From NCBI GenBank assembly GCA_903906315.1, contig CAIVJW010000204.1:1-62243 (forward strand): a DNA stretch of 62,243 bases. The letters are read 5' to 3'. A program made the position numbers and the translations under genes. Each line of letters opens with the position of its first letter. Positions within the stretch are counted from its first letter, which is position 1. Source of the stretch: an uncultured delta proteobacterium. GTDB taxonomy: Bacteria > Myxococcota_A > Polyangia > Polyangiales > Polyangiaceae. Of the stretch, positions 1 through 62,243 are shown piece after piece. A model generated the notes under the pieces. The model was given only the letters and a program-made list of their open reading frames with translations, made no database searches and was not told the origin of the DNA.

Positions 1-224
1 CGCGCGCCATCGCAGCCGCCAGCGCGGCGCGCGCGTGCGGCCGACCGCGCGGAGCGGGCGCGCTCCTCGTCGACGCCGCGCTCGGCGACGCGCTGCTCGC
101 CGCGGCCTTCGTGCGCGCGATCGGGACGCGATCCGTGACGTGGCGCGGGCGATCGCTCGCCGTCGGGCCGCTCGGCAACCTGTACGAGGTGCCCTCCTCC
201 GACGGCGCCTCGCGCGCGCGGTGA
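1..224 (+). CDS. C-terminal end of a probable membrane glycosyltransferase (partial)
   Basis: An open frame enters from the left edge and stops with TGA at 222-224, giving the last 73 residues of a protein. A hydrophobic stretch (ALLVDAALGDALLAAAFVRA) is followed by a short tail with WRGRSLAVG. That arrangement, a last membrane segment followed by W-R-G-R and a Gly-containing end, resembles the C-terminus of ceramide-glucosyltransferase and HpnI-like family 2 glycosyltransferases. The catalytic part is outside the window, so the family is a guess from the tail only. The gene converges on crtB with 26 bases between them. A role in modifying carotenoids or hopanoids would fit the neighbourhood but is not shown. 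Confidence 0.4.
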   Translation, partial: RAIAAASAARACGRPRGAGALLVDAALGDALLAAAFVRAIGTRSVTWRGRSLAVGPLGNLYEVPSSDGASRAR

Positions 225-250
225 TCGCCGCGCGCGGGGCGCGGTCGTCG

Positions 251-1205
251 TCAGCGCGCGATGGCCTCGACGAGAAAGCGCGTCTCGGGCAGCGGCGGGA
301 GGGCCGCCCCGCGCGCCACGCCCCGCGCGGAGCCGGGATCCAAGTCCCGCCAGAACAGCGCCGCGAGCGCGCGCAGGGCGAGCGCGACCTTGCGACGCCC
401 CGGAACGACGGCCCGGCGCGACACCGAGTCGAAGCCGGCGCGGGCCAGCTCGGCGTGGATGCCGCGGTAGAGCAGGCTCGCCGCGCGCATCGCCACGCGG
501 CAATCGCGCGGCAGCATCGCGAGGCCGGGCGTCGAGCGTTCGTACAAGGTTTCGGCCTCGACCACGAGCCGCTGCACGACGAAGCCGAGGCGCGGCCGGT
601 GCACGGGGTGCGCGCAGAGCTCGGCGGGGTCGATGCCGGCCTCGTCGAGCCACTCGCGGGGCAGGTAGACGCGCCCGCGCCGAGCGTCCTCCCCCACGTC
701 GCGGGCCACGTTCGTCAGCTGCATCGCGACCCCGAGGTCGCAGGCGCGCGCGAGCACGGCCGCGTGCCGCACGCCCATCAGCGCCGTCATCATCGCGCCC
801 ACCGTCGCCGCGACGCGGGCCGCGTACGCGCGCAGGTCCTCGATCGTGTCGTAGCCGCGCGCGCGCTCGTCCCAGGCGAAGCCCTCGAGCATCGCCTCGA
901 ACGGCTCGCGCGGCAGCCCGCGCTCGGCCACGACCACCGCGAGCGCGCGGTCGACGGGCGAGGGCCCCGGCTGCCCGGAAAACACGCGCGTGAGCCGCCG
1001 CGACAGCGCGCCGAGCGCCGCCGGGTCGCGCGGCTCCTCGTCGACCGCGTCGTCGGCCTCGCGGCAGAACGCGTACACGGCCGCGGCCGGCGCGCGCATC
1101 CGCGACGGCAGCAGCAGCGACGCGGCGTGGAACGTCCTCGACCCCGCGCGCAGCGCCCGCAGGCACGCTCGCGTGTCCGCCTCGGGGCCCGGCACGACCT
1201 CGCGA

Positions 1206-1225
<20 letters not shown>
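251..1225 (-). CDS. crtB: Phytoene/squalene synthase family protein (CrtB)
   Basis: This 324-residue protein has the usual length and motifs of head-to-head prenyl synthases that condense two geranylgeranyl diphosphates to phytoene. The first Asp-rich motif reads CREADDAVDEEP near residues 54-65, and the second reads NVARDVGEDARRGRVYLP near 172-189. Both bind diphosphate through magnesium in this family. The start lies 20 bases inside the end of crtI, so the two are read as one operon (crtI then crtB). Substrate choice between phytoene and squalene cannot be read from motifs, but the neighbouring desaturase and CarH-type regulator favour carotenoid synthesis. Confidence 0.88.
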
Positions 1226-2708
<1,483 letters not shown>

Positions 2709-2720
<12 letters not shown>

Positions 2721-2748
2721 CACCCGAGACTAACCTTCTACGAACTTT
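2709..2748. promoter_or_regulatory. Compact divergent control region crtI / carH-like
   Basis: Only 24-52 bases separate crtI from its divergent regulator, depending on the starts used. On the plus strand TTGACT at 2709-2714 is followed after 16 bases by TAACCT at 2731-2736, a plausible promoter for the regulator that would start transcription close to 2743. The -35 element would lie inside the first codons of crtI. The reverse strand offers only a weaker candidate. Any operator for the regulator must overlap these elements. The assignment rests on position and partial consensus only. Confidence 0.35.
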
Positions 2749-2772
2749 ATGCAACCCCCAGGCAACCCGACG

Positions 2773-3711
2773 ATGAACGACGCCGAGCACCAGTACCGGA
2801 TTCACGCCGTCGAAGAGCTCACGGGCGTCTCCGCCGCCACGCTGCGCGCGTGGGAGCGCCGCTACGGCTTCCCCTCCCCGTCGCGGACGGCCGCGGCGTA
2901 CCGGCTGTACGACCAGCGCGACGTGACGCGCATCCTGCAGATGCGAGGGCTCATCGACTCCGGCCTCGCGGCCGCGGAGGCAGCCCGCCAGGTGCTCGCG
3001 CGCGGCGAGAGCGCTCCCGTCGCGCGCCCGTCGCAGCCGCCCAACGCCGACCCGTTCGCGGTCGCCGCCGACCGCATCGTGGACGCCGCGAGCACGCTCG
3101 ACGCGCACGCGCTCGACCAGTCCGTCCAGTGGGCGCTCTCGCTCGGGTCGAGCCTCGACGTCTTCGACCTCGCGTTCACGCCCGCCCTGCGCCGCATCGG
3201 CGACCTGTGGGAGCAGGGCCGCCTGACGGTCGCCCACGAGCACCTCGCCGCCCAGCGCGTGCAGTCCGCCGCGCTCGAGCTGCTTCGCCTGGCTCAGCCC
3301 GCCGTCGGCGCCCCCCAGGCGCTGCTCGCCTGCTTCGAGGACGAGGACCACGTGATCGGCCTGCTCGGCGTCGGGCTGAAGCTTGCCTCGTGGGGCTACC
3401 GCGCGATCCTCCTCGGCGCGCGCACGCCGCCGCAGGCCGTGGCGCGCGTCGTCGAGCACGGATCCTCGTCGCTGGTCGCGCTGTCCGTCGTGATCGCGCC
3501 CCCCACGGCGCGGTCGCGCGAGCTCGTCGACTCCTACGCGGACGCGTGCGCCGAGGTCCCGTGGGCCGTCGGCGGTCCGGCCGCAGCCGGCCTCCGCGCG
3601 TTCGTCGAGGGTCGCGGCGGGCTCGTCCTCGACTCGGCGGACCGCTTGCGCGAGCTGATCGCCCGGCCGACGTCAGCCGAGGCCGCCCGCGCCCGCAAGC
3701 GGCGGGCCTGA
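2773..3711 (+). CDS. carH: CarH/CarA-type MerR regulator with B12-binding photoreceptor domain
   Basis: A 312-residue light-responsive repressor candidate. Residues 8-60 form a MerR winged helix (YRIHAVEELTGVSAATLRAW, then ERRYGFPSP). Residues from about 95 form a four-helix cap followed by a Rossmann B12-binding fold. The cap contains W146, then nine residues, then E156-H157, matching the Wx9EH motif that contacts adenosylcobalamin in CarH. The B12 motif ExHxxG is intact as E191-D-H193-V-I-G196. In this family adenosylcobalamin drives tetramer formation on DNA, and light breaks the complex. The ATG at 2773 is preferred because homologues begin near this point; an in-frame ATG at 2749 would add eight residues. 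Its place opposite crtI implies carotenoid control. Confidence 0.85.
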   Translation: MNDAEHQYRIHAVEELTGVSAATLRAWERRYGFPSPSRTAAAYRLYDQRDVTRILQMRGLIDSGLAAAEAARQVLARGESAPVARPSQPPNADPFAVAADRIVDAASTLDAHALDQSVQWALSLGSSLDVFDLAFTPALRRIGDLWEQGRLTVAHEHLAAQRVQSAALELLRLAQPAVGAPQALLACFEDEDHVIGLLGVGLKLASWGYRAILLGARTPPQAVARVVEHGSSSLVALSVVIAPPTARSRELVDSYADACAEVPWAVGGPAAAGLRAFVEGRGGLVLDSADRLRELIARPTSAEAARARKRRA

Positions 3712-3783
3712 GGGGTCGCGGGGGCGGACGGCGACCGCGAGCTCCCCCGCGCGCGTCGTCGCCCGGAGGGGCCCGCGACCTAG

Positions 3784-4335
3784 CTACGCGCCGATCTCGG
3801 TGCGCACGAGGGCGACCACGCGCTTTCTCGCGTCGGCCGACAGGCTCCCTTCGGCCGCGAAGAGCACGCGCCCGTCCTTGCCGATCAGGACGACGCTGCT
3901 CGTCTTTCGCCGCAGCTGGAGGGCGCCTCGAAAGCCGCCGTCCCAGTCGCAGTAGATCGAAAGCCCGGCGCGCGTCGACTCGTCGCGAATGGCGCTCCTC
4001 ACGAAGCCCTTCGCGGGCCAGTAGTCGTAGTCGCTGACGTCCGCGACCGGCAGCATGAACAGCGCCGCGAACCTCGGCGTCTCGCCGGCCAGCGCCTTGA
4101 GATCGCGCTTGAGCGGCGCGTTCTGCTGCGAGGTGTCGCGATCCTCGTAGACGACGAGCATGGGGCGCCCCGCAGCGGCTCGCGCGTCGAGCGCGCGCCC
4201 GTCGGCGTCCTCGAGCGTGGTGGTGGTCGTGGGGGATGAGCCGACCGGCGGCAGCGCGCCGGCCGAGCCGACGAGGAGCGCGATCGAGATCAAGACCGAG
4301 ATCGGGGGGGCGAGGAAGCGCGGGCGGGGGGCCAT
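3784..4335 (-). CDS. Exported YtfJ-like thioredoxin-fold protein
   Basis: A 183-residue protein with a hydrophobic N-terminal export signal (PPISVLISIALLVGSAGAL) and no active-site Cys pair. The C-terminal segment SSVVLIGKDGRVLFAAEGSL, followed by a short helix, resembles the end of YtfJ-family periplasmic proteins, which have a thioredoxin-like fold and no assigned reaction. The start at 4335 is chosen because it places the signal peptide at the N-terminus; a start at 4365 would add ten residues. It converges on the carH-like gene across about 70 bases. Family assignment is moderate and function unknown. Confidence 0.55.
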   Translation of the reverse strand: MAPRPRFLAPPISVLISIALLVGSAGALPPVGSSPTTTTTLEDADGRALDARAAAGRPMLVVYEDRDTSQQNAPLKRDLKALAGETPRFAALFMLPVADVSDYDYWPAKGFVRSAIRDESTRAGLSIYCDWDGGFRGALQLRRKTSSVVLIGKDGRVLFAAEGSLSADARKRVVALVRTEIGA

Positions 4336-4390
4336 GTCCAGGGATCTACATCCTTGAACAAACATTGCAAGCCCGCCCGCGCGGACAGGA

Positions 4391-4969
4391 TCAGCGGACG
4401 GGCGGGGAGAACGTCCGAGCGGGGCCGGGGGCGAGATCGACCACCACGCCGCGGAACTCGACCTCGCCGGTCTTCTCCGCGTGCATGGGGATCTTCGCCT
4501 TGCCGTAGAGCGTGCTCGGCTTGCCGGGGGCGGGGACGCTCGCGGCGCAGAGCGTGAGGTCGGAGCCCCACGGCACGAACACCTCGATGAAGAAGCGCCC
4601 GTTCGTGGTGCCGCCGTTGCCGACCACCTTGCCGTCGCCGAGGCAGTCCCCGACGGCGACGAAGGTCTGCGGCGCGGCGGCGCCGTCGAGCTTGCGCGGC
4701 GCCTTCACCGTGCCGCCGATCTCCACCTCGCAGATGCGCGCCGGGGCGACGCCGCCGTCGGCCGCGGGGCCCGACGGCGGAGCGACCGACGCGCCCGTCG
4801 TCGGGGCGGGCGTGCGGATCGCGGCGGAGGCTCCCGTCGTCGGCGCGGGCGCCGCGGCCGCAGAGGCCGTAGGCGCCGCGCTCGACGCGGGCGCGGGCGG
4901 CGCCGCCGGGTCGCACCCGAGCGGCGCCGCGATCGCGATCGCGAGGAGGGCCCTCGACGAACGGCTCAC
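4391..4969 (-). CDS. Small lipoprotein coupled to the Cys-rich repeat protein
   Basis: A 192-residue predicted lipoprotein. It starts at a GTG that overlaps the upstream stop codon in the tetranucleotide GTGA (4966-4969), so translation is probably coupled. The signal peptide MSRSSRALLAIAIAAPLGC ends in a lipobox with Cys19. It is followed by a long Ala/Pro/Thr-rich linker in which a short APTTGAS-type stretch occurs twice, then a compact domain with two Cys residues (CEVEIGG, then VAVGDCLGDG) and beta-strand-like sequence. I do not recognise the domain. Co-translation with the large surface protein upstream suggests a shared role at the cell surface. Confidence 0.7.
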   Translation of the reverse strand: MSRSSRALLAIAIAAPLGCDPAAPPAPASSAAPTASAAAAPAPTTGASAAIRTPAPTTGASVAPPSGPAADGGVAPARICEVEIGGTVKAPRKLDGAAAPQTFVAVGDCLGDGKVVGNGGTTNGRFFIEVFVPWGSDLTLCAASVPAPGKPSTLYGKAKIPMHAEKTGEVEFRGVVVDLAPGPARTFSPPVR

Positions 4970-7900
4970 GGGCAGGAGTAGGCGACCGACACGCTGCCGA
5001 GCGTCGGCTTGTTCTGCGTGTCGCTCGTCGCGATGACGAACTCGACCTGCAGCGTGCTCGGGTCGGTACCCGGCGGCAGCGCGATCGCGACCGGCTTCGG
5101 GATCGCGGGCGGCTCGATGCCGACCGTGACGAACGGCGCGGCGGCGAGCGACGCGACGTCCTTGGCGGCGCGGTAACGGACCTGCAGCGTCGTGCCGACG
5201 GGCACCGTGTCGGTCCAGCTGAGCTCGCCCCACGTCGCCTTGCTGCCGCAGAACGCGGTGAAGTTCTTGTGGTAGCTGCCGGTCGTGGGCGCCGTGAGCG
5301 CGAGCTGCGAACCGGAGAGGTCCGAGTACACGTACGGCGTGGCGCCCGTGCGGACCGACGTGACCGCGTAGTTGTTCGCGACGTCGACGCGGTAGAGCGA
5401 TCCCTGGGGCCCGTTCACCGCGGCGAGGTTGGTCGTCTCGGTGTTGACGAAGTACGGCACGGCGTTGCCGTCGATGGCGGTGCCGAGGATGTAGTTGTTC
5501 GCGTTGTTGCCGGTGTTCGAGGCCATCGGGATGGCCTTCTTCAGGGTCATCCCCTGCCCGACCGGCTTCGACGCGTCGACGTGGAAGCCGCCGTAGCAGG
5601 TGTCCGGCACCCACAGGTTGTAGGCGGCGTCGAGCGACGGGCCGCGCGGGAAGCAGGCCCCCGGGAGCGTGAGCGACTCCCACACCGGGTTCGCCGCCGA
5701 GGGGTCCATGCGGGCCACGCAGGTGCCGCCGGCCGAGTAGATGTAGCCGCGCACGTCGGCGGTGATCGCGTAGGCGCACGGCGCCGCGGTCCCGACGAAC
5801 GCCGCGGGGAGCGCGGCCTGGTTCGTGTCGACCTTGATGATCTTGCTGGTGGCCGCGTCGCGGATCCAGAGGAACCCGAAGCGGTCGAAGACCGACGAGT
5901 ACGGCATCCCGGGCAGGGCGACCTGCTTGACGATCTGGCCGCTCTGCGCGTTGATCTGGACGAGCTCGCTCGTGCCGTAGAGGCCGACGTAGAAGTTGCT
6001 CGAGAGCGACCCGTCCGGCGCCGACTTCGAGTCGAACGTCGCGGAGCGCGGCAGCGTGCCGGCGCCGGCGACCATGTTGCCGTTGCGATCGCGGTTGAGC
6101 GGCGTCCACCAGAGCACGCACTCGTCGGGGCTGACGGTCGTGTTGGCCGGCCAGACGAACGGAGCCGACACGGCGCCTGCGCCGACCATCGTGTCGATCT
6201 TGCCGTTGCCGTTGCGATCGACGCAGCGCGACAGGTCGCCCGCGATCATGACCGCGGACGCGCGCTCGGCGTGCAGCGCCCCGGCGTAGAAGTAGTTCGC
6301 GCGGTTCGCGATGCCGACGTTGCCATCGAGGCTGACGCTGGTGCGCGACGGATCGGCCGCGCAGCCGGGCGCGGTGCAATAGCGCGCGACCTCCTTGAAG
6401 GTCACGGGGTCGATCTTCGACACCGTGCCGTCGCCGCTGTTCGCCACGTACACGTAGCGGGCGATCGCCAGCAGGCTCGTCTGACGGTCGACCGTCGCGG
6501 CGCCGTTCGGATCGAGCACGATGAGCTTCGATCCGTCGCCCTTCGGGTCGAGGGGCGGGTTGCCCGCGCCGCCGACCGAGACGGTCGCGCCATGCCCGCA
6601 CGCGCCCTGATCGCAGGCGCCGTTCCAGCAGTCGGCGCCCTGCTTGCAGCCGAGCGCGGGGCCGCAGCTCGGGCAGAGGCCGCCGCAGTCGACGTCCGTC
6701 TCATTGCCATTCTTCACGCCGTCCTTGCACGACGGGACCTGGCACTCGCTGTTGACGCAGATGCCGCTGTCGCAGTCCGCACCCTTCTTGCAGCCGAGCG
6801 CCGTGGCGCAGGGCGGACACGCCGGGCCGCCGCAGTCGACGTCCGTCTCGCCGCCGTTGTCGATGCCATCGAGGCACGAGGGCGCGGTGCAGACGCTCCC
6901 GTCGCACGCGCCGTCGAGGCAGTCGCCGCCGACGCTGCAGACCTTGCCGACGGCGCACGGCGCGCACGTCGAGCCGCCGCAGTCGACGTCCGTCTCGGCG
7001 CCGTTCTTGATGCCGTCGCCGCAGCCCGGCGGGACGCACAGGTTGTTGAAGCAGAGACCGCTGGAGCAGTCGCCGCCGAGCTGGCAGACCTTGCCATCGC
7101 CGCACGCGGGGCACGTCGGGCCGCCGCAGTCGACGTCGCTCTCCTTGCCGTTCTTCACGCCGTCGCCGCAGGTTGCCGGCGCGCACGATCCGCCCGTGCA
7201 GCGCAGGCTCTGACAGTCCGAGTCGAGGCCGCAGGCCTTGCCGTCGTCGCACGCGAGGCAAGCGCCCCCGCCGCAGTCGACGTCCGTCTCGGCGCCGTTC
7301 TTCTGCGCGTCGCCGCAGCCGGCCCCGACGCACACGTTGTTGAAGCAGAGCGCGCTCTTGCAGTCACCCGCCTTGGCGCAGGCCTTGCCGAGATCGCACG
7401 CGCCGCACGGACCGCCGCAGTCGACGTCGCTCTCGCCGCCGTTCTGGAGCGAGTCGCTGCACGACGCCTCGGCGCACTTGCCGGCCACGCAGGCGCCGCT
7501 CACGCAGTCGCCGTCCGCGCCGCACCCCTTGCCGGTGCCGCAGTCCCCGCAGGCACCGCCGCAGTCGACGTCGCTCTCGTCGCCGTTCTTCATGCCGTCG
7601 ACGCAGCTCGCCTCCGCGCACTTGCCGTCGACGCACGGCCCGGCCGCGCAGTCCGACGACGTCGCGCAGGTGCCGCCGGTCGGGCACTTCGGACACTCGG
7701 CCCCGCCGCAATCGACGCCGGTCTCGGAGCCGTTCTTGGCTTTGTCGTCGCACGCCGCGGCCTGGCACGTGCCGCCGGTGCACACGCCGCTCGCGCAATC
7801 GGCGGCCGCTTTGCAGCCGCCTCCGTCCTTGCACGGGCCGCACACCTTGCCGCCGCAGTCGACGCCGGTCTCGTCGCCGTCCTTCTTCCCGTCGAGGCAC

Positions 7901-8187
7901 GCTTGCGGCAAGGCCCCGCATTTCCCGTTGATGCAGTCGCCGCTCGCGCAGTCCTTGGCCGCGCCGCACCCCTTGCCGTCGCCACACGCGTCGCACGAGC
8001 CGCCGCAATCGACGTCGGTCTCGTCGCCGTTCTTCGCGCCGTCGCCACAGCTGGGCGCCGCCGTCGACGACGTCGTCACCGCCGTCGTGGTCGCCCCCCC
8101 CGTCTCCGTCGCCGCGCCGCTCGACCCGCAGCCCACCACGGCCGTCGCGCACGCGGCGACGAGCCAACCTCTCAACCGCAAAGACAT
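4966..8187 (-). CDS. Lipoprotein with ten Cys-rich DVDCGG repeats and a beta-propeller
   Basis: A 1073-residue surface protein. It begins with a lipoprotein signal (AACATAVVGC, Cys20) and a Thr/Ser linker. Ten tandem modules of about 44-50 residues cover residues 47-530. Each has a core like NGDETDVDCGG, then CxxC, an xxDCxSGxC segment and a closing Cys, with 7-9 Cys per module and likely disulphide-linked. The remaining 540 residues show propeller-like blades (YVYVANSGDGTVSKIDP) and an Asp-rich, possibly Ca-binding piece (DRNGNGKIDT). A good ribosome site, GAAGGAG, lies 8 bases before the ATG. Such proteins are abundant in myxobacteria, sometimes mislabelled as enzymes. Function unknown; adhesion or ligand binding is likely. 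Confidence 0.8.
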   Translation of the reverse strand: MSLRLRGWLVAACATAVVGCGSSGAATETGGATTTAVTTSSTAAPSCGDGAKNGDETDVDCGGSCDACGDGKGCGAAKDCASGDCINGKCGALPQACLDGKKDGDETGVDCGGKVCGPCKDGGGCKAAADCASGVCTGGTCQAAACDDKAKNGSETGVDCGGAECPKCPTGGTCATSSDCAAGPCVDGKCAEASCVDGMKNGDESDVDCGGACGDCGTGKGCGADGDCVSGACVAGKCAEASCSDSLQNGGESDVDCGGPCGACDLGKACAKAGDCKSALCFNNVCVGAGCGDAQKNGAETDVDCGGGACLACDDGKACGLDSDCQSLRCTGGSCAPATCGDGVKNGKESDVDCGGPTCPACGDGKVCQLGGDCSSGLCFNNLCVPPGCGDGIKNGAETDVDCGGSTCAPCAVGKVCSVGGDCLDGACDGSVCTAPSCLDGIDNGGETDVDCGGPACPPCATALGCKKGADCDSGICVNSECQVPSCKDGVKNGNETDVDCGGLCPSCGPALGCKQGADCWNGACDQGACGHGATVSVGGAGNPPLDPKGDGSKLIVLDPNGAATVDRQTSLLAIARYVYVANSGDGTVSKIDPVTFKEVARYCTAPGCAADPSRTSVSLDGNVGIANRANYFYAGALHAERASAVMIAGDLSRCVDRNGNGKIDTMVGAGAVSAPFVWPANTTVSPDECVLWWTPLNRDRNGNMVAGAGTLPRSATFDSKSAPDGSLSSNFYVGLYGTSELVQINAQSGQIVKQVALPGMPYSSVFDRFGFLWIRDAATSKIIKVDTNQAALPAAFVGTAAPCAYAITADVRGYIYSAGGTCVARMDPSAANPVWESLTLPGACFPRGPSLDAAYNLWVPDTCYGGFHVDASKPVGQGMTLKKAIPMASNTGNNANNYILGTAIDGNAVPYFVNTETTNLAAVNGPQGSLYRVDVANNYAVTSVRTGATPYVYSDLSGSQLALTAPTTGSYHKNFTAFCGSKATWGELSWTDTVPVGTTLQVRYRAAKDVASLAAAPFVTVGIEPPAIPKPVAIALPPGTDPSTLQVEFVIATSDTQNKPTLGSVSVAYSCP
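6597..8049 (-). repeat. Coding tandem repeat: ten Cys-rich modules of about 140 bp
   Basis: Ten consecutive units within the large lipoprotein share the DNA core ccgccgcagtcgacgtc (plus-strand view) and the protein core (D/G)VDCGG. Spacing is about 132-150 bases. Units differ at many third positions, so the array is diverged rather than freshly expanded. Copy-number change by recombination would alter stalk length in frame. Confidence 0.85.
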
Positions 8188-8438
8188 GCTGATGCTCCTT
8201 CACCCGGCCGGGCGGGCCGTCCCGCTCGCGGGAGGCAGCACGCCGGCAGGTTCAGCCGAGCACGCTCGTCGCGCCGCGACGCGGAATCAATCGGCGCCAG
8301 CGCGCCGATCGCAACGGAGCTCGGACGAGGGCGTTCGCAAGCACGAAACGCAGCCGGAAGCGCGGCCGATCGCCGCAATCACCGCGAGCTCGCCACGCCT
8401 TGAAGGGCGTACGGTCGGAGCTGCACGGGAGCCGGCGG

Positions 8439-8511
8439 TGCCCAGGGACGGAATCGAACCGCCGACACGAGGATTTTCAATCCTCTGCTCTACCAACTGA
8501 GCTACCTGGGC
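8439..8511 (-). tRNA. tRNA-Phe (anticodon GAA)
   Basis: The minus strand folds as a full cloverleaf. The acceptor stem is GCCCAGG/CCTGGGC. The D arm is GCTC..GAGC, the anticodon stem GAGGA/TCCTC with loop TTGAAAA, and the T arm GGCGG-TTCGATT-CCGTC. The anticodon GAA decodes Phe. The discriminator base is A, and the terminal CCA is not encoded (ACCG follows). Arms and invariant loop bases are intact. Confidence 0.97.
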
Positions 8512-8542
8512 CTGTCGCGAAAGCCGCGTCAGTGGGGCCGGA

Positions 8543-8570
8543 ACGTTACGCGGCGGCGCGGACTTGTCAA
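8543..8570 (-). promoter_or_regulatory. Sigma-70-type promoter of tRNA-Phe
   Basis: On the minus strand TTGACA (8570-8565) is followed by a 16-base spacer and TAACGT (8548-8543). Transcription would begin about 25 bases before the mature tRNA end at 8511. The -35 hexamer matches consensus exactly, which is unusual in such GC-rich DNA. Confidence 0.65.
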
Positions 8571-8700
8571 GCACGACGGCACGTCCCTTTCGCACGGTCC
8601 CGGTCTCGACTGCGGTGGCAGGCCCTGCGCGCGTGGCGTCCTCGACCGCCCGGCGCGTCGTCCGGGCGTTCCCGCGCGCCGTCGCGGGCCTCGCAGCACG

Positions 8701-8883
8701 CCGGCGGGGCAGCTCGGTTGGCGGACGCTCGCTGGCCCCGCGAGCGGCGAACCGGCCCCGAATCGTGGTGGTGCAGGGGGGGACGACGAGCTCCCGGGCC
8801 GCGCGAGCTCCGATCGGCCCGAGGCCCTGACCCTCGCGATCGCCGGCCTGGGCCTCCTCGCCGGCCGGCGTCGCCGTCGCTGA
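8701..8883 (+). pseudogene. Orphan PEP-CTERM-like tail, probable relic of a surface-protein gene
   Basis: The plus-strand frame ending at TGA 8881-8883 reads SSDRPEALTLAIAGLGLL, then AG and five Arg. That is the pattern of a PEP-CTERM sorting tail: a Pro-Glu-type motif, a hydrophobic helix and a basic end. A perfect 12-bp hairpin follows nine bases later, as expected at a gene end. However, I find no ATG, GTG or TTG in this frame back to the tRNA gene, and the upstream residues do not look like a folded domain. I read it as the 3' remnant of a gene truncated near tRNA-Phe. The rest of 8512-8995 shows nothing beyond the tRNA promoter. Chance resemblance cannot be excluded. Confidence 0.35.
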
Positions 8884-8891
8884 AACCACCA

Positions 8892-8924
8892 CGCGCCTCC
8901 CGCTCACCGCGGGCGGGAGGCGCG
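8892..8924. terminator. 12-bp perfect stem-loop after the orphan tail
   Basis: CGCGCCTCCCGC (8892-8903) pairs with GCGGGAGGCGCG (8913-8924) around a nine-base loop. No T-run follows, as is common in high-GC genomes. It lies between the orphan plus-strand tail and the end of the minus-strand membrane-protein gene at 8996, so it could serve both directions. Confidence 0.5.
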
Positions 8925-8995
8925 ACGCGCTCGGCTCGCACGAACCTCCGCGAGGACGGCGCTCCGGCGCGCGACCGCCTGCGCCCGCGACCCGC

Positions 8996-9853
8996 TCAGG
9001 TCTCCGGCGGCGTGGCGCGCGCGTGGCGCATGGCGGCCGCGAGCCACGACGCGCGCAGCGCGACGGCGACGAGCAGGCTCGCCTGATGCGCGATCGCGGA
9101 CAGGGCGAACCTCGGCGCCGTGGCGTGCCCTACGCGGGCGGCGAGGGCGACGCCGACCGCGAGCGCGCCGGCCGCGAGCGACGCGCGGGCGGCATACGAC
9201 GCGAGGACGCGACCGGGACGCGCGCGGACGACCTCGATCGCGCGGGCCATCGCGAGGTAGGTGCCGCGCAGCTCGTCGACCGCGACCACGCGGGCGAGGT
9301 CATGCGCGACCCCGATCCCGAGGGCGAGCGCGACCACGACGACGACGCCCGCGACGCGCGCGAGGTTGTCGCGCGGCGGCGCCCAGCCGAAGCTCGTCAC
9401 GACGCGCCCCCAGCCGAAGTGGACCAGCGCCGCGGTCACGGCCTGCGTGAAGAGCGCGAGGCCCCAGAGCAGCGACAGCGTGCCGAGCGCGCGCGCCGAC
9501 CGCGCCGCGACGACGCGGAGCGGAAGCGCGCCACGATGACCGATCGCGACGAGGAGCGCCGCGAGAGGCGCGAGGCCGACGAACGCAGCGACCAGCAGGC
9601 CGATGCCCGCGCCCGCCGCGATCGCCGGAGCGGCCTGGTGCCCCTTGCGCACGACGTCGAGAAGCACCTCGCCGCCCGCATCGAAGAGCACCGCGTCCCC
9701 GCGTGGCAACCGCGAGACGAGCACGCCGACCTCGATCGCGAGCGGCGCGGCGACCGCCAGCCCCGCGATCGCGCGGAAGGCGTAGAAGCCGAATACCCAC
9801 CCGGGACGCGCCGAGGCGCTCGGACGCACGGTCTCGTCGAGGTCCTCGTCCAT
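8996..9853 (-). CDS. Polytopic membrane protein next to M1 peptidase
   Basis: A 285-residue protein with about six hydrophobic segments, for example AIAGLAVAAPLAIEVGVLV, ARVAGVVVVVALALGIGVA and LAAGALAVGVALAARVG. The start at 9853 is the first Met after the upstream stop, 8 bases from the end of the M1 peptidase gene, so the two form an operon. The short acidic N-terminus (MDEDLDETVRPSAS) is probably cytoplasmic. No nucleotide-binding or transporter signature is seen and I do not recognise a family. It may anchor or act with the peptidase. Confidence 0.7.
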   Translation of the reverse strand: MDEDLDETVRPSASARPGWVFGFYAFRAIAGLAVAAPLAIEVGVLVSRLPRGDAVLFDAGGEVLLDVVRKGHQAAPAIAAGAGIGLLVAAFVGLAPLAALLVAIGHRGALPLRVVAARSARALGTLSLLWGLALFTQAVTAALVHFGWGRVVTSFGWAPPRDNLARVAGVVVVVALALGIGVAHDLARVVAVDELRGTYLAMARAIEVVRARPGRVLASYAARASLAAGALAVGVALAARVGHATAPRFALSAIAHQASLLVAVALRASWLAAAMRHARATPPET

Positions 9854-9861
9854 GCGCGCGC

Positions 9862-11910
9862 CTACGGGGCCGCCGCGTGGATCAGCGCGGCGGCCACGAA
9901 CCCGCCGAGCTCGAGCACGCGCGGCGCGACCACGCCGCCGCCGCCCTTCGCGTCGTCGAGCAGGTCGCTCGAAAGCAACGCCGCGTGGTTCGGGTCGACC
10001 GCGGCGGAGGCGAGCGCAGCGCTCCCCTCGTACGGCAGGCGCGCGAAGGGCTGGCCCGCGTCCCAGGCGACGCGCTGCACCGATCCGTCCGTGGCCGTGA
10101 GCTCCACCTCGACCGGCAAGGCGAGCGTGCCGCGCCGTCGCACGAGCACGTCGCCGAACCAGCGGTTGCCGCCGCGAGGCGCGGGGGCGGCCGACGGGCT
10201 CGTGGGGTCGCCGAAGATGCCGGCCGGGCGCGACGGCCGGCTCGAGGCGAACGAGTCGACCCGGTAGTCGACCCACGCCCCGTCGAAGAGCACCGCTCGC
10301 GCGACCGCCTCGGCCTCCGGACCGATGGACTCGCGGAGGGCCGCGAGGAGCGCTTCCGGTCCCGGATGCGCGAAGCGCTGGCTGCGCGCATAGCGCCCGA
10401 GCGCCCGGCGCAGGCGTTCCGGCCCGAACGTGCGCCCGAGCGTCGTGAGGAGCGTCGCCGTGCGCCCGTAGACCAGCGAGCCGTACTCCGAGCCGGTCGC
10501 AAACTCGTCGGCGCCGCGCGCGACCGTCCCGTCGTGCAGCGCGGAGAGCCCGCCGATCCGGTAGGTCGCCGGGACGCCGACGCGCAGCCCGAGGAGCTCG
10601 CCCGCAGAGCTGCCGGGGTACCAGGCCTCCATCGCCTCGGACTCGGCGTACGACGTGAGGCCCTCGTCGAGGAAGGGGCTGCGGTGCTCGTCGGTCGCGA
10701 CGAGGCCGTAGAACCACTGGTGGGCGAGCTCGTGCACCGTGATGAGCTCGAGGAATCGCACCGGCGTCCACGGCAGGTACCAGGGCCCGCCCGTCGTGAT
10801 GAGCGTCGGGTACTCCATCCCGCCGGCCTCGTCGGCGCCGTCCGGCGGGTGGACGATCGTGAGCGTCTCGTAGGGGTAGCGCCCGTAGGCCGCGCCGAGG
10901 TGTCCCAGGCCGAAGCGCGCGGCCTCGATCTCGACGTCGGCGGCCCGGTCGTAGCCAGCGGGGTACAGGCAGCGCAGCTGCACGCCATCGACGGTCGTGG
11001 CCTTCTCGCGGAACCCGTCCCAGGCGGCGAACGCGAAGTCGTGAACGTCGTCCTGGACGAACCGCGACACCTCGCGCCCGCCGCCGCTCGCGAAGCTCGT
11101 GCGCCGACCGGTCGCGCCGACGACGAAGCCCGCGGGCACGTCCACCGTCACGTCGTAGGCTCCAAAGTCGGCGTAAAACTCCGAGAATCGGGTGAACGGG
11201 AAGTGCGCCCAGCGCCCGTCGGCCTCGAGGCGCGCGAGCTTCGGGAACCACTGCGCCACCATGTGGAACGCCTCGAAATGCCCGGTGCGCAGCGAGATCG
11301 ACGGCAGGTGCGCGCGAAACGCCACCTCGAGCGTGAGCGACTCGCCCGGCGCGACCGCGCGCGGGAGCGGCACCCGCACGTCCGTCTCGTCGCCGAGCGG
11401 GTCGATCGGGGCGTCGGCGGGGGGCCAGAGGTCCGCCTCGAGCTCACGCGCCCGGAGCCGCACGACGGAAATGCTGCCCCAGTCGGCCAGCGTGCCCCCT
11501 CCTCGAAAGCCGGAGCCCGGCGTGCGCATGTAGAGCGTGCGCTCGTTCTTGAAGGCGTTGAGGTAGAGGTGCAGCCAGAGCTCCTGCTGCGGCACGCGCG
11601 AGGTGTTCGTCCACCTGATGGTGCCGGTCGCTTCGACCTCGTGCGCCTTCGGGTCGAGCCTCGCCACGAGGGTGTAGCTCGCGACCCGCTCCGCGTGCGC
11701 CGGCAGCGAGGAGTCGTCATCCCAGCGGTCGTCGAGGCTCGCGGGCGCCTGCCCCGCTGCGGCCGAGGGGGCCAAGGCAACAGCGACCGCCGCCCCTGAC
11801 TCCGCCGCGCGCTCGCCGCCGGAGGGCTCCGCGCGGATCAGCCCGCCTCCGACCGCGAACGACGCGAGCCCGAGGCCGAAGCCGCCGACGATCCCGGCAA
11901 TCTCCCGCAC
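9862..11910 (-). CDS. M1-family zinc aminopeptidase
   Basis: A 682-residue metallopeptidase. The zinc site is HELAHQWF at residues 393-400 (H393, E394, H397) with the third ligand E416 in FLDEGLTSY, the exact 18-residue spacing of family M1. The exopeptidase loop is GGMEYP at 363-368, a variant of GAMEN. A hydrophobic N-terminus (IAGIVGGFGLGLASFAVGG) suggests export or an anchor. The protein is shorter than typical 850-residue M1 enzymes because the C-terminal domain is reduced, as in bacterial M1 proteins linked to membrane partners. It is followed after 8 bases by a membrane-protein gene. It probably trims peptides outside the cytoplasm. Confidence 0.88.
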   Translation of the reverse strand: MREIAGIVGGFGLGLASFAVGGGLIRAEPSGGERAAESGAAVAVALAPSAAAGQAPASLDDRWDDDSSLPAHAERVASYTLVARLDPKAHEVEATGTIRWTNTSRVPQQELWLHLYLNAFKNERTLYMRTPGSGFRGGGTLADWGSISVVRLRARELEADLWPPADAPIDPLGDETDVRVPLPRAVAPGESLTLEVAFRAHLPSISLRTGHFEAFHMVAQWFPKLARLEADGRWAHFPFTRFSEFYADFGAYDVTVDVPAGFVVGATGRRTSFASGGGREVSRFVQDDVHDFAFAAWDGFREKATTVDGVQLRCLYPAGYDRAADVEIEAARFGLGHLGAAYGRYPYETLTIVHPPDGADEAGGMEYPTLITTGGPWYLPWTPVRFLELITVHELAHQWFYGLVATDEHRSPFLDEGLTSYAESEAMEAWYPGSSAGELLGLRVGVPATYRIGGLSALHDGTVARGADEFATGSEYGSLVYGRTATLLTTLGRTFGPERLRRALGRYARSQRFAHPGPEALLAALRESIGPEAEAVARAVLFDGAWVDYRVDSFASSRPSRPAGIFGDPTSPSAAPAPRGGNRWFGDVLVRRRGTLALPVEVELTATDGSVQRVAWDAGQPFARLPYEGSAALASAAVDPNHAALLSSDLLDDAKGGGGVVAPRVLELGGFVAAALIHAAAP

Positions 11911-11928
11911 GCCGCCAGCCTACTCGAT

Positions 11929-11944
11929 GCTCCCACGCGGGAGC
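11929..11944 (-). terminator. Short stem-loop after the TPR/winged-helix gene
   Basis: GCTCCC and GGGAGC pair around ACGC, 11 bases beyond the stop at 11955 of the upstream minus-strand gene. It precedes the M1 peptidase start at 11910. It may end the J-domain/DnaK operon. Confidence 0.4.
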
Positions 11945-11954
11945 GAGCCCGAGC

Positions 11955-13403
11955 TCAGCGCGAGCGCCGACGGGAGGGCCCCATCTGGATCACGCCCTGC
12001 TGAATGAAATCGTACAGAATCCGGAGCGTATCGAGCTCGGACATGCTCGAGACGTCAAGGAGGTCGTCGACCGTGATCGCGCCATCGATGACCGAGAGCA
12101 GGAAGCCCGCGCGGTGGTCGAGCGACAGCCACCGGAGCTGGTCGGGCTCCATCACGACGCGCGGCACCAGCGCGCGATCGCCGATGCGCGACAGGTACAT
12201 CTGCTGCAGCTGGACGCGACAGGCCTCGGCGAAGCGCAACGCGTCCGAATCGTTCGGCCGGTCCTCGAGCAGCGCCTCGGCCTCCACGAGGGCCCCGGAG
12301 TAGTCGCCGAGGTCGAAGCGATCGCGCACGAGCGAAATTGGGTCGTGCGCTCTCGAGGCCGCAGGGGTCGCGTGCCGGGCGGAGACAGCGGTCGCGAAGC
12401 GCGACGCCGAGTCGTTGCCGAACGGCGTGTCGAGCGACGGCGGGGTGCGGTCGAAGCCCGAGCCCCGACGCCCTCCCGCTGCGCTGCCAGGCCGCGGCGG
12501 GGCCAGGGGGGCGAAGCGGGGAGGCGGAGCGACCGCTCCTGCGGCGGGCGGTGGAGGAGGGGGCGTGTCGGGCCCGAGGTCGATGATTTCGACGGCGTCG
12601 GGATCGACCCCGGACACCGCGAGGAACGAAGGCGGGACCGACGACTCACCCAGCCCGCGCTGCGTGAGCGGGGACGCCGACTCACCGAGGCTCGGCATCG
12701 TCGACGGAGCGAGCGAGCCGAGGGCCCGGTCGAGCTCCAGATCGAGGTCGAGCTCCGCGGTGGATCGCGCCGGATCGCCCGGTCGGGTCGGTCGTTCGGA
12801 GGGCGAGGCGACCACCGGCGTCGGACGCCCGTCGGGGGGCGGCACCGCGCTGTGCGACCGAGTCCCAATCTCCGTATCGATATCGCTGAAGTCGAAGTCG
12901 ACCACCGCGGCGTGCCCGAACCCGGACGGAGTAGCCTTCGGGACCGCCGGAGGCGTGACCCCCGCCGGCCCGCGCGCCGGCCACGGCGACAGGGCGCGCT
13001 CCATCATGTCGGCCACGTACTCGGCCTCCGGCTGAGGCGGTCGCAGCGTCGACTTCGAGCTCGTTGCGGCCGGACCGCTCGCCGCCGCGGCCCCGGCAGC
13101 CTCGCGGATCACGAGGATCCCGTGCTCGTGCGCCGCCCCGGGCACGGGCGTCGGCCTCGTGTGGTGGTCCTCGACGAACAGCTCGCCGAGCTCGACCATC
13201 GCGAAGTCGTCGACGTCGACGTCGATGTGGACATCGACCGGCACGGCCGGCGTCCGCACCGGCCCCACCCCCGCCTTCGTCGCGGGAGGCGGGCGCGGAG
13301 CGGCGTCGGTGAAGAGCCCGGCGAGGTCGAAGTCCCCGTCCCCCTCGCCACCCGCAGCCCAAGCGTCGTCGACGGCGTCGGTCTTCGGCGGAATCGACTT
13401 CAT
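11955..13403 (-). CDS. Disordered signalling protein with TPR and C-terminal winged-helix segment
   Basis: A 482-residue protein. Residues 1-350 are low-complexity, rich in Pro, Ala and acidic residues, without recognisable domains. The last 130 residues hold a helical TPR-like pair (YSGALVEAEALLEDRPNDSD) and then WLSLDHRAGFLLSVIDGAIT, followed by DLLDVSSMSELDTLRILYDF. This segment resembles the helix-turn-helix/PATAN-type tail common in myxobacterial TPR proteins. It lies 23 bases after dnaK in one operon with a J-domain protein that begins with a similar winged-helix piece. I infer a role as regulator or client adaptor for this chaperone set. Confidence 0.7.
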   Translation of the reverse strand: MKSIPPKTDAVDDAWAAGGEGDGDFDLAGLFTDAAPRPPPATKAGVGPVRTPAVPVDVHIDVDVDDFAMVELGELFVEDHHTRPTPVPGAAHEHGILVIREAAGAAAASGPAATSSKSTLRPPQPEAEYVADMMERALSPWPARGPAGVTPPAVPKATPSGFGHAAVVDFDFSDIDTEIGTRSHSAVPPPDGRPTPVVASPSERPTRPGDPARSTAELDLDLELDRALGSLAPSTMPSLGESASPLTQRGLGESSVPPSFLAVSGVDPDAVEIIDLGPDTPPPPPPAAGAVAPPPRFAPLAPPRPGSAAGGRRGSGFDRTPPSLDTPFGNDSASRFATAVSARHATPAASRAHDPISLVRDRFDLGDYSGALVEAEALLEDRPNDSDALRFAEACRVQLQQMYLSRIGDRALVPRVVMEPDQLRWLSLDHRAGFLLSVIDGAITVDDLLDVSSMSELDTLRILYDFIQQGVIQMGPSRRRSR

Positions 13404-13426
13404 CAGCCGGTACTACGGACGCGCCT

Positions 13427-15256
<1,830 letters not shown>

Positions 15257-15388
15257 CGATGTCGGTGCTCCTCGTAGCCGCTCGTTGCGCAGACCCGGCG
15301 ACGTCGCCGGGCCTGTGGGCTCGGGGTCCGAGCGCTTCGCCGCGCGCCTGGACGTGCCCATGGGGACAGTTCGACCGCCGATACTACC

Positions 15389-16846
15389 CTACTTGCTCTT
15401 CCGCTGGGCCGCCTGAACCTTCGTCTGGCTGATGAGCTCCTTCAGCTTGGCGTCCTTGGGAGCCAGCTCCTCGGCGCGATCGAGCTCGGCCATCGCACTC
15501 TTTTCCAGACCAGCCTCGATGTATGCGCGCGCCAACGTGACGCGGTACTCCGCGACCGTGGGTGCGAGCTCCACCGCCCGACGGCCGAACTCCACGGCCC
15601 GACGCATGTTGCCGCCAGGCATCTTCATCGTGCACAGGGCGACCCGGTCGTGTGCCTTGGCGTCGTTGGGGCGGCCCAGGCAGACCTTGCCGTAGCTCAT
15701 CGCGGCCTCGCCCCAGCGCTCCTGCCGGGCCTCGTACTCGGCCTGCTTCAGGAAGCCCTCGGCGAGCCCCGCGGCCGCGAGGTGCTCGGCCTCGTCGCTC
15801 AGCGCCTGAAGCTCCTCGTCGTCCGGAGCGAGCGACGCGGCGATCCGGTAGGCGTTCGATGCGGCCGCGTAATCCTTCCGCTCGACGGCGGCGGTCGCGG
15901 ACTCGCGGAAGCGCACGACCTGCTCGCGGCGCGCGGTGGCGAGGGCCTCCTCGTAGCGCTGGCGCATGGTCTCGGGGTCGACCTGCGCGGCCTCGTAGAC
16001 GATGGGCTGGTCGGGCGAAGCCGCCACCGACCGTGGGGGGAGCTTCTTGCCGCCGAGGAGCTTGCGTGCGAGCGCTTCGCGCCGCTCCTGAGCCGACTGC
16101 ACGCGGGCGCGGACGGCCTCCGGAGCGGGCGCCTGCGCCTTGGCGGCCTCGAGGATACCGGCGGCCGCCTCCAGGACCGCGGCCTCGACGGCCGCGGCGT
16201 CCTGGCGCGTCTCCTCGATCACGGACTCCGCGGCGCGATTGCGCCGAAGCTGGTCGAGGTACTCGTCGTATTGGTCGCGCCGCTCTCGGGAGGTGAGGAC
16301 GTCGTGCGCGAGGGTCAAGCGGGTGAAGATCGCCTCGATCTTCGGCTTGAAGGCCCCGAGGCGCTTGCGAAAGTACTTGTCGGGGTGAAACTCGGGCGCG
16401 ACCGCGTAGTACGCGGTCTTGACCTGCTTCTTGTCGCTCAGCTCGTGCACGCCAAGCAGATCGTAGTAGCTGTACCGGTCGAGGCGGTGGAAGGCGTCGA
16501 GGATCTGGCGCCGGCGTTCGCCGTCGAGCTCGACGTCCTCCTCCAGCTCCTTCGGGTCCCAGGGCGGCGTCGGGTCGCTCGGGGCGAGGAGCGGCGACTG
16601 CGACGCGACGCCCGCCGCAGGCTTCGGCTGGGTCGGCGCCGAGGCGACCTCGACCATCTCGACGGCGCCGAGGTCGCGGAGGCGCACCAAGGCGGCGGTC
16701 ACGGCGCTTTCGCTGAGGCCGGTCGATCGCGCGAGGTCCACCTCCCCCGCGGCGCCGTCGATCCGCGCCACCAGGCGCGACTCGGCGCTCGTCAGCGGCA
16801 GCGTGCGGACGTCACAACCAGGATTCAGCCTCGGAATGCGGGTCAT
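15389..16846 (-). CDS. J-domain co-chaperone with winged-helix start and TPR tail
   Basis: A 485-residue protein in three parts. Residues 12-68 form a winged-helix-like segment (LTSAESRLVARIDGAAGEVD). Residues 124-200 form a J domain (DRYSYYDLLGVHELSDKKQV) with the essential HPD at 154-156. Residues 330-480 form TPR repeats (AAMSYGKVCLGRPNDAKAHD). J domains stimulate Hsp70 ATPase, and dnaK follows 132 bases downstream. It lacks the Gly/Phe and zinc regions of classical DnaJ. The start at 16846 is the Met nearest the promoter-like sequence at 16885-16914. Client identity is unknown; the TPRs probably bind it. Confidence 0.85.
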   Translation of the reverse strand: MTRIPRLNPGCDVRTLPLTSAESRLVARIDGAAGEVDLARSTGLSESAVTAALVRLRDLGAVEMVEVASAPTQPKPAAGVASQSPLLAPSDPTPPWDPKELEEDVELDGERRRQILDAFHRLDRYSYYDLLGVHELSDKKQVKTAYYAVAPEFHPDKYFRKRLGAFKPKIEAIFTRLTLAHDVLTSRERRDQYDEYLDQLRRNRAAESVIEETRQDAAAVEAAVLEAAAGILEAAKAQAPAPEAVRARVQSAQERREALARKLLGGKKLPPRSVAASPDQPIVYEAAQVDPETMRQRYEEALATARREQVVRFRESATAAVERKDYAAASNAYRIAASLAPDDEELQALSDEAEHLAAAGLAEGFLKQAEYEARQERWGEAAMSYGKVCLGRPNDAKAHDRVALCTMKMPGGNMRRAVEFGRRAVELAPTVAEYRVTLARAYIEAGLEKSAMAELDRAEELAPKDAKLKELISQTKVQAAQRKSK

Positions 16847-16884
16847 CGGGGGTCGATATCGCGACCAGGAGGTCGCCCGCGGCG

Positions 16885-16914
16885 AGCATATCGGCAACTC
16901 TCATCGGGTCGCAA
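16885..16914 (-). promoter_or_regulatory. Candidate promoter of the J-domain/DnaK operon
   Basis: On the minus strand TTGCGA (16914-16909) and TATGCT (16890-16885) are separated by 18 bases. The predicted transcript start lies about 30 bases before the ATG at 16846. No CIRCE-type inverted repeat is visible nearby, so HrcA control is not suggested. Confidence 0.4.
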
Positions 16915-16954
16915 CGCCACGATGGGCGTGTGTCCGCCAGCGCACGAGGAGTGC

Positions 16955-17860
16955 TCACGCGAACAGGCCGAGCCACTCGGTGGGGCTCGCCTCGACCCGG
17001 CGGGCGAGGAGCTCCGCGACCCGCTCGGCGAGCACGCGCTCGCCCTCCGGACCGCGGGCGAGGTCCGCGGAAGGCACGCGCTCGATCTGCACCCCGCGGC
17101 GAGCGTCGCGGCTCGCGGTGCCGAGGACGACCGCCGCCCTCCGCGTGAGGGCGAGGCGCGCGGGCCCGATGGGAAAGGGCCGCACCTCTCCCAGGCAGTG
17201 GACCGGCAAGGTCGGCACGCGGCCTGGCAGGTCGACGAGGAAGCCGACGGACCGACCGCGCGCGAGCTCGCGGACCATGGCGAGCGCCGCCACCGGGCTA
17301 CCGCGGTAGATCGAGCGCACCCCGCGGGGCGCGCGGAGCCGCTCGTAGCAGCGAGTGAGCCTGGGGTCGTAGCTCTCGCGCGCGACGGTCGCGACGGGGA
17401 ACCCCTCGGCGGCGAGCAGGGCGGCCATCCGTTCCCACGGCCCGAGGTGCGCGGACAGGAACACCACGCCTCGGCCCTCGGCGAACGCGGAGCGGAGGGT
17501 CTCGCGCGAGGCAGGATCGAGACCGAGGGTACGCCCGGGCAGCTCGCGAGGGTCGAGGAGCGCCAGCGTGTCGGCGAGGATCTCGCCGGTCCGGAGGAAC
17601 GCGCGGACGACACGAGGCCCCGGCGCGGCGGACGAGAGCCGGGCCAGCCGGGCTCGGGCGCGGCGACGCGCGCCGCCGAGGACGACGTACGCGAGCAGGC
17701 CGAGCGCGCCGCAGAGCGCGCGTACGAGGGCGCGGGGCGCGACCCGGGCGACGACGAGGGCCGCGCGGACGCCCGCGTGGACGAGGTCGTTCTTGAGGCG
17801 CTGACCGGCGGTCCAGCGACCTCCCTCGCGCAGGTCGCGCGTGGCCACCGCGTCGGTCAC
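16955..17860 (-). CDS. Lipid A acyltransferase, LpxL/HtrB family
   Basis: A 301-residue protein with the HX4E acyltransferase motif SAHLGPWE (H138, E143), typical of late lipid A acyltransferases. Family features follow: an IYRGSPV segment near 170 and GFLVDLPGRVPTLPVHCLGE, the second substrate-contact block. A hydrophobic segment (LCGALGLLAYVVLGG) near residue 50 serves as membrane anchor. The GTG start at 17860 overlaps the stop of the preceding lipoprotein gene in GTGA. It is the last gene of a chain that begins with an ECF sigma factor, implying stress-controlled lipid modification. Which acyl chain it transfers is unknown. Confidence 0.82.
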   Translation of the reverse strand: MTDAVATRDLREGGRWTAGQRLKNDLVHAGVRAALVVARVAPRALVRALCGALGLLAYVVLGGARRRARARLARLSSAAPGPRVVRAFLRTGEILADTLALLDPRELPGRTLGLDPASRETLRSAFAEGRGVVFLSAHLGPWERMAALLAAEGFPVATVARESYDPRLTRCYERLRAPRGVRSIYRGSPVAALAMVRELARGRSVGFLVDLPGRVPTLPVHCLGEVRPFPIGPARLALTRRAAVVLGTASRDARRGVQIERVPSADLARGPEGERVLAERVAELLARRVEASPTEWLGLFA

Positions 17861-18474
17861 CGCCCCGCGTCCGCGCCGGCGTCGTGCTTGCCGGACGCCC
17901 CGAGCGCCCGCCGGATGACCTCGTCCTGCGTCGCGATCGATCGTTCGAACGCCTCGATCGCGAGGCGAAAGGCCCGCTCGGCGCCGTCCAGGTCCCCCGC
18001 GGCCTTGAGCGCCCTCCCGCGACGCTCCTCGACGATGCCGGCGACCTCGAGCAGGTGGCCCCGGAAATGCGTCGCCTCCGTCGCGATCACGAGCCCGGCC
18101 TCCGCGTCCCTCCGCGCGCCCGCGAAATCCGCCCCCGCGCTGCGCAGATCCGCGAGCCGAGCGCGGGCGTCGGCGAGGACCTCGGCGGCCTCGGGCGGGA
18201 GGCGGGGGCCCGGCGCGGGGCCGTCCACGAGCCGCTCGAGCGCGCGCACGGCGCCGGCCCGGTCCCCCCCGTCCTCGGCCAGGTCGGCCTCGTGGTGGCT
18301 GGCGCGCGCCTTTGAAAGGAAGGCGAAGAGCCCCGGATCGACCACCGGCGCGGCCTCGCACGCGCAGGTCGAGGCCGGCCGATCGGCCCCCGTGGGGTCG
18401 GCGCGGCGCGCGCAGCCGATCGCAAGTCCGACCGTGGCGACCAGGAGCAGCGCGATGGCAGGTCGAGAAGCCAT
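17857..18474 (-). CDS. Lipoprotein with helical repeats in the sigma-factor operon
   Basis: A 205-residue predicted lipoprotein. The signal MASRPAIALLLVATVGLAIG is followed by Cys21. After a short linker with two further Cys (CAC), the rest is alpha-helical and Ala/Arg/Glu-rich, with TPR-like packing (GDRAGAVRALERLVDGP, GARRDAEAGLVIATEA, GDLDGAERAFRLAIEAFER). Its ATG shares one base with the stop of the putative anti-sigma gene (TGATG), and its stop overlaps the acyltransferase start. It could be an envelope sensor for the sigma/anti-sigma pair; this is inferred from position only. Confidence 0.7.
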   Translation of the reverse strand: MASRPAIALLLVATVGLAIGCARRADPTGADRPASTCACEAAPVVDPGLFAFLSKARASHHEADLAEDGGDRAGAVRALERLVDGPAPGPRLPPEAAEVLADARARLADLRSAGADFAGARRDAEAGLVIATEATHFRGHLLEVAGIVEERRGRALKAAGDLDGAERAFRLAIEAFERSIATQDEVIRRALGASGKHDAGADAGR

Positions 18475-19205
18475 CAGCGCACCCCCCAGGCCGCGAAGCG
18501 ATTCGCCCGCAGATCCGCGGTGCGCGACGAGGCGATGCGGTCGATCCTCGCGGACTCGCCGCCCGTGCGCGGGAAGGGCTCGGTAGCGTCGAAGAGCTCG
18601 GCCGCGGATCGCGCCGGGATGAGCGCGCCAGCGACCATGGAGTCGGCGACCGCCCGGGACGCAGCCGGCGCGGCCTCGTCGCCCGTGGTCACGAGCAGGC
18701 TGAAGCCCGCAGCCATCGCGGTGATCGCGGCCGCCGCCGCAAACACGACGCGAATCACGCGCCCGCCGCGCGCGGTCGCGGGCGCCGCCTCGGGCCGGCC
18801 GGCGAGGGCTCGCGCGACGATCGCCTCATTGCGGCCCGCGTCGAGCTGCGCGGGCTTCGCGGCGGCGCGCAGGGCGACCGCGAGGTCCCCGTCGGGCGAC
18901 GTTGCGGCCCCGTCGAGCGCGTCGCGCAGACGTCCGGCCGCGAGCCGCTCGGCGTGGGTCGGCGGGGCCTCGTCGTCACCGAACGCGCGAGCCAGGAGCG
19001 CCTCGTGGTCGACCGGATCGAGGTCGGTCGGCGCCCACGCGGCGCGGAGGCCGGCCGCGACCGGGTCCACGTCGAGCGCATCCCGCATCGCCGCCGCCGC
19101 GCGGAGCTCGGCCTCGTCGAACGGCGGATCGTCGTCGCCCCCGCCGAAGGGCGCGGCTGCGCGGCCCGCCGGAGGCGCCACGAGGCGTAGCCTTCGGTTG
19201 CTCAT
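18474..19205 (-). CDS. Putative single-pass anti-sigma factor
   Basis: A 243-residue protein with a helical, acidic N-terminal half of about 150 residues, one clear membrane helix (VIRVVFAAAAAITAMAAGFS) near 150-172 and a C-terminal half outside the cytoplasm. This layout and its position directly after an ECF sigma gene (ATGA overlap) are those of a membrane anti-sigma factor. It contains no Cys, so it is not a zinc-type (ZAS) anti-sigma factor. Sequence similarity to known families is weak; the role is inferred from topology and context. Confidence 0.6.
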   Translation of the reverse strand: MSNRRLRLVAPPAGRAAAPFGGGDDDPPFDEAELRAAAAMRDALDVDPVAAGLRAAWAPTDLDPVDHEALLARAFGDDEAPPTHAERLAAGRLRDALDGAATSPDGDLAVALRAAAKPAQLDAGRNEAIVARALAGRPEAAPATARGGRVIRVVFAAAAAITAMAAGFSLLVTTGDEAAPAASRAVADSMVAGALIPARSAAELFDATEPFPRTGGESARIDRIASSRTADLRANRFAAWGVR

Positions 19206-19822
19206 CGCCCGCCCTCCTCGATCGCCGGCGTAGGCAGCGCCTTGCGCAGCGCCGCCATGGCTCGGTGCAACACCACGTCGAACGTCGAGACCGTCACGCC
19301 TAGCACGGCCGCCACCTCCTCACGCGAGCGCTCCTCGAGCACCCGCAGCCGGATGGCCTGCGCGTACCGCGGGTTGATGGCGCCGAGCGCCGCCTCGACG
19401 CGCGCCCTCGCGTCGGCCAGGTCGCGCTTCTCCGAGAGCTCGGCGTCGCTGCCCATCGCGGGCTCGCGGTCGGCCGCGTCGATCTCCCGCTGCAGGTCGT
19501 CCGGGTCGAACAGGGACTCGCGCCGCCGCGCGCGCAGCGCGTCGAGCGCGATGCGCAGCGCTACGACGCGCAGCCACGGGTAGACGCCGCAGCTCTGCCA
19601 CTCGAACTGAGCGAAGCGATCGAGGACGCGCTCGTACGTGGCGGAGAGCGCCTCCTGCGCGGCGGCCTCGCTGCCGAGACGCGGGAGCAGCACCGACCGG
19701 AAGAGGATCGGCCCGAAGCGGCGCAGGATCGCACCGAGGGCCTGCCGATCGCCGGCCTTCGCGCGCTCGCAGAGCTCGCGCTCGGCCTCAAGATCCGGAC
19801 GGGCGACCGCCACGGCGGGCAC
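19202..19822 (-). CDS. ECF-type RNA polymerase sigma factor
   Basis: About 206 residues from the GTG at 19822; the GTG at 19813 is also possible, and an open frame further upstream is probably not translated. Region 2 is visible as RSVLLPRLGSEAAAQEALSA, followed by RFAQFEWQSCGVYPWLRVVA, and region 4 as REEVAAVLGVTVSTFDVVLH. These are the promoter-melting and -35-recognition parts of an extracytoplasmic-function sigma factor. A Glu/Asp-rich linker joins them. It heads an overlapping four-gene operon with a putative anti-sigma factor, a lipoprotein and a lipid A acyltransferase, and probably activates its own operon. Confidence 0.85.
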   Translation of the reverse strand: MPAVAVARPDLEAERELCERAKAGDRQALGAILRRFGPILFRSVLLPRLGSEAAAQEALSATYERVLDRFAQFEWQSCGVYPWLRVVALRIALDALRARRRESLFDPDDLQREIDAADREPAMGSDAELSEKRDLADARARVEAALGAINPRYAQAIRLRVLEERSREEVAAVLGVTVSTFDVVLHRAMAALRKALPTPAIEEGGR

Positions 19823-19867
19823 GATAGCCGGACCACGGAGAAGTCGCACCACCGCTGTGGGCCCGGA

Positions 19868-19891
19868 CGGACCGCCGCGCGCCGCGGTCCG
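19868..19891. promoter_or_regulatory. 8-bp dyad upstream of the ECF sigma gene
   Basis: CGGACCGC (19868-19875) and GCGGTCCG (19884-19891) form a perfect dyad around eight bases, 46 bases before the sigma-factor start. It lies in the divergent gap between sigma and rhomboid genes. It may be an operator or a leader hairpin; no clear -35/-10 pair is visible beside it. Confidence 0.3.
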
Positions 19892-20046
19892 CGGTGAGGA
19901 CGGAGGGGCCGCGGCTCCAGACCACGGGAAGGCGACGGCGACGGACGGTCCACGCACGTCCGGACAACGGTCGGAACGCGCCGAGCTTACGGCCGAAAGC
20001 GTGGTAGAGAGCGGCGGCCGGGCATGCGACCGAGAGGGACCGACGG

Positions 20047-20973
20047 ATGGTCGAGGCGCAAGAGCAGCAATCGCCACGCCTCCAGCCCTGCGCTGGGTGC
20101 GGGGCCATCAACGGCGCGCGATTCGATCGCTGCGTACGGTGCGGCGCCGCGCTCACGGGCCCCGCCCGCGCGCTCGACCGCGTCCGGGCACCCCAGGGTG
20201 AGCAGCTGGTCGGGACGAAGATCCTGCTGGTCGCGACGAGCCTCGTGTTCGCCGGTCAGGTCGCGAGCGCGCTTCACGCGGGGCGCGGCCTGCCCATCTT
20301 CGGCATCGACGACTACGTCGGCCTCCTGCGCTTCGGCGCCCTGCCCGTCTCCCAGGCCGTCGTCGCAGCGGAACCGTGGCGCCTGCTTTCGGCCGTTTTC
20401 GTCCACTTCGGCGCGCTGCACTTCGGCATGAACATGCTGTCGTTGGCGAACCTCGCCCGGATCGCCGAGCCCGCCGTCGGCTTCGCGCGGTTCGCCCTCA
20501 CGTACGTGCTCACGGGCCTGCTCGGCTTCGCGGTCACCCTCGGCGGGTCGATGCTGATGGCGTCGGCGAGCGGCGTGCCGGCGCGGGTCGACCTGACCGC
20601 AGGCGCGAGCGGGGCGATCTTCGGGGTGATCGGCCTCGTCCTCGGCATGCTCGTCCGACGGCGCGACCCGCGCTGGAAGGCGTTCCTGGGCAACATCGCG
20701 GCGAGCACGCTGATGCTCATCCTCATCGCCGCCCAGGTGCGAGCCGGCCTCAACAACTGGGCGCACGGCGGCGGCTTCGTCGGCGGATTCCTGCTCGGGA
20801 TCCTGTTCGCCGGCGGCCAGCAGCCCCAGCGAGCCCCGTCGGGCCCCTCCCCTCGCCGACCGCTGGACCGCTGGCTCGACGTCGCGGCGGTCGCGAGCCT
20901 GGTCGCGTGCGCGGCATCCCTCGCCCTGTGCCAGGCCTCGCCGCTCTGGCGGAGCCTCGCGGCGGCCCTGTGA
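20047..20973 (+). CDS. Rhomboid-family intramembrane serine protease with zinc ribbon
   Basis: A 308-residue protein. Residues 15-32 form a CxxC-x10-CxxC zinc-ribbon-like head (C15, C18, C29, C32). The membrane part carries rhomboid signatures: VHFGALHFGMNMLSLANLAR near 119-138, the catalytic Ser188 in TAGASGAIFG, and His240 in NNWAHGGGFVGG. Six to seven hydrophobic helices are visible. A GAGAGGGA ribosome site precedes the ATG. The catalytic pair is intact, so it should cleave membrane-anchored substrates. It diverges from the sigma-factor operon, but no functional link is proven. Confidence 0.9.
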   Translation: MVEAQEQQSPRLQPCAGCGAINGARFDRCVRCGAALTGPARALDRVRAPQGEQLVGTKILLVATSLVFAGQVASALHAGRGLPIFGIDDYVGLLRFGALPVSQAVVAAEPWRLLSAVFVHFGALHFGMNMLSLANLARIAEPAVGFARFALTYVLTGLLGFAVTLGGSMLMASASGVPARVDLTAGASGAIFGVIGLVLGMLVRRRDPRWKAFLGNIAASTLMLILIAAQVRAGLNNWAHGGGFVGGFLLGILFAGGQQPQRAPSGPSPRRPLDRWLDVAAVASLVACAASLALCQASPLWRSLAAAL

Positions 20974-21046
20974 TCGACGCGGGTCGGGGGGACGCTCCCT
21001 CGCCCCACACGGACGTCGATGGGGCACTTCGCGACGCGACCCCGTG

Positions 21047-21063
21047 ACCGGCGCCGCGCCGGT
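21047..21063. terminator. GC-rich dyad downstream of the rhomboid gene
   Basis: ACCGGCGC and GCGCCGGT form a perfect dyad around one base (an effective six-base stem with a five-base loop), about 75 bases after the rhomboid stop. It is a plausible terminator without a T-run. Confidence 0.35.
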
Positions 21064-21126
21064 GCCCCACGGGTCCCACCTCCTCGGGGGACCGACGACC
21101 CTCGCGACCGGGCGCTCGTCCGTGCG

Positions 21127-21143
21127 ATCAGCGCGGCGCTGAT
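21127..21143. promoter_or_regulatory. 17-bp dyad upstream of the PA14 lipoprotein gene
   Basis: ATCAGCGC and GCGCTGAT flank a single G, giving a near-perfect palindrome 71 bases before the lipoprotein start. Its size and position suit a dimeric-repressor operator, but a hairpin is equally possible. Confidence 0.3.
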
Positions 21144-21213
21144 TGCATCGGGCTCCCGCTCCGTCTAAGCGAAGCGGCGGAAACTGCGCGGTCGCCGCCA
21201 CCAGGAGACAACC

Positions 21214-22113
21214 ATGGTCCGCACCTCGGTCCCCCTTCTCTTCGCCGTCCTCGTCCTCGGCGGTTGCACCGTCACGGTCTACGACAAGCCCGGCACCAAC
21301 AAGCCGATTCCGCCGCCCGCGGCCGCCCCCAGGGCCCCCGCCCACCCGGTGCAAACCGGCAACGTCACGCGGCCGGCCTTCGGCAATCAGCCCGCGGCGA
21401 CCGCGCGCCCGGCGCCCCCGCCACTCCCGACCAAGGGAGGCGCCACGGTTTCCCCCGTCGGCGCGTCGAAGACGGTGAACCCCGGCGTCACGCCGCAGGT
21501 CGCGCCGCCGGTGACGAGCCCCACGGTGTTCGGCAACGGCAACTCGGGCGCTTTCCGCGGCCTCGCGTACGTCCTCTCGCCGGACACGAAGCGCATCCCC
21601 GATCTCTCGCAGATCACGCCCTTCGCGACGGTCTTCACCGACAGCTTCCAGGTCAAGCCGCAGGCGTTCACGGGCGGCTTCCCCGGAGCGCTGATGCAGG
21701 AAGACTGGTTCGCGATCCGGTACGAGGGCCTCTTCAACGTGCCGGCCGACGGCCCGTACCTGTTCAAGATGATGGCGGACGACGGCGCTCAGCTCGTCAT
21801 CGACGGCGTCGTCGTGCTCGACGACCAGGTCGGCGGTCCCGGCTCCCGCATCCCGACCGGCTGGGTGGCCCAGACGACGACGCTGAAGGCCGGCACGCAC
21901 AAGCTCCGCGTCGACTACATGCAGGCCGAGAAGGGCAACGTCTCGCTCGAGCTCTTCATGGACCCCGCCAAGAACGGCATGCAGGCCGCCACGCCGCTCG
22001 TGGGCCTCACGCCCGGGGCGGCCGTCCCGCCGCCCGCCGCCGCGGTGCCGGCGGTCACCGGGCGCGGCATCCCCGCCCCGCCGGGCGAGCGCCCGAAGCC
22101 TGGCACGAAGTGA
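21214..22113 (+). CDS. PA14-domain lipoprotein
   Basis: A 299-residue predicted lipoprotein. The ribosome site AGGAG lies seven bases before the ATG. The signal VPLLFAVLVLGGC ends in a lipobox at Cys18, followed by a Pro/Ala linker of about 90 residues. Residues 115-255 form a PA14-like beta domain, recognisable from YEGLFNVPADGPYLFKMMAD, then DDGAQLVIDGVVVLDDQ and LKAGTHKLRVDYMQ. PA14 domains bind carbohydrates or surface ligands. It stands alone between the rhomboid gene and the convergent rodA. Ligand unknown. Confidence 0.85.
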   Translation: MVRTSVPLLFAVLVLGGCTVTVYDKPGTNKPIPPPAAAPRAPAHPVQTGNVTRPAFGNQPAATARPAPPPLPTKGGATVSPVGASKTVNPGVTPQVAPPVTSPTVFGNGNSGAFRGLAYVLSPDTKRIPDLSQITPFATVFTDSFQVKPQAFTGGFPGALMQEDWFAIRYEGLFNVPADGPYLFKMMADDGAQLVIDGVVVLDDQVGGPGSRIPTGWVAQTTTLKAGTHKLRVDYMQAEKGNVSLELFMDPAKNGMQAATPLVGLTPGAAVPPPAAAVPAVTGRGIPAPPGERPKPGTK

Positions 22114-22120
22114 TCGTCCT

Positions 22121-22151
22121 GGGGCGTGCGGCGTACCCGCGCCCACGCCCC
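22121..22151 (+). terminator. Stem-loop after the PA14 lipoprotein gene
   Basis: GGGGCGTG (22121-22128) pairs with CACGCCCC (22144-22151) across 15 bases, starting seven bases after the stop codon. It also lies before the convergent end of rodA at 22216. Confidence 0.45.
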
Positions 22152-22215
22152 GCTGCGGCCTTCGCAACCAGCCGTCGCGGGCTCGCGGGAGCCCCCGTGC
22201 CCCGACGCCGCGTGG

Positions 22216-23349
22216 CTACGGCCGGTCGAACGTCGGCACGCCGGCCGAACGGCGCATGGAGACGTTCATGAGGAGCGCCACGGCCAGCAGCATCGTCGTG
22301 ACGCTCGACCCGCCGTAGGAAAAGAGCGGCAGCGTCACGCCGACGACCGGCAGCACGCCGCTCACCATCCCCATGTTGATGGCGGCGTGCCAGAAGATGA
22401 TCGCGCCGCAGCCGATGCCGAGCACCGCACCGAAGCGGTCCTTCGCCTGCGACGCGATGCGCACGGCCCACACGACGAGGAACGTGTAGAGGCCGATGAG
22501 CAGGCTCGTGCCGACGAAGCCCCACTCCTCGGAGTACACCGCGAACGGAAAGTCCGTGTACTGGTCGGGCATGAAGAGGAACTGATTCTGGGTCCCCTTC
22601 ATGAAGCCGTTACCGAAGAGGCCCCCGTTTCCGATCGCCACGCGCGCGTGATGGGCGTGCCAGCCGCGGCGCAGGATGTCGGCTTCGGGGTTGAGAAAAA
22701 TCGTGACACGGTCCTTCTGGTACTGGAGCAGGACGTAGTTCCAGACGAACCAGAGGCTCGGGCCGACGGCGGCGAGCAGGAGCAGGATGCTCTTCAGCTT
22801 CACGCGGGTCATCGCGCAGATCGACACGAAGACGAGCGAGAGGAGCGTCGCCGTGCCGAGGTCGGGCTGACGCAGGATGAGCGCCGCCGGGATCGCCGTG
22901 AGCACGGCGGGGATCGCGAGATCGCGAAGCGTGCGGCCCTCGCTGCGCGGGTCGTCGTGCAGGTACTTCGCGAGCGCGATCACGAGGAAGATCTTCATGA
23001 ACTCGCTCGGCTGATACTTGAACGCGCCGAGGTCGATCCACCGGGCGGAGCCGCGCACGTCGCGCGCGAGCGCGAAGACGAGCACGAGCGAGGTGACACC
23101 GAAGCCGTAAAGGACGTACCCGAGCCGCTCGAGGTGCCGGTAGTCGACGACCACGACGACGCCGCCGAGGATGCCGCCGAGGACGAGCCAGTAGACCTGG
23201 CTGATGTAGAGCTCCGAGCGGGCGCCCTGGTACACGCTCGTCGCCGAGTAGAGGTTGACGACGCCCAGCACGGCGATGAGCACCGCCGCGATGAACAGCG
23301 GCCAGTCGAAGTGCTCCCGCAGCCGATGGGCGAGGGTGTCGCTGCGCAT
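22216..23349 (-). CDS. rodA: RodA, SEDS-family peptidoglycan glycosyltransferase
   Basis: A 377-residue membrane protein with about ten helices. SEDS signatures are present: GSARWIDLGAFKYQPSEFMK near 95-114, the QPDLGTA segment near 150 with the conserved Asp, and PLFSYGGSS near the C-terminus. It polymerises lipid II into glycan strands with its transpeptidase partner. The ATG at 23349 shares one base with the stop of mrdA (TGATG), so synthesis of the two partners is coupled. It is the last gene of the mreBCD-mrdA-rodA elongasome operon. Confidence 0.95.
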   Translation of the reverse strand: MRSDTLAHRLREHFDWPLFIAAVLIAVLGVVNLYSATSVYQGARSELYISQVYWLVLGGILGGVVVVVDYRHLERLGYVLYGFGVTSLVLVFALARDVRGSARWIDLGAFKYQPSEFMKIFLVIALAKYLHDDPRSEGRTLRDLAIPAVLTAIPAALILRQPDLGTATLLSLVFVSICAMTRVKLKSILLLLAAVGPSLWFVWNYVLLQYQKDRVTIFLNPEADILRRGWHAHHARVAIGNGGLFGNGFMKGTQNQFLFMPDQYTDFPFAVYSEEWGFVGTSLLIGLYTFLVVWAVRIASQAKDRFGAVLGIGCGAIIFWHAAINMGMVSGVLPVVGVTLPLFSYGGSSVTTMLLAVALLMNVSMRRSAGVPTFDRP

Positions 23350-25364
23350 CACGGAGCCCCTTGCGGTGGAGGGTCGAGCGGGTTCCTCACCGCGCCCGCG
23401 GGCGGGCTGCCTGCGCGCGGGTCCGCGCCGGCCGCGCGGCCTTGCCCGCGCCCGGCGGCGGCGCGTCCGGCGGCGCCGCGCTCCCGCGTGAGCTCCTGGT
23501 AGGCGCGCACGACCTCGAACGCGATCGGGGCAGCGTGCTTGCCGCCGGCCCCGCCGTGCTCGACGAGCACGACGATCGCGACCTCGGGCGACTTCGTCGG
23601 CGCGAAGCCGGAGAACCACGCATGCTCGCGGTTGAAGTACCAGACGCGGTCGTTCTCGACGCCTCGCGTGAGGCGGTGCGACACCTGCGCGGTGCCCGTC
23701 TTGCCGGCGACCTCGACGCCCGTGAGGCGCGCGCGATACGCCGTGCCGCCGACCTGGTTCACGCCCGCGACCAGCGCCTTGTGGACCATCGCGAGGTTCT
23801 CCGGGCGAAGGTCCATCTGCCGGCGTACGCGGGGGGCGAACTCCTGCACGACCGTCCCCGCCGACGTCTCGACCGCGCGCACGATCTGAGGCTGATAGAG
23901 CGTGCCGCCGTTCGCGAGCGCCGCGTACGCGAGCGCGAGCTGGAGCACGGTGACGGTCGTGGCCCCCTGCCCGATCGCCGCGTTCAGGCCGAAGCCGAGG
24001 CGAAACTGGCCCTTGTTGCGCAGCGTCATCCACGCGCGCGTCGGCATGCGCCCGGCGGCCTCGGCGCTCACGCCGACGCCGGTCTTCGCCCCGAGGCCGA
24101 ACCGCTGGCCCATCTCGGCGATGATGTCCATGCCGACGCCGGCCTCGGCGGCGAGCCGGTAGAAGTAGACGTTGCACGACTCGGCGATGCCGATGTGCAG
24201 ATCGACGGCGCCATGCACGTGGGTGCAGCGGAACGATCGTTTGCCGAAGGAGAGCGCCCCCTTGCACATCTGCGTCGCGCGCGGATCGATGAGGCCCTTC
24301 TCGAGCGCCGCGAGGGCCGTGAAGGGCTTGAACGTGGAGCCCGGCGGGTAGGCGCCGGCGATCGTCTTGTCGAGGGCGGGCTTGAGCGGATCGGTGTAAA
24401 GGCGGCGGAATGCGTCGCGGATGACCTGCTTGCCCGAGCCGCCCGAGAGCGCGTTCGGGTCGAAGCCCGGCTTCGAGTAGAGACCGAGGATGCGGCCTGT
24501 GCGGACGTCGACCAGCGCGATGCCGCCAGCGATCTCGCCGCGCATCGCCTTCTCCATGGCCTTGAGGAGATCCGCGTCGAGCGTCAGGCGCAGGTCGCGA
24601 CCGGGGATCGGGTCGGTCCGCCGCGGGTCCTCGATGATTCCCTCGCCGCCCGCCCGCCTCCGCCCCTTCGCGTCGACGAGCACCTTCTCCCAGCCGCGCG
24701 TGCCGCGGAGGTAGCTCTCCCACGCGCGCTCGATGCCCGTCACGCCGACGCGGTCGCCCTCGACGTAGCCGCTCGAGCGGAGCTGCCCGAGCTTGTCGGC
24801 GTCGACCTCGGCCATGTAGCCCAGCACGTGCGCGCCGACCTCCTCGAACGGGTAGTAGCGCACCGGCACCGGCACGACCTCGACCTTCGGAAGCTCCGCC
24901 TCGTGCGTGAGCAGCGCGGCCACTGCGTCTCGCGAGATGTCCTCCTTGAGCAGGATCTGCTGGCTCTTGCGACCGTGCCCCGCGCCGGTGTCGTCACCGC
25001 GTAGCTGCGTCAGCATCGCCTCGATGCGCGCCCGCTCGTCGACGCCGAGGCCGAGGTAGCTCGCGAGCTTCGGCCACGTACCGACCATGTCGAGCTTCTC
25101 GGGCACGACGTAGAGGTTGTACGAAGGCCGGCTCGCCGCGAGCACCTTGCCGTTGCGGTCGCGGATGATCCCGCGCGTGGTCGCGAGCGTGACGCGCCGC
25201 ACGATGTTCTCGCGCGCGGTCGCGCGGTTCTCGTCGGACTCGACCACCTGCAGCTGGAAGAGGCGCGTCGCGATGCCGAGGAAGGCGAGCACGACCGCGA
25301 GCGCCAGCCACTTGAAGCGCCGGCGGAACTCCGTGACGTCCGAGCGCTGGGAGACCAGGCTCAT
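23349..25364 (-). CDS. mrdA: Penicillin-binding protein 2 (MrdA)
   Basis: A 671-residue class B transpeptidase. Residues 20-40 form the membrane anchor (WLALAVVLAFLGIATRLF), followed by the pedestal domain (TTRGIIRDRNGKVLAASRPS). The transpeptidase domain has SxxK at S343-TF-K346 in YPPGSTFKPF, SxN as ESCNVYFY, and KTG in VAGKTGTAQVS. A Pro/Ala/Arg-rich tail of about 50 residues follows the domain. The start at 25364 gives a normal N-terminus; an open extension upstream overlaps mreD and lacks support. It cross-links elongation peptidoglycan together with RodA, whose start overlaps its stop. Confidence 0.95.
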   Translation of the reverse strand: MSLVSQRSDVTEFRRRFKWLALAVVLAFLGIATRLFQLQVVESDENRATARENIVRRVTLATTRGIIRDRNGKVLAASRPSYNLYVVPEKLDMVGTWPKLASYLGLGVDERARIEAMLTQLRGDDTGAGHGRKSQQILLKEDISRDAVAALLTHEAELPKVEVVPVPVRYYPFEEVGAHVLGYMAEVDADKLGQLRSSGYVEGDRVGVTGIERAWESYLRGTRGWEKVLVDAKGRRRAGGEGIIEDPRRTDPIPGRDLRLTLDADLLKAMEKAMRGEIAGGIALVDVRTGRILGLYSKPGFDPNALSGGSGKQVIRDAFRRLYTDPLKPALDKTIAGAYPPGSTFKPFTALAALEKGLIDPRATQMCKGALSFGKRSFRCTHVHGAVDLHIGIAESCNVYFYRLAAEAGVGMDIIAEMGQRFGLGAKTGVGVSAEAAGRMPTRAWMTLRNKGQFRLGFGLNAAIGQGATTVTVLQLALAYAALANGGTLYQPQIVRAVETSAGTVVQEFAPRVRRQMDLRPENLAMVHKALVAGVNQVGGTAYRARLTGVEVAGKTGTAQVSHRLTRGVENDRVWYFNREHAWFSGFAPTKSPEVAIVVLVEHGGAGGKHAAPIAFEVVRAYQELTRERGAAGRAAAGRGQGRAAGADPRAGSPPAGAVRNPLDPPPQGAP

Positions 25365-25395
25365 CGCCACGCCCCCGCCGGCCGGGCCGCGAGCA

Positions 25396-25935
25396 TCACC
25401 GCGCCCCTCCCTCGCCGGGCCGCGCCAAGATGATGGTCGCGCCGTGCACGCGCTCCGCCAAGGCGAAGACGAGCGGCGCGATCGCCGCGGTCGAGGCCGC
25501 GTGGGGCGCAACGAGCATCGCCAGCGCCCGCGACCGCGCCGGATCGCCGCCGAAGATCGCGGTGAGCACGACCACCAGCACGCCCTCGAGCAGCGCGAAC
25601 ACCAGCGCCAGCGCGATCTTCGTCAGGAAGGTCTGCGCGGCGAGCCGCACGCCCGCCGCGCGGGACACGATGAACGTCGCGACGGTGATGAACGTGAAGA
25701 GACCGACCGGCGCCGCGGCGAAGAGATCGAGCAGGTAGCCGAGCAGGAACGCGAGCGCCGCGCCGCGGGCGATCGAGTACTCGTGAACGCCCATGAACAC
25801 GATGAGCGGCAGCAGCAGGCTCGGCGTGATGCCGGGGATCCGCCCGATCGCCGGCAGCTGACCGAGCAGCCGAAAGAGGTTCGACTGCAGGATGAGCAGG
25901 CCGACACCGATCGCGAGGAACGCGGAGTTGCGCAT
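25396..25935 (-). CDS. mreD: Rod shape-determining protein MreD
   Basis: A 179-residue, very hydrophobic protein with five or six helices (FLAIGVGLLILQSNLFRLLG, LAFLLGYLLDLFAAAPVGLF, FTFITVATFIVSRAAGV). Size, topology and the place between mreC and mrdA identify MreD. Spacing to mreC is 12 bases and to mrdA 31 bases. It is thought to work with MreC in linking MreB to the wall synthases. Confidence 0.88.
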   Translation of the reverse strand: MRNSAFLAIGVGLLILQSNLFRLLGQLPAIGRIPGITPSLLLPLIVFMGVHEYSIARGAALAFLLGYLLDLFAAAPVGLFTFITVATFIVSRAAGVRLAAQTFLTKIALALVFALLEGVLVVVLTAIFGGDPARSRALAMLVAPHAASTAAIAPLVFALAERVHGATIILARPGEGGAR

Positions 25936-25947
25936 CGGCCGCTCCCC

Positions 25948-26820
25948 TCACCGCCTCGGCGGCGCGGCCGACGCCGCCGCGGGCGCGGGCTCGTCGGCCG
26001 CCGCGGAGGTCACGATCAGCACCTCCTCGAGGCGCGAGAAATCGACCGCAGGGGCCGCGTAGACCTGCTGGTAGATGCCGAAGTCGCGCTTGAGCACCTG
26101 GGTCACGGTCCCGACGGGGACGCCCCGCGGGAAGCGCCGGCCGACGCCGCTCGTGACGAGCACGTCGCCGACCTCGACCTCGTCGGTGCGCTGGACGTAC
26201 TCGACGTTGCAAAGGTACTTGCGCTCGTCGCCCGAGCCGCGGACGAAGACGCGCGTGCCCGTGCGCTGCACGACCGCGTCCACGCCGCTGCCCGCGTCCA
26301 CCACGAGCCGCACGTCGACCGTGTCGCCCGCGCTCTTGATCGTGGTGCCGACCACGCCGTCGGGCGAGAGGACGGGCAGGTTCGGTCCGATGTCGCGGGT
26401 TTCGCGGTCGAGGGAAACGCGCGCGACGCGGAAGAACTCGTTCGTGTTCTTGCCGATGACCTGCGCGCTCACGACGTCGATCTTGAGGTTCGTCCGCAGA
26501 TCGAGCAGCCGGCGTAGCCGCCGGTTCTCCTCCTCGAGGAGCTCGAGCTTGTGCACGCGCTCGCGGAGCCGCGCATTCTGCGACGCGAGCCGCGCGTTAT
26601 CCTCCTTCACGTCCACCAGGTAGATGTAGTCGCCCCAGAGGTTCGAGAGCCCGCGCGCGAGCGTGGCAGCTGCGTACTGGATCGGCGTCGACAGCGCGAC
26701 GAGGATGCGGTCCGGCCCCGAGGCCTGCTTCGGGTCGCGCATGCTGGCTCGGAGGAACCAGAAGGGCACCGCCAGCGCGAGCAAGACGATGACGAAATCG
26801 CGGTAGCGCTTGAAGTTCAC
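25948..26820 (-). CDS. mreC: Rod shape-determining protein MreC
   Basis: A 290-residue protein with one N-terminal membrane helix (FVIVLLALAVPFWFLRA), a coiled coil near 68-105 (ASQNARLRERVHKLELLEEE) and the MreC beta-domain core (VARVSLDRETRDIGPNLPVL, SPDGVVG, DVLVTSGVGRRFPRGVPVG). The last 30 residues are Ala/Pro-rich and probably disordered. It lies in the periplasm between MreB/MreD and PBP2. The operon order mreB-mreC-mreD-mrdA-rodA is classical. Confidence 0.93.
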   Translation of the reverse strand: MNFKRYRDFVIVLLALAVPFWFLRASMRDPKQASGPDRILVALSTPIQYAAATLARGLSNLWGDYIYLVDVKEDNARLASQNARLRERVHKLELLEEENRRLRRLLDLRTNLKIDVVSAQVIGKNTNEFFRVARVSLDRETRDIGPNLPVLSPDGVVGTTIKSAGDTVDVRLVVDAGSGVDAVVQRTGTRVFVRGSGDERKYLCNVEYVQRTDEVEVGDVLVTSGVGRRFPRGVPVGTVTQVLKRDFGIYQQVYAAPAVDFSRLEEVLIVTSAAADEPAPAAASAAPPRR

Positions 26821-26908
26821 GGGGTCGAACGGGGCCGGATCGGGCGGGCCGGGCGACAGTATGGCACGCCCCGCGTGATGCCGCGAAACCTGCGGGAGCG
26901 CTGCGTGA

Positions 26909-28278
<1,370 letters not shown>

Positions 28279-28281
28279 CGT

Positions 28282-28443
28282 TCACCCCTTCGAGATCTTG
28301 CCTTCCTTGTGCTCGAAGTGCTTGCGGCAAGCAGGACAGAACTTCTTGATGACGAACTTCTCCGTCATGGTCCGCTTGTTCTTGGTGGTGTGATAGTTCG
28401 CGCGGCTGCAATTGCCACACGTCATCTTGATGGTGTCGCGCAT
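28282..28443 (-). CDS. rpmG: 50S ribosomal protein L33 (zinc-binding form)
   Basis: A 53-residue protein, [20 protein letters not shown] at the start and [19 protein letters not shown] towards the end. That is the L33 pattern, including four Cys (C9, C12, C36, C39) of the zinc-ribbon (C+) form. The ribosome site GGAG lies six bases before the ATG. A strong promoter lies 45-72 bases upstream. Several longer overlapping frames here are shadows. It is unusual that no tRNA-Trp/secE/nusG genes follow; mreB follows instead. Confidence 0.95.
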
Positions 28444-28487
28444 GTGCGTCTCCTACGACACGTCGTCTCTGCGACGAGAGGGCGCGT

Positions 28488-28515
28488 ACGGTACGGGTTA
28501 ATGGCTGAATGTCAA
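28488..28515 (-). promoter_or_regulatory. Sigma-70-type promoter of rpmG
   Basis: On the minus strand TTGACA (28515-28510) and TACCGT (28493-28488) are separated by 16 bases. The region is locally less GC-rich. Transcription would begin about 38 bases before the rpmG ATG and might extend into mreB. Confidence 0.55.
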
Positions 28516-28565
28516 CGACGAGGAGAGGGCATCACCGCAAAAGCGACGGCGACGCCCCCGGCTTC

Positions 28566-29567
28566 TCATTCGTCCTTGTCCCAATCGTCTCGGCCACGGG
28601 GGTCCCAGGTGACGCGGGTATTGCGGCGCCCGCCGGGAGGCCCATCGCCGTCGTGACCGGCAGGCCCGCCGGCGCCGCGGCGCTTGCGCCCCTCGTCAAA
28701 CGTGCGCCTCTGCGCCGGAGGCGGTGCAGGCGCGCCGTAGCCACCGCCGCCGCCCCCCGCAGGGGCTCCGCCTCCACCGCCGCCACCGCCGCCTCCGACG
28801 TAGCCTCCGCCTCCGCCGCCGCCGCCGCCGGCGTAGCCACCGCCGCCACCGCCACCGGCGTAGCCCCCGGGGCGCTCACCCGCAGGACGCTCGCCCTTCG
28901 GGTGCGCGAGGTTCACGACCAGCCTGCGACCGCGGACGTCCGCGCCGCGGAGCGCGTCGATCGCGCCCTTGGCCGCGTCGGCGCTCGCCATCGTGACGAA
29001 GCCGAAGCCGCGCTTGCGACCGTCGGCGTCCATCGGGAGATGCACGCGCACGACCGGCCCTGCCGCCGTGGCGCCGATGATGGCCTCGACCTCTTCGATG
29101 GTGGCGTCGTAGGGGAGATTGCCCACGTAGAGCGTCCGGTCGGGCGCGCCGGCCATGCCACCCAGCTGGGGACCAACCCCCATGCCCGGGCCGCCCATGC
29201 CCATGCCCGGGCCGCCCATGCCCATGCCCATGCCCGGGCCCATGCCCGGACCACCGACGCCACCGGGGCCCGGAGGGCCGCCGGGGCCACGCACCTCGCG
29301 GCGCGGCGGCTCGGCCTGGAAGGGCCGCACGGAGATCGACTTGCCGCCCTGGAACGAACCATCGAGCGACTCGCGCGCGGCGTTCGCCTCCTCGGTGGTC
29401 GCCAGCGTGACGAAGCCGAAGCCGCGAGGCCGGCCGGTCGCCCGATCCTTCGGGAGGCTCACCTCGACGACGGCACCGCCCGTCGCCTCGAAGAGCTGTC
29501 GGAGAACGTCTTCGGTGATCGAGTCGGGCAGCCCCGCCACGAACAACTTCCGGGAATCTTCAGCCAT
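28566..29567 (-). CDS. RNA-binding protein with two RRM domains and Gly-rich tail
   Basis: A 333-residue protein. RRM1 (about 6-82) has RNP2 as KLFVAGLP and RNP1 as RGFGFVTL. RRM2 (about 146-222) has RNP2 as TLYVGNLP and RNP1 as RGFGFVTM. A Gly/Pro/Met linker with repeats such as GPGMGMG joins them. The tail is almost pure Gly runs with Tyr (GYAGGGGGGGY) and ends in basic residues. The start at 29567 gives MAEDSRKLFVAGLP. A CCGCGA/TCGCGG hairpin (29601-29617) sits in the leader. Bacterial RRM proteins usually have one RRM and respond to cold; the Gly-rich tail recalls condensate-forming proteins. Target RNAs unknown. Confidence 0.9.
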   Translation of the reverse strand: MAEDSRKLFVAGLPDSITEDVLRQLFEATGGAVVEVSLPKDRATGRPRGFGFVTLATTEEANAARESLDGSFQGGKSISVRPFQAEPPRREVRGPGGPPGPGGVGGPGMGPGMGMGMGGPGMGMGGPGMGVGPQLGGMAGAPDRTLYVGNLPYDATIEEVEAIIGATAAGPVVRVHLPMDADGRKRGFGFVTMASADAAKGAIDALRGADVRGRRLVVNLAHPKGERPAGERPGGYAGGGGGGGYAGGGGGGGGGYVGGGGGGGGGGAPAGGGGGGYGAPAPPPAQRRTFDEGRKRRGAGGPAGHDGDGPPGGRRNTRVTWDPRGRDDWDKDE

Positions 29568-30123
29568 CGAAAACCCTGCACATCCTATTGATCGACGTCG
29601 CCGCGACTCGCTCGCGGCCTCTTGATTGTGGGAAGCGGACCCGCCCTTCGTGGTCCGTGGAGCCGAAGGGCATGCGCGCACGAGGCCGGGCGAACCCGGG
29701 GGCCTGCACGAGCATACCTCACGATATCTGGCCCACTTCCGGCGTCAAGTGAGCCTTGGGTCGCGTGGCGGCTGGACGCTTCGGCCGCGAGCCGGCGAAC
29801 GGTCGATCTCGTACACCGCCGGCGAGGCGAGGAGCCACCGAAGCGGGTGGGCTTCCCCGTACACGCGAGGTCGTAGCGCGACGGGCAAGGAGGTATGAAC
29901 CCGATGGCCGAGCCTTTCAGCCGCGAGCGCGTCACGGGGACGTTCGGGAGGGTCGACCTCTCGGACACCGCCTGGGCGGAGTGATTCGGCGTCTTCACGA
30001 AGCCGTCAGTGAAGCACGACCTCCTCCGCGCGCCGCGGGACCGGCTCCCGTGGAAGCGAGACGGGTCGCGCCTCGAGGCGCGCCCGACGTCGGAGCTGCC
30101 GGCGGCGCAGGCGCCTCGAGCGG
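29568..30123. other. 556-base region without a confident gene
   Basis: Between the RRM protein start and the lgt stop I find no frame with convincing coding character, although several stay open by GC bias. It holds the RRM leader with a small hairpin at 29601-29617, a somewhat AT-richer patch around 29710-29760, and a 26-29 codon frame at 29895-29984 preceded by a perfect AAGGAGG (listed separately). Confidence 0.5.
29895..29984 (+). CDS. Possible short ORF with perfect Shine-Dalgarno
   Basis: AAGGAGG at 29887-29893 is one base before an ATG at 29895 and ten bases before an in-frame ATG at 29904; the second is better placed. The frame reads MAEPFSRERVTGTFGRVDLS, then DTAWAE and TGA at 29982-29984. 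I know no family that matches. It may be a small protein, a leader peptide or chance. Confidence 0.2.
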   Translation: MNPMAEPFSRERVTGTFGRVDLSDTAWAE

Positions 30124-31023
30124 TCAGGCGCGCTTGGCCGCAGGGCGCTCGTCCTCGACGTCGTCGTCGCCCTCGCCTTCGACGGGCGGCGGTTCGGCGC
30201 CTTGCCTTCGCGAGGCGCGGAGGAAGGCCAGCCCCAGCGCGAAGAGGCCGAAGCAACCCCACTGCGCCGGCGTGAGGCCCCCGTAGCGAGGGTCGCCGCC
30301 GACGAGGCCGCCGTTCTCCTCGGCCCGGAAGAAGTCGAGAAGGAACCGGACCGGCGCGTAATAGACGCACATGACGCCCGTGTAGAAGCCGACCGGCTTC
30401 GGTCCCTTGCGCCACGACCACGCGACGTACAGCGCGAGCGGGATCGTCAAGAAGAGCTCGTAGAGTCCGAGATCGTAGCGCCCGACCACGCCGGGCCAGC
30501 GGACCGCGTACCAGGCGTCGGAGACGCGCCCCGGGTGATCGTGGGCGACCGAGCAGCCGGCGCGCCCGAAGACCCAGGCGAGCGGGAAGGCGCTGCCGAC
30601 CGTGTCGACGTAGGGCAGGATCCGCTCCCGGTGGTAGAGGCGCCACGCGAGGGCGCCGATCGCCGCGCCGGTGAAGCCTCCGAAGCTCGACAGGCTCTCC
30701 CAGATGCGCAGGAGCGAGAGGGGATCGCGCAGCAGCTTCTGCGGATAATAGAAGACGACGTCGAGGACGTGCGCGCTGACGAAGCCCGCGATGAGCACCC
30801 AGAAGATGAAGTCGCTCATCTTCTTCTCGTCGAGCCGCCGATCGCGCGCGTGGCGCATCGAGACGACCGAGCCGAGGTAGACGCCCGTGGCGACCAGGAG
30901 GCCGAACTTGTGGAGCGCGGGCGGGTGCGCCGGGTCGACGAAGCGACCGAGGAGCGGGACGTGCTGCAAGAAGGGCAGCGGTAGGTCGGGGATGTCGATG
31001 TACGGCAGGAGAGGCTCGGACAC
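30124..31023 (-). CDS. lgt: Divergent prolipoprotein diacylglyceryl transferase (Lgt family)
   Basis: A 299-residue membrane protein with about seven helices and overall Lgt layout (LHKFGLLVATGVYLGSVVSM; FGGFTGAAIGALAWRLYHRE; AWVFGRAGCSVAHDHPGR; VRFLLDFFRAEENGG). Lgt adds diacylglycerol to lipobox Cys. The signature differs from E. coli: the H-G-G-L motif is F114-G-G-F, and the usual GRLGNFINGE is GRAGCSVAHD; Arg154 is kept. The start is the GTG at 31023. The tail is long, acidic and cytoplasmic (EGEGDDDVEDERPAAKR). Several lipoproteins in this window need such an enzyme, but a second, canonical Lgt may exist elsewhere. Confidence 0.72.
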   Translation of the reverse strand: MSEPLLPYIDIPDLPLPFLQHVPLLGRFVDPAHPPALHKFGLLVATGVYLGSVVSMRHARDRRLDEKKMSDFIFWVLIAGFVSAHVLDVVFYYPQKLLRDPLSLLRIWESLSSFGGFTGAAIGALAWRLYHRERILPYVDTVGSAFPLAWVFGRAGCSVAHDHPGRVSDAWYAVRWPGVVGRYDLGLYELFLTIPLALYVAWSWRKGPKPVGFYTGVMCVYYAPVRFLLDFFRAEENGGLVGGDPRYGGLTPAQWGCFGLFALGLAFLRASRRQGAEPPPVEGEGDDDVEDERPAAKRA

Positions 31024-31128
31024 GGTGGCGCTTGGGTAGCGCACCCCCGCGTTGGAAGCCACCTCCGGGCGGCGCGGCCGAGGATTCCGCGGCTTCCCGT
31101 GCGCGCCGGACCGTCGTAGAAAGCGGCC

Positions 31129-31662
31129 GTGAGCAGCCGCCCTACGACCCCCATCCGCCTCGCGACCCTCACGCTGAGCGACACGCGGACGGTGGCGGAC
31201 GACGCGAGCGGCCGCGTCCTCGGAGAGCTGTGTGCGGAGGCGGGCTTCGAGGTCGCTTCGCACGAGGTCGTCCGCGAGGAGCCCGAGCTCCTGCGCGCCA
31301 CGGTGGAGCGCCTGCTCGCGGAGCCCGGGATCGACGCGATCATCCTGACGGGCGGAACCGGCATCTCGCCGCGCGATCGCACGATCGAGGCCCTCGCGCC
31401 GATGTTCGAGAAGACCGTGGACGGCTTCGGCGAGGCGTTCCGCAGGCTGAGCTGGGAGGAGATCGGCGCGCGCGCGGTCCTCTCGCGGGCGACGATGGGC
31501 ATCGCGCGCGGGCGGATCGTGGTGGCGCTCCCCGGGAGCCCGCCGGCCGTACGGCTCGGCGTCACGCAGCTGCTCGCGCCCATGCTCGCGCACGCGGTCG
31601 GGATCGCTTCGGGGCGCGCGACGAAGCATGAGCACGGCCACCGCGGAGGGGCGCGGGGATGA
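31129..31662 (+). CDS. moaB: Molybdenum cofactor protein MoaB/MogA
   Basis: A 177-residue MoaB/MogA-type protein that adenylates molybdopterin before metal insertion. Motifs are ATLTLSDTRTVADDASG at the N-terminus, AIILTGGTGISPRDRTIEAL in the centre and VALPGSPPAVRLGV near the end. The start is a GTG at 31129. Its stop overlaps the moeA start (ATGA), so the two sequential enzymes are made together. Confidence 0.9.
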   Translation: MSSRPTTPIRLATLTLSDTRTVADDASGRVLGELCAEAGFEVASHEVVREEPELLRATVERLLAEPGIDAIILTGGTGISPRDRTIEALAPMFEKTVDGFGEAFRRLSWEEIGARAVLSRATMGIARGRIVVALPGSPPAVRLGVTQLLAPMLAHAVGIASGRATKHEHGHRGGARG

Positions 31663-32861
31663 TCTCCTTCGACGAGGCCCTCGAGCGGCTCCTCGCGAGC
31701 GCGCGGCCGCTCGGCGCGGAGCGCGTCGCGATCGACGAGGCGGCCGGGCGCGTGCTCGCGGAAGACGTGGTCGCGGGTGCGGCGATCCCGGCGTTCGATC
31801 ACTCCGCGATGGACGGGTACGCGGTCGCGACGGCCACGCTCACCGGCGACGGGCCGTGGCGAGTCCCGGTGATCGGCGAGAGCGCGGCGGGCGCGGGCGC
31901 GGCGCGGATCGAGCCCGGGAGCGCGTGCCGGATCTTCACGGGCGCGCGCGTTCCCGAGGGCGCCGACGCGGTCGTGATGCAGGAGGACGCGCCGCGCACG
32001 GACGACACGATCGCGCTCGCCGCGCGCCCACGGTCGGGCCAGCACATCCGTCGACGCGGGGAGGATCTCGCCGCGGGCGGGCTCGCGATCGCGCGCGGCG
32101 TGCGGCTCGGGCCGGGCGGGGTCGCGCTCGCCGCGGGCCTCGACCGCGCGTTCCTCCGCGTCGGGCGGCGCCCCGTCGTGAGCATCCTGTGCACCGGCGA
32201 CGAGCTGCGGTCACCGGGCGACCCGGCGCGCCCCGACAGCATCCCCGAGACCAACGGCTTCTTCGTCGCGGCCGCGGCGCGCGCAGCCGGGGCCCACGCG
32301 CGCGTGGCGCCGTTCGTGGCGGACCGGGCCGAGGCCGCCGAGGCCGCCGTGCGCGAGGCGCTGCGAGGCGCCGACCTCGTGGTCACGATCGGCGGGGTGA
32401 GCGTCGGCGACCACGACGTCGTGCGGCCCGCGCTCGAGGCCGCCGGCGTGACGCTCGATTTCTGGCGCGTGGCCATGAAGCCAGGCAAGCCGCTCGCGGT
32501 CGGGCACGCGGGCGCGACCCACGTGCTCGGGCTCCCCGGAAACCCGGCGTCCGCCTCGCTCACGTTCCTGCTCTTCGGCGTGCCGCTCCTGCGCGCGCTC
32601 CAGGGGGACGCAGCGCCCCTGCCCTCGCGCGTGCCCGTGCGCATCGCCGGCGCGATCCGGCGCAAGCCGGGCCGCCAGGAGTTCGCGCGCGCGCGGATCG
32701 AGCTCCGCGGCGGCGAGCTCACGGCCGTGCTCGCGCAGAACCAGTCCTCGGGCGCGGTGACCAGCTTCGCGTGGGCCGATGCGCTCGTGGTCGTGCCCGC
32801 GGACCGCGAGCGCGTCGACGACGGCGATCGGCTGACGGCGATCCGGATCGGCGAGATCTAG
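31659..32861 (+). CDS. moeA: Molybdopterin molybdenumtransferase MoeA
   Basis: A 400-residue MoeA, which inserts molybdate into adenylated molybdopterin. Motifs: PAFDHSAMDGYAVAT near residues 46-60, the catalytic domain with STOP-type residues VSILCTGDELRSPG, IGGVSVGDHDVV, and KPGKPLAVGHAG followed by LGLPGNPASASLTF. The C-terminal domain IV is complete (QNQSSGAVTSFAWADALVVV). It follows moaB by ATGA overlap. Its TAG stop lies in the same CTAG as the stop of the convergent moaE. Confidence 0.95.
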   Translation: MISFDEALERLLASARPLGAERVAIDEAAGRVLAEDVVAGAAIPAFDHSAMDGYAVATATLTGDGPWRVPVIGESAAGAGAARIEPGSACRIFTGARVPEGADAVVMQEDAPRTDDTIALAARPRSGQHIRRRGEDLAAGGLAIARGVRLGPGGVALAAGLDRAFLRVGRRPVVSILCTGDELRSPGDPARPDSIPETNGFFVAAAARAAGAHARVAPFVADRAEAAEAAVREALRGADLVVTIGGVSVGDHDVVRPALEAAGVTLDFWRVAMKPGKPLAVGHAGATHVLGLPGNPASASLTFLLFGVPLLRALQGDAAPLPSRVPVRIAGAIRRKPGRQEFARARIELRGGELTAVLAQNQSSGAVTSFAWADALVVVPADRERVDDGDRLTAIRIGEI

Positions 32862-33349
32862 CGGGCGTCACCGCTCGGGTCGTGGCGGTGGTCCTCGTGG
32901 GGCGCGCCCGCGTGATCGCCGCCGCCGCAGCGCGCGTCCTGCCAACCGACCCAGTACGGACCGTCGGGGCCGTGCTCGCGCTTCCAGATCGGCAGGCGCG
33001 ACTTGAGCCGATCGATGAGCTCACGACAGGCGTGGAACGCCTCGGATCGGTGCGGCGCGCTCGCGGCGCAGACGACGGCGGCGTCGCCGACGCGGAGCGT
33101 GCCGACGCGATGGAGCACGGCGAGGCGGACGCCCGGCACCTCGACCGAGAGCTCGTCGATCAGGTGCGCGAGCTCGGTCTCGGCCATCGAGCCGTACGCC
33201 TCGTACTCGAGGAGCGTGACGGCGCGACCTTCGTTCTCGGCCCGAACGACGCCGAGAAACGTGACGACGCCGCCGGCCCCGTCGTGGCTCACCTCACGCA
33301 CGACCTCGTCGAGCGAGACCGCCGCGGCCCGGATGCGCGGGGCGGTCAC
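32858..33349 (-). CDS. moaE: Molybdopterin synthase large subunit MoaE
   Basis: A 163-residue MoaE. The domain begins [20 protein letters not shown] and carries [40 protein letters not shown] and the catalytic Lys region [13 protein letters not shown] with PYWVGW. Both active lysines appear present. The GTG start overlaps the moaC stop in GTGA. The tail is His/Asp-rich ([17 protein letters not shown]), perhaps metal-binding. No moaD gene, whose product supplies the sulphur, is seen nearby and it must be elsewhere. Confidence 0.93.
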
Positions 33350-34278
33350 CCGCCCTCCGTCGATCGCACGAAGCGGCCCGATCGCCCGCCGTCCTTCTCG
33401 AGCAGCTTCACATCCTCGATCACCATCGCGCGGTCGATCGACTTGAGCATGTCGTAGATCGTCAAGCAGGCGGCGCTCACGGCGACGAGCGCCTCCATCT
33501 CGACGCCCGTGCGATCGCGCGCCTCGGTCGTGGCGGTCACGCGCACGCGGCTCTCCTCGGGCTCGATCGAGAGCTCCACGGCCACGCGGGTGAGCGCGAC
33601 CGCGTGGCATAGAGGGATGAGGTCCGGCGTGCGCTTGGCGGCCATGATCCCCGCGAGCCGTGCCGTCGCGAGCACGTCGCCCTTCGGGGTGTCGCTCCGA
33701 GCCAGGCGCTCCGCGGTCGCGCGATCCATGCGCACCACCCCCGAGGCGACGGCGCGCCGCTCGGTGACCGCCTTGGCCCCGACGTCGACCATGTGGACCG
33801 CCCCGCGCGCGTCGAGGTGCGTCGAGAGCGCCGCGGCCGCACGCGCGGTGACGATCCCGTCGTACGCCTCGCCGAGGTGCGCGGCGTCCGCGCGCTCGAT
33901 CGCGCGCCGGTGGACGTGCAGGAGCGCGAACCGGTCGAGCGCGGAGAGCGCGGCCCACGTCGCGTCCGCGAGCGGTCGCCGCGCGCCGAGCGCCTCGCGA
34001 AGCGCGGGCGGAGGCGCCCCCGCGGGCGCGTCCTCGGCGCGATCGGTCGGCGTGGCGGGCGGCGAGGCGGCGAGCGCGGACTCCGCGATGGCGACGAGGT
34101 CCACGGCGTCGCACGCGCCCGCACGGGCGATCGCGGTGCGCGCCTCCAGCGGAAGCGATCGCCAAGCGGCGAGCGAGAGCCTCATGCCGGCGTGATCGAG
34201 ACCACGACGCGCCGCGAGCGGGACGAGGTCGAGCGTCGGAGGGATGCCCTCGAAGGCGTAGACGGGTAGATCGATCAC
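33346..34278 (-). CDS. moaC: MoaC fused to an N-terminal nitrate-reductase-associated-like domain
   Basis: A 310-residue fusion. Residues 158-310 are a complete MoaC, cyclic pyranopterin monophosphate synthase. It starts [18 protein letters not shown] and has K215 (IMAAKRTPD), H225 (IPLCHAVAL), the E260/E262 region (GVEMEAL) and D276/K279 (TIYDMLKS). Residues 1-130 read [40 protein letters not shown] and, after an Ala/Pro insert, [18 protein letters not shown]. That pattern matches the small nitrate reductase-associated family. Such a fusion is unusual: normal MoaC is about 160 residues. It follows moaA by 55 bases and overlaps moaE. Confidence 0.85.
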
Positions 34279-34333
34279 GGCCCGGGCATGTCACGGGCCC
34301 ACGTGGCGCGCAATGTTCGGGGACCCTCGGAGA

Positions 34334-35374
34334 TCACCCTCCGCGCTTGTGCATCTCGAGGTGCGGGATGCGGCGCAGCGCGGACGCGGGCAGCAGCGGT
34401 CCGCGATCGAGGACGGCGAGGCGATCCTCCGCGCCGCGGTCGGTCCGGCCGCGCCACGCGGTCGCGATGGCAGCCGCGAGGACCTCGGTGGACGCCCCCT
34501 CGCGGACGAACCGCCGGAGGTCGGCGCCGGTGCGAGCGTACAGGCACATGTAGAACATGCCGTCGGCGGTGAGCCGCGCGCGGTCGCAGCTGCCGCAGAA
34601 CGGCTCCGTCGTCGAGGCGATGACGCCGAAGGCCGTCCCGTCCGGGAGCGTGAAGCGAGCCGCCGTCGATGAGCCGCGATCGCCTGCGACCGGCTCGATG
34701 GGCCCGAACGCGCGGGCGAGCGAGGCGAGGATCTCCTGCGACGACACGACGTCCGCGGCCGACCAGCCCGTCGCGCCGCCGACGTCCATGTACTCGATGA
34801 AGCGCAGCTCCGCGCCGCGATCGCGGGCGAACGCGAGCAGCGCGGCGAGCTCGTCGTCGTTCCGGCCGCGGAGCACGACGGCGTCGAGCTTGAGCGCCGC
34901 GAAGCCAGCGCGCACGGCGGCGTCGATGCCCGCGATCACGTCCGCGTGGGCGGCGCTGCCGGTGAGCTGGCGGAATACGTCGGGGCGGAGCGTGTCGAGG
35001 CTCACGGTGACGCGGTGCAGACCCGCGGCGAGGAGCGCGCTCGCCTGATCGGCCAGGAGGAGACCGTTCGTCGTCAGCGCGAGGTCGCGCAGGAACGGCC
35101 TTCCCGCGAGCATGCGCACCAACGCCGGCAGATCGCGACGGAGGAGCGGCTCGCCGCCGGTGATGCGGACACGACCGACGCCGAGGAGACCGAATGCGTC
35201 GACGAGCCGGGTGATCTCCTCGAATCGCAGCAGATCCTCGCGCGGCAGCCAGACGTAGCTCTCCTCCGGCATGCAGTAGGAGCAGCGCAGGTTGCAGCGG
35301 TCCAGCACCGAGAGCCGGACGGCGTCGAGCGGCCGCCCGAAGTGATCGCGCACACGCTCGAGGCTACCGGCCAT
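34334..35374 (-). CDS. moaA: GTP 3',8-cyclase MoaA (radical SAM)
   Basis: A 346-residue radical SAM enzyme that turns GTP into the cyclic precursor for MoaC. The N-terminal cluster motif is CNLRCSYCMP, the SAM site ITGGEPLLRRD, and the C-terminal cluster is CGSCDRARLTADGMFYMC. The protein ends in the conserved Gly-Gly (HKRGG) needed for activity. The ATG at 35374 is preferred; one at 35398 adds eight residues. It is the first gene of the moaA-moaC-moaE run. Confidence 0.95.
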   Translation of the reverse strand: MAGSLERVRDHFGRPLDAVRLSVLDRCNLRCSYCMPEESYVWLPREDLLRFEEITRLVDAFGLLGVGRVRITGGEPLLRRDLPALVRMLAGRPFLRDLALTTNGLLLADQASALLAAGLHRVTVSLDTLRPDVFRQLTGSAAHADVIAGIDAAVRAGFAALKLDAVVLRGRNDDELAALLAFARDRGAELRFIEYMDVGGATGWSAADVVSSQEILASLARAFGPIEPVAGDRGSSTAARFTLPDGTAFGVIASTTEPFCGSCDRARLTADGMFYMCLYARTGADLRRFVREGASTEVLAAAIATAWRGRTDRGAEDRLAVLDRGPLLPASALRRIPHLEMHKRGG

Positions 35375-35638
35375 CGCTCGCTCCAACCGAGGGAACACGC
35401 GCCCCCGTCGACGCGCGTTGGCATCGGACCGCCGCGGGTCGGGGGAGGACTGCGCACGCTCGAATCGGGGGAAATACGACGCGAACGACCCTCGCGCGCG
35501 CCTCCCCGCCGCGACGAGCGCTCGGTCCGGTGCCCACGAGCCACGAGTCGAGCTGGCCGCTACCGACCGCTGTCATGCGCGGCGAACGTAACACCACACG
35601 GCGGCCTCCTCCGCGCTATAGTCGACGCGCTGCACGTC

Positions 35639-38600
35639 ATGAGCGAAGACGCCATCAGCCCGGGGACGGTGCTCGCAGCGCGCTATCAGGTCCGGCGCGA
35701 GCTCGGCCGGGGCGGCATGGGGATCGTGTACCTGTGCCGCGACCTGGTGGCCGACGAGCGCGTCGCGCTCAAGCTCCTCTGCCGCCCCGGGTCGAGCGTG
35801 CGACCCGAGGACGCCTGGTGGTTCCACGAGGAGGCGCGCGCGCTCGCGGGCCTCTCGCACCCGGTGATCGTGCGCGCCCGCGACTTCGGCGCGCTCCCCG
35901 ACGGGACGCCGTACCTCGTGATGGATGCCGTGCCGGGGCGGTCTCTGCACGAGTGGATCTACCTGCAGCACATCGACGGCGTCCTCCCCTGGCCGGTCCT
36001 GTGGAGCCTCTTCGATCAGGTGCTCGGGTCGCTCGCGCACGCGCACGCGCGGGGCGTGATCCACGGCGACCTCAAGCCGTCGAACGTCCTGCTCGAGGTC
36101 CTCGAGGGCGACGCCGAGCCGACGGTGCACGTGCTCGATCTGGGCCTCGCGTGGCTGTTCCAGGATCGCGTCGACCACCGGCTCGACGGGCGCGCCGCGC
36201 TCGAGCCCACGGTGCGCTGGGGCGCGGGGACGCCGGGCTGGATGGCCCCGGAGCAGATCCGCCTCGCCACGCCGCACATCGGGCCCGCGACCGACCTCTA
36301 CGCGCTCGGCTGCATCCTGTTCGCGATGCTGGCGGACCGCGAGCCGTACGCCGGCTCGAGCGAGGAGCTCCTCTCCGCGCACCGAAACGCGCCCATCCCT
36401 GCCCCGGAGCCGCTACAGCCCGGCGTGCCGAAGGGCGTCGCGCCGTTCGTGCAGCGGCTGCTCGCGAAGCGCCCGTGGCACAGGTTCGAGTTCGCGGGCG
36501 ACGCGCGCCGCGTGTGGCGCACCTTCCGGCCCGCGGAGGGCAAGGGCGACGTCACGAGCACGCCGATCCCGCGCGGCGGCGGGGTGCGGGGCCCGCTGCC
36601 GTCGAGCCACGACTCGACGCTGCGGCTCGACCCGGATCTGTTCCGCGCGGAGTCGAGCGTCGCGACCACGACCGGGCTGCTCGGCATGCGCCCGAGCCCC
36701 TTCGTCGCGCGGCAGGCGGAGCGCGCGCGGCTGCTATCGCTCGTCGCCGAGGCCGCGGCCAGCACCGACCCGGTGCGCAAGCTCATCGTCTTGCGCGGCG
36801 AGGCCGGCGTCGGCAAGAGCCGCATCGCCGAGTGGCTCTGCGAGGAGGTCCACGAGCGCGCGGCCATGGTGCCGCTGCGGGCGCGCTACCGGAAGATCGC
36901 GGCGCCGCTCGACGGGGTCGTCGGCGCCGTGACGCAGCACTACCGGCTCGAGCGCGCCGACAAGGCGGTCGTCGAAAAGGTGCTGATGAACCTGTGGGGC
37001 GTGGGCCCCGAGGACGACGACGGCACGACGTGGGTGGCCGCCGCAGCGGAGTGGCTGAAGCCCGGCGGCGACGCGATAGGCCCGACGGGCAAGCGGTTCA
37101 CGTTCGACCGGCCGGAGCTGCGGTGGCGCGTGATCCGGCGCACGCTCGAGCACATCTCGAAGCACCGCCCGATCCTGCTCTGGATGGACGATCTTCACCT
37201 CGCGTCGCCGACGACGTTCGAGGGCCTGCGGATGCTGCAGCGCGAGGCGACGAACCTTCGCATGGTGGTGGTCGCGACGGCGCGCGACGAGGCGGTCGAG
37301 ACCGACCCGCAAGCGTCCGCGATGCTGGACGACATCCTGCGCGCGTACGGCGGCGAGGTGATGCGCGTCGCGCCGCTCGACGAGAGCCAGACGTTCGCGC
37401 TCCTGCGCGAGACGCTCCCGCTCGACGACGCCGCCGCGGCCGAGGCCGCCTCGCGCGCCAAGGGCAACCCGCTGTTCGCGCTGCAGCTGCTCTATGCGTG
37501 GGCGCAAGGCGGGCACTTCCAGCTGAAGGAAGGGCGCTACGTCGTGCCACGCGCGGCGCTGGAGGTCCGCGCGGCGACGACGGCCGAGCTGTGGCAGGAG
37601 CGGCTCGCCGCGATCCCGGCGCCGCTGCGTGGGGCCGCGCTCGCTGCGGCGGCGCTCGGCGGCGACATCCGGACGGACGTGCTGCGCGCCGAGCTCGGCG
37701 AGCTCGGCATCGACCCGGAGCGGGCGATCGTCGCGATGAAGCGCGCGCAGATCCTCCTCGCCTCGGGCGCCGAGCGGCTGCGCTGGCCGCACGCGCTCCT
37801 GCAGGAGCACCTGCTCGCGCAGCTCTTCGAGCAGCCGGAGTCGGCGCGCTTCTTCCGCGCGGCCGCCGAGGCGCTGGCGCACCACCCGCTCGCGTCGAGT
37901 CGGCGCATCGTGCGGCACCGCGTGACCAACCTCGTCCGCGCGGGCGACCTCGATCGGGCGTCGGAGCTACTGCACGGGTCCATCGCGTCGTTCTGGGGCC
38001 GCACGCGCGATGCGTCGGCGACGGCACGCGACCTCGCGCTGCTCGACGGCAAGCTCGGCGGGACCGCCTCGGCCGTCCACCGCCGGTGGCGCGCGGAGGC
38101 GATGCGTCACACCGGCAAGCTCGAGGACGCGCGGCGCGAGGCCGAGCAGGCGAGCGCGATCTTCGCCGCGGCCGACGACCTCGAGAACGAGGCGCACTGC
38201 CTGCGCCTGCTCGGCCACATCGCGTCGGACCTCGCGGCGCCTGCGCGCGGGCGGCGCCTCGTCGCGCGCGCGCTCGGCTACTTCGAGGAGCTCGGGCACG
38301 CGCACGGCCGCGCGCAGTGCGAGCTCGTGATGGGCGAGATCGACTACCTCGTCGGGGAGCACACCTCGGCGCGGTCACTCCTGGCTAGCGCGGCGCTGCG
38401 CTTCCAGCACGTCGGCGACCGGCTGGGACGCGCCCAGTGCCTGATCCTGCAGTCGCTCGTCGAGCAGGCCGGAGGCGCGCCGCACCGTGCGCGCGACCTC
38501 GCGCTGACCGCGCGCGCGGACTTCGACGGCATCGGCTACCGGCTCGGCGTCGCGCAGAGCGACGTGATCCTCGCCCACGCGGATCACCGCGAGGGCACGC

Positions 38601-39133
38601 TCGAGGCGGCGCTGCATGGCGCGACGGCCGCGCGACAGAGCTTCCGCGACCTCGCCAATCCGCGCGGTGAGGCCGCGGCGGAGCGCCTGCTCGCGATGGC
38701 GAGCCTCGACGCCGGCGACGCGGACCGGGCCGAGGAGCACGCGCGCGCGGCCTGCTCGATCTTCGAGCGGCTCGCCGACCCGTGGGGACAGGTCGAGTCG
38801 AAGCTCCTCCTCGCGCAGGTCGCGCTCGATCGCGGCGACGCCGACGCGGCGCGCGAGCAGCTCATCGCGTGCGAGGCGGCGAGCCTGGTGGAGGCCGAGC
38901 CGAAGCAGCACCGGCACCTCACGCTGGCCTGGCTCGCGTACCACGAGGGCCGCTTCGGCGACGCGGCGCGCGAGCTCGACCAGGCGCGAGGCGCCTTCCG
39001 CGAGGGCGCGCGGACGGCCGACCACGCGCCCCAGCTGCTCGAGCGGTTCCTGCGCATGAGGTGGCCGCGGCCTGCCGGGCCACGCATCGCGGACTGGCTG
39101 CGGGCCATCGCGGCCGCCAGCGCGCCCGGCTGA
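35639..39133 (+). CDS. Ser/Thr kinase-AAA ATPase-TPR signalling protein (atypical kinase)
   Basis: A 1164-residue soluble protein. Residues 12-290 are a protein kinase: Gly loop GRGGMG 23-28, K45, catalytic loop HGDLKPSN 142-149, DLG 167-169 and APE 203-205. The Arg of HRD is Gly and DFG is DLG, so it is a non-RD kinase; Lys and Asp residues are intact. Residues 355-700 are an STAND-like ATPase with Walker A GEAGVGKS 387-394 and Walker B ILLWMDDLHLAS. The C-terminal half is TPR-like helices. The layout resembles PknK/TOMM-type kinases. A stop-proximal hairpin follows. Inputs and targets are unknown. Confidence 0.88.
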   Translation: MSEDAISPGTVLAARYQVRRELGRGGMGIVYLCRDLVADERVALKLLCRPGSSVRPEDAWWFHEEARALAGLSHPVIVRARDFGALPDGTPYLVMDAVPGRSLHEWIYLQHIDGVLPWPVLWSLFDQVLGSLAHAHARGVIHGDLKPSNVLLEVLEGDAEPTVHVLDLGLAWLFQDRVDHRLDGRAALEPTVRWGAGTPGWMAPEQIRLATPHIGPATDLYALGCILFAMLADREPYAGSSEELLSAHRNAPIPAPEPLQPGVPKGVAPFVQRLLAKRPWHRFEFAGDARRVWRTFRPAEGKGDVTSTPIPRGGGVRGPLPSSHDSTLRLDPDLFRAESSVATTTGLLGMRPSPFVARQAERARLLSLVAEAAASTDPVRKLIVLRGEAGVGKSRIAEWLCEEVHERAAMVPLRARYRKIAAPLDGVVGAVTQHYRLERADKAVVEKVLMNLWGVGPEDDDGTTWVAAAAEWLKPGGDAIGPTGKRFTFDRPELRWRVIRRTLEHISKHRPILLWMDDLHLASPTTFEGLRMLQREATNLRMVVVATARDEAVETDPQASAMLDDILRAYGGEVMRVAPLDESQTFALLRETLPLDDAAAAEAASRAKGNPLFALQLLYAWAQGGHFQLKEGRYVVPRAALEVRAATTAELWQERLAAIPAPLRGAALAAAALGGDIRTDVLRAELGELGIDPERAIVAMKRAQILLASGAERLRWPHALLQEHLLAQLFEQPESARFFRAAAEALAHHPLASSRRIVRHRVTNLVRAGDLDRASELLHGSIASFWGRTRDASATARDLALLDGKLGGTASAVHRRWRAEAMRHTGKLEDARREAEQASAIFAAADDLENEAHCLRLLGHIASDLAAPARGRRLVARALGYFEELGHAHGRAQCELVMGEIDYLVGEHTSARSLLASAALRFQHVGDRLGRAQCLILQSLVEQAGGAPHRARDLALTARADFDGIGYRLGVAQSDVILAHADHREGTLEAALHGATAARQSFRDLANPRGEAAAERLLAMASLDAGDADRAEEHARAACSIFERLADPWGQVESKLLLAQVALDRGDADAAREQLIACEAASLVEAEPKQHRHLTLAWLAYHEGRFGDAARELDQARGAFREGARTADHAPQLLERFLRMRWPRPAGPRIADWLRAIAAASAPG

Positions 39134-39144
39134 CCCGCCGCACG

Positions 39145-39161
39145 GCGCACCGCCGGTGCGC
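39145..39161 (+). terminator. Stem-loop after the first kinase gene
   Basis: GCGCACC and GGTGCGC pair around GCC, starting 11 bases after the kinase stop at 39133. Confidence 0.45.
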
Positions 39162-39212
39162 GGCATTCGGGCCCGCCAGCGGCCTACGACGGGGCCGCTG
39201 CCAGCCCCGAAC

Positions 39213-39228
39213 GGGCCGCGCGCGGCCC
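39213..39228 (-). terminator. Palindromic stem after the outer-membrane protein gene
   Basis: The 16-base palindrome GGGCCGCGCGCGGCCC lies eight bases beyond the stop of the convergent minus-strand gene at 39237. It can fold as a six-base stem with a CGCG loop. Confidence 0.4.
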
Positions 39229-39236
39229 CAACGATC

Positions 39237-40460
39237 CTAGAACAGGAGGCCGGCGCGCAGCTTGAGGCCGCCCATCGACGCGCCCGCGCCGCCGCCGAGG
39301 TGACCGCCGATGGGGATGATGCCGGCGAGGCCGCCGTGGATCGTGACCTTGCCGATCGGGATCTTCGTGAGAAGGTCGGGCTCGAGGACGAACTGAGCGC
39401 CCGAGTAGTCGACGGTCGCGTCCGTCACGGGCGCGCTGTTGACCGCGAGCCAGGCGCGCAGGCCGGGCGTGAGCTTGCCGTCGAAGAGGTCGTAGAAGAA
39501 CGACAGCGACGTTACCCAGTTGGTGACCGTCCCGTGCAGGCCGACGCCGGGGTTCACGCTCGTCACGGACTTGATGTTGGGCTCCTGCGGCTCGTTGCCG
39601 CCGGCCTTCACCATGACCTCGAGCTTCGTGGTCACGCCGAGGTGCGCCGCGCCGCGGTCGTAGGTGAGGCCGACACCGGGGACGAGGCCGACGCGCTTCG
39701 ACGCGAAGAGCGCGTTCTCCTCCCAGCCGCGGCTGGAGGCGGCAGCCTGGTTGACGATCGCGCGCGCGACCGAGCCGGTGTCGTTGGCCTCGACGAAGTA
39801 CTGCCCGGAGGCGGTCGGCGGGAGGAACGCGAACTGCACCGGTAGGCGCAGGCGCCGCGTCAGCTGGAACGCGGGGCGGACGAGGACCTCGAGGTTGCCG
39901 AGCGCGTACTGGTCGTACTTGTCGATCGCGCCGAGCGGGCCCTTGGTGCTGCCCGTCGAGAAAGGCATCCGCAGGCCGACCGTCCAGACGTCGCCGAAGC
40001 GGTAGGTGATCGCGGGGAGGATCGAGACGACCGTCACCTTGGTCGCGGTCTGCGGCTGATCGGTGACGACGTTGATGCCGCCGAAGCCCAGCACCGCGTC
40101 GACCTGGATGTTCGCGGCCGGGGGGAGCACGACGGGCGCCTTGTCGTCCTCTTCCTCCGCCTTGTCGGCCGCGGCCTTCTTGCGCTGAGCGCCGGGAGCC
40201 CACTCGCCCTCCTGGTCCTTGCCGCCGACGCCCCACGAGTCCTTGTCTGCGGGCGGGAGCGGGGCGGCCTCCTTCGCGGGATCCTTCTTCGCGGCGTCGG
40301 GATCGATCTCGAGATCCGTCGGGCGCGTCGGGGGGGCCTGCGGAGCGGCCGGCGCGGGGCCCGGCGCCTTCTGCGCGAGCGCGGCGCGGGGCCACGCGAG
40401 CGAGGCCACGACGAGCCCGAAACCGACGGCGCCGAGCACCCTCATCCGCATCCTCTTCAT
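39237..40460 (-). CDS. Probable outer-membrane beta-barrel protein
   Basis: A 407-residue exported protein. The signal peptide VLGAVGFGLVVASLAWPRAA ends at ALAQ. Residues 25-115 are a charged, Pro/Lys/Asp-rich linker. From 120 to the end alternating hydrophobic strands (NIQVDAVLGFGGINVV, LRLPVQFAFLPPTA, LGVTTKLEVMVKAG, GKVTIHGGLAGIIPIGG) suggest a barrel of 10-12 strands. The last residue is Phe (LRAGLLF), the usual signal for outer-membrane insertion. It diverges from the second kinase gene. Family and transported substrate are not recognised. Confidence 0.75.
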   Translation of the reverse strand: MKRMRMRVLGAVGFGLVVASLAWPRAALAQKAPGPAPAAPQAPPTRPTDLEIDPDAAKKDPAKEAAPLPPADKDSWGVGGKDQEGEWAPGAQRKKAAADKAEEEDDKAPVVLPPAANIQVDAVLGFGGINVVTDQPQTATKVTVVSILPAITYRFGDVWTVGLRMPFSTGSTKGPLGAIDKYDQYALGNLEVLVRPAFQLTRRLRLPVQFAFLPPTASGQYFVEANDTGSVARAIVNQAAASSRGWEENALFASKRVGLVPGVGLTYDRGAAHLGVTTKLEVMVKAGGNEPQEPNIKSVTSVNPGVGLHGTVTNWVTSLSFFYDLFDGKLTPGLRAWLAVNSAPVTDATVDYSGAQFVLEPDLLTKIPIGKVTIHGGLAGIIPIGGHLGGGAGASMGGLKLRAGLLF

Positions 40461-40507
40461 CCGTGTCTCCCGAAGACTTGTCCCGAACGGCCGCGCGGGA
40501 AGCTACC

Positions 40508-43500
40508 ATGCGCGAGGGCTCGTCGTCTCGCGCGCGGGACGGCTCCCGCAAGCTGCTCCCAGGCATGACGCAGAAGCCGCCCCCGACGAACCTCGCCGAG
40601 TTCGAGATCCTCCGTCGCCTCGGCGCGGGCGGGATGGCGGAGGTCTTCCTCGCGAAGAAGCGCGGCGCCGAGGGCACCTACAAGCTGCTCGTCGTCAAGC
40701 GCGTGCTCCCCGCCCACGGCGCCTCGCGGCGGTTCCGCACGATGTTCGTCGAGGAGGCGCACCTCGCGACGCGCCTCAATCACCCGAACATCGTCCAGGT
40801 CTACGAGTTCTCCGACCACGGCGAGGACGGCCTGCTGCTCTCGATGGAGTACGTCGAGGGCTTCGACCTCGGCAAGCTGATGGCGGCCGCCAAGCAGAAG
40901 GGCGGCCACATCCCGCCGTACGTCGCCGCGTTCATCGTCGCCGAGGCCGCGAAGGGCCTGCACTACGCCCACGAGCGCAAGGACGAGGGCGGCGTACCGC
41001 TCGCCATCGTGCACCGCGACGTCTCGCCGCAGAACATCCTGCTCTCGTACGAGGGCGTGGTGAAGATCGCCGACTTCGGCATCGCCACGGCCAACCTCTT
41101 TCGCGAGGAGGTCGGCGTCCTCAAGGGCAAGTTCGGGTACATGTCGCCCGAGCAAGCGCGCGGCGAGCGCGTCGACCGGCGCAGCGACATCTACGCGCTC
41201 GGCGTCGTGCTGTACGAGCTCTTCGCGCTGCGATCGCCCTACGGCAAGCTCGACGACGACGCCCTGCTCGACGCCGTCCGCAACGGCCGCTTCGAGCCCC
41301 CGTCCACCTGGGCGCCCGAGGTGCCGCCGGAGCTCGAGGCGATCGTGCTGCGGGCCATGTCGCCCACGGCGAGCGACCGCTTCCAGACCGCGCGCGACCT
41401 GGCGGGCGCCGTCGCGCGCACGCTGCTCGCCAAGCAGGAGCTCGTCGACGCCGCGTCGGTCGAGGCCACGCTCGTGCACCTGCTCGGGCGCGAGCTGCCC
41501 GAGGCGACGATCCCTCCGGGCGGCGAGAACCGCGATCAGCCGCAGACGCAGGCCGCGGCCCCGCTCGCCAAGACCAGCGGTGACGGTGCGGACTCGGCCG
41601 TCTCCCAAGGGCCGCGCGTGGTGCGCGAGGTCCGCCACGTCGCGGTGGTCACGCTGCGCCTCACGGGCACCGAGCGCCTCGACGCGACGGTCGGTCGCGC
41701 GGGCGCTCGGCGCGTGCAGGAGTCCGTGCGGTCGGTGCTCGGCGACATCGCGTACAAGCGGGGCGCATTGTGGTCGTGGGAGTCGCCCACGCAGGCGCGC
41801 GCGGTCGTCGGGCTGCTCGAGAACCCGTCGCGCGCGGCCGCCGAGGCCGCCTCGCTCGCGATCGACGTGCACGAGACGCTCGAGGGCGCGTCGGAGGACC
41901 TCCCCGTCACGCTGCGGGCCGCGATCGGCATCGTCCGCGGCATCGCGACCGGGGAGCGCGACCACCAGGGGCACCTGGTCGGCCACGCGTTGCAGGAGCC
42001 CGCCAACTACCTCGCCGACCGCCTCGCGGGCGCGACGCCGTTCGGCGCGACGTGGGTCGCCGGCGGCGTGTATCGCCTCGTGCGGCGCGACTTCCGCTGG
42101 GGCGACGCGCCGTCGCTCGACCTCGCCGACGCGGGCGATCAGCCGCTGCCCTCGCAGATGCGCATCTACGCGCTCGAGCGGCCGCTGACGCGCGAGGAGC
42201 GGGTCGCGGAGATCGCGCTCGCGCCGAACGACCTCGTCGGTCGCGACGCCGAGAAGGCGGACCTCCACGCCGCGTATCACCGCGCCGTCGCGCAGGTGCT
42301 CCCCACGATCCCGCCGCCGTCGCTGTCGACGCGACCGCACGACGGGCGGCTCGCGACCTCGCGCCCTCCGCCGAGCCGGAACGACCCCTCGCCCGCGTCG
42401 TGGCCGCCGCGCGGATCGCTCACCGCGCGCGTCATCGTCGGCGAGATGGGCATCGGCAAGAGCGCGCTCGTCAACACCTTCCTTTCCGAGATCCCGAGCG
42501 ACGCGCGGGTGGTGCACGTCGAGTGCTCGCCCGTGAAGAGCGAGCTCCCGCTCGCGACGGTGTGCGATCTGCTGCGCGACGTGACGGAGATGGGCCTCGA
42601 GCAGACGATCGGCGAGGCCATGGAGGCGCTGCGCGACCTCCTCGGGCCAACGCTGCGGGGCGCGCAGGTCTCGCGCGTGCTCACGCGACTCGCCGAGCTC
42701 GTGACGGACAAGCAGCTCGACCACGCCGACGAAGACGCCAACAACTACCGGCGCGAGCTGGTCGTCGTCGGCGTGCGCTGGGTCCTCGGCGCGCTCGCCC
42801 GCACGAGCCCGCTCGTCGTGGTCATCGATGGCCTGCAGTGGGCCGACCGCGGCAGCCTCGAGCTGCTCGACGAGCTCCTGCGCCGATCGGAGGCGCAGCC
42901 GATTCTGGTGCTGCTCGTCACCCGCCCCGAGGAGCGCGTCACGCCGCACCTCGAGGGGCTCGTGCGGATCGAGCTCCGGGGGCTCTCGCCCGAGCAGCAG
43001 GTGCGCCTCGTCGAGGCCCGGCTCGGCGTGCGCGACGGCGTCGCGGCGGTTTGCGCCGAGCTCGTCCCGCGGGTCGCGGGCAACCCGTTCTTCCTGCTCG
43101 AGCTGGTCGAAGCGCTGCTCGAGCGCGGCACGCTCGAGATCCTCGAGCTTCCCGACGGCCGCCACGAGCTCACGCGGCGCGACCGCGGCGAGCGCGCCGA
43201 GGCGCTGCCGTCGACGCTCGAGCAGCTCATCGGCGACCGCCTGCGCGAGCTGCCGCCCGAGGAGCACGACGTCGTCGACTGGCTCGCGGTCGCGGGCGGG
43301 CCGCTGCTCGAGGGCGATCTGCTCGCGCTGACGCGGCTCGCGGACGACGAGGCCATCACGCGCCTCTGCGCGCGCGGCCTGTGCGATCGGCGATCGGGAT
43401 CGGTCGACTTCCGCCACCCGCTCGTGCGCGACGTCGCCTACTTCGCGATGGACACGCACCGGCGCGCGCGCATGCATCGGCGCCTCGGAGAGCACCTCGC

Positions 43501-45022
43501 GACGACGCCGCTCGCGCAGGGCCTCTCGGCGGCGATCGTCGCGCGGCACCTCGCGCGCGGCGAGGCGCCCGAGCCCGCGGCCGCGCTGTACCTCGAGGCG
43601 GCAGCGGCCGCGCGCAACGCGCACCAGGGCCCGCTCGCGCAGCGCTACTACCTGCGGGCGCTCGGCCTGCTGCCCGCGAACGACGAGCGCCGCATGGTCG
43701 CGCACGAGGCGCTCGAGGCCGTGCACCGCGTGCTAGGCCAGCGCCGCGAGCGCCGGGAGCACCTCGACGCGCTCCGCAGGCTCGCGCGCGAGTCGGGTCA
43801 GGCCCGCTGGGTGGCGCTGGCGCTGACGCGCACCGCGCGGCGCGACCTCGACGAGGGCTACCTCGCGCGCGGCCTGCCGATCGCCCAGCGCGCCGCCGAG
43901 ATCGCCCGCATGGCGCGCCAGCCGGCCCTCGAGGTCGAGGCGCAGACGCTCCTGTCCGAGATCCTGCGCGAGCTCGGCGACCTCTCGGGCGCGCTGGCGG
44001 CGTGCGAGCGCGCGCTCCAGGTAGCGCAGGCGGGCAACCTGCCGGGGCGCGCGCGCGCCGACGTGCTGCGGGCCAAGGGCGTGCTCCTGCGCGTCGTGGG
44101 CCGGCTCGACGAGGCCGTCGAGGCCTACGCCGAGGCGATCGCCGTGTTCCGCGCGGTCGGCGCGCGGCGGCGCGAGGCGCGCGCGAAGAACGCCCTCGCG
44201 TACGCGATGTTCGTGCTGGAGCGGTTCGAGGACGCGATCGCGCTCGCCCTCGGGGCGATCCGCATCGACCTCTCGATCGGCGGCCGCTTCCAGATCGCCA
44301 AGACCTTGAGCAACGTCGGCCAGGCGTACGCGCGCCTCGGCGACCTGGACCGCGGCCTTTCCTACCTTCGCCGTGCGCGCGAGGCGCACGAGCGCTACGC
44401 GGACCAGGACTCGCGCGCCGACACCCTGCTCTGCTCGGCGGAGGCGCTCCTCGAGGCCGGCGACCTCGACGCCGCCCACACGCTGTGCGCCGACGCGAGC
44501 GCGCTGGTCGCCGTCACCGGCAGCGTCTACGACAGCGTGCACGAGCGCATCATGGCGGCGCTGCTCGCGCGCGCGCGCGGCGACGCGCAGGCGGCGGTCG
44601 CGTTCGCTGCGGCGGCGCGGCAGATGGCCGAAGCGCAGGCGCTCGCGAGCTTCCACCTGTACGCGACGGCGATCGAGGCCGCAGCGCGCGCCGAGGCCGG
44701 CGATCTCTACACCGCGGTGCTCCTCGCCCGCACGGCCTTCGCCGCCGTCGAGGCGAGCGTCGGGTCGGAGTACGGACTCGAGGTCCGCGCGCTCGCGTGC
44801 CTGGCGCTCGGCCGCGGGGCGCCGGCGGACGCGCGCGACGCCTCGCAGCGCGCCGCGGCCCATGTGCGCAAAGTGGCTGCCCACACGCGCGACCCCCGGT
44901 TACGTGAGCGGTTCATGAAGAGGCCTGTCGTCGTGGCCATCCTCGCGGGGGCCGAGGACCGCGCGAGCCCGCCCGGCTCGGCGATCCCCGCGCGGTCGTT
45001 CGACGGCCCGGGCAGCGAGTGA
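40508..45022 (+). CDS. Ser/Thr kinase-degenerate cyclase-AAA ATPase-TPR protein
   Basis: About 1504 residues. The kinase domain is canonical: GAGGMAEV 39-46, K64, HRDVSPQN 169-176, DFG 189-191, then SPE in GYMSPEQARG. Residues of about 375-545 resemble a class III cyclase homology domain (VAVVTLRLTGTERLDATVGR), but the metal Asp after the first strand is missing, so it is probably inactive. The ATPase has Walker A GEMGIGKS near 645-652 and VVVIDGLQWADRG as Walker B. TPR repeats fill the last 550 residues. The order matches TOMM-system kinase/cyclase fusions. Starts at 40463 (GTG) and 40565 are alternatives. The stop overlaps the patatin gene. Confidence 0.88.
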   Translation: MREGSSSRARDGSRKLLPGMTQKPPPTNLAEFEILRRLGAGGMAEVFLAKKRGAEGTYKLLVVKRVLPAHGASRRFRTMFVEEAHLATRLNHPNIVQVYEFSDHGEDGLLLSMEYVEGFDLGKLMAAAKQKGGHIPPYVAAFIVAEAAKGLHYAHERKDEGGVPLAIVHRDVSPQNILLSYEGVVKIADFGIATANLFREEVGVLKGKFGYMSPEQARGERVDRRSDIYALGVVLYELFALRSPYGKLDDDALLDAVRNGRFEPPSTWAPEVPPELEAIVLRAMSPTASDRFQTARDLAGAVARTLLAKQELVDAASVEATLVHLLGRELPEATIPPGGENRDQPQTQAAAPLAKTSGDGADSAVSQGPRVVREVRHVAVVTLRLTGTERLDATVGRAGARRVQESVRSVLGDIAYKRGALWSWESPTQARAVVGLLENPSRAAAEAASLAIDVHETLEGASEDLPVTLRAAIGIVRGIATGERDHQGHLVGHALQEPANYLADRLAGATPFGATWVAGGVYRLVRRDFRWGDAPSLDLADAGDQPLPSQMRIYALERPLTREERVAEIALAPNDLVGRDAEKADLHAAYHRAVAQVLPTIPPPSLSTRPHDGRLATSRPPPSRNDPSPASWPPRGSLTARVIVGEMGIGKSALVNTFLSEIPSDARVVHVECSPVKSELPLATVCDLLRDVTEMGLEQTIGEAMEALRDLLGPTLRGAQVSRVLTRLAELVTDKQLDHADEDANNYRRELVVVGVRWVLGALARTSPLVVVIDGLQWADRGSLELLDELLRRSEAQPILVLLVTRPEERVTPHLEGLVRIELRGLSPEQQVRLVEARLGVRDGVAAVCAELVPRVAGNPFFLLELVEALLERGTLEILELPDGRHELTRRDRGERAEALPSTLEQLIGDRLRELPPEEHDVVDWLAVAGGPLLEGDLLALTRLADDEAITRLCARGLCDRRSGSVDFRHPLVRDVAYFAMDTHRRARMHRRLGEHLATTPLAQGLSAAIVARHLARGEAPEPAAALYLEAAAAARNAHQGPLAQRYYLRALGLLPANDERRMVAHEALEAVHRVLGQRRERREHLDALRRLARESGQARWVALALTRTARRDLDEGYLARGLPIAQRAAEIARMARQPALEVEAQTLLSEILRELGDLSGALAACERALQVAQAGNLPGRARADVLRAKGVLLRVVGRLDEAVEAYAEAIAVFRAVGARRREARAKNALAYAMFVLERFEDAIALALGAIRIDLSIGGRFQIAKTLSNVGQAYARLGDLDRGLSYLRRAREAHERYADQDSRADTLLCSAEALLEAGDLDAAHTLCADASALVAVTGSVYDSVHERIMAALLARARGDAQAAVAFAAAARQMAEAQALASFHLYATAIEAAARAEAGDLYTAVLLARTAFAAVEASVGSEYGLEVRALACLALGRGAPADARDASQRAAAHVRKVAAHTRDPRLRERFMKRPVVVAILAGAEDRASPPGSAIPARSFDGPGSE

Positions 45023-46278
45023 ACATGAAGATCGACAAGCGCAAGGTCGCGATGGTCCTCTCGGGCGGCGGCGCCCGCGGGGCCTACGAGGTCGGGGTCC
45101 TGTCGTACGTGCTCGACACGTACGCGAAGCGTCGGGGGGCCGCCCCTCGCATCGACATCCTGTGCGGGACGTCCGTCGGCGCGATCAACGCGTGCTACCT
45201 GGCCGCGCACCTCGCGGACGCGTCGAACGGGATCCGCAACCTCGTCAACCTGTGGACCGGCCTCGCGCTCGAGGGCGTCCTCGGGTTCGGCGCGCGACAG
45301 GTGCTGTCGCTACCTCGCGTGCTGCTCGGCGGCGGCGCGCCCGAGGGCGTGGGCATCTTCGACGTCCGCCCGATGGCGGCGCTCGTCGAGCGCGAGATCC
45401 GCTGGTCGGCGATCGCCCGCGCGCTCCGCCAGGGCCACCTGTCGGCGCTCTCGGTCTCCGCGACCGAGGTCTCCTCGGGGCGCACGGTCATCTTCATGCA
45501 GACCGGCCCCGACGGCTCGCTGCCGACGCACGCGCCGCCTCGGACGATCATCCGAGGCGCGCACATCGGCCCGCCGCACGCCCTGGCCTCGGCGGCGATC
45601 CCCATCCTGTTCCCCGCGGTGCCGATCGGCGGCGAGCTGTTCATGGACGGTGGCATGCGGCAGAACACGCCGATCGCGCCCGCCCTCCGGCTCGGCGCGA
45701 CGCACGTCTTCGCGATCGGCCTGTCGCGCGAGATCCACGGCATCGCAGGCGTGCCGGCGGAGGTGAAGCAGCCCGGCGCCGCCTTCGTCCTCGGCAAGAT
45801 CCTCAACGCATTCCTGCTCGACCACGTGCAGCACGACATCGAGATGCTGACGCGCATCAACGCGCTCCTCGACGACGGCGAGCAGGCGTTCGGCGCGGGC
45901 TTCCTGCCCGCGGTCAACCGGCTCGCCACCGAGCGCGGGACCCCCGACTACCGGCACGTCGAGACCCTCTACATCCGTCCGAGCCAGGACATCGGGACGC
46001 TCGCGGCGCAGCACGTCCGCAGCGGCAAGCTGCGCGGGGGCGCGATGCTCGCGCGCCGCCTGCTCACGCTGGTCGACGTCGGCGAGGCCGGCGAAGCGGA
46101 CCTCGCGAGCTACCTGCTGTTCGACGGCACCTTCGCGCGCAAGCTCATCGAGCTCGGCCGCGCCGACGCCGAGGCACGCCGCCACGACGTCGAGGCCTTC
46201 TTCGGGAGCGCCTCCGAGGACGCGCCGCCGAAGCCGTCGCAGAGCGGCGAGTGGTCCATCCCGCCGCCGGTCGAGTGA
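45019..46278 (+). CDS. Patatin-like phospholipase (first copy)
   Basis: A 419-residue patatin-family lipid hydrolase. The oxyanion motif is GGGARGAYEVG at 16-26, the nucleophile Ser52 lies in GTSVG, and the catalytic Asp210 in MDGG. No membrane helix is seen. The GTG start at 45019 overlaps the kinase stop (GTGA); an ATG at 45025 is also possible. Co-translation with the kinase suggests a link between signalling and lipid turnover. A clear paralogue of the same length lies at 50006-51265. Effector or housekeeping roles are both possible. Confidence 0.88.
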   Translation: MNMKIDKRKVAMVLSGGGARGAYEVGVLSYVLDTYAKRRGAAPRIDILCGTSVGAINACYLAAHLADASNGIRNLVNLWTGLALEGVLGFGARQVLSLPRVLLGGGAPEGVGIFDVRPMAALVEREIRWSAIARALRQGHLSALSVSATEVSSGRTVIFMQTGPDGSLPTHAPPRTIIRGAHIGPPHALASAAIPILFPAVPIGGELFMDGGMRQNTPIAPALRLGATHVFAIGLSREIHGIAGVPAEVKQPGAAFVLGKILNAFLLDHVQHDIEMLTRINALLDDGEQAFGAGFLPAVNRLATERGTPDYRHVETLYIRPSQDIGTLAAQHVRSGKLRGGAMLARRLLTLVDVGEAGEADLASYLLFDGTFARKLIELGRADAEARRHDVEAFFGSASEDAPPKPSQSGEWSIPPPVE

Positions 46279-46345
46279 GGGAACGCGCCCCGGCAGCCAG
46301 ACGGCTGCGAGGGCGCGCGCCGCATCCCACGGCGATTAGCCTGGA

Positions 46346-46406
46346 GGGGCCGCTCGCGGCCCCATCGTGACTCACCGGGTTTGGGGCCGCTGGCGGCCCC
46401 ATCGTG
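46346..46406. repeat. Two direct copies of a 24-base hairpin element
   Basis: GGGGCCGCTCGCGGCCCC (46346-46363) and GGGGCCGCTGGCGGCCCC (46383-46400) are each followed by ATCGTG. The unit recurs after 37 bases with one difference. Each folds as an eight-base stem with a two-base centre. They lie between the ends of convergent genes (46278 and 46408), so a double, bidirectional terminator is likely; a small interspersed repeat is the alternative. Confidence 0.6.
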
Positions 46407-46407
46407 C

Positions 46408-47238
46408 CTAATACGCGCGCTCCCAGGCGCGCGGGATCTTCTCCGGGAACGTCCAGAGGCGCGTGGTCTTGGAATCGCCGACGTAGATACCGCCGACCGC
46501 CTCGTGGTCGTAGCCGACCCACGCGGTGAACGGGATGCGGTCGAAGACGTCGCCGAAGACGATGGTCTTCGTCTTCTTCGTCGCGCTCTCCGCGAGGTCG
46601 CGGCGGGCCTCGTCGAGGACCGTGGTGGCCGTGAGGCGGAGCCCCGGATCGACCTGCACCTCGGTGAAGGCGACCGCGCGGAACCGCTTGCCCGTGCGGT
46701 GGGTCGCGTACCAGACGTACTCGGCCGGCGTGAGGTTCGACAGGACGAGCACCTCGATCGGGCAGTAGATCATGTACAGCCGCGGCACGCGCTTGGCCGG
46801 CGGCGCCTGACCGATGGCCTTGGCGATCTCGTCGGGGGTCATGCCGTCGCGGCACTCCGCGTCCTTCGAGGCCGCGAGGTCGGTGGCGCTCGTCATGTGG
46901 AGCACCTCACCGCCGGTCTTGGCGAGGTAGACGTCGTTCCACGCCGAGATCGGCGTCGCGCTGAAGGCGTTGTTCGACAGCGCCGTCTTCGTGCGCTTGC
47001 CGGCCTGCGCGGCCTCGAGGGCCGCGGAGGCGTCCGCGTTGGCGTCGCGCCAGCCGCCCTCGTCGTTGAACTGGAACGCCGGCTTGCCGCCTTCGACCGC
47101 GAGGTCGACGAGGAGCGAACGCCCGTCGAAGTACTTGCCCGACCCCGGGCTGCGGTGCCGCGCGAACTCGTTCACCGCGAGGCTGGTGGCGGTGATGATT
47201 CCCTGGGGGAGGCTCAGAACCAGCTTGGCTTGCGACAT
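46408..47238 (-). CDS. Uncharacterised 276-residue protein
   Basis: The start MSQAKLVLSLPQGIITATSL at 47238 is the first Met after an unlikely Arg/Pro-rich extension. No signal peptide or membrane helix is visible. Segments include GKYFDGRSLLVDLAVEGGKP, RTKTALSNNAFSATPISAWN, VPRLYMIYCPIEVLVLSNLT, and IVFGDVFDRIPFTAWVGYDH. The mixed alpha/beta look and aromatic-rich C-terminal third suggest a folded cytoplasmic protein. I recognise no family. It stands alone and converges on the patatin gene across the hairpin pair. Confidence 0.7.
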   Translation of the reverse strand: MSQAKLVLSLPQGIITATSLAVNEFARHRSPGSGKYFDGRSLLVDLAVEGGKPAFQFNDEGGWRDANADASAALEAAQAGKRTKTALSNNAFSATPISAWNDVYLAKTGGEVLHMTSATDLAASKDAECRDGMTPDEIAKAIGQAPPAKRVPRLYMIYCPIEVLVLSNLTPAEYVWYATHRTGKRFRAVAFTEVQVDPGLRLTATTVLDEARRDLAESATKKTKTIVFGDVFDRIPFTAWVGYDHEAVGGIYVGDSKTTRLWTFPEKIPRAWERAY

Positions 47239-47431
47239 CTCGTTACTCCGCGGGCGGGGCCCACTCGTTTGGGGGATCGACCGGACAGCCGCGCCGGCCC
47301 CGGTCCGCCGCACCCCGCCCCGCGGGGCCACGGCAGGTTCCGGAGCGTCTATGTAAGAGGCCCCGACCCAAAAGAAAACCCCGGAGCGCGGCTCGAGCCG
47401 GGCCCCGGGGTCCTTTGCGGCCGGAAGAAGG

Positions 47432-49411
47432 CTACTTCTTCTTGCCCTTCTTCTTCTTCGAGGGCTTGTCGTCGCCCTTCTTGCCGCCCTTGGAGGCGAC
47501 CTTCTTGCCGTGCTCGCGGTCGGCGCCGAGGTCGATCTCGAGGACGTCGCCCTTGGCCTTCGCGAGGTAGGGCGGCACGCCGTCCTTGAACTGAATCGAC
47601 ACGTCGGCCCCGTTCGGGCGGTTCTCGACGTGGATCGACGCGATGCGCTTGTCCTTGCGCGCGAGCTCCGCGGCGCTCGACAGCGATCGGCGGCCCGGCA
47701 GCGAGATCGTGAAGCCCATCGCGCCCGAGGCGCCGTTCAGGCCCTCGACCGGACCGTCCATCTTGATCCGGAGCACGACCGGCTTCTTCACCGACCCGTG
47801 GCCCCACTCCTTCACGCCGGTCGCCTTCGCGGCCCCGCCGGGCTCGCCGTCGTCGCCCCCCGGCTCCTCGCCGTCGCCCGCGGCCGCCACCGCGTCGGGC
47901 TGCGTGGGCAGCCCGGGCGCCGGGGATCCGGAGCCGGGCGCCGTCGGGACGGCCTCGGTCGTCGACATCGGCGTGGCGCCGAAGAGCGGGACCTGCGCGG
48001 TCATCGCGCCCCCGGCCGGCGGCTCGGCGGCCATCGGCGCGGTCGCGGCGAGCGAGGTCGGAGCGGCGACCGCGTCGGCGCTCGCGGCCGAGGCCACGTG
48101 CTCCGCCGGGCGCGAGGGCCCGCGCGTGGCGGCGAACACGCCGAGCACGGCCACGAGCCCGAGCGCGCCGCCGATCGCGGCGGCCTTGCGGTTCATCTTC
48201 GGCTTGGCCTCCGGCGCAGGCGCCTCGTCGTCGTCGCTGCCGTCGTCGCGGACGAGGCGGCGCCCCTCGGTCTTCAGCGCGCCCTTCGGCGCGGGCGCGG
48301 TCATGCGCATCGGCGCGGTGGCCTTCTTGCTCTCGGCCCGCTCCGCGCGCTTCTTCTGCACGGTGGCGAGGAGCCGCGTCATCGCGGTCTTCGCCTTCGC
48401 GCCCGCGACCTTCATCGCCGGGACGATCTTGTCGGCCATCGCCATGCCGGCGCGCGCGGCCTTCGCGCCCGTGCCGAGGAACTTCTCGCCGTCGACCTCG
48501 TCGGCGTCGGCCGCCGCGGCGGCGACGCGCTTTCGATCCGGGCGAGGCGGCGCGGGCGCGTCGGCGCCGGACGTCGAGGCGGACCCGGCATCGAGGGCGA
48601 CGTCGAGCGGATCGTCGCCTTGCTCGGGGTCCTCGTCGATCACGGGCACGGCGCCCTTGCGGGGCGCGAGCACGGCGGGACCGGGGGTGCGCTCCGTCTT
48701 CGGCGCGGCCGGCACGGCCGACTCGGCGGGCGCGGCGACGGCTGCGGGGGATCGCTTGCTTTCGTAGCGGAGCGACACGACGAGCTGCGGCACGCTCGAC
48801 GCGGGGTCGATCTCGACCTTCACGTGGTCGACGAACGCCTCGCGGCGCGCGCCGTGGTCGACGTCCTCGAGCTCGATCGTGCGACCGACCTTCAGGAACT
48901 CGAGGTTGGATCCGACCTTGATCTCGCCGTCGGCGCTCTCGCGCACGCGCGCCTTCATCGGCGCCGCGAGGCCCTCGATGTGCAGCCGCATCCGCGTCCC
49001 GCGCACGATGGTCCGGTCGGCCGCGCCCGCGGCCGGCTCGAGCTCGAGCGGCACGCAGAGCGCGCGCAGCGAGGCGGTCGTGGCCTCGTCGAGCGCGTCG
49101 AAGCGCAAGCCGAACTCGCCCCCGCGGGCCTCGGCGTTCACCCACGCGACCTCGCCGTCGACGACGACCTCGCCGCGCTCGGCCTCGAAGCGACACACGA
49201 GCCGCTCGCCGACCTCCGGCAAGTACGCCGTGCGCAGCCGCATGCCGTCCGGCGACACGTCGACCGACTCGGCGTCGAAGCCCGCGCCACCCGACTCGCC
49301 GATCGCCACGAGCGCCTCGAAGTGGATGCGTCGACCGGCGCCCTGCCGGCGCTCGCCCGCGTCCGTCGAGCCGCTCGAACCGACCCCACCCTGTGCGCCA
49401 CGAACCGTCAT
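47432..49411 (-). CDS. PilZ-domain protein with central membrane helix and AMIN-like C-terminus
   Basis: A 659-residue protein. Residues 20-115 resemble PilZ, the c-di-GMP-binding fold (RRIHFEALVAIGE, VDVSPDGMRLRTAYLPEVGE, GEFGLRFDAL). Residues 135-215 form a second beta-rich domain (GLAAPMKARVRESADGEIKV). After a charged linker, one membrane helix (KAAAIGGALGLVAVLGVFAA) precedes a Pro/Ala region. A domain near 540-635 (KKPVVLRIKMDGPVEGLNGA, IASIHVENRPNGADVSIQFK) then resembles AMIN wall-binding domains. The tail is Lys-rich (KPSKKKKGKKK). GGGAGG precedes the ATG. It could carry a cytoplasmic signal to the envelope; this is inferred from domains. Confidence 0.72.
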   Translation of the reverse strand: MTVRGAQGGVGSSGSTDAGERRQGAGRRIHFEALVAIGESGGAGFDAESVDVSPDGMRLRTAYLPEVGERLVCRFEAERGEVVVDGEVAWVNAEARGGEFGLRFDALDEATTASLRALCVPLELEPAAGAADRTIVRGTRMRLHIEGLAAPMKARVRESADGEIKVGSNLEFLKVGRTIELEDVDHGARREAFVDHVKVEIDPASSVPQLVVSLRYESKRSPAAVAAPAESAVPAAPKTERTPGPAVLAPRKGAVPVIDEDPEQGDDPLDVALDAGSASTSGADAPAPPRPDRKRVAAAAADADEVDGEKFLGTGAKAARAGMAMADKIVPAMKVAGAKAKTAMTRLLATVQKKRAERAESKKATAPMRMTAPAPKGALKTEGRRLVRDDGSDDDEAPAPEAKPKMNRKAAAIGGALGLVAVLGVFAATRGPSRPAEHVASAASADAVAAPTSLAATAPMAAEPPAGGAMTAQVPLFGATPMSTTEAVPTAPGSGSPAPGLPTQPDAVAAAGDGEEPGGDDGEPGGAAKATGVKEWGHGSVKKPVVLRIKMDGPVEGLNGASGAMGFTISLPGRRSLSSAAELARKDKRIASIHVENRPNGADVSIQFKDGVPPYLAKAKGDVLEIDLGADREHGKKVASKGGKKGDDKPSKKKKGKKK

Positions 49412-49671
49412 ACGAAGTCCTCCCGAGGGGGGCCCGCGCCGAGACGCACGCGGGGATGCCTCGGGCTGGGGACTACGCAATCCGGGGGGCAACGGCCAAG
49501 TTTTGGCGAACGACGGAGACCGCCGACCTCGGGGGCGCGCCCCTCGTTCAGGCGTGCGCCTCCGGGCGCGGCGGCGGGCGCAGCGCGCGGGATCTCGGGC
49601 CGGCACGCGAGCGCGCGGGCCGCGGTGGCTCCCCCTCCCTCCCGCTCGCTCTTCGTGCCAAGCTCCCGCCC

Positions 49672-50013
49672 GTGAGCGACGACAAGCCCGCGGCCCCCGC
49701 GCCGAAGAAGACCGAGGACGTCCTCCTCGTCGTGGGCGAGTCCGAGCACGGCCACGCCGTCCTCCGCAAGCGCGAGCAGTCGATCGAGGTAGGCGAGCTG
49801 CGCCCGATGGCGGAGGGCAAGCCCGTGTACGGCGAGGTCGTGCGCCTCAAGCCGCGGGCCGACGGCGCCGGCTGCCTCTTCGACGTCGAGACGATCGCCG
49901 CGCGCCCCGTCGTCGCCGCAGGCCACGGGCCCGCGCAGGTTTCGAACGACACCTACCGGGCCAACTGGGACGCGATCTTCGGCGCCCGCCGAGAGCCGAG
50001 CCAGCTCAACTAG
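49672..50013 (+). CDS. Small uncharacterised protein
   Basis: A 113-residue protein from a GTG at 49672. It starts with a Lys/Pro-rich lead and then reads VLLVVGESEHGHAVLRKREQ, SIEVGELRPMAEGKPVYGEV, VRLKPRADGAGCLFDVETI. It is soluble and strand-rich, with strong high-GC codon use, which supports coding. Its last eight bases overlap the end of the convergent patatin gene. I recognise no family. Confidence 0.6.
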   Translation: MSDDKPAAPAPKKTEDVLLVVGESEHGHAVLRKREQSIEVGELRPMAEGKPVYGEVVRLKPRADGAGCLFDVETIAARPVVAAGHGPAQVSNDTYRANWDAIFGARREPSQLN

Positions 50014-51265
50014 GCTCGCCCTCGGCCTCCGCGTCGAAGAACGCGCAGAGCTCGTCGTGGCGCGCGCGCGCGTCGGCGCGACCGAGATCGATCAGGCGGC
50101 CGGCGAACTCGCCGTCGAAGAGCAGGTAGGAGAGCAGGTCGGCCTCCGACCGCGCCTCGCCCTCGGCGAAGCGTCGCATCACGCGCCCGAGCATGCCGGG
50201 CGCGCGCGCCCCGAACCCGGGCGACCGCACGAGCTCCGCGCTGATCGCGCCGATGTCCTCGGACGGCCGCACGAGCATCGCGCGCATCGGGCGCAGGCTC
50301 CGGCGGCCCTTCGCGCCGAGCGCGCCGTTGAGGTCGTCGACGAACCCCGCGCCGAAGCGATCGCGCCCCGCCTCGAGGATGCCGTTGATGCTCTCGAGGC
50401 GCGCGAGGTCGGTGTCGATTCGGTCGAGCAGCAGCGCGTTGAGCGTCTTGCCGAGGAGGAAGAGCGGCCCGGGGAACTCGGCCTCCGGGGGGTCGGCGGA
50501 GTGGTCGGCGGGCGGCGGGAGGTAGCGCGGGTTGACCACGAGGACGCGATCGGCGCCCAGGCGGCGCGCCGGCGAGAGCGGCACGTTCTGCCGGAGCCCG
50601 CCGTCGCAATGGTAGTGGCCCGCGATGGGCACCGACCGGAACAGGATCGGCAGCGCGGCCGACGCGAGCACGTGCTCGATCCCGATCTCGGTCGCGCACG
50701 GGATCATGGTCGGCTCGTGGCTCCACGGCGGCAGGCCGGGCGCCGCGCGCTGGACGAAGACGTAGGTGCGGCCCGATCGCACGTGGGTCGTGGAGACGGT
50801 GATCGCCTCGAGGAGCCCCGCGCGCAGGTGATCGCCGATGCGCGCGAACGGCACGTGGCGCGTGAGGAGGCGCTCGAGGCCCGAGCTGTCGAGCAGGCCG
50901 CTCGGCCGCGCCGCCGACGGCCGGTCCTTCGAGGTGCGCAGCAGATCCTGGCCGAGCGTGACGAGCCCGCGCGCGTCGAGCCGGACGATCTCGGGGATGC
51001 GCAGCGAGGTCCACACGTCGACGAGGCGACGGGCGCGCGCGCGCGGCTCGTCGGCGTGCGCGGCGAGGCCCGCGACGTTCAGCGCGCCGACCGACGTCCC
51101 GCAGAGCACGTCGAGGCGCACGTCGCGCCCGAGATCGCGCGACACCTCCGTCAGCACGTGCTCGACGACGCCGACCTCGTAGGCGCCGCGCGCCGCGCCG
51201 CCCGCGAGCACGAGCGCGACCTTACCCCGGTCTCCCCTCCCCGCCGCTCCCCTCCCCACTGCCAT
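50006..51265 (-). CDS. Patatin-like phospholipase (second copy)
   Basis: A 419-residue paralogue of the product of 45019-46278. It has GGAARGAYEVG at 22-32, nucleophile Ser58 in GTSVG and catalytic Asp221 in CDGG. Shared segments include the LxxLGKTLNALLLD-type helix, the RPSEDIG strand and the C-terminal YLLFDGEFAGRLIDLGRADA. The start at 51265 is the Met just before the family's first strand. The gene overlaps the small plus-strand gene by eight bases at its end. Function is presumed lipid hydrolysis; substrates unknown. Confidence 0.87.
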   Translation of the reverse strand: MAVGRGAAGRGDRGKVALVLAGGAARGAYEVGVVEHVLTEVSRDLGRDVRLDVLCGTSVGALNVAGLAAHADEPRARARRLVDVWTSLRIPEIVRLDARGLVTLGQDLLRTSKDRPSAARPSGLLDSSGLERLLTRHVPFARIGDHLRAGLLEAITVSTTHVRSGRTYVFVQRAAPGLPPWSHEPTMIPCATEIGIEHVLASAALPILFRSVPIAGHYHCDGGLRQNVPLSPARRLGADRVLVVNPRYLPPPADHSADPPEAEFPGPLFLLGKTLNALLLDRIDTDLARLESINGILEAGRDRFGAGFVDDLNGALGAKGRRSLRPMRAMLVRPSEDIGAISAELVRSPGFGARAPGMLGRVMRRFAEGEARSEADLLSYLLFDGEFAGRLIDLGRADARARHDELCAFFDAEAEGEPS

Positions 51266-51356
51266 CGCGCACCAGCCTAGCCGAGCGAGGCGCGTCGCGT
51301 CCGGCTCACGAACCACGGCGCGCGCCGCGGGGCGCGGGCGTGCTAAATGCCGCGCG

Positions 51357-54300
51357 ATGCCCGCACCGAAGCGTGATCCGGCCGCCGGCCCGCTGACCGC
51401 GACCCTCGGCGACTTCGTCGGGCCGGACGGCCTCACGCTGCCCGACCCGGGCGACGGCGACGCCGGGATCGAGGCCCTCGCCGGCCTGGATCTGCCGACC
51501 GACCGGCCGGTCACCACGGCGCGCGAGCTCGCCCTGCGCGCGCTCGATCCGGGCGCCCGCGTCGTGCACGCGACCGGGGTCGCGGGCGGCGCGACGGGGC
51601 TCGTGGTCGCCGCGATCGCCGCGCGCGCGAAGCGGCCCGTCATCGCCGTCACGGCCGACGTCGACACCGCCCGCGCGCTCGCCGCCGACGCCTCGTTCCT
51701 GCTCGGGCAGCGCGACGCCGACGACGCCGAGGCCGAGGGCGCGACGACGCTCGGGCGCGTGCTGCTCTTCGTGCCGAACGAGGCCAGCCCGTACGCGGAG
51801 GTGAACCCCGACAGGCGCGCCGCGCAGACGCGCCTCGCGACCCTGTTCCACCTCGCGATGGGCCTGCCGTACGACGTGCTCGTCTGCCCCATCGCCGCGC
51901 TCGCGCGCAAGGTCGTGCCGAGGGACGACGTGATGGAGCACAGCGAGCTCCTCGTCGCGGGCCAGGAGATCGACCGCGACGCGCTCGCCTCGCGCCTCGC
52001 CACCACGGGCTACGTCCGCAGCCCGCTCGTCGAGGACCCGGGGACGTTCGCCGTGCGCGGCGCGCTGCTCGACGTGTGGGCGCCGTCCGCGCCGCACCCG
52101 GTGCGCGTCGAGTTCTACGGCGACCTCGTGCTGAGCATCAAGGCGTTCGACCCCGACGAGCAGCGCACGCGCGCCGAGGTGCCCGAGGTGTGGCTCTCGC
52201 CGGCGCGCGAGGCGATCCTCACGGCCGCGAACGTCGACCGCGCGCGCGACCGGGTGCGCGGCGTGTGCGACGCGGTCGACCTGCCGTCGAGCAAGGCGCG
52301 GCCGCTCGTCGACGACGTGACCTCGGGGCGCACCTTCTTCGGCGCGGAGGGCTTCCTTCCCGCCTTCGTCGACCTCGCTCCCCTCGCCTCCTACCTCGCC
52401 GACGACGCGGTCTTCGTGCTCGAGGACCCGCCGGCGATCACCCGGGCCCTGCGCGACGAGATCGGGCGCGCGGTCGCCGACCTCGCGCAGCGGGACCGCG
52501 AGGCGCACTTCCCCGTCGGCGACCACTTCCTCGACGAGGCCGCCGTCGCGCGCGATCTCGGCGGTCGCGCCGTCTGCGCGCTCCACCGGACGGGCGTCGT
52601 CGGCGAGCCGATCGGCGCGGCGTCGATGGAGGCGTTCGAGGTCGTGCCCGAGGACGCGCCCTCGCTGGCGACCCAGGATCAGAGCGACCTCGAGCGCGCG
52701 ATCAAGACCGCGCGGCTGTCCCACGGCAAGCAGGGCGCGCTCGACCCGCTCGTGCGGCGCGTGCGCGCCTGGCAGGAGGCCGGCCTGCGCGTCGTGATCG
52801 CCGCGCGCGCCGAGACGCAGGTCGATCGCCTCGTCACGCTGCTCAAGCACAGGGACGTGGCGGCGCGGAGCGGGTCGCAATCCCCCGTCGCCCAGCGGCC
52901 GGGGGGGGCGGGTAGCGGGGTCACCGTCCTGGTCGGCGGCCTCGCGCGCGGCGTCGTGGCGCCCACCGAGGGCGTCGCGCTCGTCACCGAGGAGGAGATC
53001 TTCGGCGCCCGCGCCCACCGCCGCGCCGCGCGCGCGACCGCCAACGCCGGCACCGCGCGCCCGTTCCTCGAGGACCTGCGAAACCTCTCGGTCGGCGACT
53101 TCGTCGTGCACGCCGAGCACGGCATCGGCCGCTACCTCGGCCTCGTCCACAAGCAGGTCGGCGCGAGCACGGTCGACCTGCTCTGCGTCGAGTACGCCGG
53201 GGGCGACAAGCTCTACCTCCCGGTCTACCGCCTCAACCAGATCCAGAAGTTCACGGGCGGCGACGGCACGCCCAAGCTCGACCGGCTCGGCGGGCAGACG
53301 TTCGCCAAGACCCGCGCGAAGGTCGCCAAGAACCTCCGCCAGATGGCCGACGAGCTGCTCCGCCTCTACGCCGAGCGGCGCGCCGCGCCCGGCGAGGCCA
53401 CGCCGGGCATCGACGACGACTACCGCGCCTTCGAGGCCACGTTCCCCTTCGACGAGACGCCCGACCAGGCGCGCGCCATCGCGGAGGTCGACCGCGACCT
53501 CGAGGCCGATCGCCCGATGGATCGCCTGGTCTGCGGCGACGTCGGCTTCGGCAAGACCGAGGTCGCGATCCGCGCGGCCTTCCGCGTCGCGGCCTCGGGC
53601 CGGCAGGTGGCCGTGCTCTGCCCGACGACCGTGCTCGCGCAGCAGCACTACCTCAACTTCAAGCACCGCATGGAGGCCTCGGCGATCGAGGTCCGCGCGC
53701 TCTCGCGCTTCCAGTCGAAGCAGGACCAGGACGCGACCATGCGCGCGCTGCGCGAGGGCAAGGTCGACGTCGTCATCGGCACGCACCGCCTGCTGTCGAA
53801 GGACATCCACTTCAAGCACCTCGGCCTGCTCGTGGTCGACGAGGAGCAGCGCTTCGGCGTGACGCACAAGGAGCGCATCAAGGCGCTGCGCACGAACGTC
53901 GACGTGCTCACGCTCTCGGCCACGCCCATCCCGCGCACGCTGCAGATGGCCGTGTCGGGCCTGCGCGACATGTCCATCATCACGACGCCGCCGGTCGACC
54001 GGCGCGCCATCCGCACCATCGTCACGCGCCACGACGACAACGTGATCCGCGACGCGGTCACGCGCGAGATCGGGCGAGGCGGTCAGGTCTTCTACGTCTA
54101 CAACCGCGTCGAGGGCCTCTACGAGCGCGCCGCGCGCCTCGCCGCGCTCGTCCCCTCCGCGCGCATCTGCGTCGCGCACGGCCAGATGGGCGAGCACGCG
54201 CTCGAGCAGACGATGCTCGACTTCGTCGAGGGCCGGTACGACATCCTCTGCGCGACCGCGATCATCGAGAGCGGCCTCGACATCCCGCGCGCCAACACGA

Positions 54301-55097
54301 TGGTCGTCGACCGCGCCGACATGTTCGGCCTGTCGCAGCTCTACCAGCTGCGCGGGCGCGTCGGCCGGTCGAAGGAGCGCGCCTACTGCTACCTCGTGGT
54401 GCCCCCGCCGAACGCGATGACCGACGAGGCGCGCGCGCGCATCGAGGCGCTCGAGCGCCACACCGAGCTCGGCTCCGGCTTCCAGATCGCGTCGCTCGAC
54501 CTGGAGCTGCGCGGATCGGGCGACCTGCTCGGCCCCGATCAGAGCGGCAACGTGGCCTCCGTCGGCTTCGAGCTGTTCTGCCAGATGCTCGACGAGGCCG
54601 TCCACGAGCTGCGCGGCGAGGTCGTGGTGCACGAGGTCGACCCGGAGCTGTCGTTCGACTGCGACGCGCTGCTGCCCGAGGACTACGTCGGCGACATCGG
54701 CGTTCGGCTCTCGCTCTACAAGCGCCTCGCGAGCGCCTCGGGCCCCGAGGAGGTCGACGATCTGGCGGTCGAGATGGAGGACCGCTTCGGCGTGCCGCCC
54801 GCCGAGGCGCGCAGGCTGGTCCACCTCATGCGCCTCAAGACCGAGCTCCGGCGCCTGCGCGTGCTCGCGTGCGAGGCGAGCGCGCGCAGCGTCACGCTCC
54901 ACCTGCGCACCGACACGCCGCTCGACCCGGCGAAGATCCTGAAGCTCGTGCAGCCGAAGGCGTCGAACTACAAGCTCACGCCCGACATGCGCCTCACGCG
55001 GCGGACGCGCGAGACGGAGGCGTACACGAGCGGCCTCGAGGCCACCGACAAGCTGCTCAGCGAGCTGTCGGGGTGCTTGAAGGCCGAGGCGAGCTAG
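51357..55097 (+). CDS. mfd: Transcription-repair coupling factor Mfd
   Basis: A 1246-residue Mfd, which removes stalled RNA polymerase and recruits UvrA. The N-terminus has the UvrB-like module ([20 protein letters not shown]). The polymerase-binding domain starts [20 protein letters not shown]. The translocase has Walker [17 protein letters not shown] near 726, the box [17 protein letters not shown] near 825, [20 protein letters not shown], and [14 protein letters not shown]. The C-terminal TRCF domain is complete. Length is slightly above the usual 1150. A hairpin follows at 55136-55155. Confidence 0.97.
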
Positions 55098-55135
55098 ACC
55101 CTCGCCGAGAAGGTGCGGTCGCCGGCCCTTTCGAG

Positions 55136-55155
55136 CACCGGCTTGAGAGCCGGTG
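55136..55155 (+). terminator. Stem-loop after mfd
   Basis: CACCGGCT and AGCCGGTG form a perfect eight-base stem with loop TGAG, 39 bases after the mfd stop. Confidence 0.55.
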
Positions 55156-55258
55156 TCCGAAGCGCGCCTTCCCCGACCGGCCGGGGCGCGCGCCGTGGTC
55201 GGTGAGGCTCCGCGGCCTGCGCGACGTGCGCGAGTACAAGACCCCGGTGGGAGCGCAG

Positions 55259-55632
55259 CCCGAGGCTTCCCGCGCGCCCGCGAACCTTCCCGGACGGCGC
55301 CGATCGCTTCCCGGGCCGTTTTCGAGGCTCCCCGGGCGGCCGCGCGAGCCTCCCGGCGCGCCCCGGGAGCCACCGGCGCCGATCCGGGAGCCGATCCGGC
55401 CGAAAACGAGCCCTTCGCGACCGCGCATCTCGGCTCGGCGGTCGTCCGGGAAGGTTCACGGCCGTCCGGGAAGCTTGGTCGGCGACCCGGGAAGGTTCGC
55501 GGCCGGACCGGGGAGGCTCCGCGGCGGCCCCGGAAGGTTGGCGACTGGCCCGGGAAGGTTCGCGGCTCGACGGGGAGGCTCCGCGTCGGCCCGGGAAGGC
55601 TCGCGGCAGGGCCGGGAGGGGTCGACGGCGGT
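55259..55632. repeat. Two opposed arrays of 21-bp tandem repeats
   Basis: In the 615-base gap after mfd, seven 21-base units at 55259-55405 follow a pattern like GCGAACCTTCCCGG. Nine units of 20-21 bases at 55446-55632 follow the reverse complement, CCGGGAAGGTTCGCGGC. A 40-base centre separates the arrays. Units differ at several positions, and the last two on the left are weak. The 21-base period equals seven codons, and frames stay open in both directions, but the reading is only Pro/Gly/Arg and no start or ribosome site fits. I judge it non-coding. A lone similar unit lies at 55201-55221. Nothing else is seen in the gap apart from the mfd hairpin. Confidence 0.8.
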
Positions 55633-55712
55633 CCGTCGGTCGCCGCGCGCGTCGCGCTCGCGACCGCGCTCACCATCTGGCTTTCCGCCGCGAGGCGCCG
55701 CAGGATCCGGCC

Positions 55713-56930
55713 ATGTTCGCCCTCGCGTGCGCTCCCGGGACGCCCGACGACCTCGACGTTGCCCCCCGCGTCCGGCGCCGCTTCGCGCCTCCCCGTGGGT
55801 CGGCTCGGCGCAAGACCGCGATCGCCCTCCTGCTGGCTCTCGTCGCCCCGCGCGCCGCCGCCGCCGATCCGCCGGCCGCGACCCCGCCTCGCCCTGCGGT
55901 GGCGCCTTTCGCCCTGCCGAAGTTCGAGCGCGGCGGGTTCACCACCGGGGCGACGCCGCCCCTCCCGCGCGCCTTCGTGAAGGTCGCGCTCGCCGACGTG
56001 CACGGCGCGCTGATCGGGGTCCGGGGGCGCACGGCGCGCGACGTGTGGTTCCTCAGCGACGAGGAGTTCACGAGCCCGCTCCGCACGTACCAGTCCGGGC
56101 AGGGCGTGCTCGTGCACTACGACGGCAAGGGAGTGATCGAGCAGATCCGGCCGCTGGCGTGCTACGGCGCCGCCTTCACGAGCCTCGAGATCGGCCCGGA
56201 GGGGGTGTTCCTCGCGGGCGCCAACTACATGTCTCGTGGCATCTCGCAGGAGACGGCGCTGCTGCCGCGGCGGGGGGACTGGCAGTGCTACCGCACGCTC
56301 CAGACCGTGCGCGGCGTGCCGGGGCGGCCGAGCGTCAGCCTCGCGTGCTCGACGCCCGCCCAGTGGACCGACTGCCGCCTCCGCGCGGCGGGGGGCGCGC
56401 GCTACCCGAGCCCCGTCCGCGCGGAGATCGTCGATGGCCGCGAGCAGGTGGCGTCGGTGCTGCCGCCCGGCGTCACGGTCGTCGCGCCCGACGATGCGTT
56501 CGCCGTGCTGCGCGACGACGAGGGCCGGAACCTGCTCCACCGGCTGAACGGCGTGACGTGGGCGCCCGTCGCCGACCTCGGGGACCTCGACGCGCCCGCG
56601 ATCTGGGTCGACGAGCAGCGGAGCGCCTGGATCGCCGGCCCGGGCGCCGCGCTGCGCGTCGACGGCCGGACCCTCGAGCGGATCGCGGTGCCCGACGACT
56701 TCGCGCCGACGCTCGTCCTCGGATCGAGCCGGCGCGACGTGTGGTTCTTCGCCGGCTGGGACGTGTTCCAGTTCGACGGCAAGGTGATCCATCGGGGCAA
56801 GGCGCCGTTCGAGGTCAAGGACGCGTGGGTGGCCCCGGACGGCGAGGTCTGGATCGTCGGCGCCGGCGGCGAGAAGGCACCGAAGGGCCTCGCGGCGCAC
56901 ACGCCGAGCCTCGCGGAGGCCGGCCGATGA
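55713..56930 (+). CDS. Exported beta-propeller-like protein
   Basis: A 405-residue protein with a late signal peptide (KTAIALLLALVAPRAAAA) near residues 34-51. The start is uncertain because about 30 basic residues precede it and no closer start codon fits. Blade-like repeats follow: RGRTARDVWFLSDEEF, DAPAIWVDEQRSAWIAGPGA, GSSRRDVWFFAGWDVFQFDG, APDGEVWIVGAGG. Such D-V-W-x-x-G blades are common in myxobacterial secreted proteins. The stop overlaps the next gene (ATGA). Function unknown; it is first in an operon ending with a multiheme cytochrome. Confidence 0.7.
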   Translation: MFALACAPGTPDDLDVAPRVRRRFAPPRGSARRKTAIALLLALVAPRAAAADPPAATPPRPAVAPFALPKFERGGFTTGATPPLPRAFVKVALADVHGALIGVRGRTARDVWFLSDEEFTSPLRTYQSGQGVLVHYDGKGVIEQIRPLACYGAAFTSLEIGPEGVFLAGANYMSRGISQETALLPRRGDWQCYRTLQTVRGVPGRPSVSLACSTPAQWTDCRLRAAGGARYPSPVRAEIVDGREQVASVLPPGVTVVAPDDAFAVLRDDEGRNLLHRLNGVTWAPVADLGDLDAPAIWVDEQRSAWIAGPGAALRVDGRTLERIAVPDDFAPTLVLGSSRRDVWFFAGWDVFQFDGKVIHRGKAPFEVKDAWVAPDGEVWIVGAGGEKAPKGLAAHTPSLAEAGR

Positions 56931-59767
56931 CCCGCCTCCGCGCTCCCGCGACCTGGGTCGCGCTGGCGGTCGCCGCCTGCGGCGCCCCGCTACCGCCTCC
57001 GCCTCCGCCCCCCACGCCCCCGCCTCCCCCCGCGCCGACGGCGCGCGCCGCGCCCGTTCCGCCGCCCGCGCGCGCCCCCTCGGTCGGGCCGGGCGGCGAG
57101 CGGGCGTCGATCCTCGGCGCGCGCGTCAGCCTCGTGCGCAAGGGGCAGCCGGAACAGGAGGTCGAGGCGTCCGAGCTGCACCCGCCCCCCGGCGAGCGCG
57201 CGCTCTTCGGCATCACGCCGACCGCGCTGCTCTACCTCGACGACGGGACGCTCGTCGTGGGCACGACGGACGGCACCGTCACCGGGCTCGACGGCGCCGG
57301 CCACCGTCGCTTCTCGCTCGGCTTCCGGGGCGCGATCCGCGGGCTCGCGCCGATCGGCGAGGGCAAGGTCGCCGTGACGACCGCCCTCGGCGTGCTCGCG
57401 GTCGTCGGCGAAGGGGGGCGCCTGCACTTCGAGCGTCCGCTCACCGAGGGGCCGCTCGGCCCCCCGATCGTCGTCGCCGACGGGCCCCGGCGCCTCCTGC
57501 TCGCCGCGGGCCGACACGGCGTCTTCGCCGTCTCGCCCGAGGGCGCGCCGGTGTTCTCGCACGCCGTCGAGCTCGGCGTCACGTGCGTGAAGAAGCAGGA
57601 TTCCTGCGACGCGATCTGGCCCCAGCTCGCCAGCGAGGGCGGCGTCGTGAAGGTCGCCGAGGGCCCGACGTTCCGGATCGACGACGTCCACCCCCCGCTG
57701 CCCGACCTCCGGCCCTCGTTCCCGATCACCTTCCGGCGCGTGCTGGATCGGCCGACGAGGGCGGTCCTCGGCGGAGGCGCGACGTCGGTCTGGGCGCTCG
57801 TGCAGCGGAGCCGCGTGACGCTCGGCGACGCGAACGCGCTCCTCGAGGAGCCGCACTGGGACTCCGGCGAAGACTCCACCCGCGAGCGCTGGGACCTCGT
57901 CTCCATCGACGGGGCCACGATCACGCGCCGCCCGCTGCCCGCCGACGCGCCGAAATCCGAGTTCGTCGCCGGCGCGCCCGCCGTCGCGGGCCCGTACCGG
58001 TTCGACGGGCTCGCCCTCGCGCCCGGTGGCGCGCCCTGGGTCCTCGCGCGGAGGATCCACTGGGAGCTCACGGGCGGGGAGGACGGCGAGCCCGGGCCGC
58101 TGCGCGGCGCCGGCGCGATCTTCGAGGGGGTCGGCGACAAGGTCGTGGCGCGACAGGACCTCCTCGGCCTGTTCAAGGCGCACGGGCTCCACTTCCCGAT
58201 CGCCGCCGCGCCGGAGGGGCCGGTGGGGATCTTCTGCTTCGGACGCGACGAGCCCGTCTGCGCCACGACCGAGGGCGGCGCCATGACCACGGCCCGCGCG
58301 CCCGCGCAGATCGTCGCCGTGCGGACGATCGGGGGCGAGCCGTGGCTCGTCACGGACCACGGCAAGATCTTGCGGGGCGCCGCGATGACGCCGGTCGACG
58401 TGCCCGCGGACGCCACCTTCCAGGACGTCGCGGGGGTCGCCGCCGACGACGTGTGGGCCGTGCCGGGCCTGCCCCCCGACACCGGCTACGCGCACCGGAC
58501 GGTCGCCTCCGGGCACCTCGCGCACTTCGACGGCCGCACGTTCTCGCGCGTGCCCGTGCCGGTCGAGGTCGCCGGCGGCATCGTCGCGCGCGCCTCCGAC
58601 GACGTCTGGACGGCGAGCGGCGCCGCGCGCTGGGATGGGCGGCGCTGGGCGCGCGTGTTCGGCGCGCCCGTGGGCACGACGCGCGTGCTCGCGCGCAGCC
58701 GCGACGAGGTCTGGCTGGCGGGCGACGGCCTCTGGCAGGGCAAGGCCCCCGGCCCCGTCCCCGTCGACCTCGGCGCGCTGCCGGCCGACCCCGGCGCGGT
58801 CGCGGACCCGGTCCCGCTGGCCCTCGGCGCGCCCGACGCCGGCTACTCGGTGGAGCGGGTGCGGCTGCGCGTGCGCGCGGGCGAGCCCGTGCTCGACGCC
58901 GCGCAGCAGGTGGGCGCGACCGCGGACGGGCTGGTCTGGATCCAGGCGTGGGACCGGCTCGTCGAGGTCGACGGGAGCAAGGCCACGACGGTCCACCGCG
59001 ACAAGCGGCACACCTTCTCCCGCCGCGCGTTCGTGGCCGGTCCGGGGCGCGGGGACGTGCTCCTCGGCGACGCGATCGGGCGCGTCGAGGGCGGCGCGGT
59101 GGTGCGCGACGACGCCTGGCTCGATCGGCACCGCGCGGCCGCGATGCACGGGGCCGCCGATGGCACCGTGTGGGTGGTCGGCGCGCCGCGACCGGACTGG
59201 GACCCCCGGGGGTTCGGCGACCCGCACGATCTCTCCCCGCACGCCCTCGTGCGCGCGCCGGGCGCCGGCTACCGGCCCGTGACCGGGCTGCCCGCGGCGA
59301 CGTATTGCGACGTCGCCGCCGCGCCCGACGGCGGCGCCTTCTTCGCGGGCGCGCTCGGCGAGGGGCCCTCCGGCGAGGGCCTCCTCGTGCACGCCCGCGG
59401 CCGCCTCGGCGCGGGCGGGGTCGCGCGCTACCGCGCCCCGGCAGCGCTCGCGGCCGTCTCCGCCGTGAGCCCGGACGAGGCGTGGGCGGTCGGAGCCGGC
59501 GGCGTGATCGTCCACGTGCGGGCCGGCGTGGTCGAGCGCTTCGCGATCGCGTCGGGCGAGTGGCTGCGGTCGGTCGTCGCCGTCGGGCCGGACGACGTCT
59601 GGATCGGCGGCGACGGCGGCACGCTGCTGCACCACGACGGTCGCGCCCCGCGGCCGGTCGCGCACGGGCTCGACGCCCACGCGAGCATCACGGGCCTCGC
59701 CGCCGCGAAGGGCGTGATCTGGGCCGTCGGCCCGTCGGGGATCGTGAAGCTGACGGGGCGGCGTTGA
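56927..59767 (+). CDS. Large beta-propeller lipoprotein
   Basis: A 946-residue predicted lipoprotein, starting in an ATGA overlap. The signal PATWVALAVAACG gives lipobox Cys18, followed by a Pro-rich linker. Many blade motifs follow, for example VAADDVWAVPGLPPDTGY, ARASDDVWTASGAARWDGRR, ARSRDEVWLAGDGLW, SPDEAWAVGAGGVIVHV, GPDDVWIGGDGGTLLHHDGR. Two propellers are likely. The TGA stop overlaps a TTG that starts the cytochrome gene. It may scaffold or cap the cytochrome at the surface; no enzyme motif is seen. Confidence 0.8.
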   Translation: MTRLRAPATWVALAVAACGAPLPPPPPPPTPPPPPAPTARAAPVPPPARAPSVGPGGERASILGARVSLVRKGQPEQEVEASELHPPPGERALFGITPTALLYLDDGTLVVGTTDGTVTGLDGAGHRRFSLGFRGAIRGLAPIGEGKVAVTTALGVLAVVGEGGRLHFERPLTEGPLGPPIVVADGPRRLLLAAGRHGVFAVSPEGAPVFSHAVELGVTCVKKQDSCDAIWPQLASEGGVVKVAEGPTFRIDDVHPPLPDLRPSFPITFRRVLDRPTRAVLGGGATSVWALVQRSRVTLGDANALLEEPHWDSGEDSTRERWDLVSIDGATITRRPLPADAPKSEFVAGAPAVAGPYRFDGLALAPGGAPWVLARRIHWELTGGEDGEPGPLRGAGAIFEGVGDKVVARQDLLGLFKAHGLHFPIAAAPEGPVGIFCFGRDEPVCATTEGGAMTTARAPAQIVAVRTIGGEPWLVTDHGKILRGAAMTPVDVPADATFQDVAGVAADDVWAVPGLPPDTGYAHRTVASGHLAHFDGRTFSRVPVPVEVAGGIVARASDDVWTASGAARWDGRRWARVFGAPVGTTRVLARSRDEVWLAGDGLWQGKAPGPVPVDLGALPADPGAVADPVPLALGAPDAGYSVERVRLRVRAGEPVLDAAQQVGATADGLVWIQAWDRLVEVDGSKATTVHRDKRHTFSRRAFVAGPGRGDVLLGDAIGRVEGGAVVRDDAWLDRHRAAAMHGAADGTVWVVGAPRPDWDPRGFGDPHDLSPHALVRAPGAGYRPVTGLPAATYCDVAAAPDGGAFFAGALGEGPSGEGLLVHARGRLGAGGVARYRAPAALAAVSAVSPDEAWAVGAGGVIVHVRAGVVERFAIASGEWLRSVVAVGPDDVWIGGDGGTLLHHDGRAPRPVAHGLDAHASITGLAAAKGVIWAVGPSGIVKLTGRR

Positions 59768-60852
59768 AGCGAGGGCGCGCGGCGGTCGGCTGGTCGGCTG
59801 CGCTCTTCGTCGTGGTCTCCAGCGTGACCTCGGGCGCGGCCGCCGACGACCTGCCCCTACCACGGCCGGCGCCGCGCGATCCGGTCCTGCCCATCGAGGG
59901 CGTCGGCGCGCCGACCGACGCGCGGTGCGCGGACTGCCACGCCGAGATCGCCCTCGAGTGGCGCGCCTCGCTCCACCGGCGGGCGTGGGTCGACCCGTAC
60001 TTCGCGCGCGCCTACGCCTTCGAGCGCACGGGCTTCTGCCGCAAATGCCACGCTCCGACCGACGACCCGAGCGTCGATCCGAGCGAGGAGGCGCGCGCGG
60101 TCGGCGTCGCGTGCACGACGTGCCACGTCGTCGGCGCGAACGTCGTCGGGTCGCGCGCCCTGGCGGCCGTGCCGGGCGGGCACGTGGTGATCGGTGACGC
60201 CCGCCTGGCGACGCCCGCGGCGTGCGCGGGCTGCCACAGCTTCCCCTTCCCCGGCCCGCCCGATCGCGAGCCCCGCGCCCGGATGCAGGACACCCTGGCC
60301 GAGCACGAACGATCGGCCGCGGCCGCGAAGGCCTGCCAGCACTGCCACATGCCGCGCGTCCCGAGCCGCGACGGTGGCACGCATCGCAACCACTCCTTCG
60401 CCGTGCAAGCGGACCCCTCGACGCTCGCGCGCGCGGTCGAGGTCCGCGGGGTGTCGCTCGCCGCAGGCGCCCTCCGCATCTCGATCGCCCCCGGGGTGAT
60501 CGGGCACGCCTTCCCCACGGGGGACGTCTATCGCCAGGTCGAGGTCCGAGCCACGCCGGTCGACGCCTCCGGCCGCCCGCGCGGGCGCAGCGCGGTGGCG
60601 GTGCTCGGCCGCCGCTTCGGCACGGTCACCAGCCCCCGGGGGCCCGCGCGCGTGCAGCTCGACGACACGCGCCTCGACCGGCCCCGCACGATCGATCTCG
60701 CCCTGCCGCCCACGACGACGCGGGCGCGCTGGCAGGTGGTGTGGCAGCGAATGCCGCCCCGGGTCGCGGAGTTCTTCCGCATGGACGTGCGGGATCAGGA
60801 GGTCGTCGTCGCCGAGGGCGTCGCGACCCGCGAAGTCGAGGTCCGGAGGTAG
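59764..60852 (+). CDS. Periplasmic pentaheme cytochrome c
   Basis: A 362-residue exported protein starting at TTG 59764, inside the stop of the previous gene (TTGA); no ATG or GTG fits. The signal GWSAALFVVVSSVTSGAAA is followed by five CxxCH heme sites: CADCH 55-59, CRKCH 92-96, CTTCH 117-121, CAGCH 154-158 and CQHCH 191-195. Extra His in HRRAW, HERS and HRNHSF could be distal ligands. The last 150 residues are beta-rich without hemes (SIAPGVIGHAFPTGDVYRQV). The heme spacing and tail resemble cytochrome c554-like proteins. It probably carries electrons in the envelope; partner unknown. Confidence 0.85.
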   Translation: MKRGRAAVGWSAALFVVVSSVTSGAAADDLPLPRPAPRDPVLPIEGVGAPTDARCADCHAEIALEWRASLHRRAWVDPYFARAYAFERTGFCRKCHAPTDDPSVDPSEEARAVGVACTTCHVVGANVVGSRALAAVPGGHVVIGDARLATPAACAGCHSFPFPGPPDREPRARMQDTLAEHERSAAAAKACQHCHMPRVPSRDGGTHRNHSFAVQADPSTLARAVEVRGVSLAAGALRISIAPGVIGHAFPTGDVYRQVEVRATPVDASGRPRGRSAVAVLGRRFGTVTSPRGPARVQLDDTRLDRPRTIDLALPPTTTRARWQVVWQRMPPRVAEFFRMDVRDQEVVVAEGVATREVEVRR

Positions 60853-60928
60853 AGACCGCACCGCACCGCGCCGCGGCGACGGCCGAGACCGCGACCCTCG
60901 CCCTCCCTCGCAGGCTTGCCTCGCGACC

Positions 60929-61022
60929 GCCGCTCCGGCAAATACAGGGCATGCGCTTCGCCGACCTGAAGAACGACTTCGTGTTCCGGCGCATCTTCGC
61001 GACGCACCCGGAGATCCTGCGC
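60929..61022 (+). repeat. Direct repeat spanning upstream and start of the Rpn genes, copy 1
   Basis: Bases 60929-61022 recur at 62150-62243 with a single C/T difference, an offset of 1221 bases. The repeat begins 22 bases before the ATG (GCCGCTCCGGCAAATACAGG) and runs into the coding sequence. It shows recent duplication of the gene or gene conversion. Confidence 0.9.
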
Positions 61023-62009
61023 CGGCTGCTGAACGACCTGCTCGACCGGCGCGAGGACCAGACCATCCTCTCGATCGAGTATCTCCCGAGCGAGCAGCTG
61101 CCGCTGGCGGAGGGATCGAAGCTGTCCATTCTGGACGTGCGCTGCAAGGACCGGGCGGGCACGACGTTCGTGGTGGAGATGCAGCTCCTGCACCACCCCG
61201 GCTTCATCAACCGGGTCGTCTACAATGCCTGCAAGGCCTACGCGGGCCAGCTCAAGGCGGGCGATTGGTACACGAGCCTCACGGACGTGGTGGCGCTCTC
61301 GATCTGCGACTTCGAGCTCTGGCCGGATGCCCAGCAGTCGAAGCAGAACCTCCCCCCGGTGCCGATGCTGAGCCGCTGGAACCTGACCGAGCAGGCCTCG
61401 AAGAATCACGGGCTTTTGCAGGTCCAATATGCGTTCCTCGAGCTGCCCAAGCTCCCCAATCGCAGGCCCGAGGCCGCGGGGCCGGAGCTCTGGGCCTGGC
61501 TCTTCGCGCACGCGACCGAGCTCACCGAGATGCCCGCAGACCTCGCGGACGGCCCCTATCGAGACGCCCTGGAGCTGGCCAATCAGGCGAAGTTCTCGCA
61601 GGATGAGCTCCAGGCCTACGAGCGCGTCAGGGACGAGATCCGCCAGGTGTTCGAGATCGCCGCGGCTCGGTGGGCCGAGGGCAAGGCCGAGGGCGAGCGC
61701 CTCGGCAAAGCGATGGGCAAGGCCGAGGGGAAGGCCGAGGGGAAGGCCGAGGGAAAGGCAGAGGGGAAGGCCGAGGGAAAGGCAGAGGGGAAGGCCGAGG
61801 GAAAGGCCGAGGGAAAGGCCGAGGGCGAGCGGGCCGGTCGCATTGCGGCGATCTTCGCGGTGCTCGCGGCGCGCGGCGTCGTCGTGAGCGCGCCTGCGCG
61901 GGCGTCCATCGAGGGCTGCACGGACGCCGCGACCTTGGACCGGTGGATCGCCCGAGCGGCGATCGCGGCTTCGGCCGACGAGGTGGTCGCCGAGGCGGGA
62001 GACCGCTGA
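60951..62009 (+). CDS. Rpn-family PD-(D/E)XK nuclease / transposase-like protein
   Basis: A 352-residue protein. The N-terminal domain begins MRFADLKNDFVFRRIFATHP and carries the nuclease core D62 (SILDVRCKD) with E76-x-Q78 (FVVEMQLLHH), then YNACKAYAGQLKAGDWYTSL, as in the Rpn/'PD-(D/E)XK family transposase' group. These are linked to RecA-independent recombination in E. coli. Residues 240-300 hold nine GKAE repeats, a highly charged helix. The C-terminal 60 residues are Ala-rich. A second copy starts at 62172. The usual acidic third residue is partly replaced, as in the family. Confidence 0.85.
   Translation: MRFADLKNDFVFRRIFATHPEILRRLLNDLLDRREDQTILSIEYLPSEQLPLAEGSKLSILDVRCKDRAGTTFVVEMQLLHHPGFINRVVYNACKAYAGQLKAGDWYTSLTDVVALSICDFELWPDAQQSKQNLPPVPMLSRWNLTEQASKNHGLLQVQYAFLELPKLPNRRPEAAGPELWAWLFAHATELTEMPADLADGPYRDALELANQAKFSQDELQAYERVRDEIRQVFEIAAARWAEGKAEGERLGKAMGKAEGKAEGKAEGKAEGKAEGKAEGKAEGKAEGKAEGERAGRIAAIFAVLAARGVVVSAPARASIEGCTDAATLDRWIARAAIAASADEVVAEAGDR
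61716..61823 (+). repeat. Nine in-frame 12-bp repeats encoding GKAE
   Basis: Nine consecutive 12-base units (GGGAAGGCCGAG and close variants GGAAAGGCAGAG) encode (GKAE)9. Each unit is four codons, so slippage changes linker length without frameshift. Third-position variants alternate, suggesting expansion in blocks of two units. Confidence 0.9.
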
Positions 62010-62149
62010 GGCGCGGCCGCCTGCGAGGGGCGGTCATCGGCGCGAGCAGCGACCGCGGCGGGCGGGGCTGCCGCGCCCCGGCGGCGCGTCGCCTCGCCCC
62101 CGGCGTCGTCGGCTCCGGGGCGCGCGGCCTCGCCACTTGCCTTGCGGGC

Positions 62150-62243
62150 GCCGCTCCGGCAAATACAGGGCATGCGCTTCGCCGACCTGAAGAACGACTT
62201 CGTGTTCCGGCGCATCTTCGCGACGCACCCGGAGATCTTGCGC
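62150..62243 (+). repeat. Direct repeat of the Rpn upstream region and start, copy 2
   Basis: Second copy of the 94-base repeat found at 60929-61022, cut by the window end; the true repeat may be much longer. Confidence 0.9.
62172..62243 (+). CDS. Second Rpn-family gene (partial, cut by window end)
   Basis: The ATG at 62172 opens a frame whose 24 codons are identical in product to the start of the preceding gene (MRFADLKNDFVFRRIFATHP). It has the same upstream sequence. The 162 bases between the two genes show no gene. Whether the copy is intact cannot be seen. Confidence 0.8.
   Translation, partial: MRFADLKNDFVFRRIFATHPEILR

Follow-up and report, generated by a model that had tools for sequence, protein, structure and literature searches.

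The window, the whole stretch of 62,243 nucleotides that was analysed from an uncultured delta proteobacterium of the family Polyangiaceae, carries a group of molybdenum cofactor (Moco) genes that includes a fusion gene at 33346..34278 on the minus strand. This gene, with a GTG start and a TGA stop, encodes a protein of 310 residues in which a NarM-like head (PF09655) precedes a MoaC domain. On the same strand, moaA (GTP 3',8-cyclase; 34334..35398) lies 55 bases upstream of the fusion gene and scores 350.5 bits on TIGR02666 (cut-off 284). The moaE gene follows (32858..33349, minus strand), and its likely GTG start overlaps the TGA stop of the fusion gene (GTGA); a GGAGG just upstream could be read from the sequence, and the two together are as expected for coupled translation. 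On the plus strand, Pfam and NCBIfam searches placed a mogA/moaB-like gene (31129..31662) beside moeA (31659..32861), which converges on moaE. A large Ser/Thr kinase and AAA ATPase protein adjoins the Moco genes both in the window (34946-39133, plus strand) and at one locus of a relative (L034:2106-6365, minus strand). Elsewhere in the window (28566-29681, minus strand) a bacterial protein combines two RRM RNA-recognition motifs with a Gly-rich tail (PF00076, 115 bits in two stretches).

Profile searches bore out the first-pass annotation, which had described MoaC fused to a domain like those associated with nitrate reductase and had proposed a check of the N-terminal part against PF09655. In the complete protein, PF09655 matches residues 15-129 (33892..34236, minus strand) significantly, scoring 35.7 bits (gathering cut-off 25; E 1.4e-8); residues 1-149 searched alone reach 38.6 bits, and PF09655 is their sole Pfam match up to E 10. 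The MoaC domain spans residues 153-303 (33370..33822, minus strand), where PF01967 matches residues 163-298 with 185 bits (E 6.7e-55) and TIGR00581 gives 195.5 bits, above its equivalog cut-off of 141.5. Residues 130-152 (33823..33891, minus strand) comprise the end of the last helix of the head and a linker, with pLDDT below 50 at residues 147-155. A structure prediction of the full chain, also proposed in that annotation, has a pLDDT of 83 and consists of a helical head, the linker (of low confidence) and a MoaC half. In this monomer model the MoaC half superimposes on E. coli MoaC (4pyd_C) with a deviation of 1.0 A across 153 columns and a TM score of 0.96 by target length (Foldseek). The catalytic residues, already reported as kept, are all present: K199, H225, D276 and K279 align with K51, H77, D128 and K131 of E. 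coli MoaC at an offset of 148. The C-terminal half is thus predicted to be an ordinary cPMP synthase (MoaC), which shares its fold, its catalytic residues and a family score over the TIGR00581 cut-off with the E. coli enzyme (4pyd/1ekr), whereas the latter lacks the linker and the helical N-terminal addition of about 130 residues. Known fusions in NCBIfam likewise join MoaC to a Moco-related part, namely MoaC/MoaB (PRK03604), MoaC/MobA (PRK14500) and MoaC/MOSC (PRK14499), but the window protein stays under the cut-offs of these models, and among the seven NCBIfam models listed for it there is no combination of MoaC with a NarM-type domain. PF09655 and MoaC each matched once in its own genome (an 8.79 Mb draft in 455 contigs, 98.55% complete), in both cases within the fusion gene.

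It is extremely improbable that no fusion protein is made, with translation starting inside the gene and the head being read-through or annotation noise. The GTG at residue 1 is preceded by none of six Shine-Dalgarno-like motifs, as an internal start would allow. However, the start near residue 155 that the first-pass annotation had weighed against the fusion was not found: between residues 60 and 162 there is no ATG, GTG or TTG in frame and a single CTG, at residue 120. The ATG at residue 163 also has none of the six motifs in the preceding 20 bases, and starting there would lose the conserved STHL..G stretch of MoaC. Head and MoaC also share one frame in 42 genomes. In 15 pairs drawn from six species of one related genus (g17), pN/pS was 0.11-0.47 for the head and 0.03-0.10 for MoaC; within this genus the head is under purifying selection and evolves as a protein does, at a higher rate than MoaC. 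For the head, pairs from four other genera gave ratios of 0.29-0.75, often with many synonymous changes. Comparison of the window with its six nearest fused relatives gave 0.57-0.85, and this last range is little informative.

By its profile scores the head is a divergent relative of NarM. Because it reaches 40 bits on TIGR02664 ('nitrate reductase maturation protein NarM'), far under the cut-off of 110, it is not NarM by the rule of that model. The Pfam score nevertheless identifies the same domain, and the near-invariant P20, R24, L27, W39, L42 and R47 are common to fused and unfused heads. Across 71 heads, P20, R24, L27, D28, G31, W39, L42, R47, W108, L111 and R116 are each kept in 61-69. 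When the two halves of the head alignment were compared with each other by HHalign, they matched with a probability of 92% (E 5e-7 over 37 columns), and the PF09655 domain is an internal repeat, with two copies of a motif of about 38 residues containing W..L....R. The model of the head alone is all-helical (mean pLDDT 85.9, pTM 0.81), although it was built from only 3 sequences. Fold searches with this model gave no match, whether by Foldseek in the PDB (best E 3.6), by VIA-align (best Z of 2.1, for 54 residues) or in a viral library (best E 2.8), although these results do not show a new fold. By sequence, no PDB chain matched the 135-residue head up to E 1. The spacer between positions equivalent to window residues 125 and 154 measures 17-36 residues in 39 of the 42 fused rows and 103-170 in the other three, and is Pro-rich when long. 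Such a variable, sometimes long Pro-rich spacer would fit a tether better than a fixed channel.

PF09655 was found in 82 of the 289 genomes of the class, among them five genomes of another family, and in 37 of 377 genomes of a phylum-wide draw, all within the order of the window. We examined 82 loci in the 81 other PF09655 genomes (G266 has two; in G139, whose match is split, the second piece was not treated apart). At 41 of these loci the head and a MoaC part found by BLAST stand in one open frame, so the survey of relatives suggested in the first-pass annotation gives 42 fused genomes with the window's own included, 41 of them in its family and one (G239) in another family of the order (f6). 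All four catalytic residues are kept in 40 of the 42, and moaE is adjacent to, or in frame with, the fusion at 35 of 41 fused loci. Seven genomes of the family (genera g23 and g31) have an unfused head, the four from g31 with an unfused MoaC elsewhere, and the locus of G258 is interrupted by a contig end. A head HMM was built from 71 heads (the 82 loci plus the window, with 12 too-short rows dropped and the strand picked by a motif score devised for this analysis). It found heads in only two of 80 named contig loci, those of Byssovorax sp. (L033) and a Polyangiaceae bacterium (L034); the other 78 showed MoaC without a head in the DNA examined. MoaC was matched in every one of the 82 PF09655-positive genomes and in 163 of the 207 negative ones (Fisher p 2e-7), in a test that ignores kinship and in which about half of the positive rows are fused by construction and six fused MoaC parts are degenerate. 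Moco synthesis as such does not depend on the head, since 27 of the 89 family genomes have MoaC without a PF09655 match. A MoaC tree of 60 rows (the window, 39 fused and 20 unfused, with degenerate G068 and G271 dropped) requires six changes between the fused and unfused states, at least two of them forced by starred branches, although it was made by a quick method and 33 of its 57 forks are weak. The tree is compatible with a single origin of the fusion followed by later losses, which it neither shows nor excludes.

In two groups of relatives the head persists on a MoaC-like part from which catalytic residues are missing. In G068 and G271, P and Y replace K199 and H225. In four further genomes of the family (G013, G191, G236 and G250) the head is followed by a part too degenerate for BLAST, with MoaC scores of 31.6, 26.8, 26.9 and 22.6 bits (Pfam threshold 27) and PF09655 scores of 24.2, 23.1, 24.7 and 20.9 bits (threshold 25), respectively. 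These four lack K199, H225 and K279 and retain D276, and three of them end, as judged by eye, in a hydrophobic helix. The six degenerate fusions (L161, L165, L159, L168, L162 and L167 in G013, G191, G236, G250, G068 and G271, respectively) are possible pseudoenzymes, and the hydrophobic helix is perhaps membrane-spanning. The persistence of the pair without normal catalysis is what would be expected if the head regulates or stabilises MoaC, as a sensor or an oligomerisation aid, and has no partner in Moco delivery. We regard such a role as distinctly unlikely, however, as it leaves unexplained the fusions of the same head to MoaE and MobA-like enzymes and the separate head genes beside mobA-like genes that are described below.

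NarM is taken as a nitrate reductase maturation chaperone in cyanobacteria, and in Synechococcus, where narM and mobA are neighbours, narM is reportedly needed for nitrate reductase activity. The family is found near Moco genes, as is the head in the window. In picocyanobacteria, narM and narB occur at nearly the same frequency (in 119 and 118 of 132 genomes, respectively; PMC9361551), and narM is tabulated together with narB (PMC13366656). These counts, the family name and the descriptions in Pfam and NCBIfam all favour a head that is a dedicated nitrate reductase maturation chaperone, joined to MoaC to make the supply of cofactor follow that one enzyme. Within the class, NasC occurs in at least 24 of the 82 PF09655 genomes and at least 20 of the 207 others (p 9e-5; both counts are lower bounds and the statistic ignores kinship). 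Among the 42 fused genomes we found NasC-type enzymes in at least 13 (650 bits or more, a line drawn by eye where the scores drop from 655.7 to 552.1 bits, with none at the 1100-bit cut-off), NapA in eight (599 bits or more, all under the cut-off of 930) and NarG over its cut-off in seven, so that at least 23 have one or another of the three. NapA scores near 310 bits on the NasC model, and NapA and NarG were searched separately. In two genomes (G168 and G278) a head lies no more than 2 kb from napA (894 and 900 bits; cut-off 904), and both genomes also have NasC.

On the other hand, the genome of the window itself argues against this role. All candidates at its four PF00384 places were scored with NCBIfam models, and they comprise a formate dehydrogenase alpha subunit (G000:C251, about 24.3-26.2 kb; L170:4776-6701; 638 bits, cut-off 666), a PhsA-like enzyme (467 bits, cut-off 694), an FdhA-like protein of 644 residues (206 bits) and NuoG (348 bits, cut-off 470). 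Neither these four scans nor the NapA and NarG searches detected a nitrate reductase in this 98.55% complete draft. The formate dehydrogenase gene has an in-frame TGA within CNRTUHAPS, suggesting selenocysteine. In total, NasC (at 650 bits or more), NapA and NarG were all unfound in 19 of the 42 fused genomes, the window's own included, where the NasC count covers up to three candidates per genome and absences are soft outside the window's own genome. Four of the 19 (G185, G271, G276 and G281) are less than 90% complete, and the check covered NasC, NapA and NarG alone among the nitrate reductases.

Formate dehydrogenase also appears in G130 (L173:2485-8688), where an unfused NarM-type gene (about 8236-8688, minus strand) precedes same-strand formate dehydrogenase genes at a distance of some 0.8 kb; the crude gene caller drew an open reading frame across the gap, and we do not claim a single operon. 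The enzyme gene near this head was considered as a nitrate reductase and rejected, as it scores 947 bits as FdhA (cut-off 666); the scan of that formate dehydrogenase group covered this gene alone. The domain and nitrate reductase are therefore associated, yet the fusion seems able to occur without such an enzyme, and we consider a chaperone dedicated to nitrate reductase rather unlikely. The suggestion in the first-pass annotation that the fusion would couple early cofactor synthesis to the accessory protein of a single molybdoenzyme is weakened. It agrees with the 23 fused genomes that have NasC, NapA or NarG, but not with the 19 in which these were unfound or with the unfused heads near formate dehydrogenase or mobA-like genes. 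Molydop_binding matches are more numerous where the fusion is intact, with a median of 4 in such family genomes (n=39) against 2 in MoaC-positive genomes without a head (n=27; p 2e-5), in a comparison that includes NuoG-like matches and leaves out G239 and the degenerate fusions. By genus means per Mb the excess has a p of 0.02, and it may follow lifestyle or kinship.

The domain has other partners as well. Pfam searches identified a head joined to both MoaC and MoaE (L126 in G209), a head joined to MoaE in a genome that also has a head-MoaC fusion (L028 in G266), a head followed by a MobA-like transferase (L019 in G183) and the reverse order, with a MobA-like domain followed by a head (L163 in G155). 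Similar fusions were recognised by BLAST or frame reading with MoaE (L139 and L140) and with MobA-like enzymes (L020 and L153). Unfused heads lie beside a mobA-like gene on the same strand in five genomes (G247, G220, G144, G233 and G259), as found with mobA-like query genes that scored 60 and 70 bits, under the curated cut-offs. Several other unfused heads, including those of G267, G270, G173, G150 and G198, had no gene of our small panel within the 3.4-15 kb examined. In one genome of family f5 (L164 in G248; 4803-5666, minus strand) a MazG-like domain (27.7 bits, cut-off 27) precedes PF09655, and a mobA-like gene converges on this fusion. Fusions of this one domain to MoaC, to MoaE and to a MobA-like enzyme in different genomes favour the alternative raised in the first-pass annotation, in which the associated family has a role in cofactor synthesis.

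MoaC, MoaE and MobA all handle pyranopterins, and the head could accordingly be a carrier that binds the pterin intermediate or the finished cofactor and passes or protects it, without docking proteins. The residues R24, W39, R47, W108 and R116, which are kept in 64-69 of the 71 heads, could hold an anionic pterin. Nevertheless, the fusion partners act on different intermediates, three genomes have long flexible spacers, and the model of the head has no fold match to any ligand-binding protein, which is weak evidence. We therefore think it improbable, to about the same degree as for the nitrate reductase chaperone, that the head is such a carrier.

The reading that we prefer, to which we give a probability of about 0.45, is that the head is a docking module of molybdenum cofactor assembly that would hold MoaC near later Moco enzymes, near apo-oxidoreductases, or both. 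We prefer docking, in the assembly of Moco and in its delivery, because the fusion partners share a pathway and not a substrate, because the neighbouring genes that were found are mobA-like or encode enzymes taking bis-MGD, and because the fused genomes carry more Molydop_binding matches. The gene at 33346-34278 (minus strand) would produce one bifunctional chain, whose MoaC half, the only copy found in the genome, would have to supply every molybdoenzyme. Its NarM-type head would be a small helical docking module and not an enzyme, and could hold MoaC near MobA and MoaE and/or near the apo-oxidoreductases that take bis-MGD, such as the formate dehydrogenase of this genome. As MoaC is a hexamer, up to six heads might be displayed around one MoaC core. 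In other genomes the same head is attached to MoaE or a MobA-like enzyme, or remains a separate protein encoded beside mobA-like genes or near those of molybdoenzymes. The docking mechanism, the identity of the partners and the hexameric display are all inferred.

A broader proposal, which we put forward more tentatively and which may well prove wrong, is that PF09655/NarM is a general mobile adaptor that different lineages have placed on MoaC, MoaE or MobA to form a Moco metabolon handing cofactor to bis-MGD oxidoreductases. On this view the label 'nitrate reductase-associated' would reflect a local perspective, from cyanobacteria, and in G013, G191, G236 and G250 the protein could have become a pure, partly membrane-bound scaffold. 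In the literature searched, mostly outside subscription journals, we found no paper on the fusion or on the function of PF09655. The fusion of one domain to three enzymes of one pathway provides a 'Rosetta stone' argument for a role in Moco synthesis or delivery, and caution is warranted in inferring nitrate reduction from the presence of a PF09655 domain. Overall, the alternative partners in related genomes suggest that the domain serves molybdenum cofactor assembly in general.
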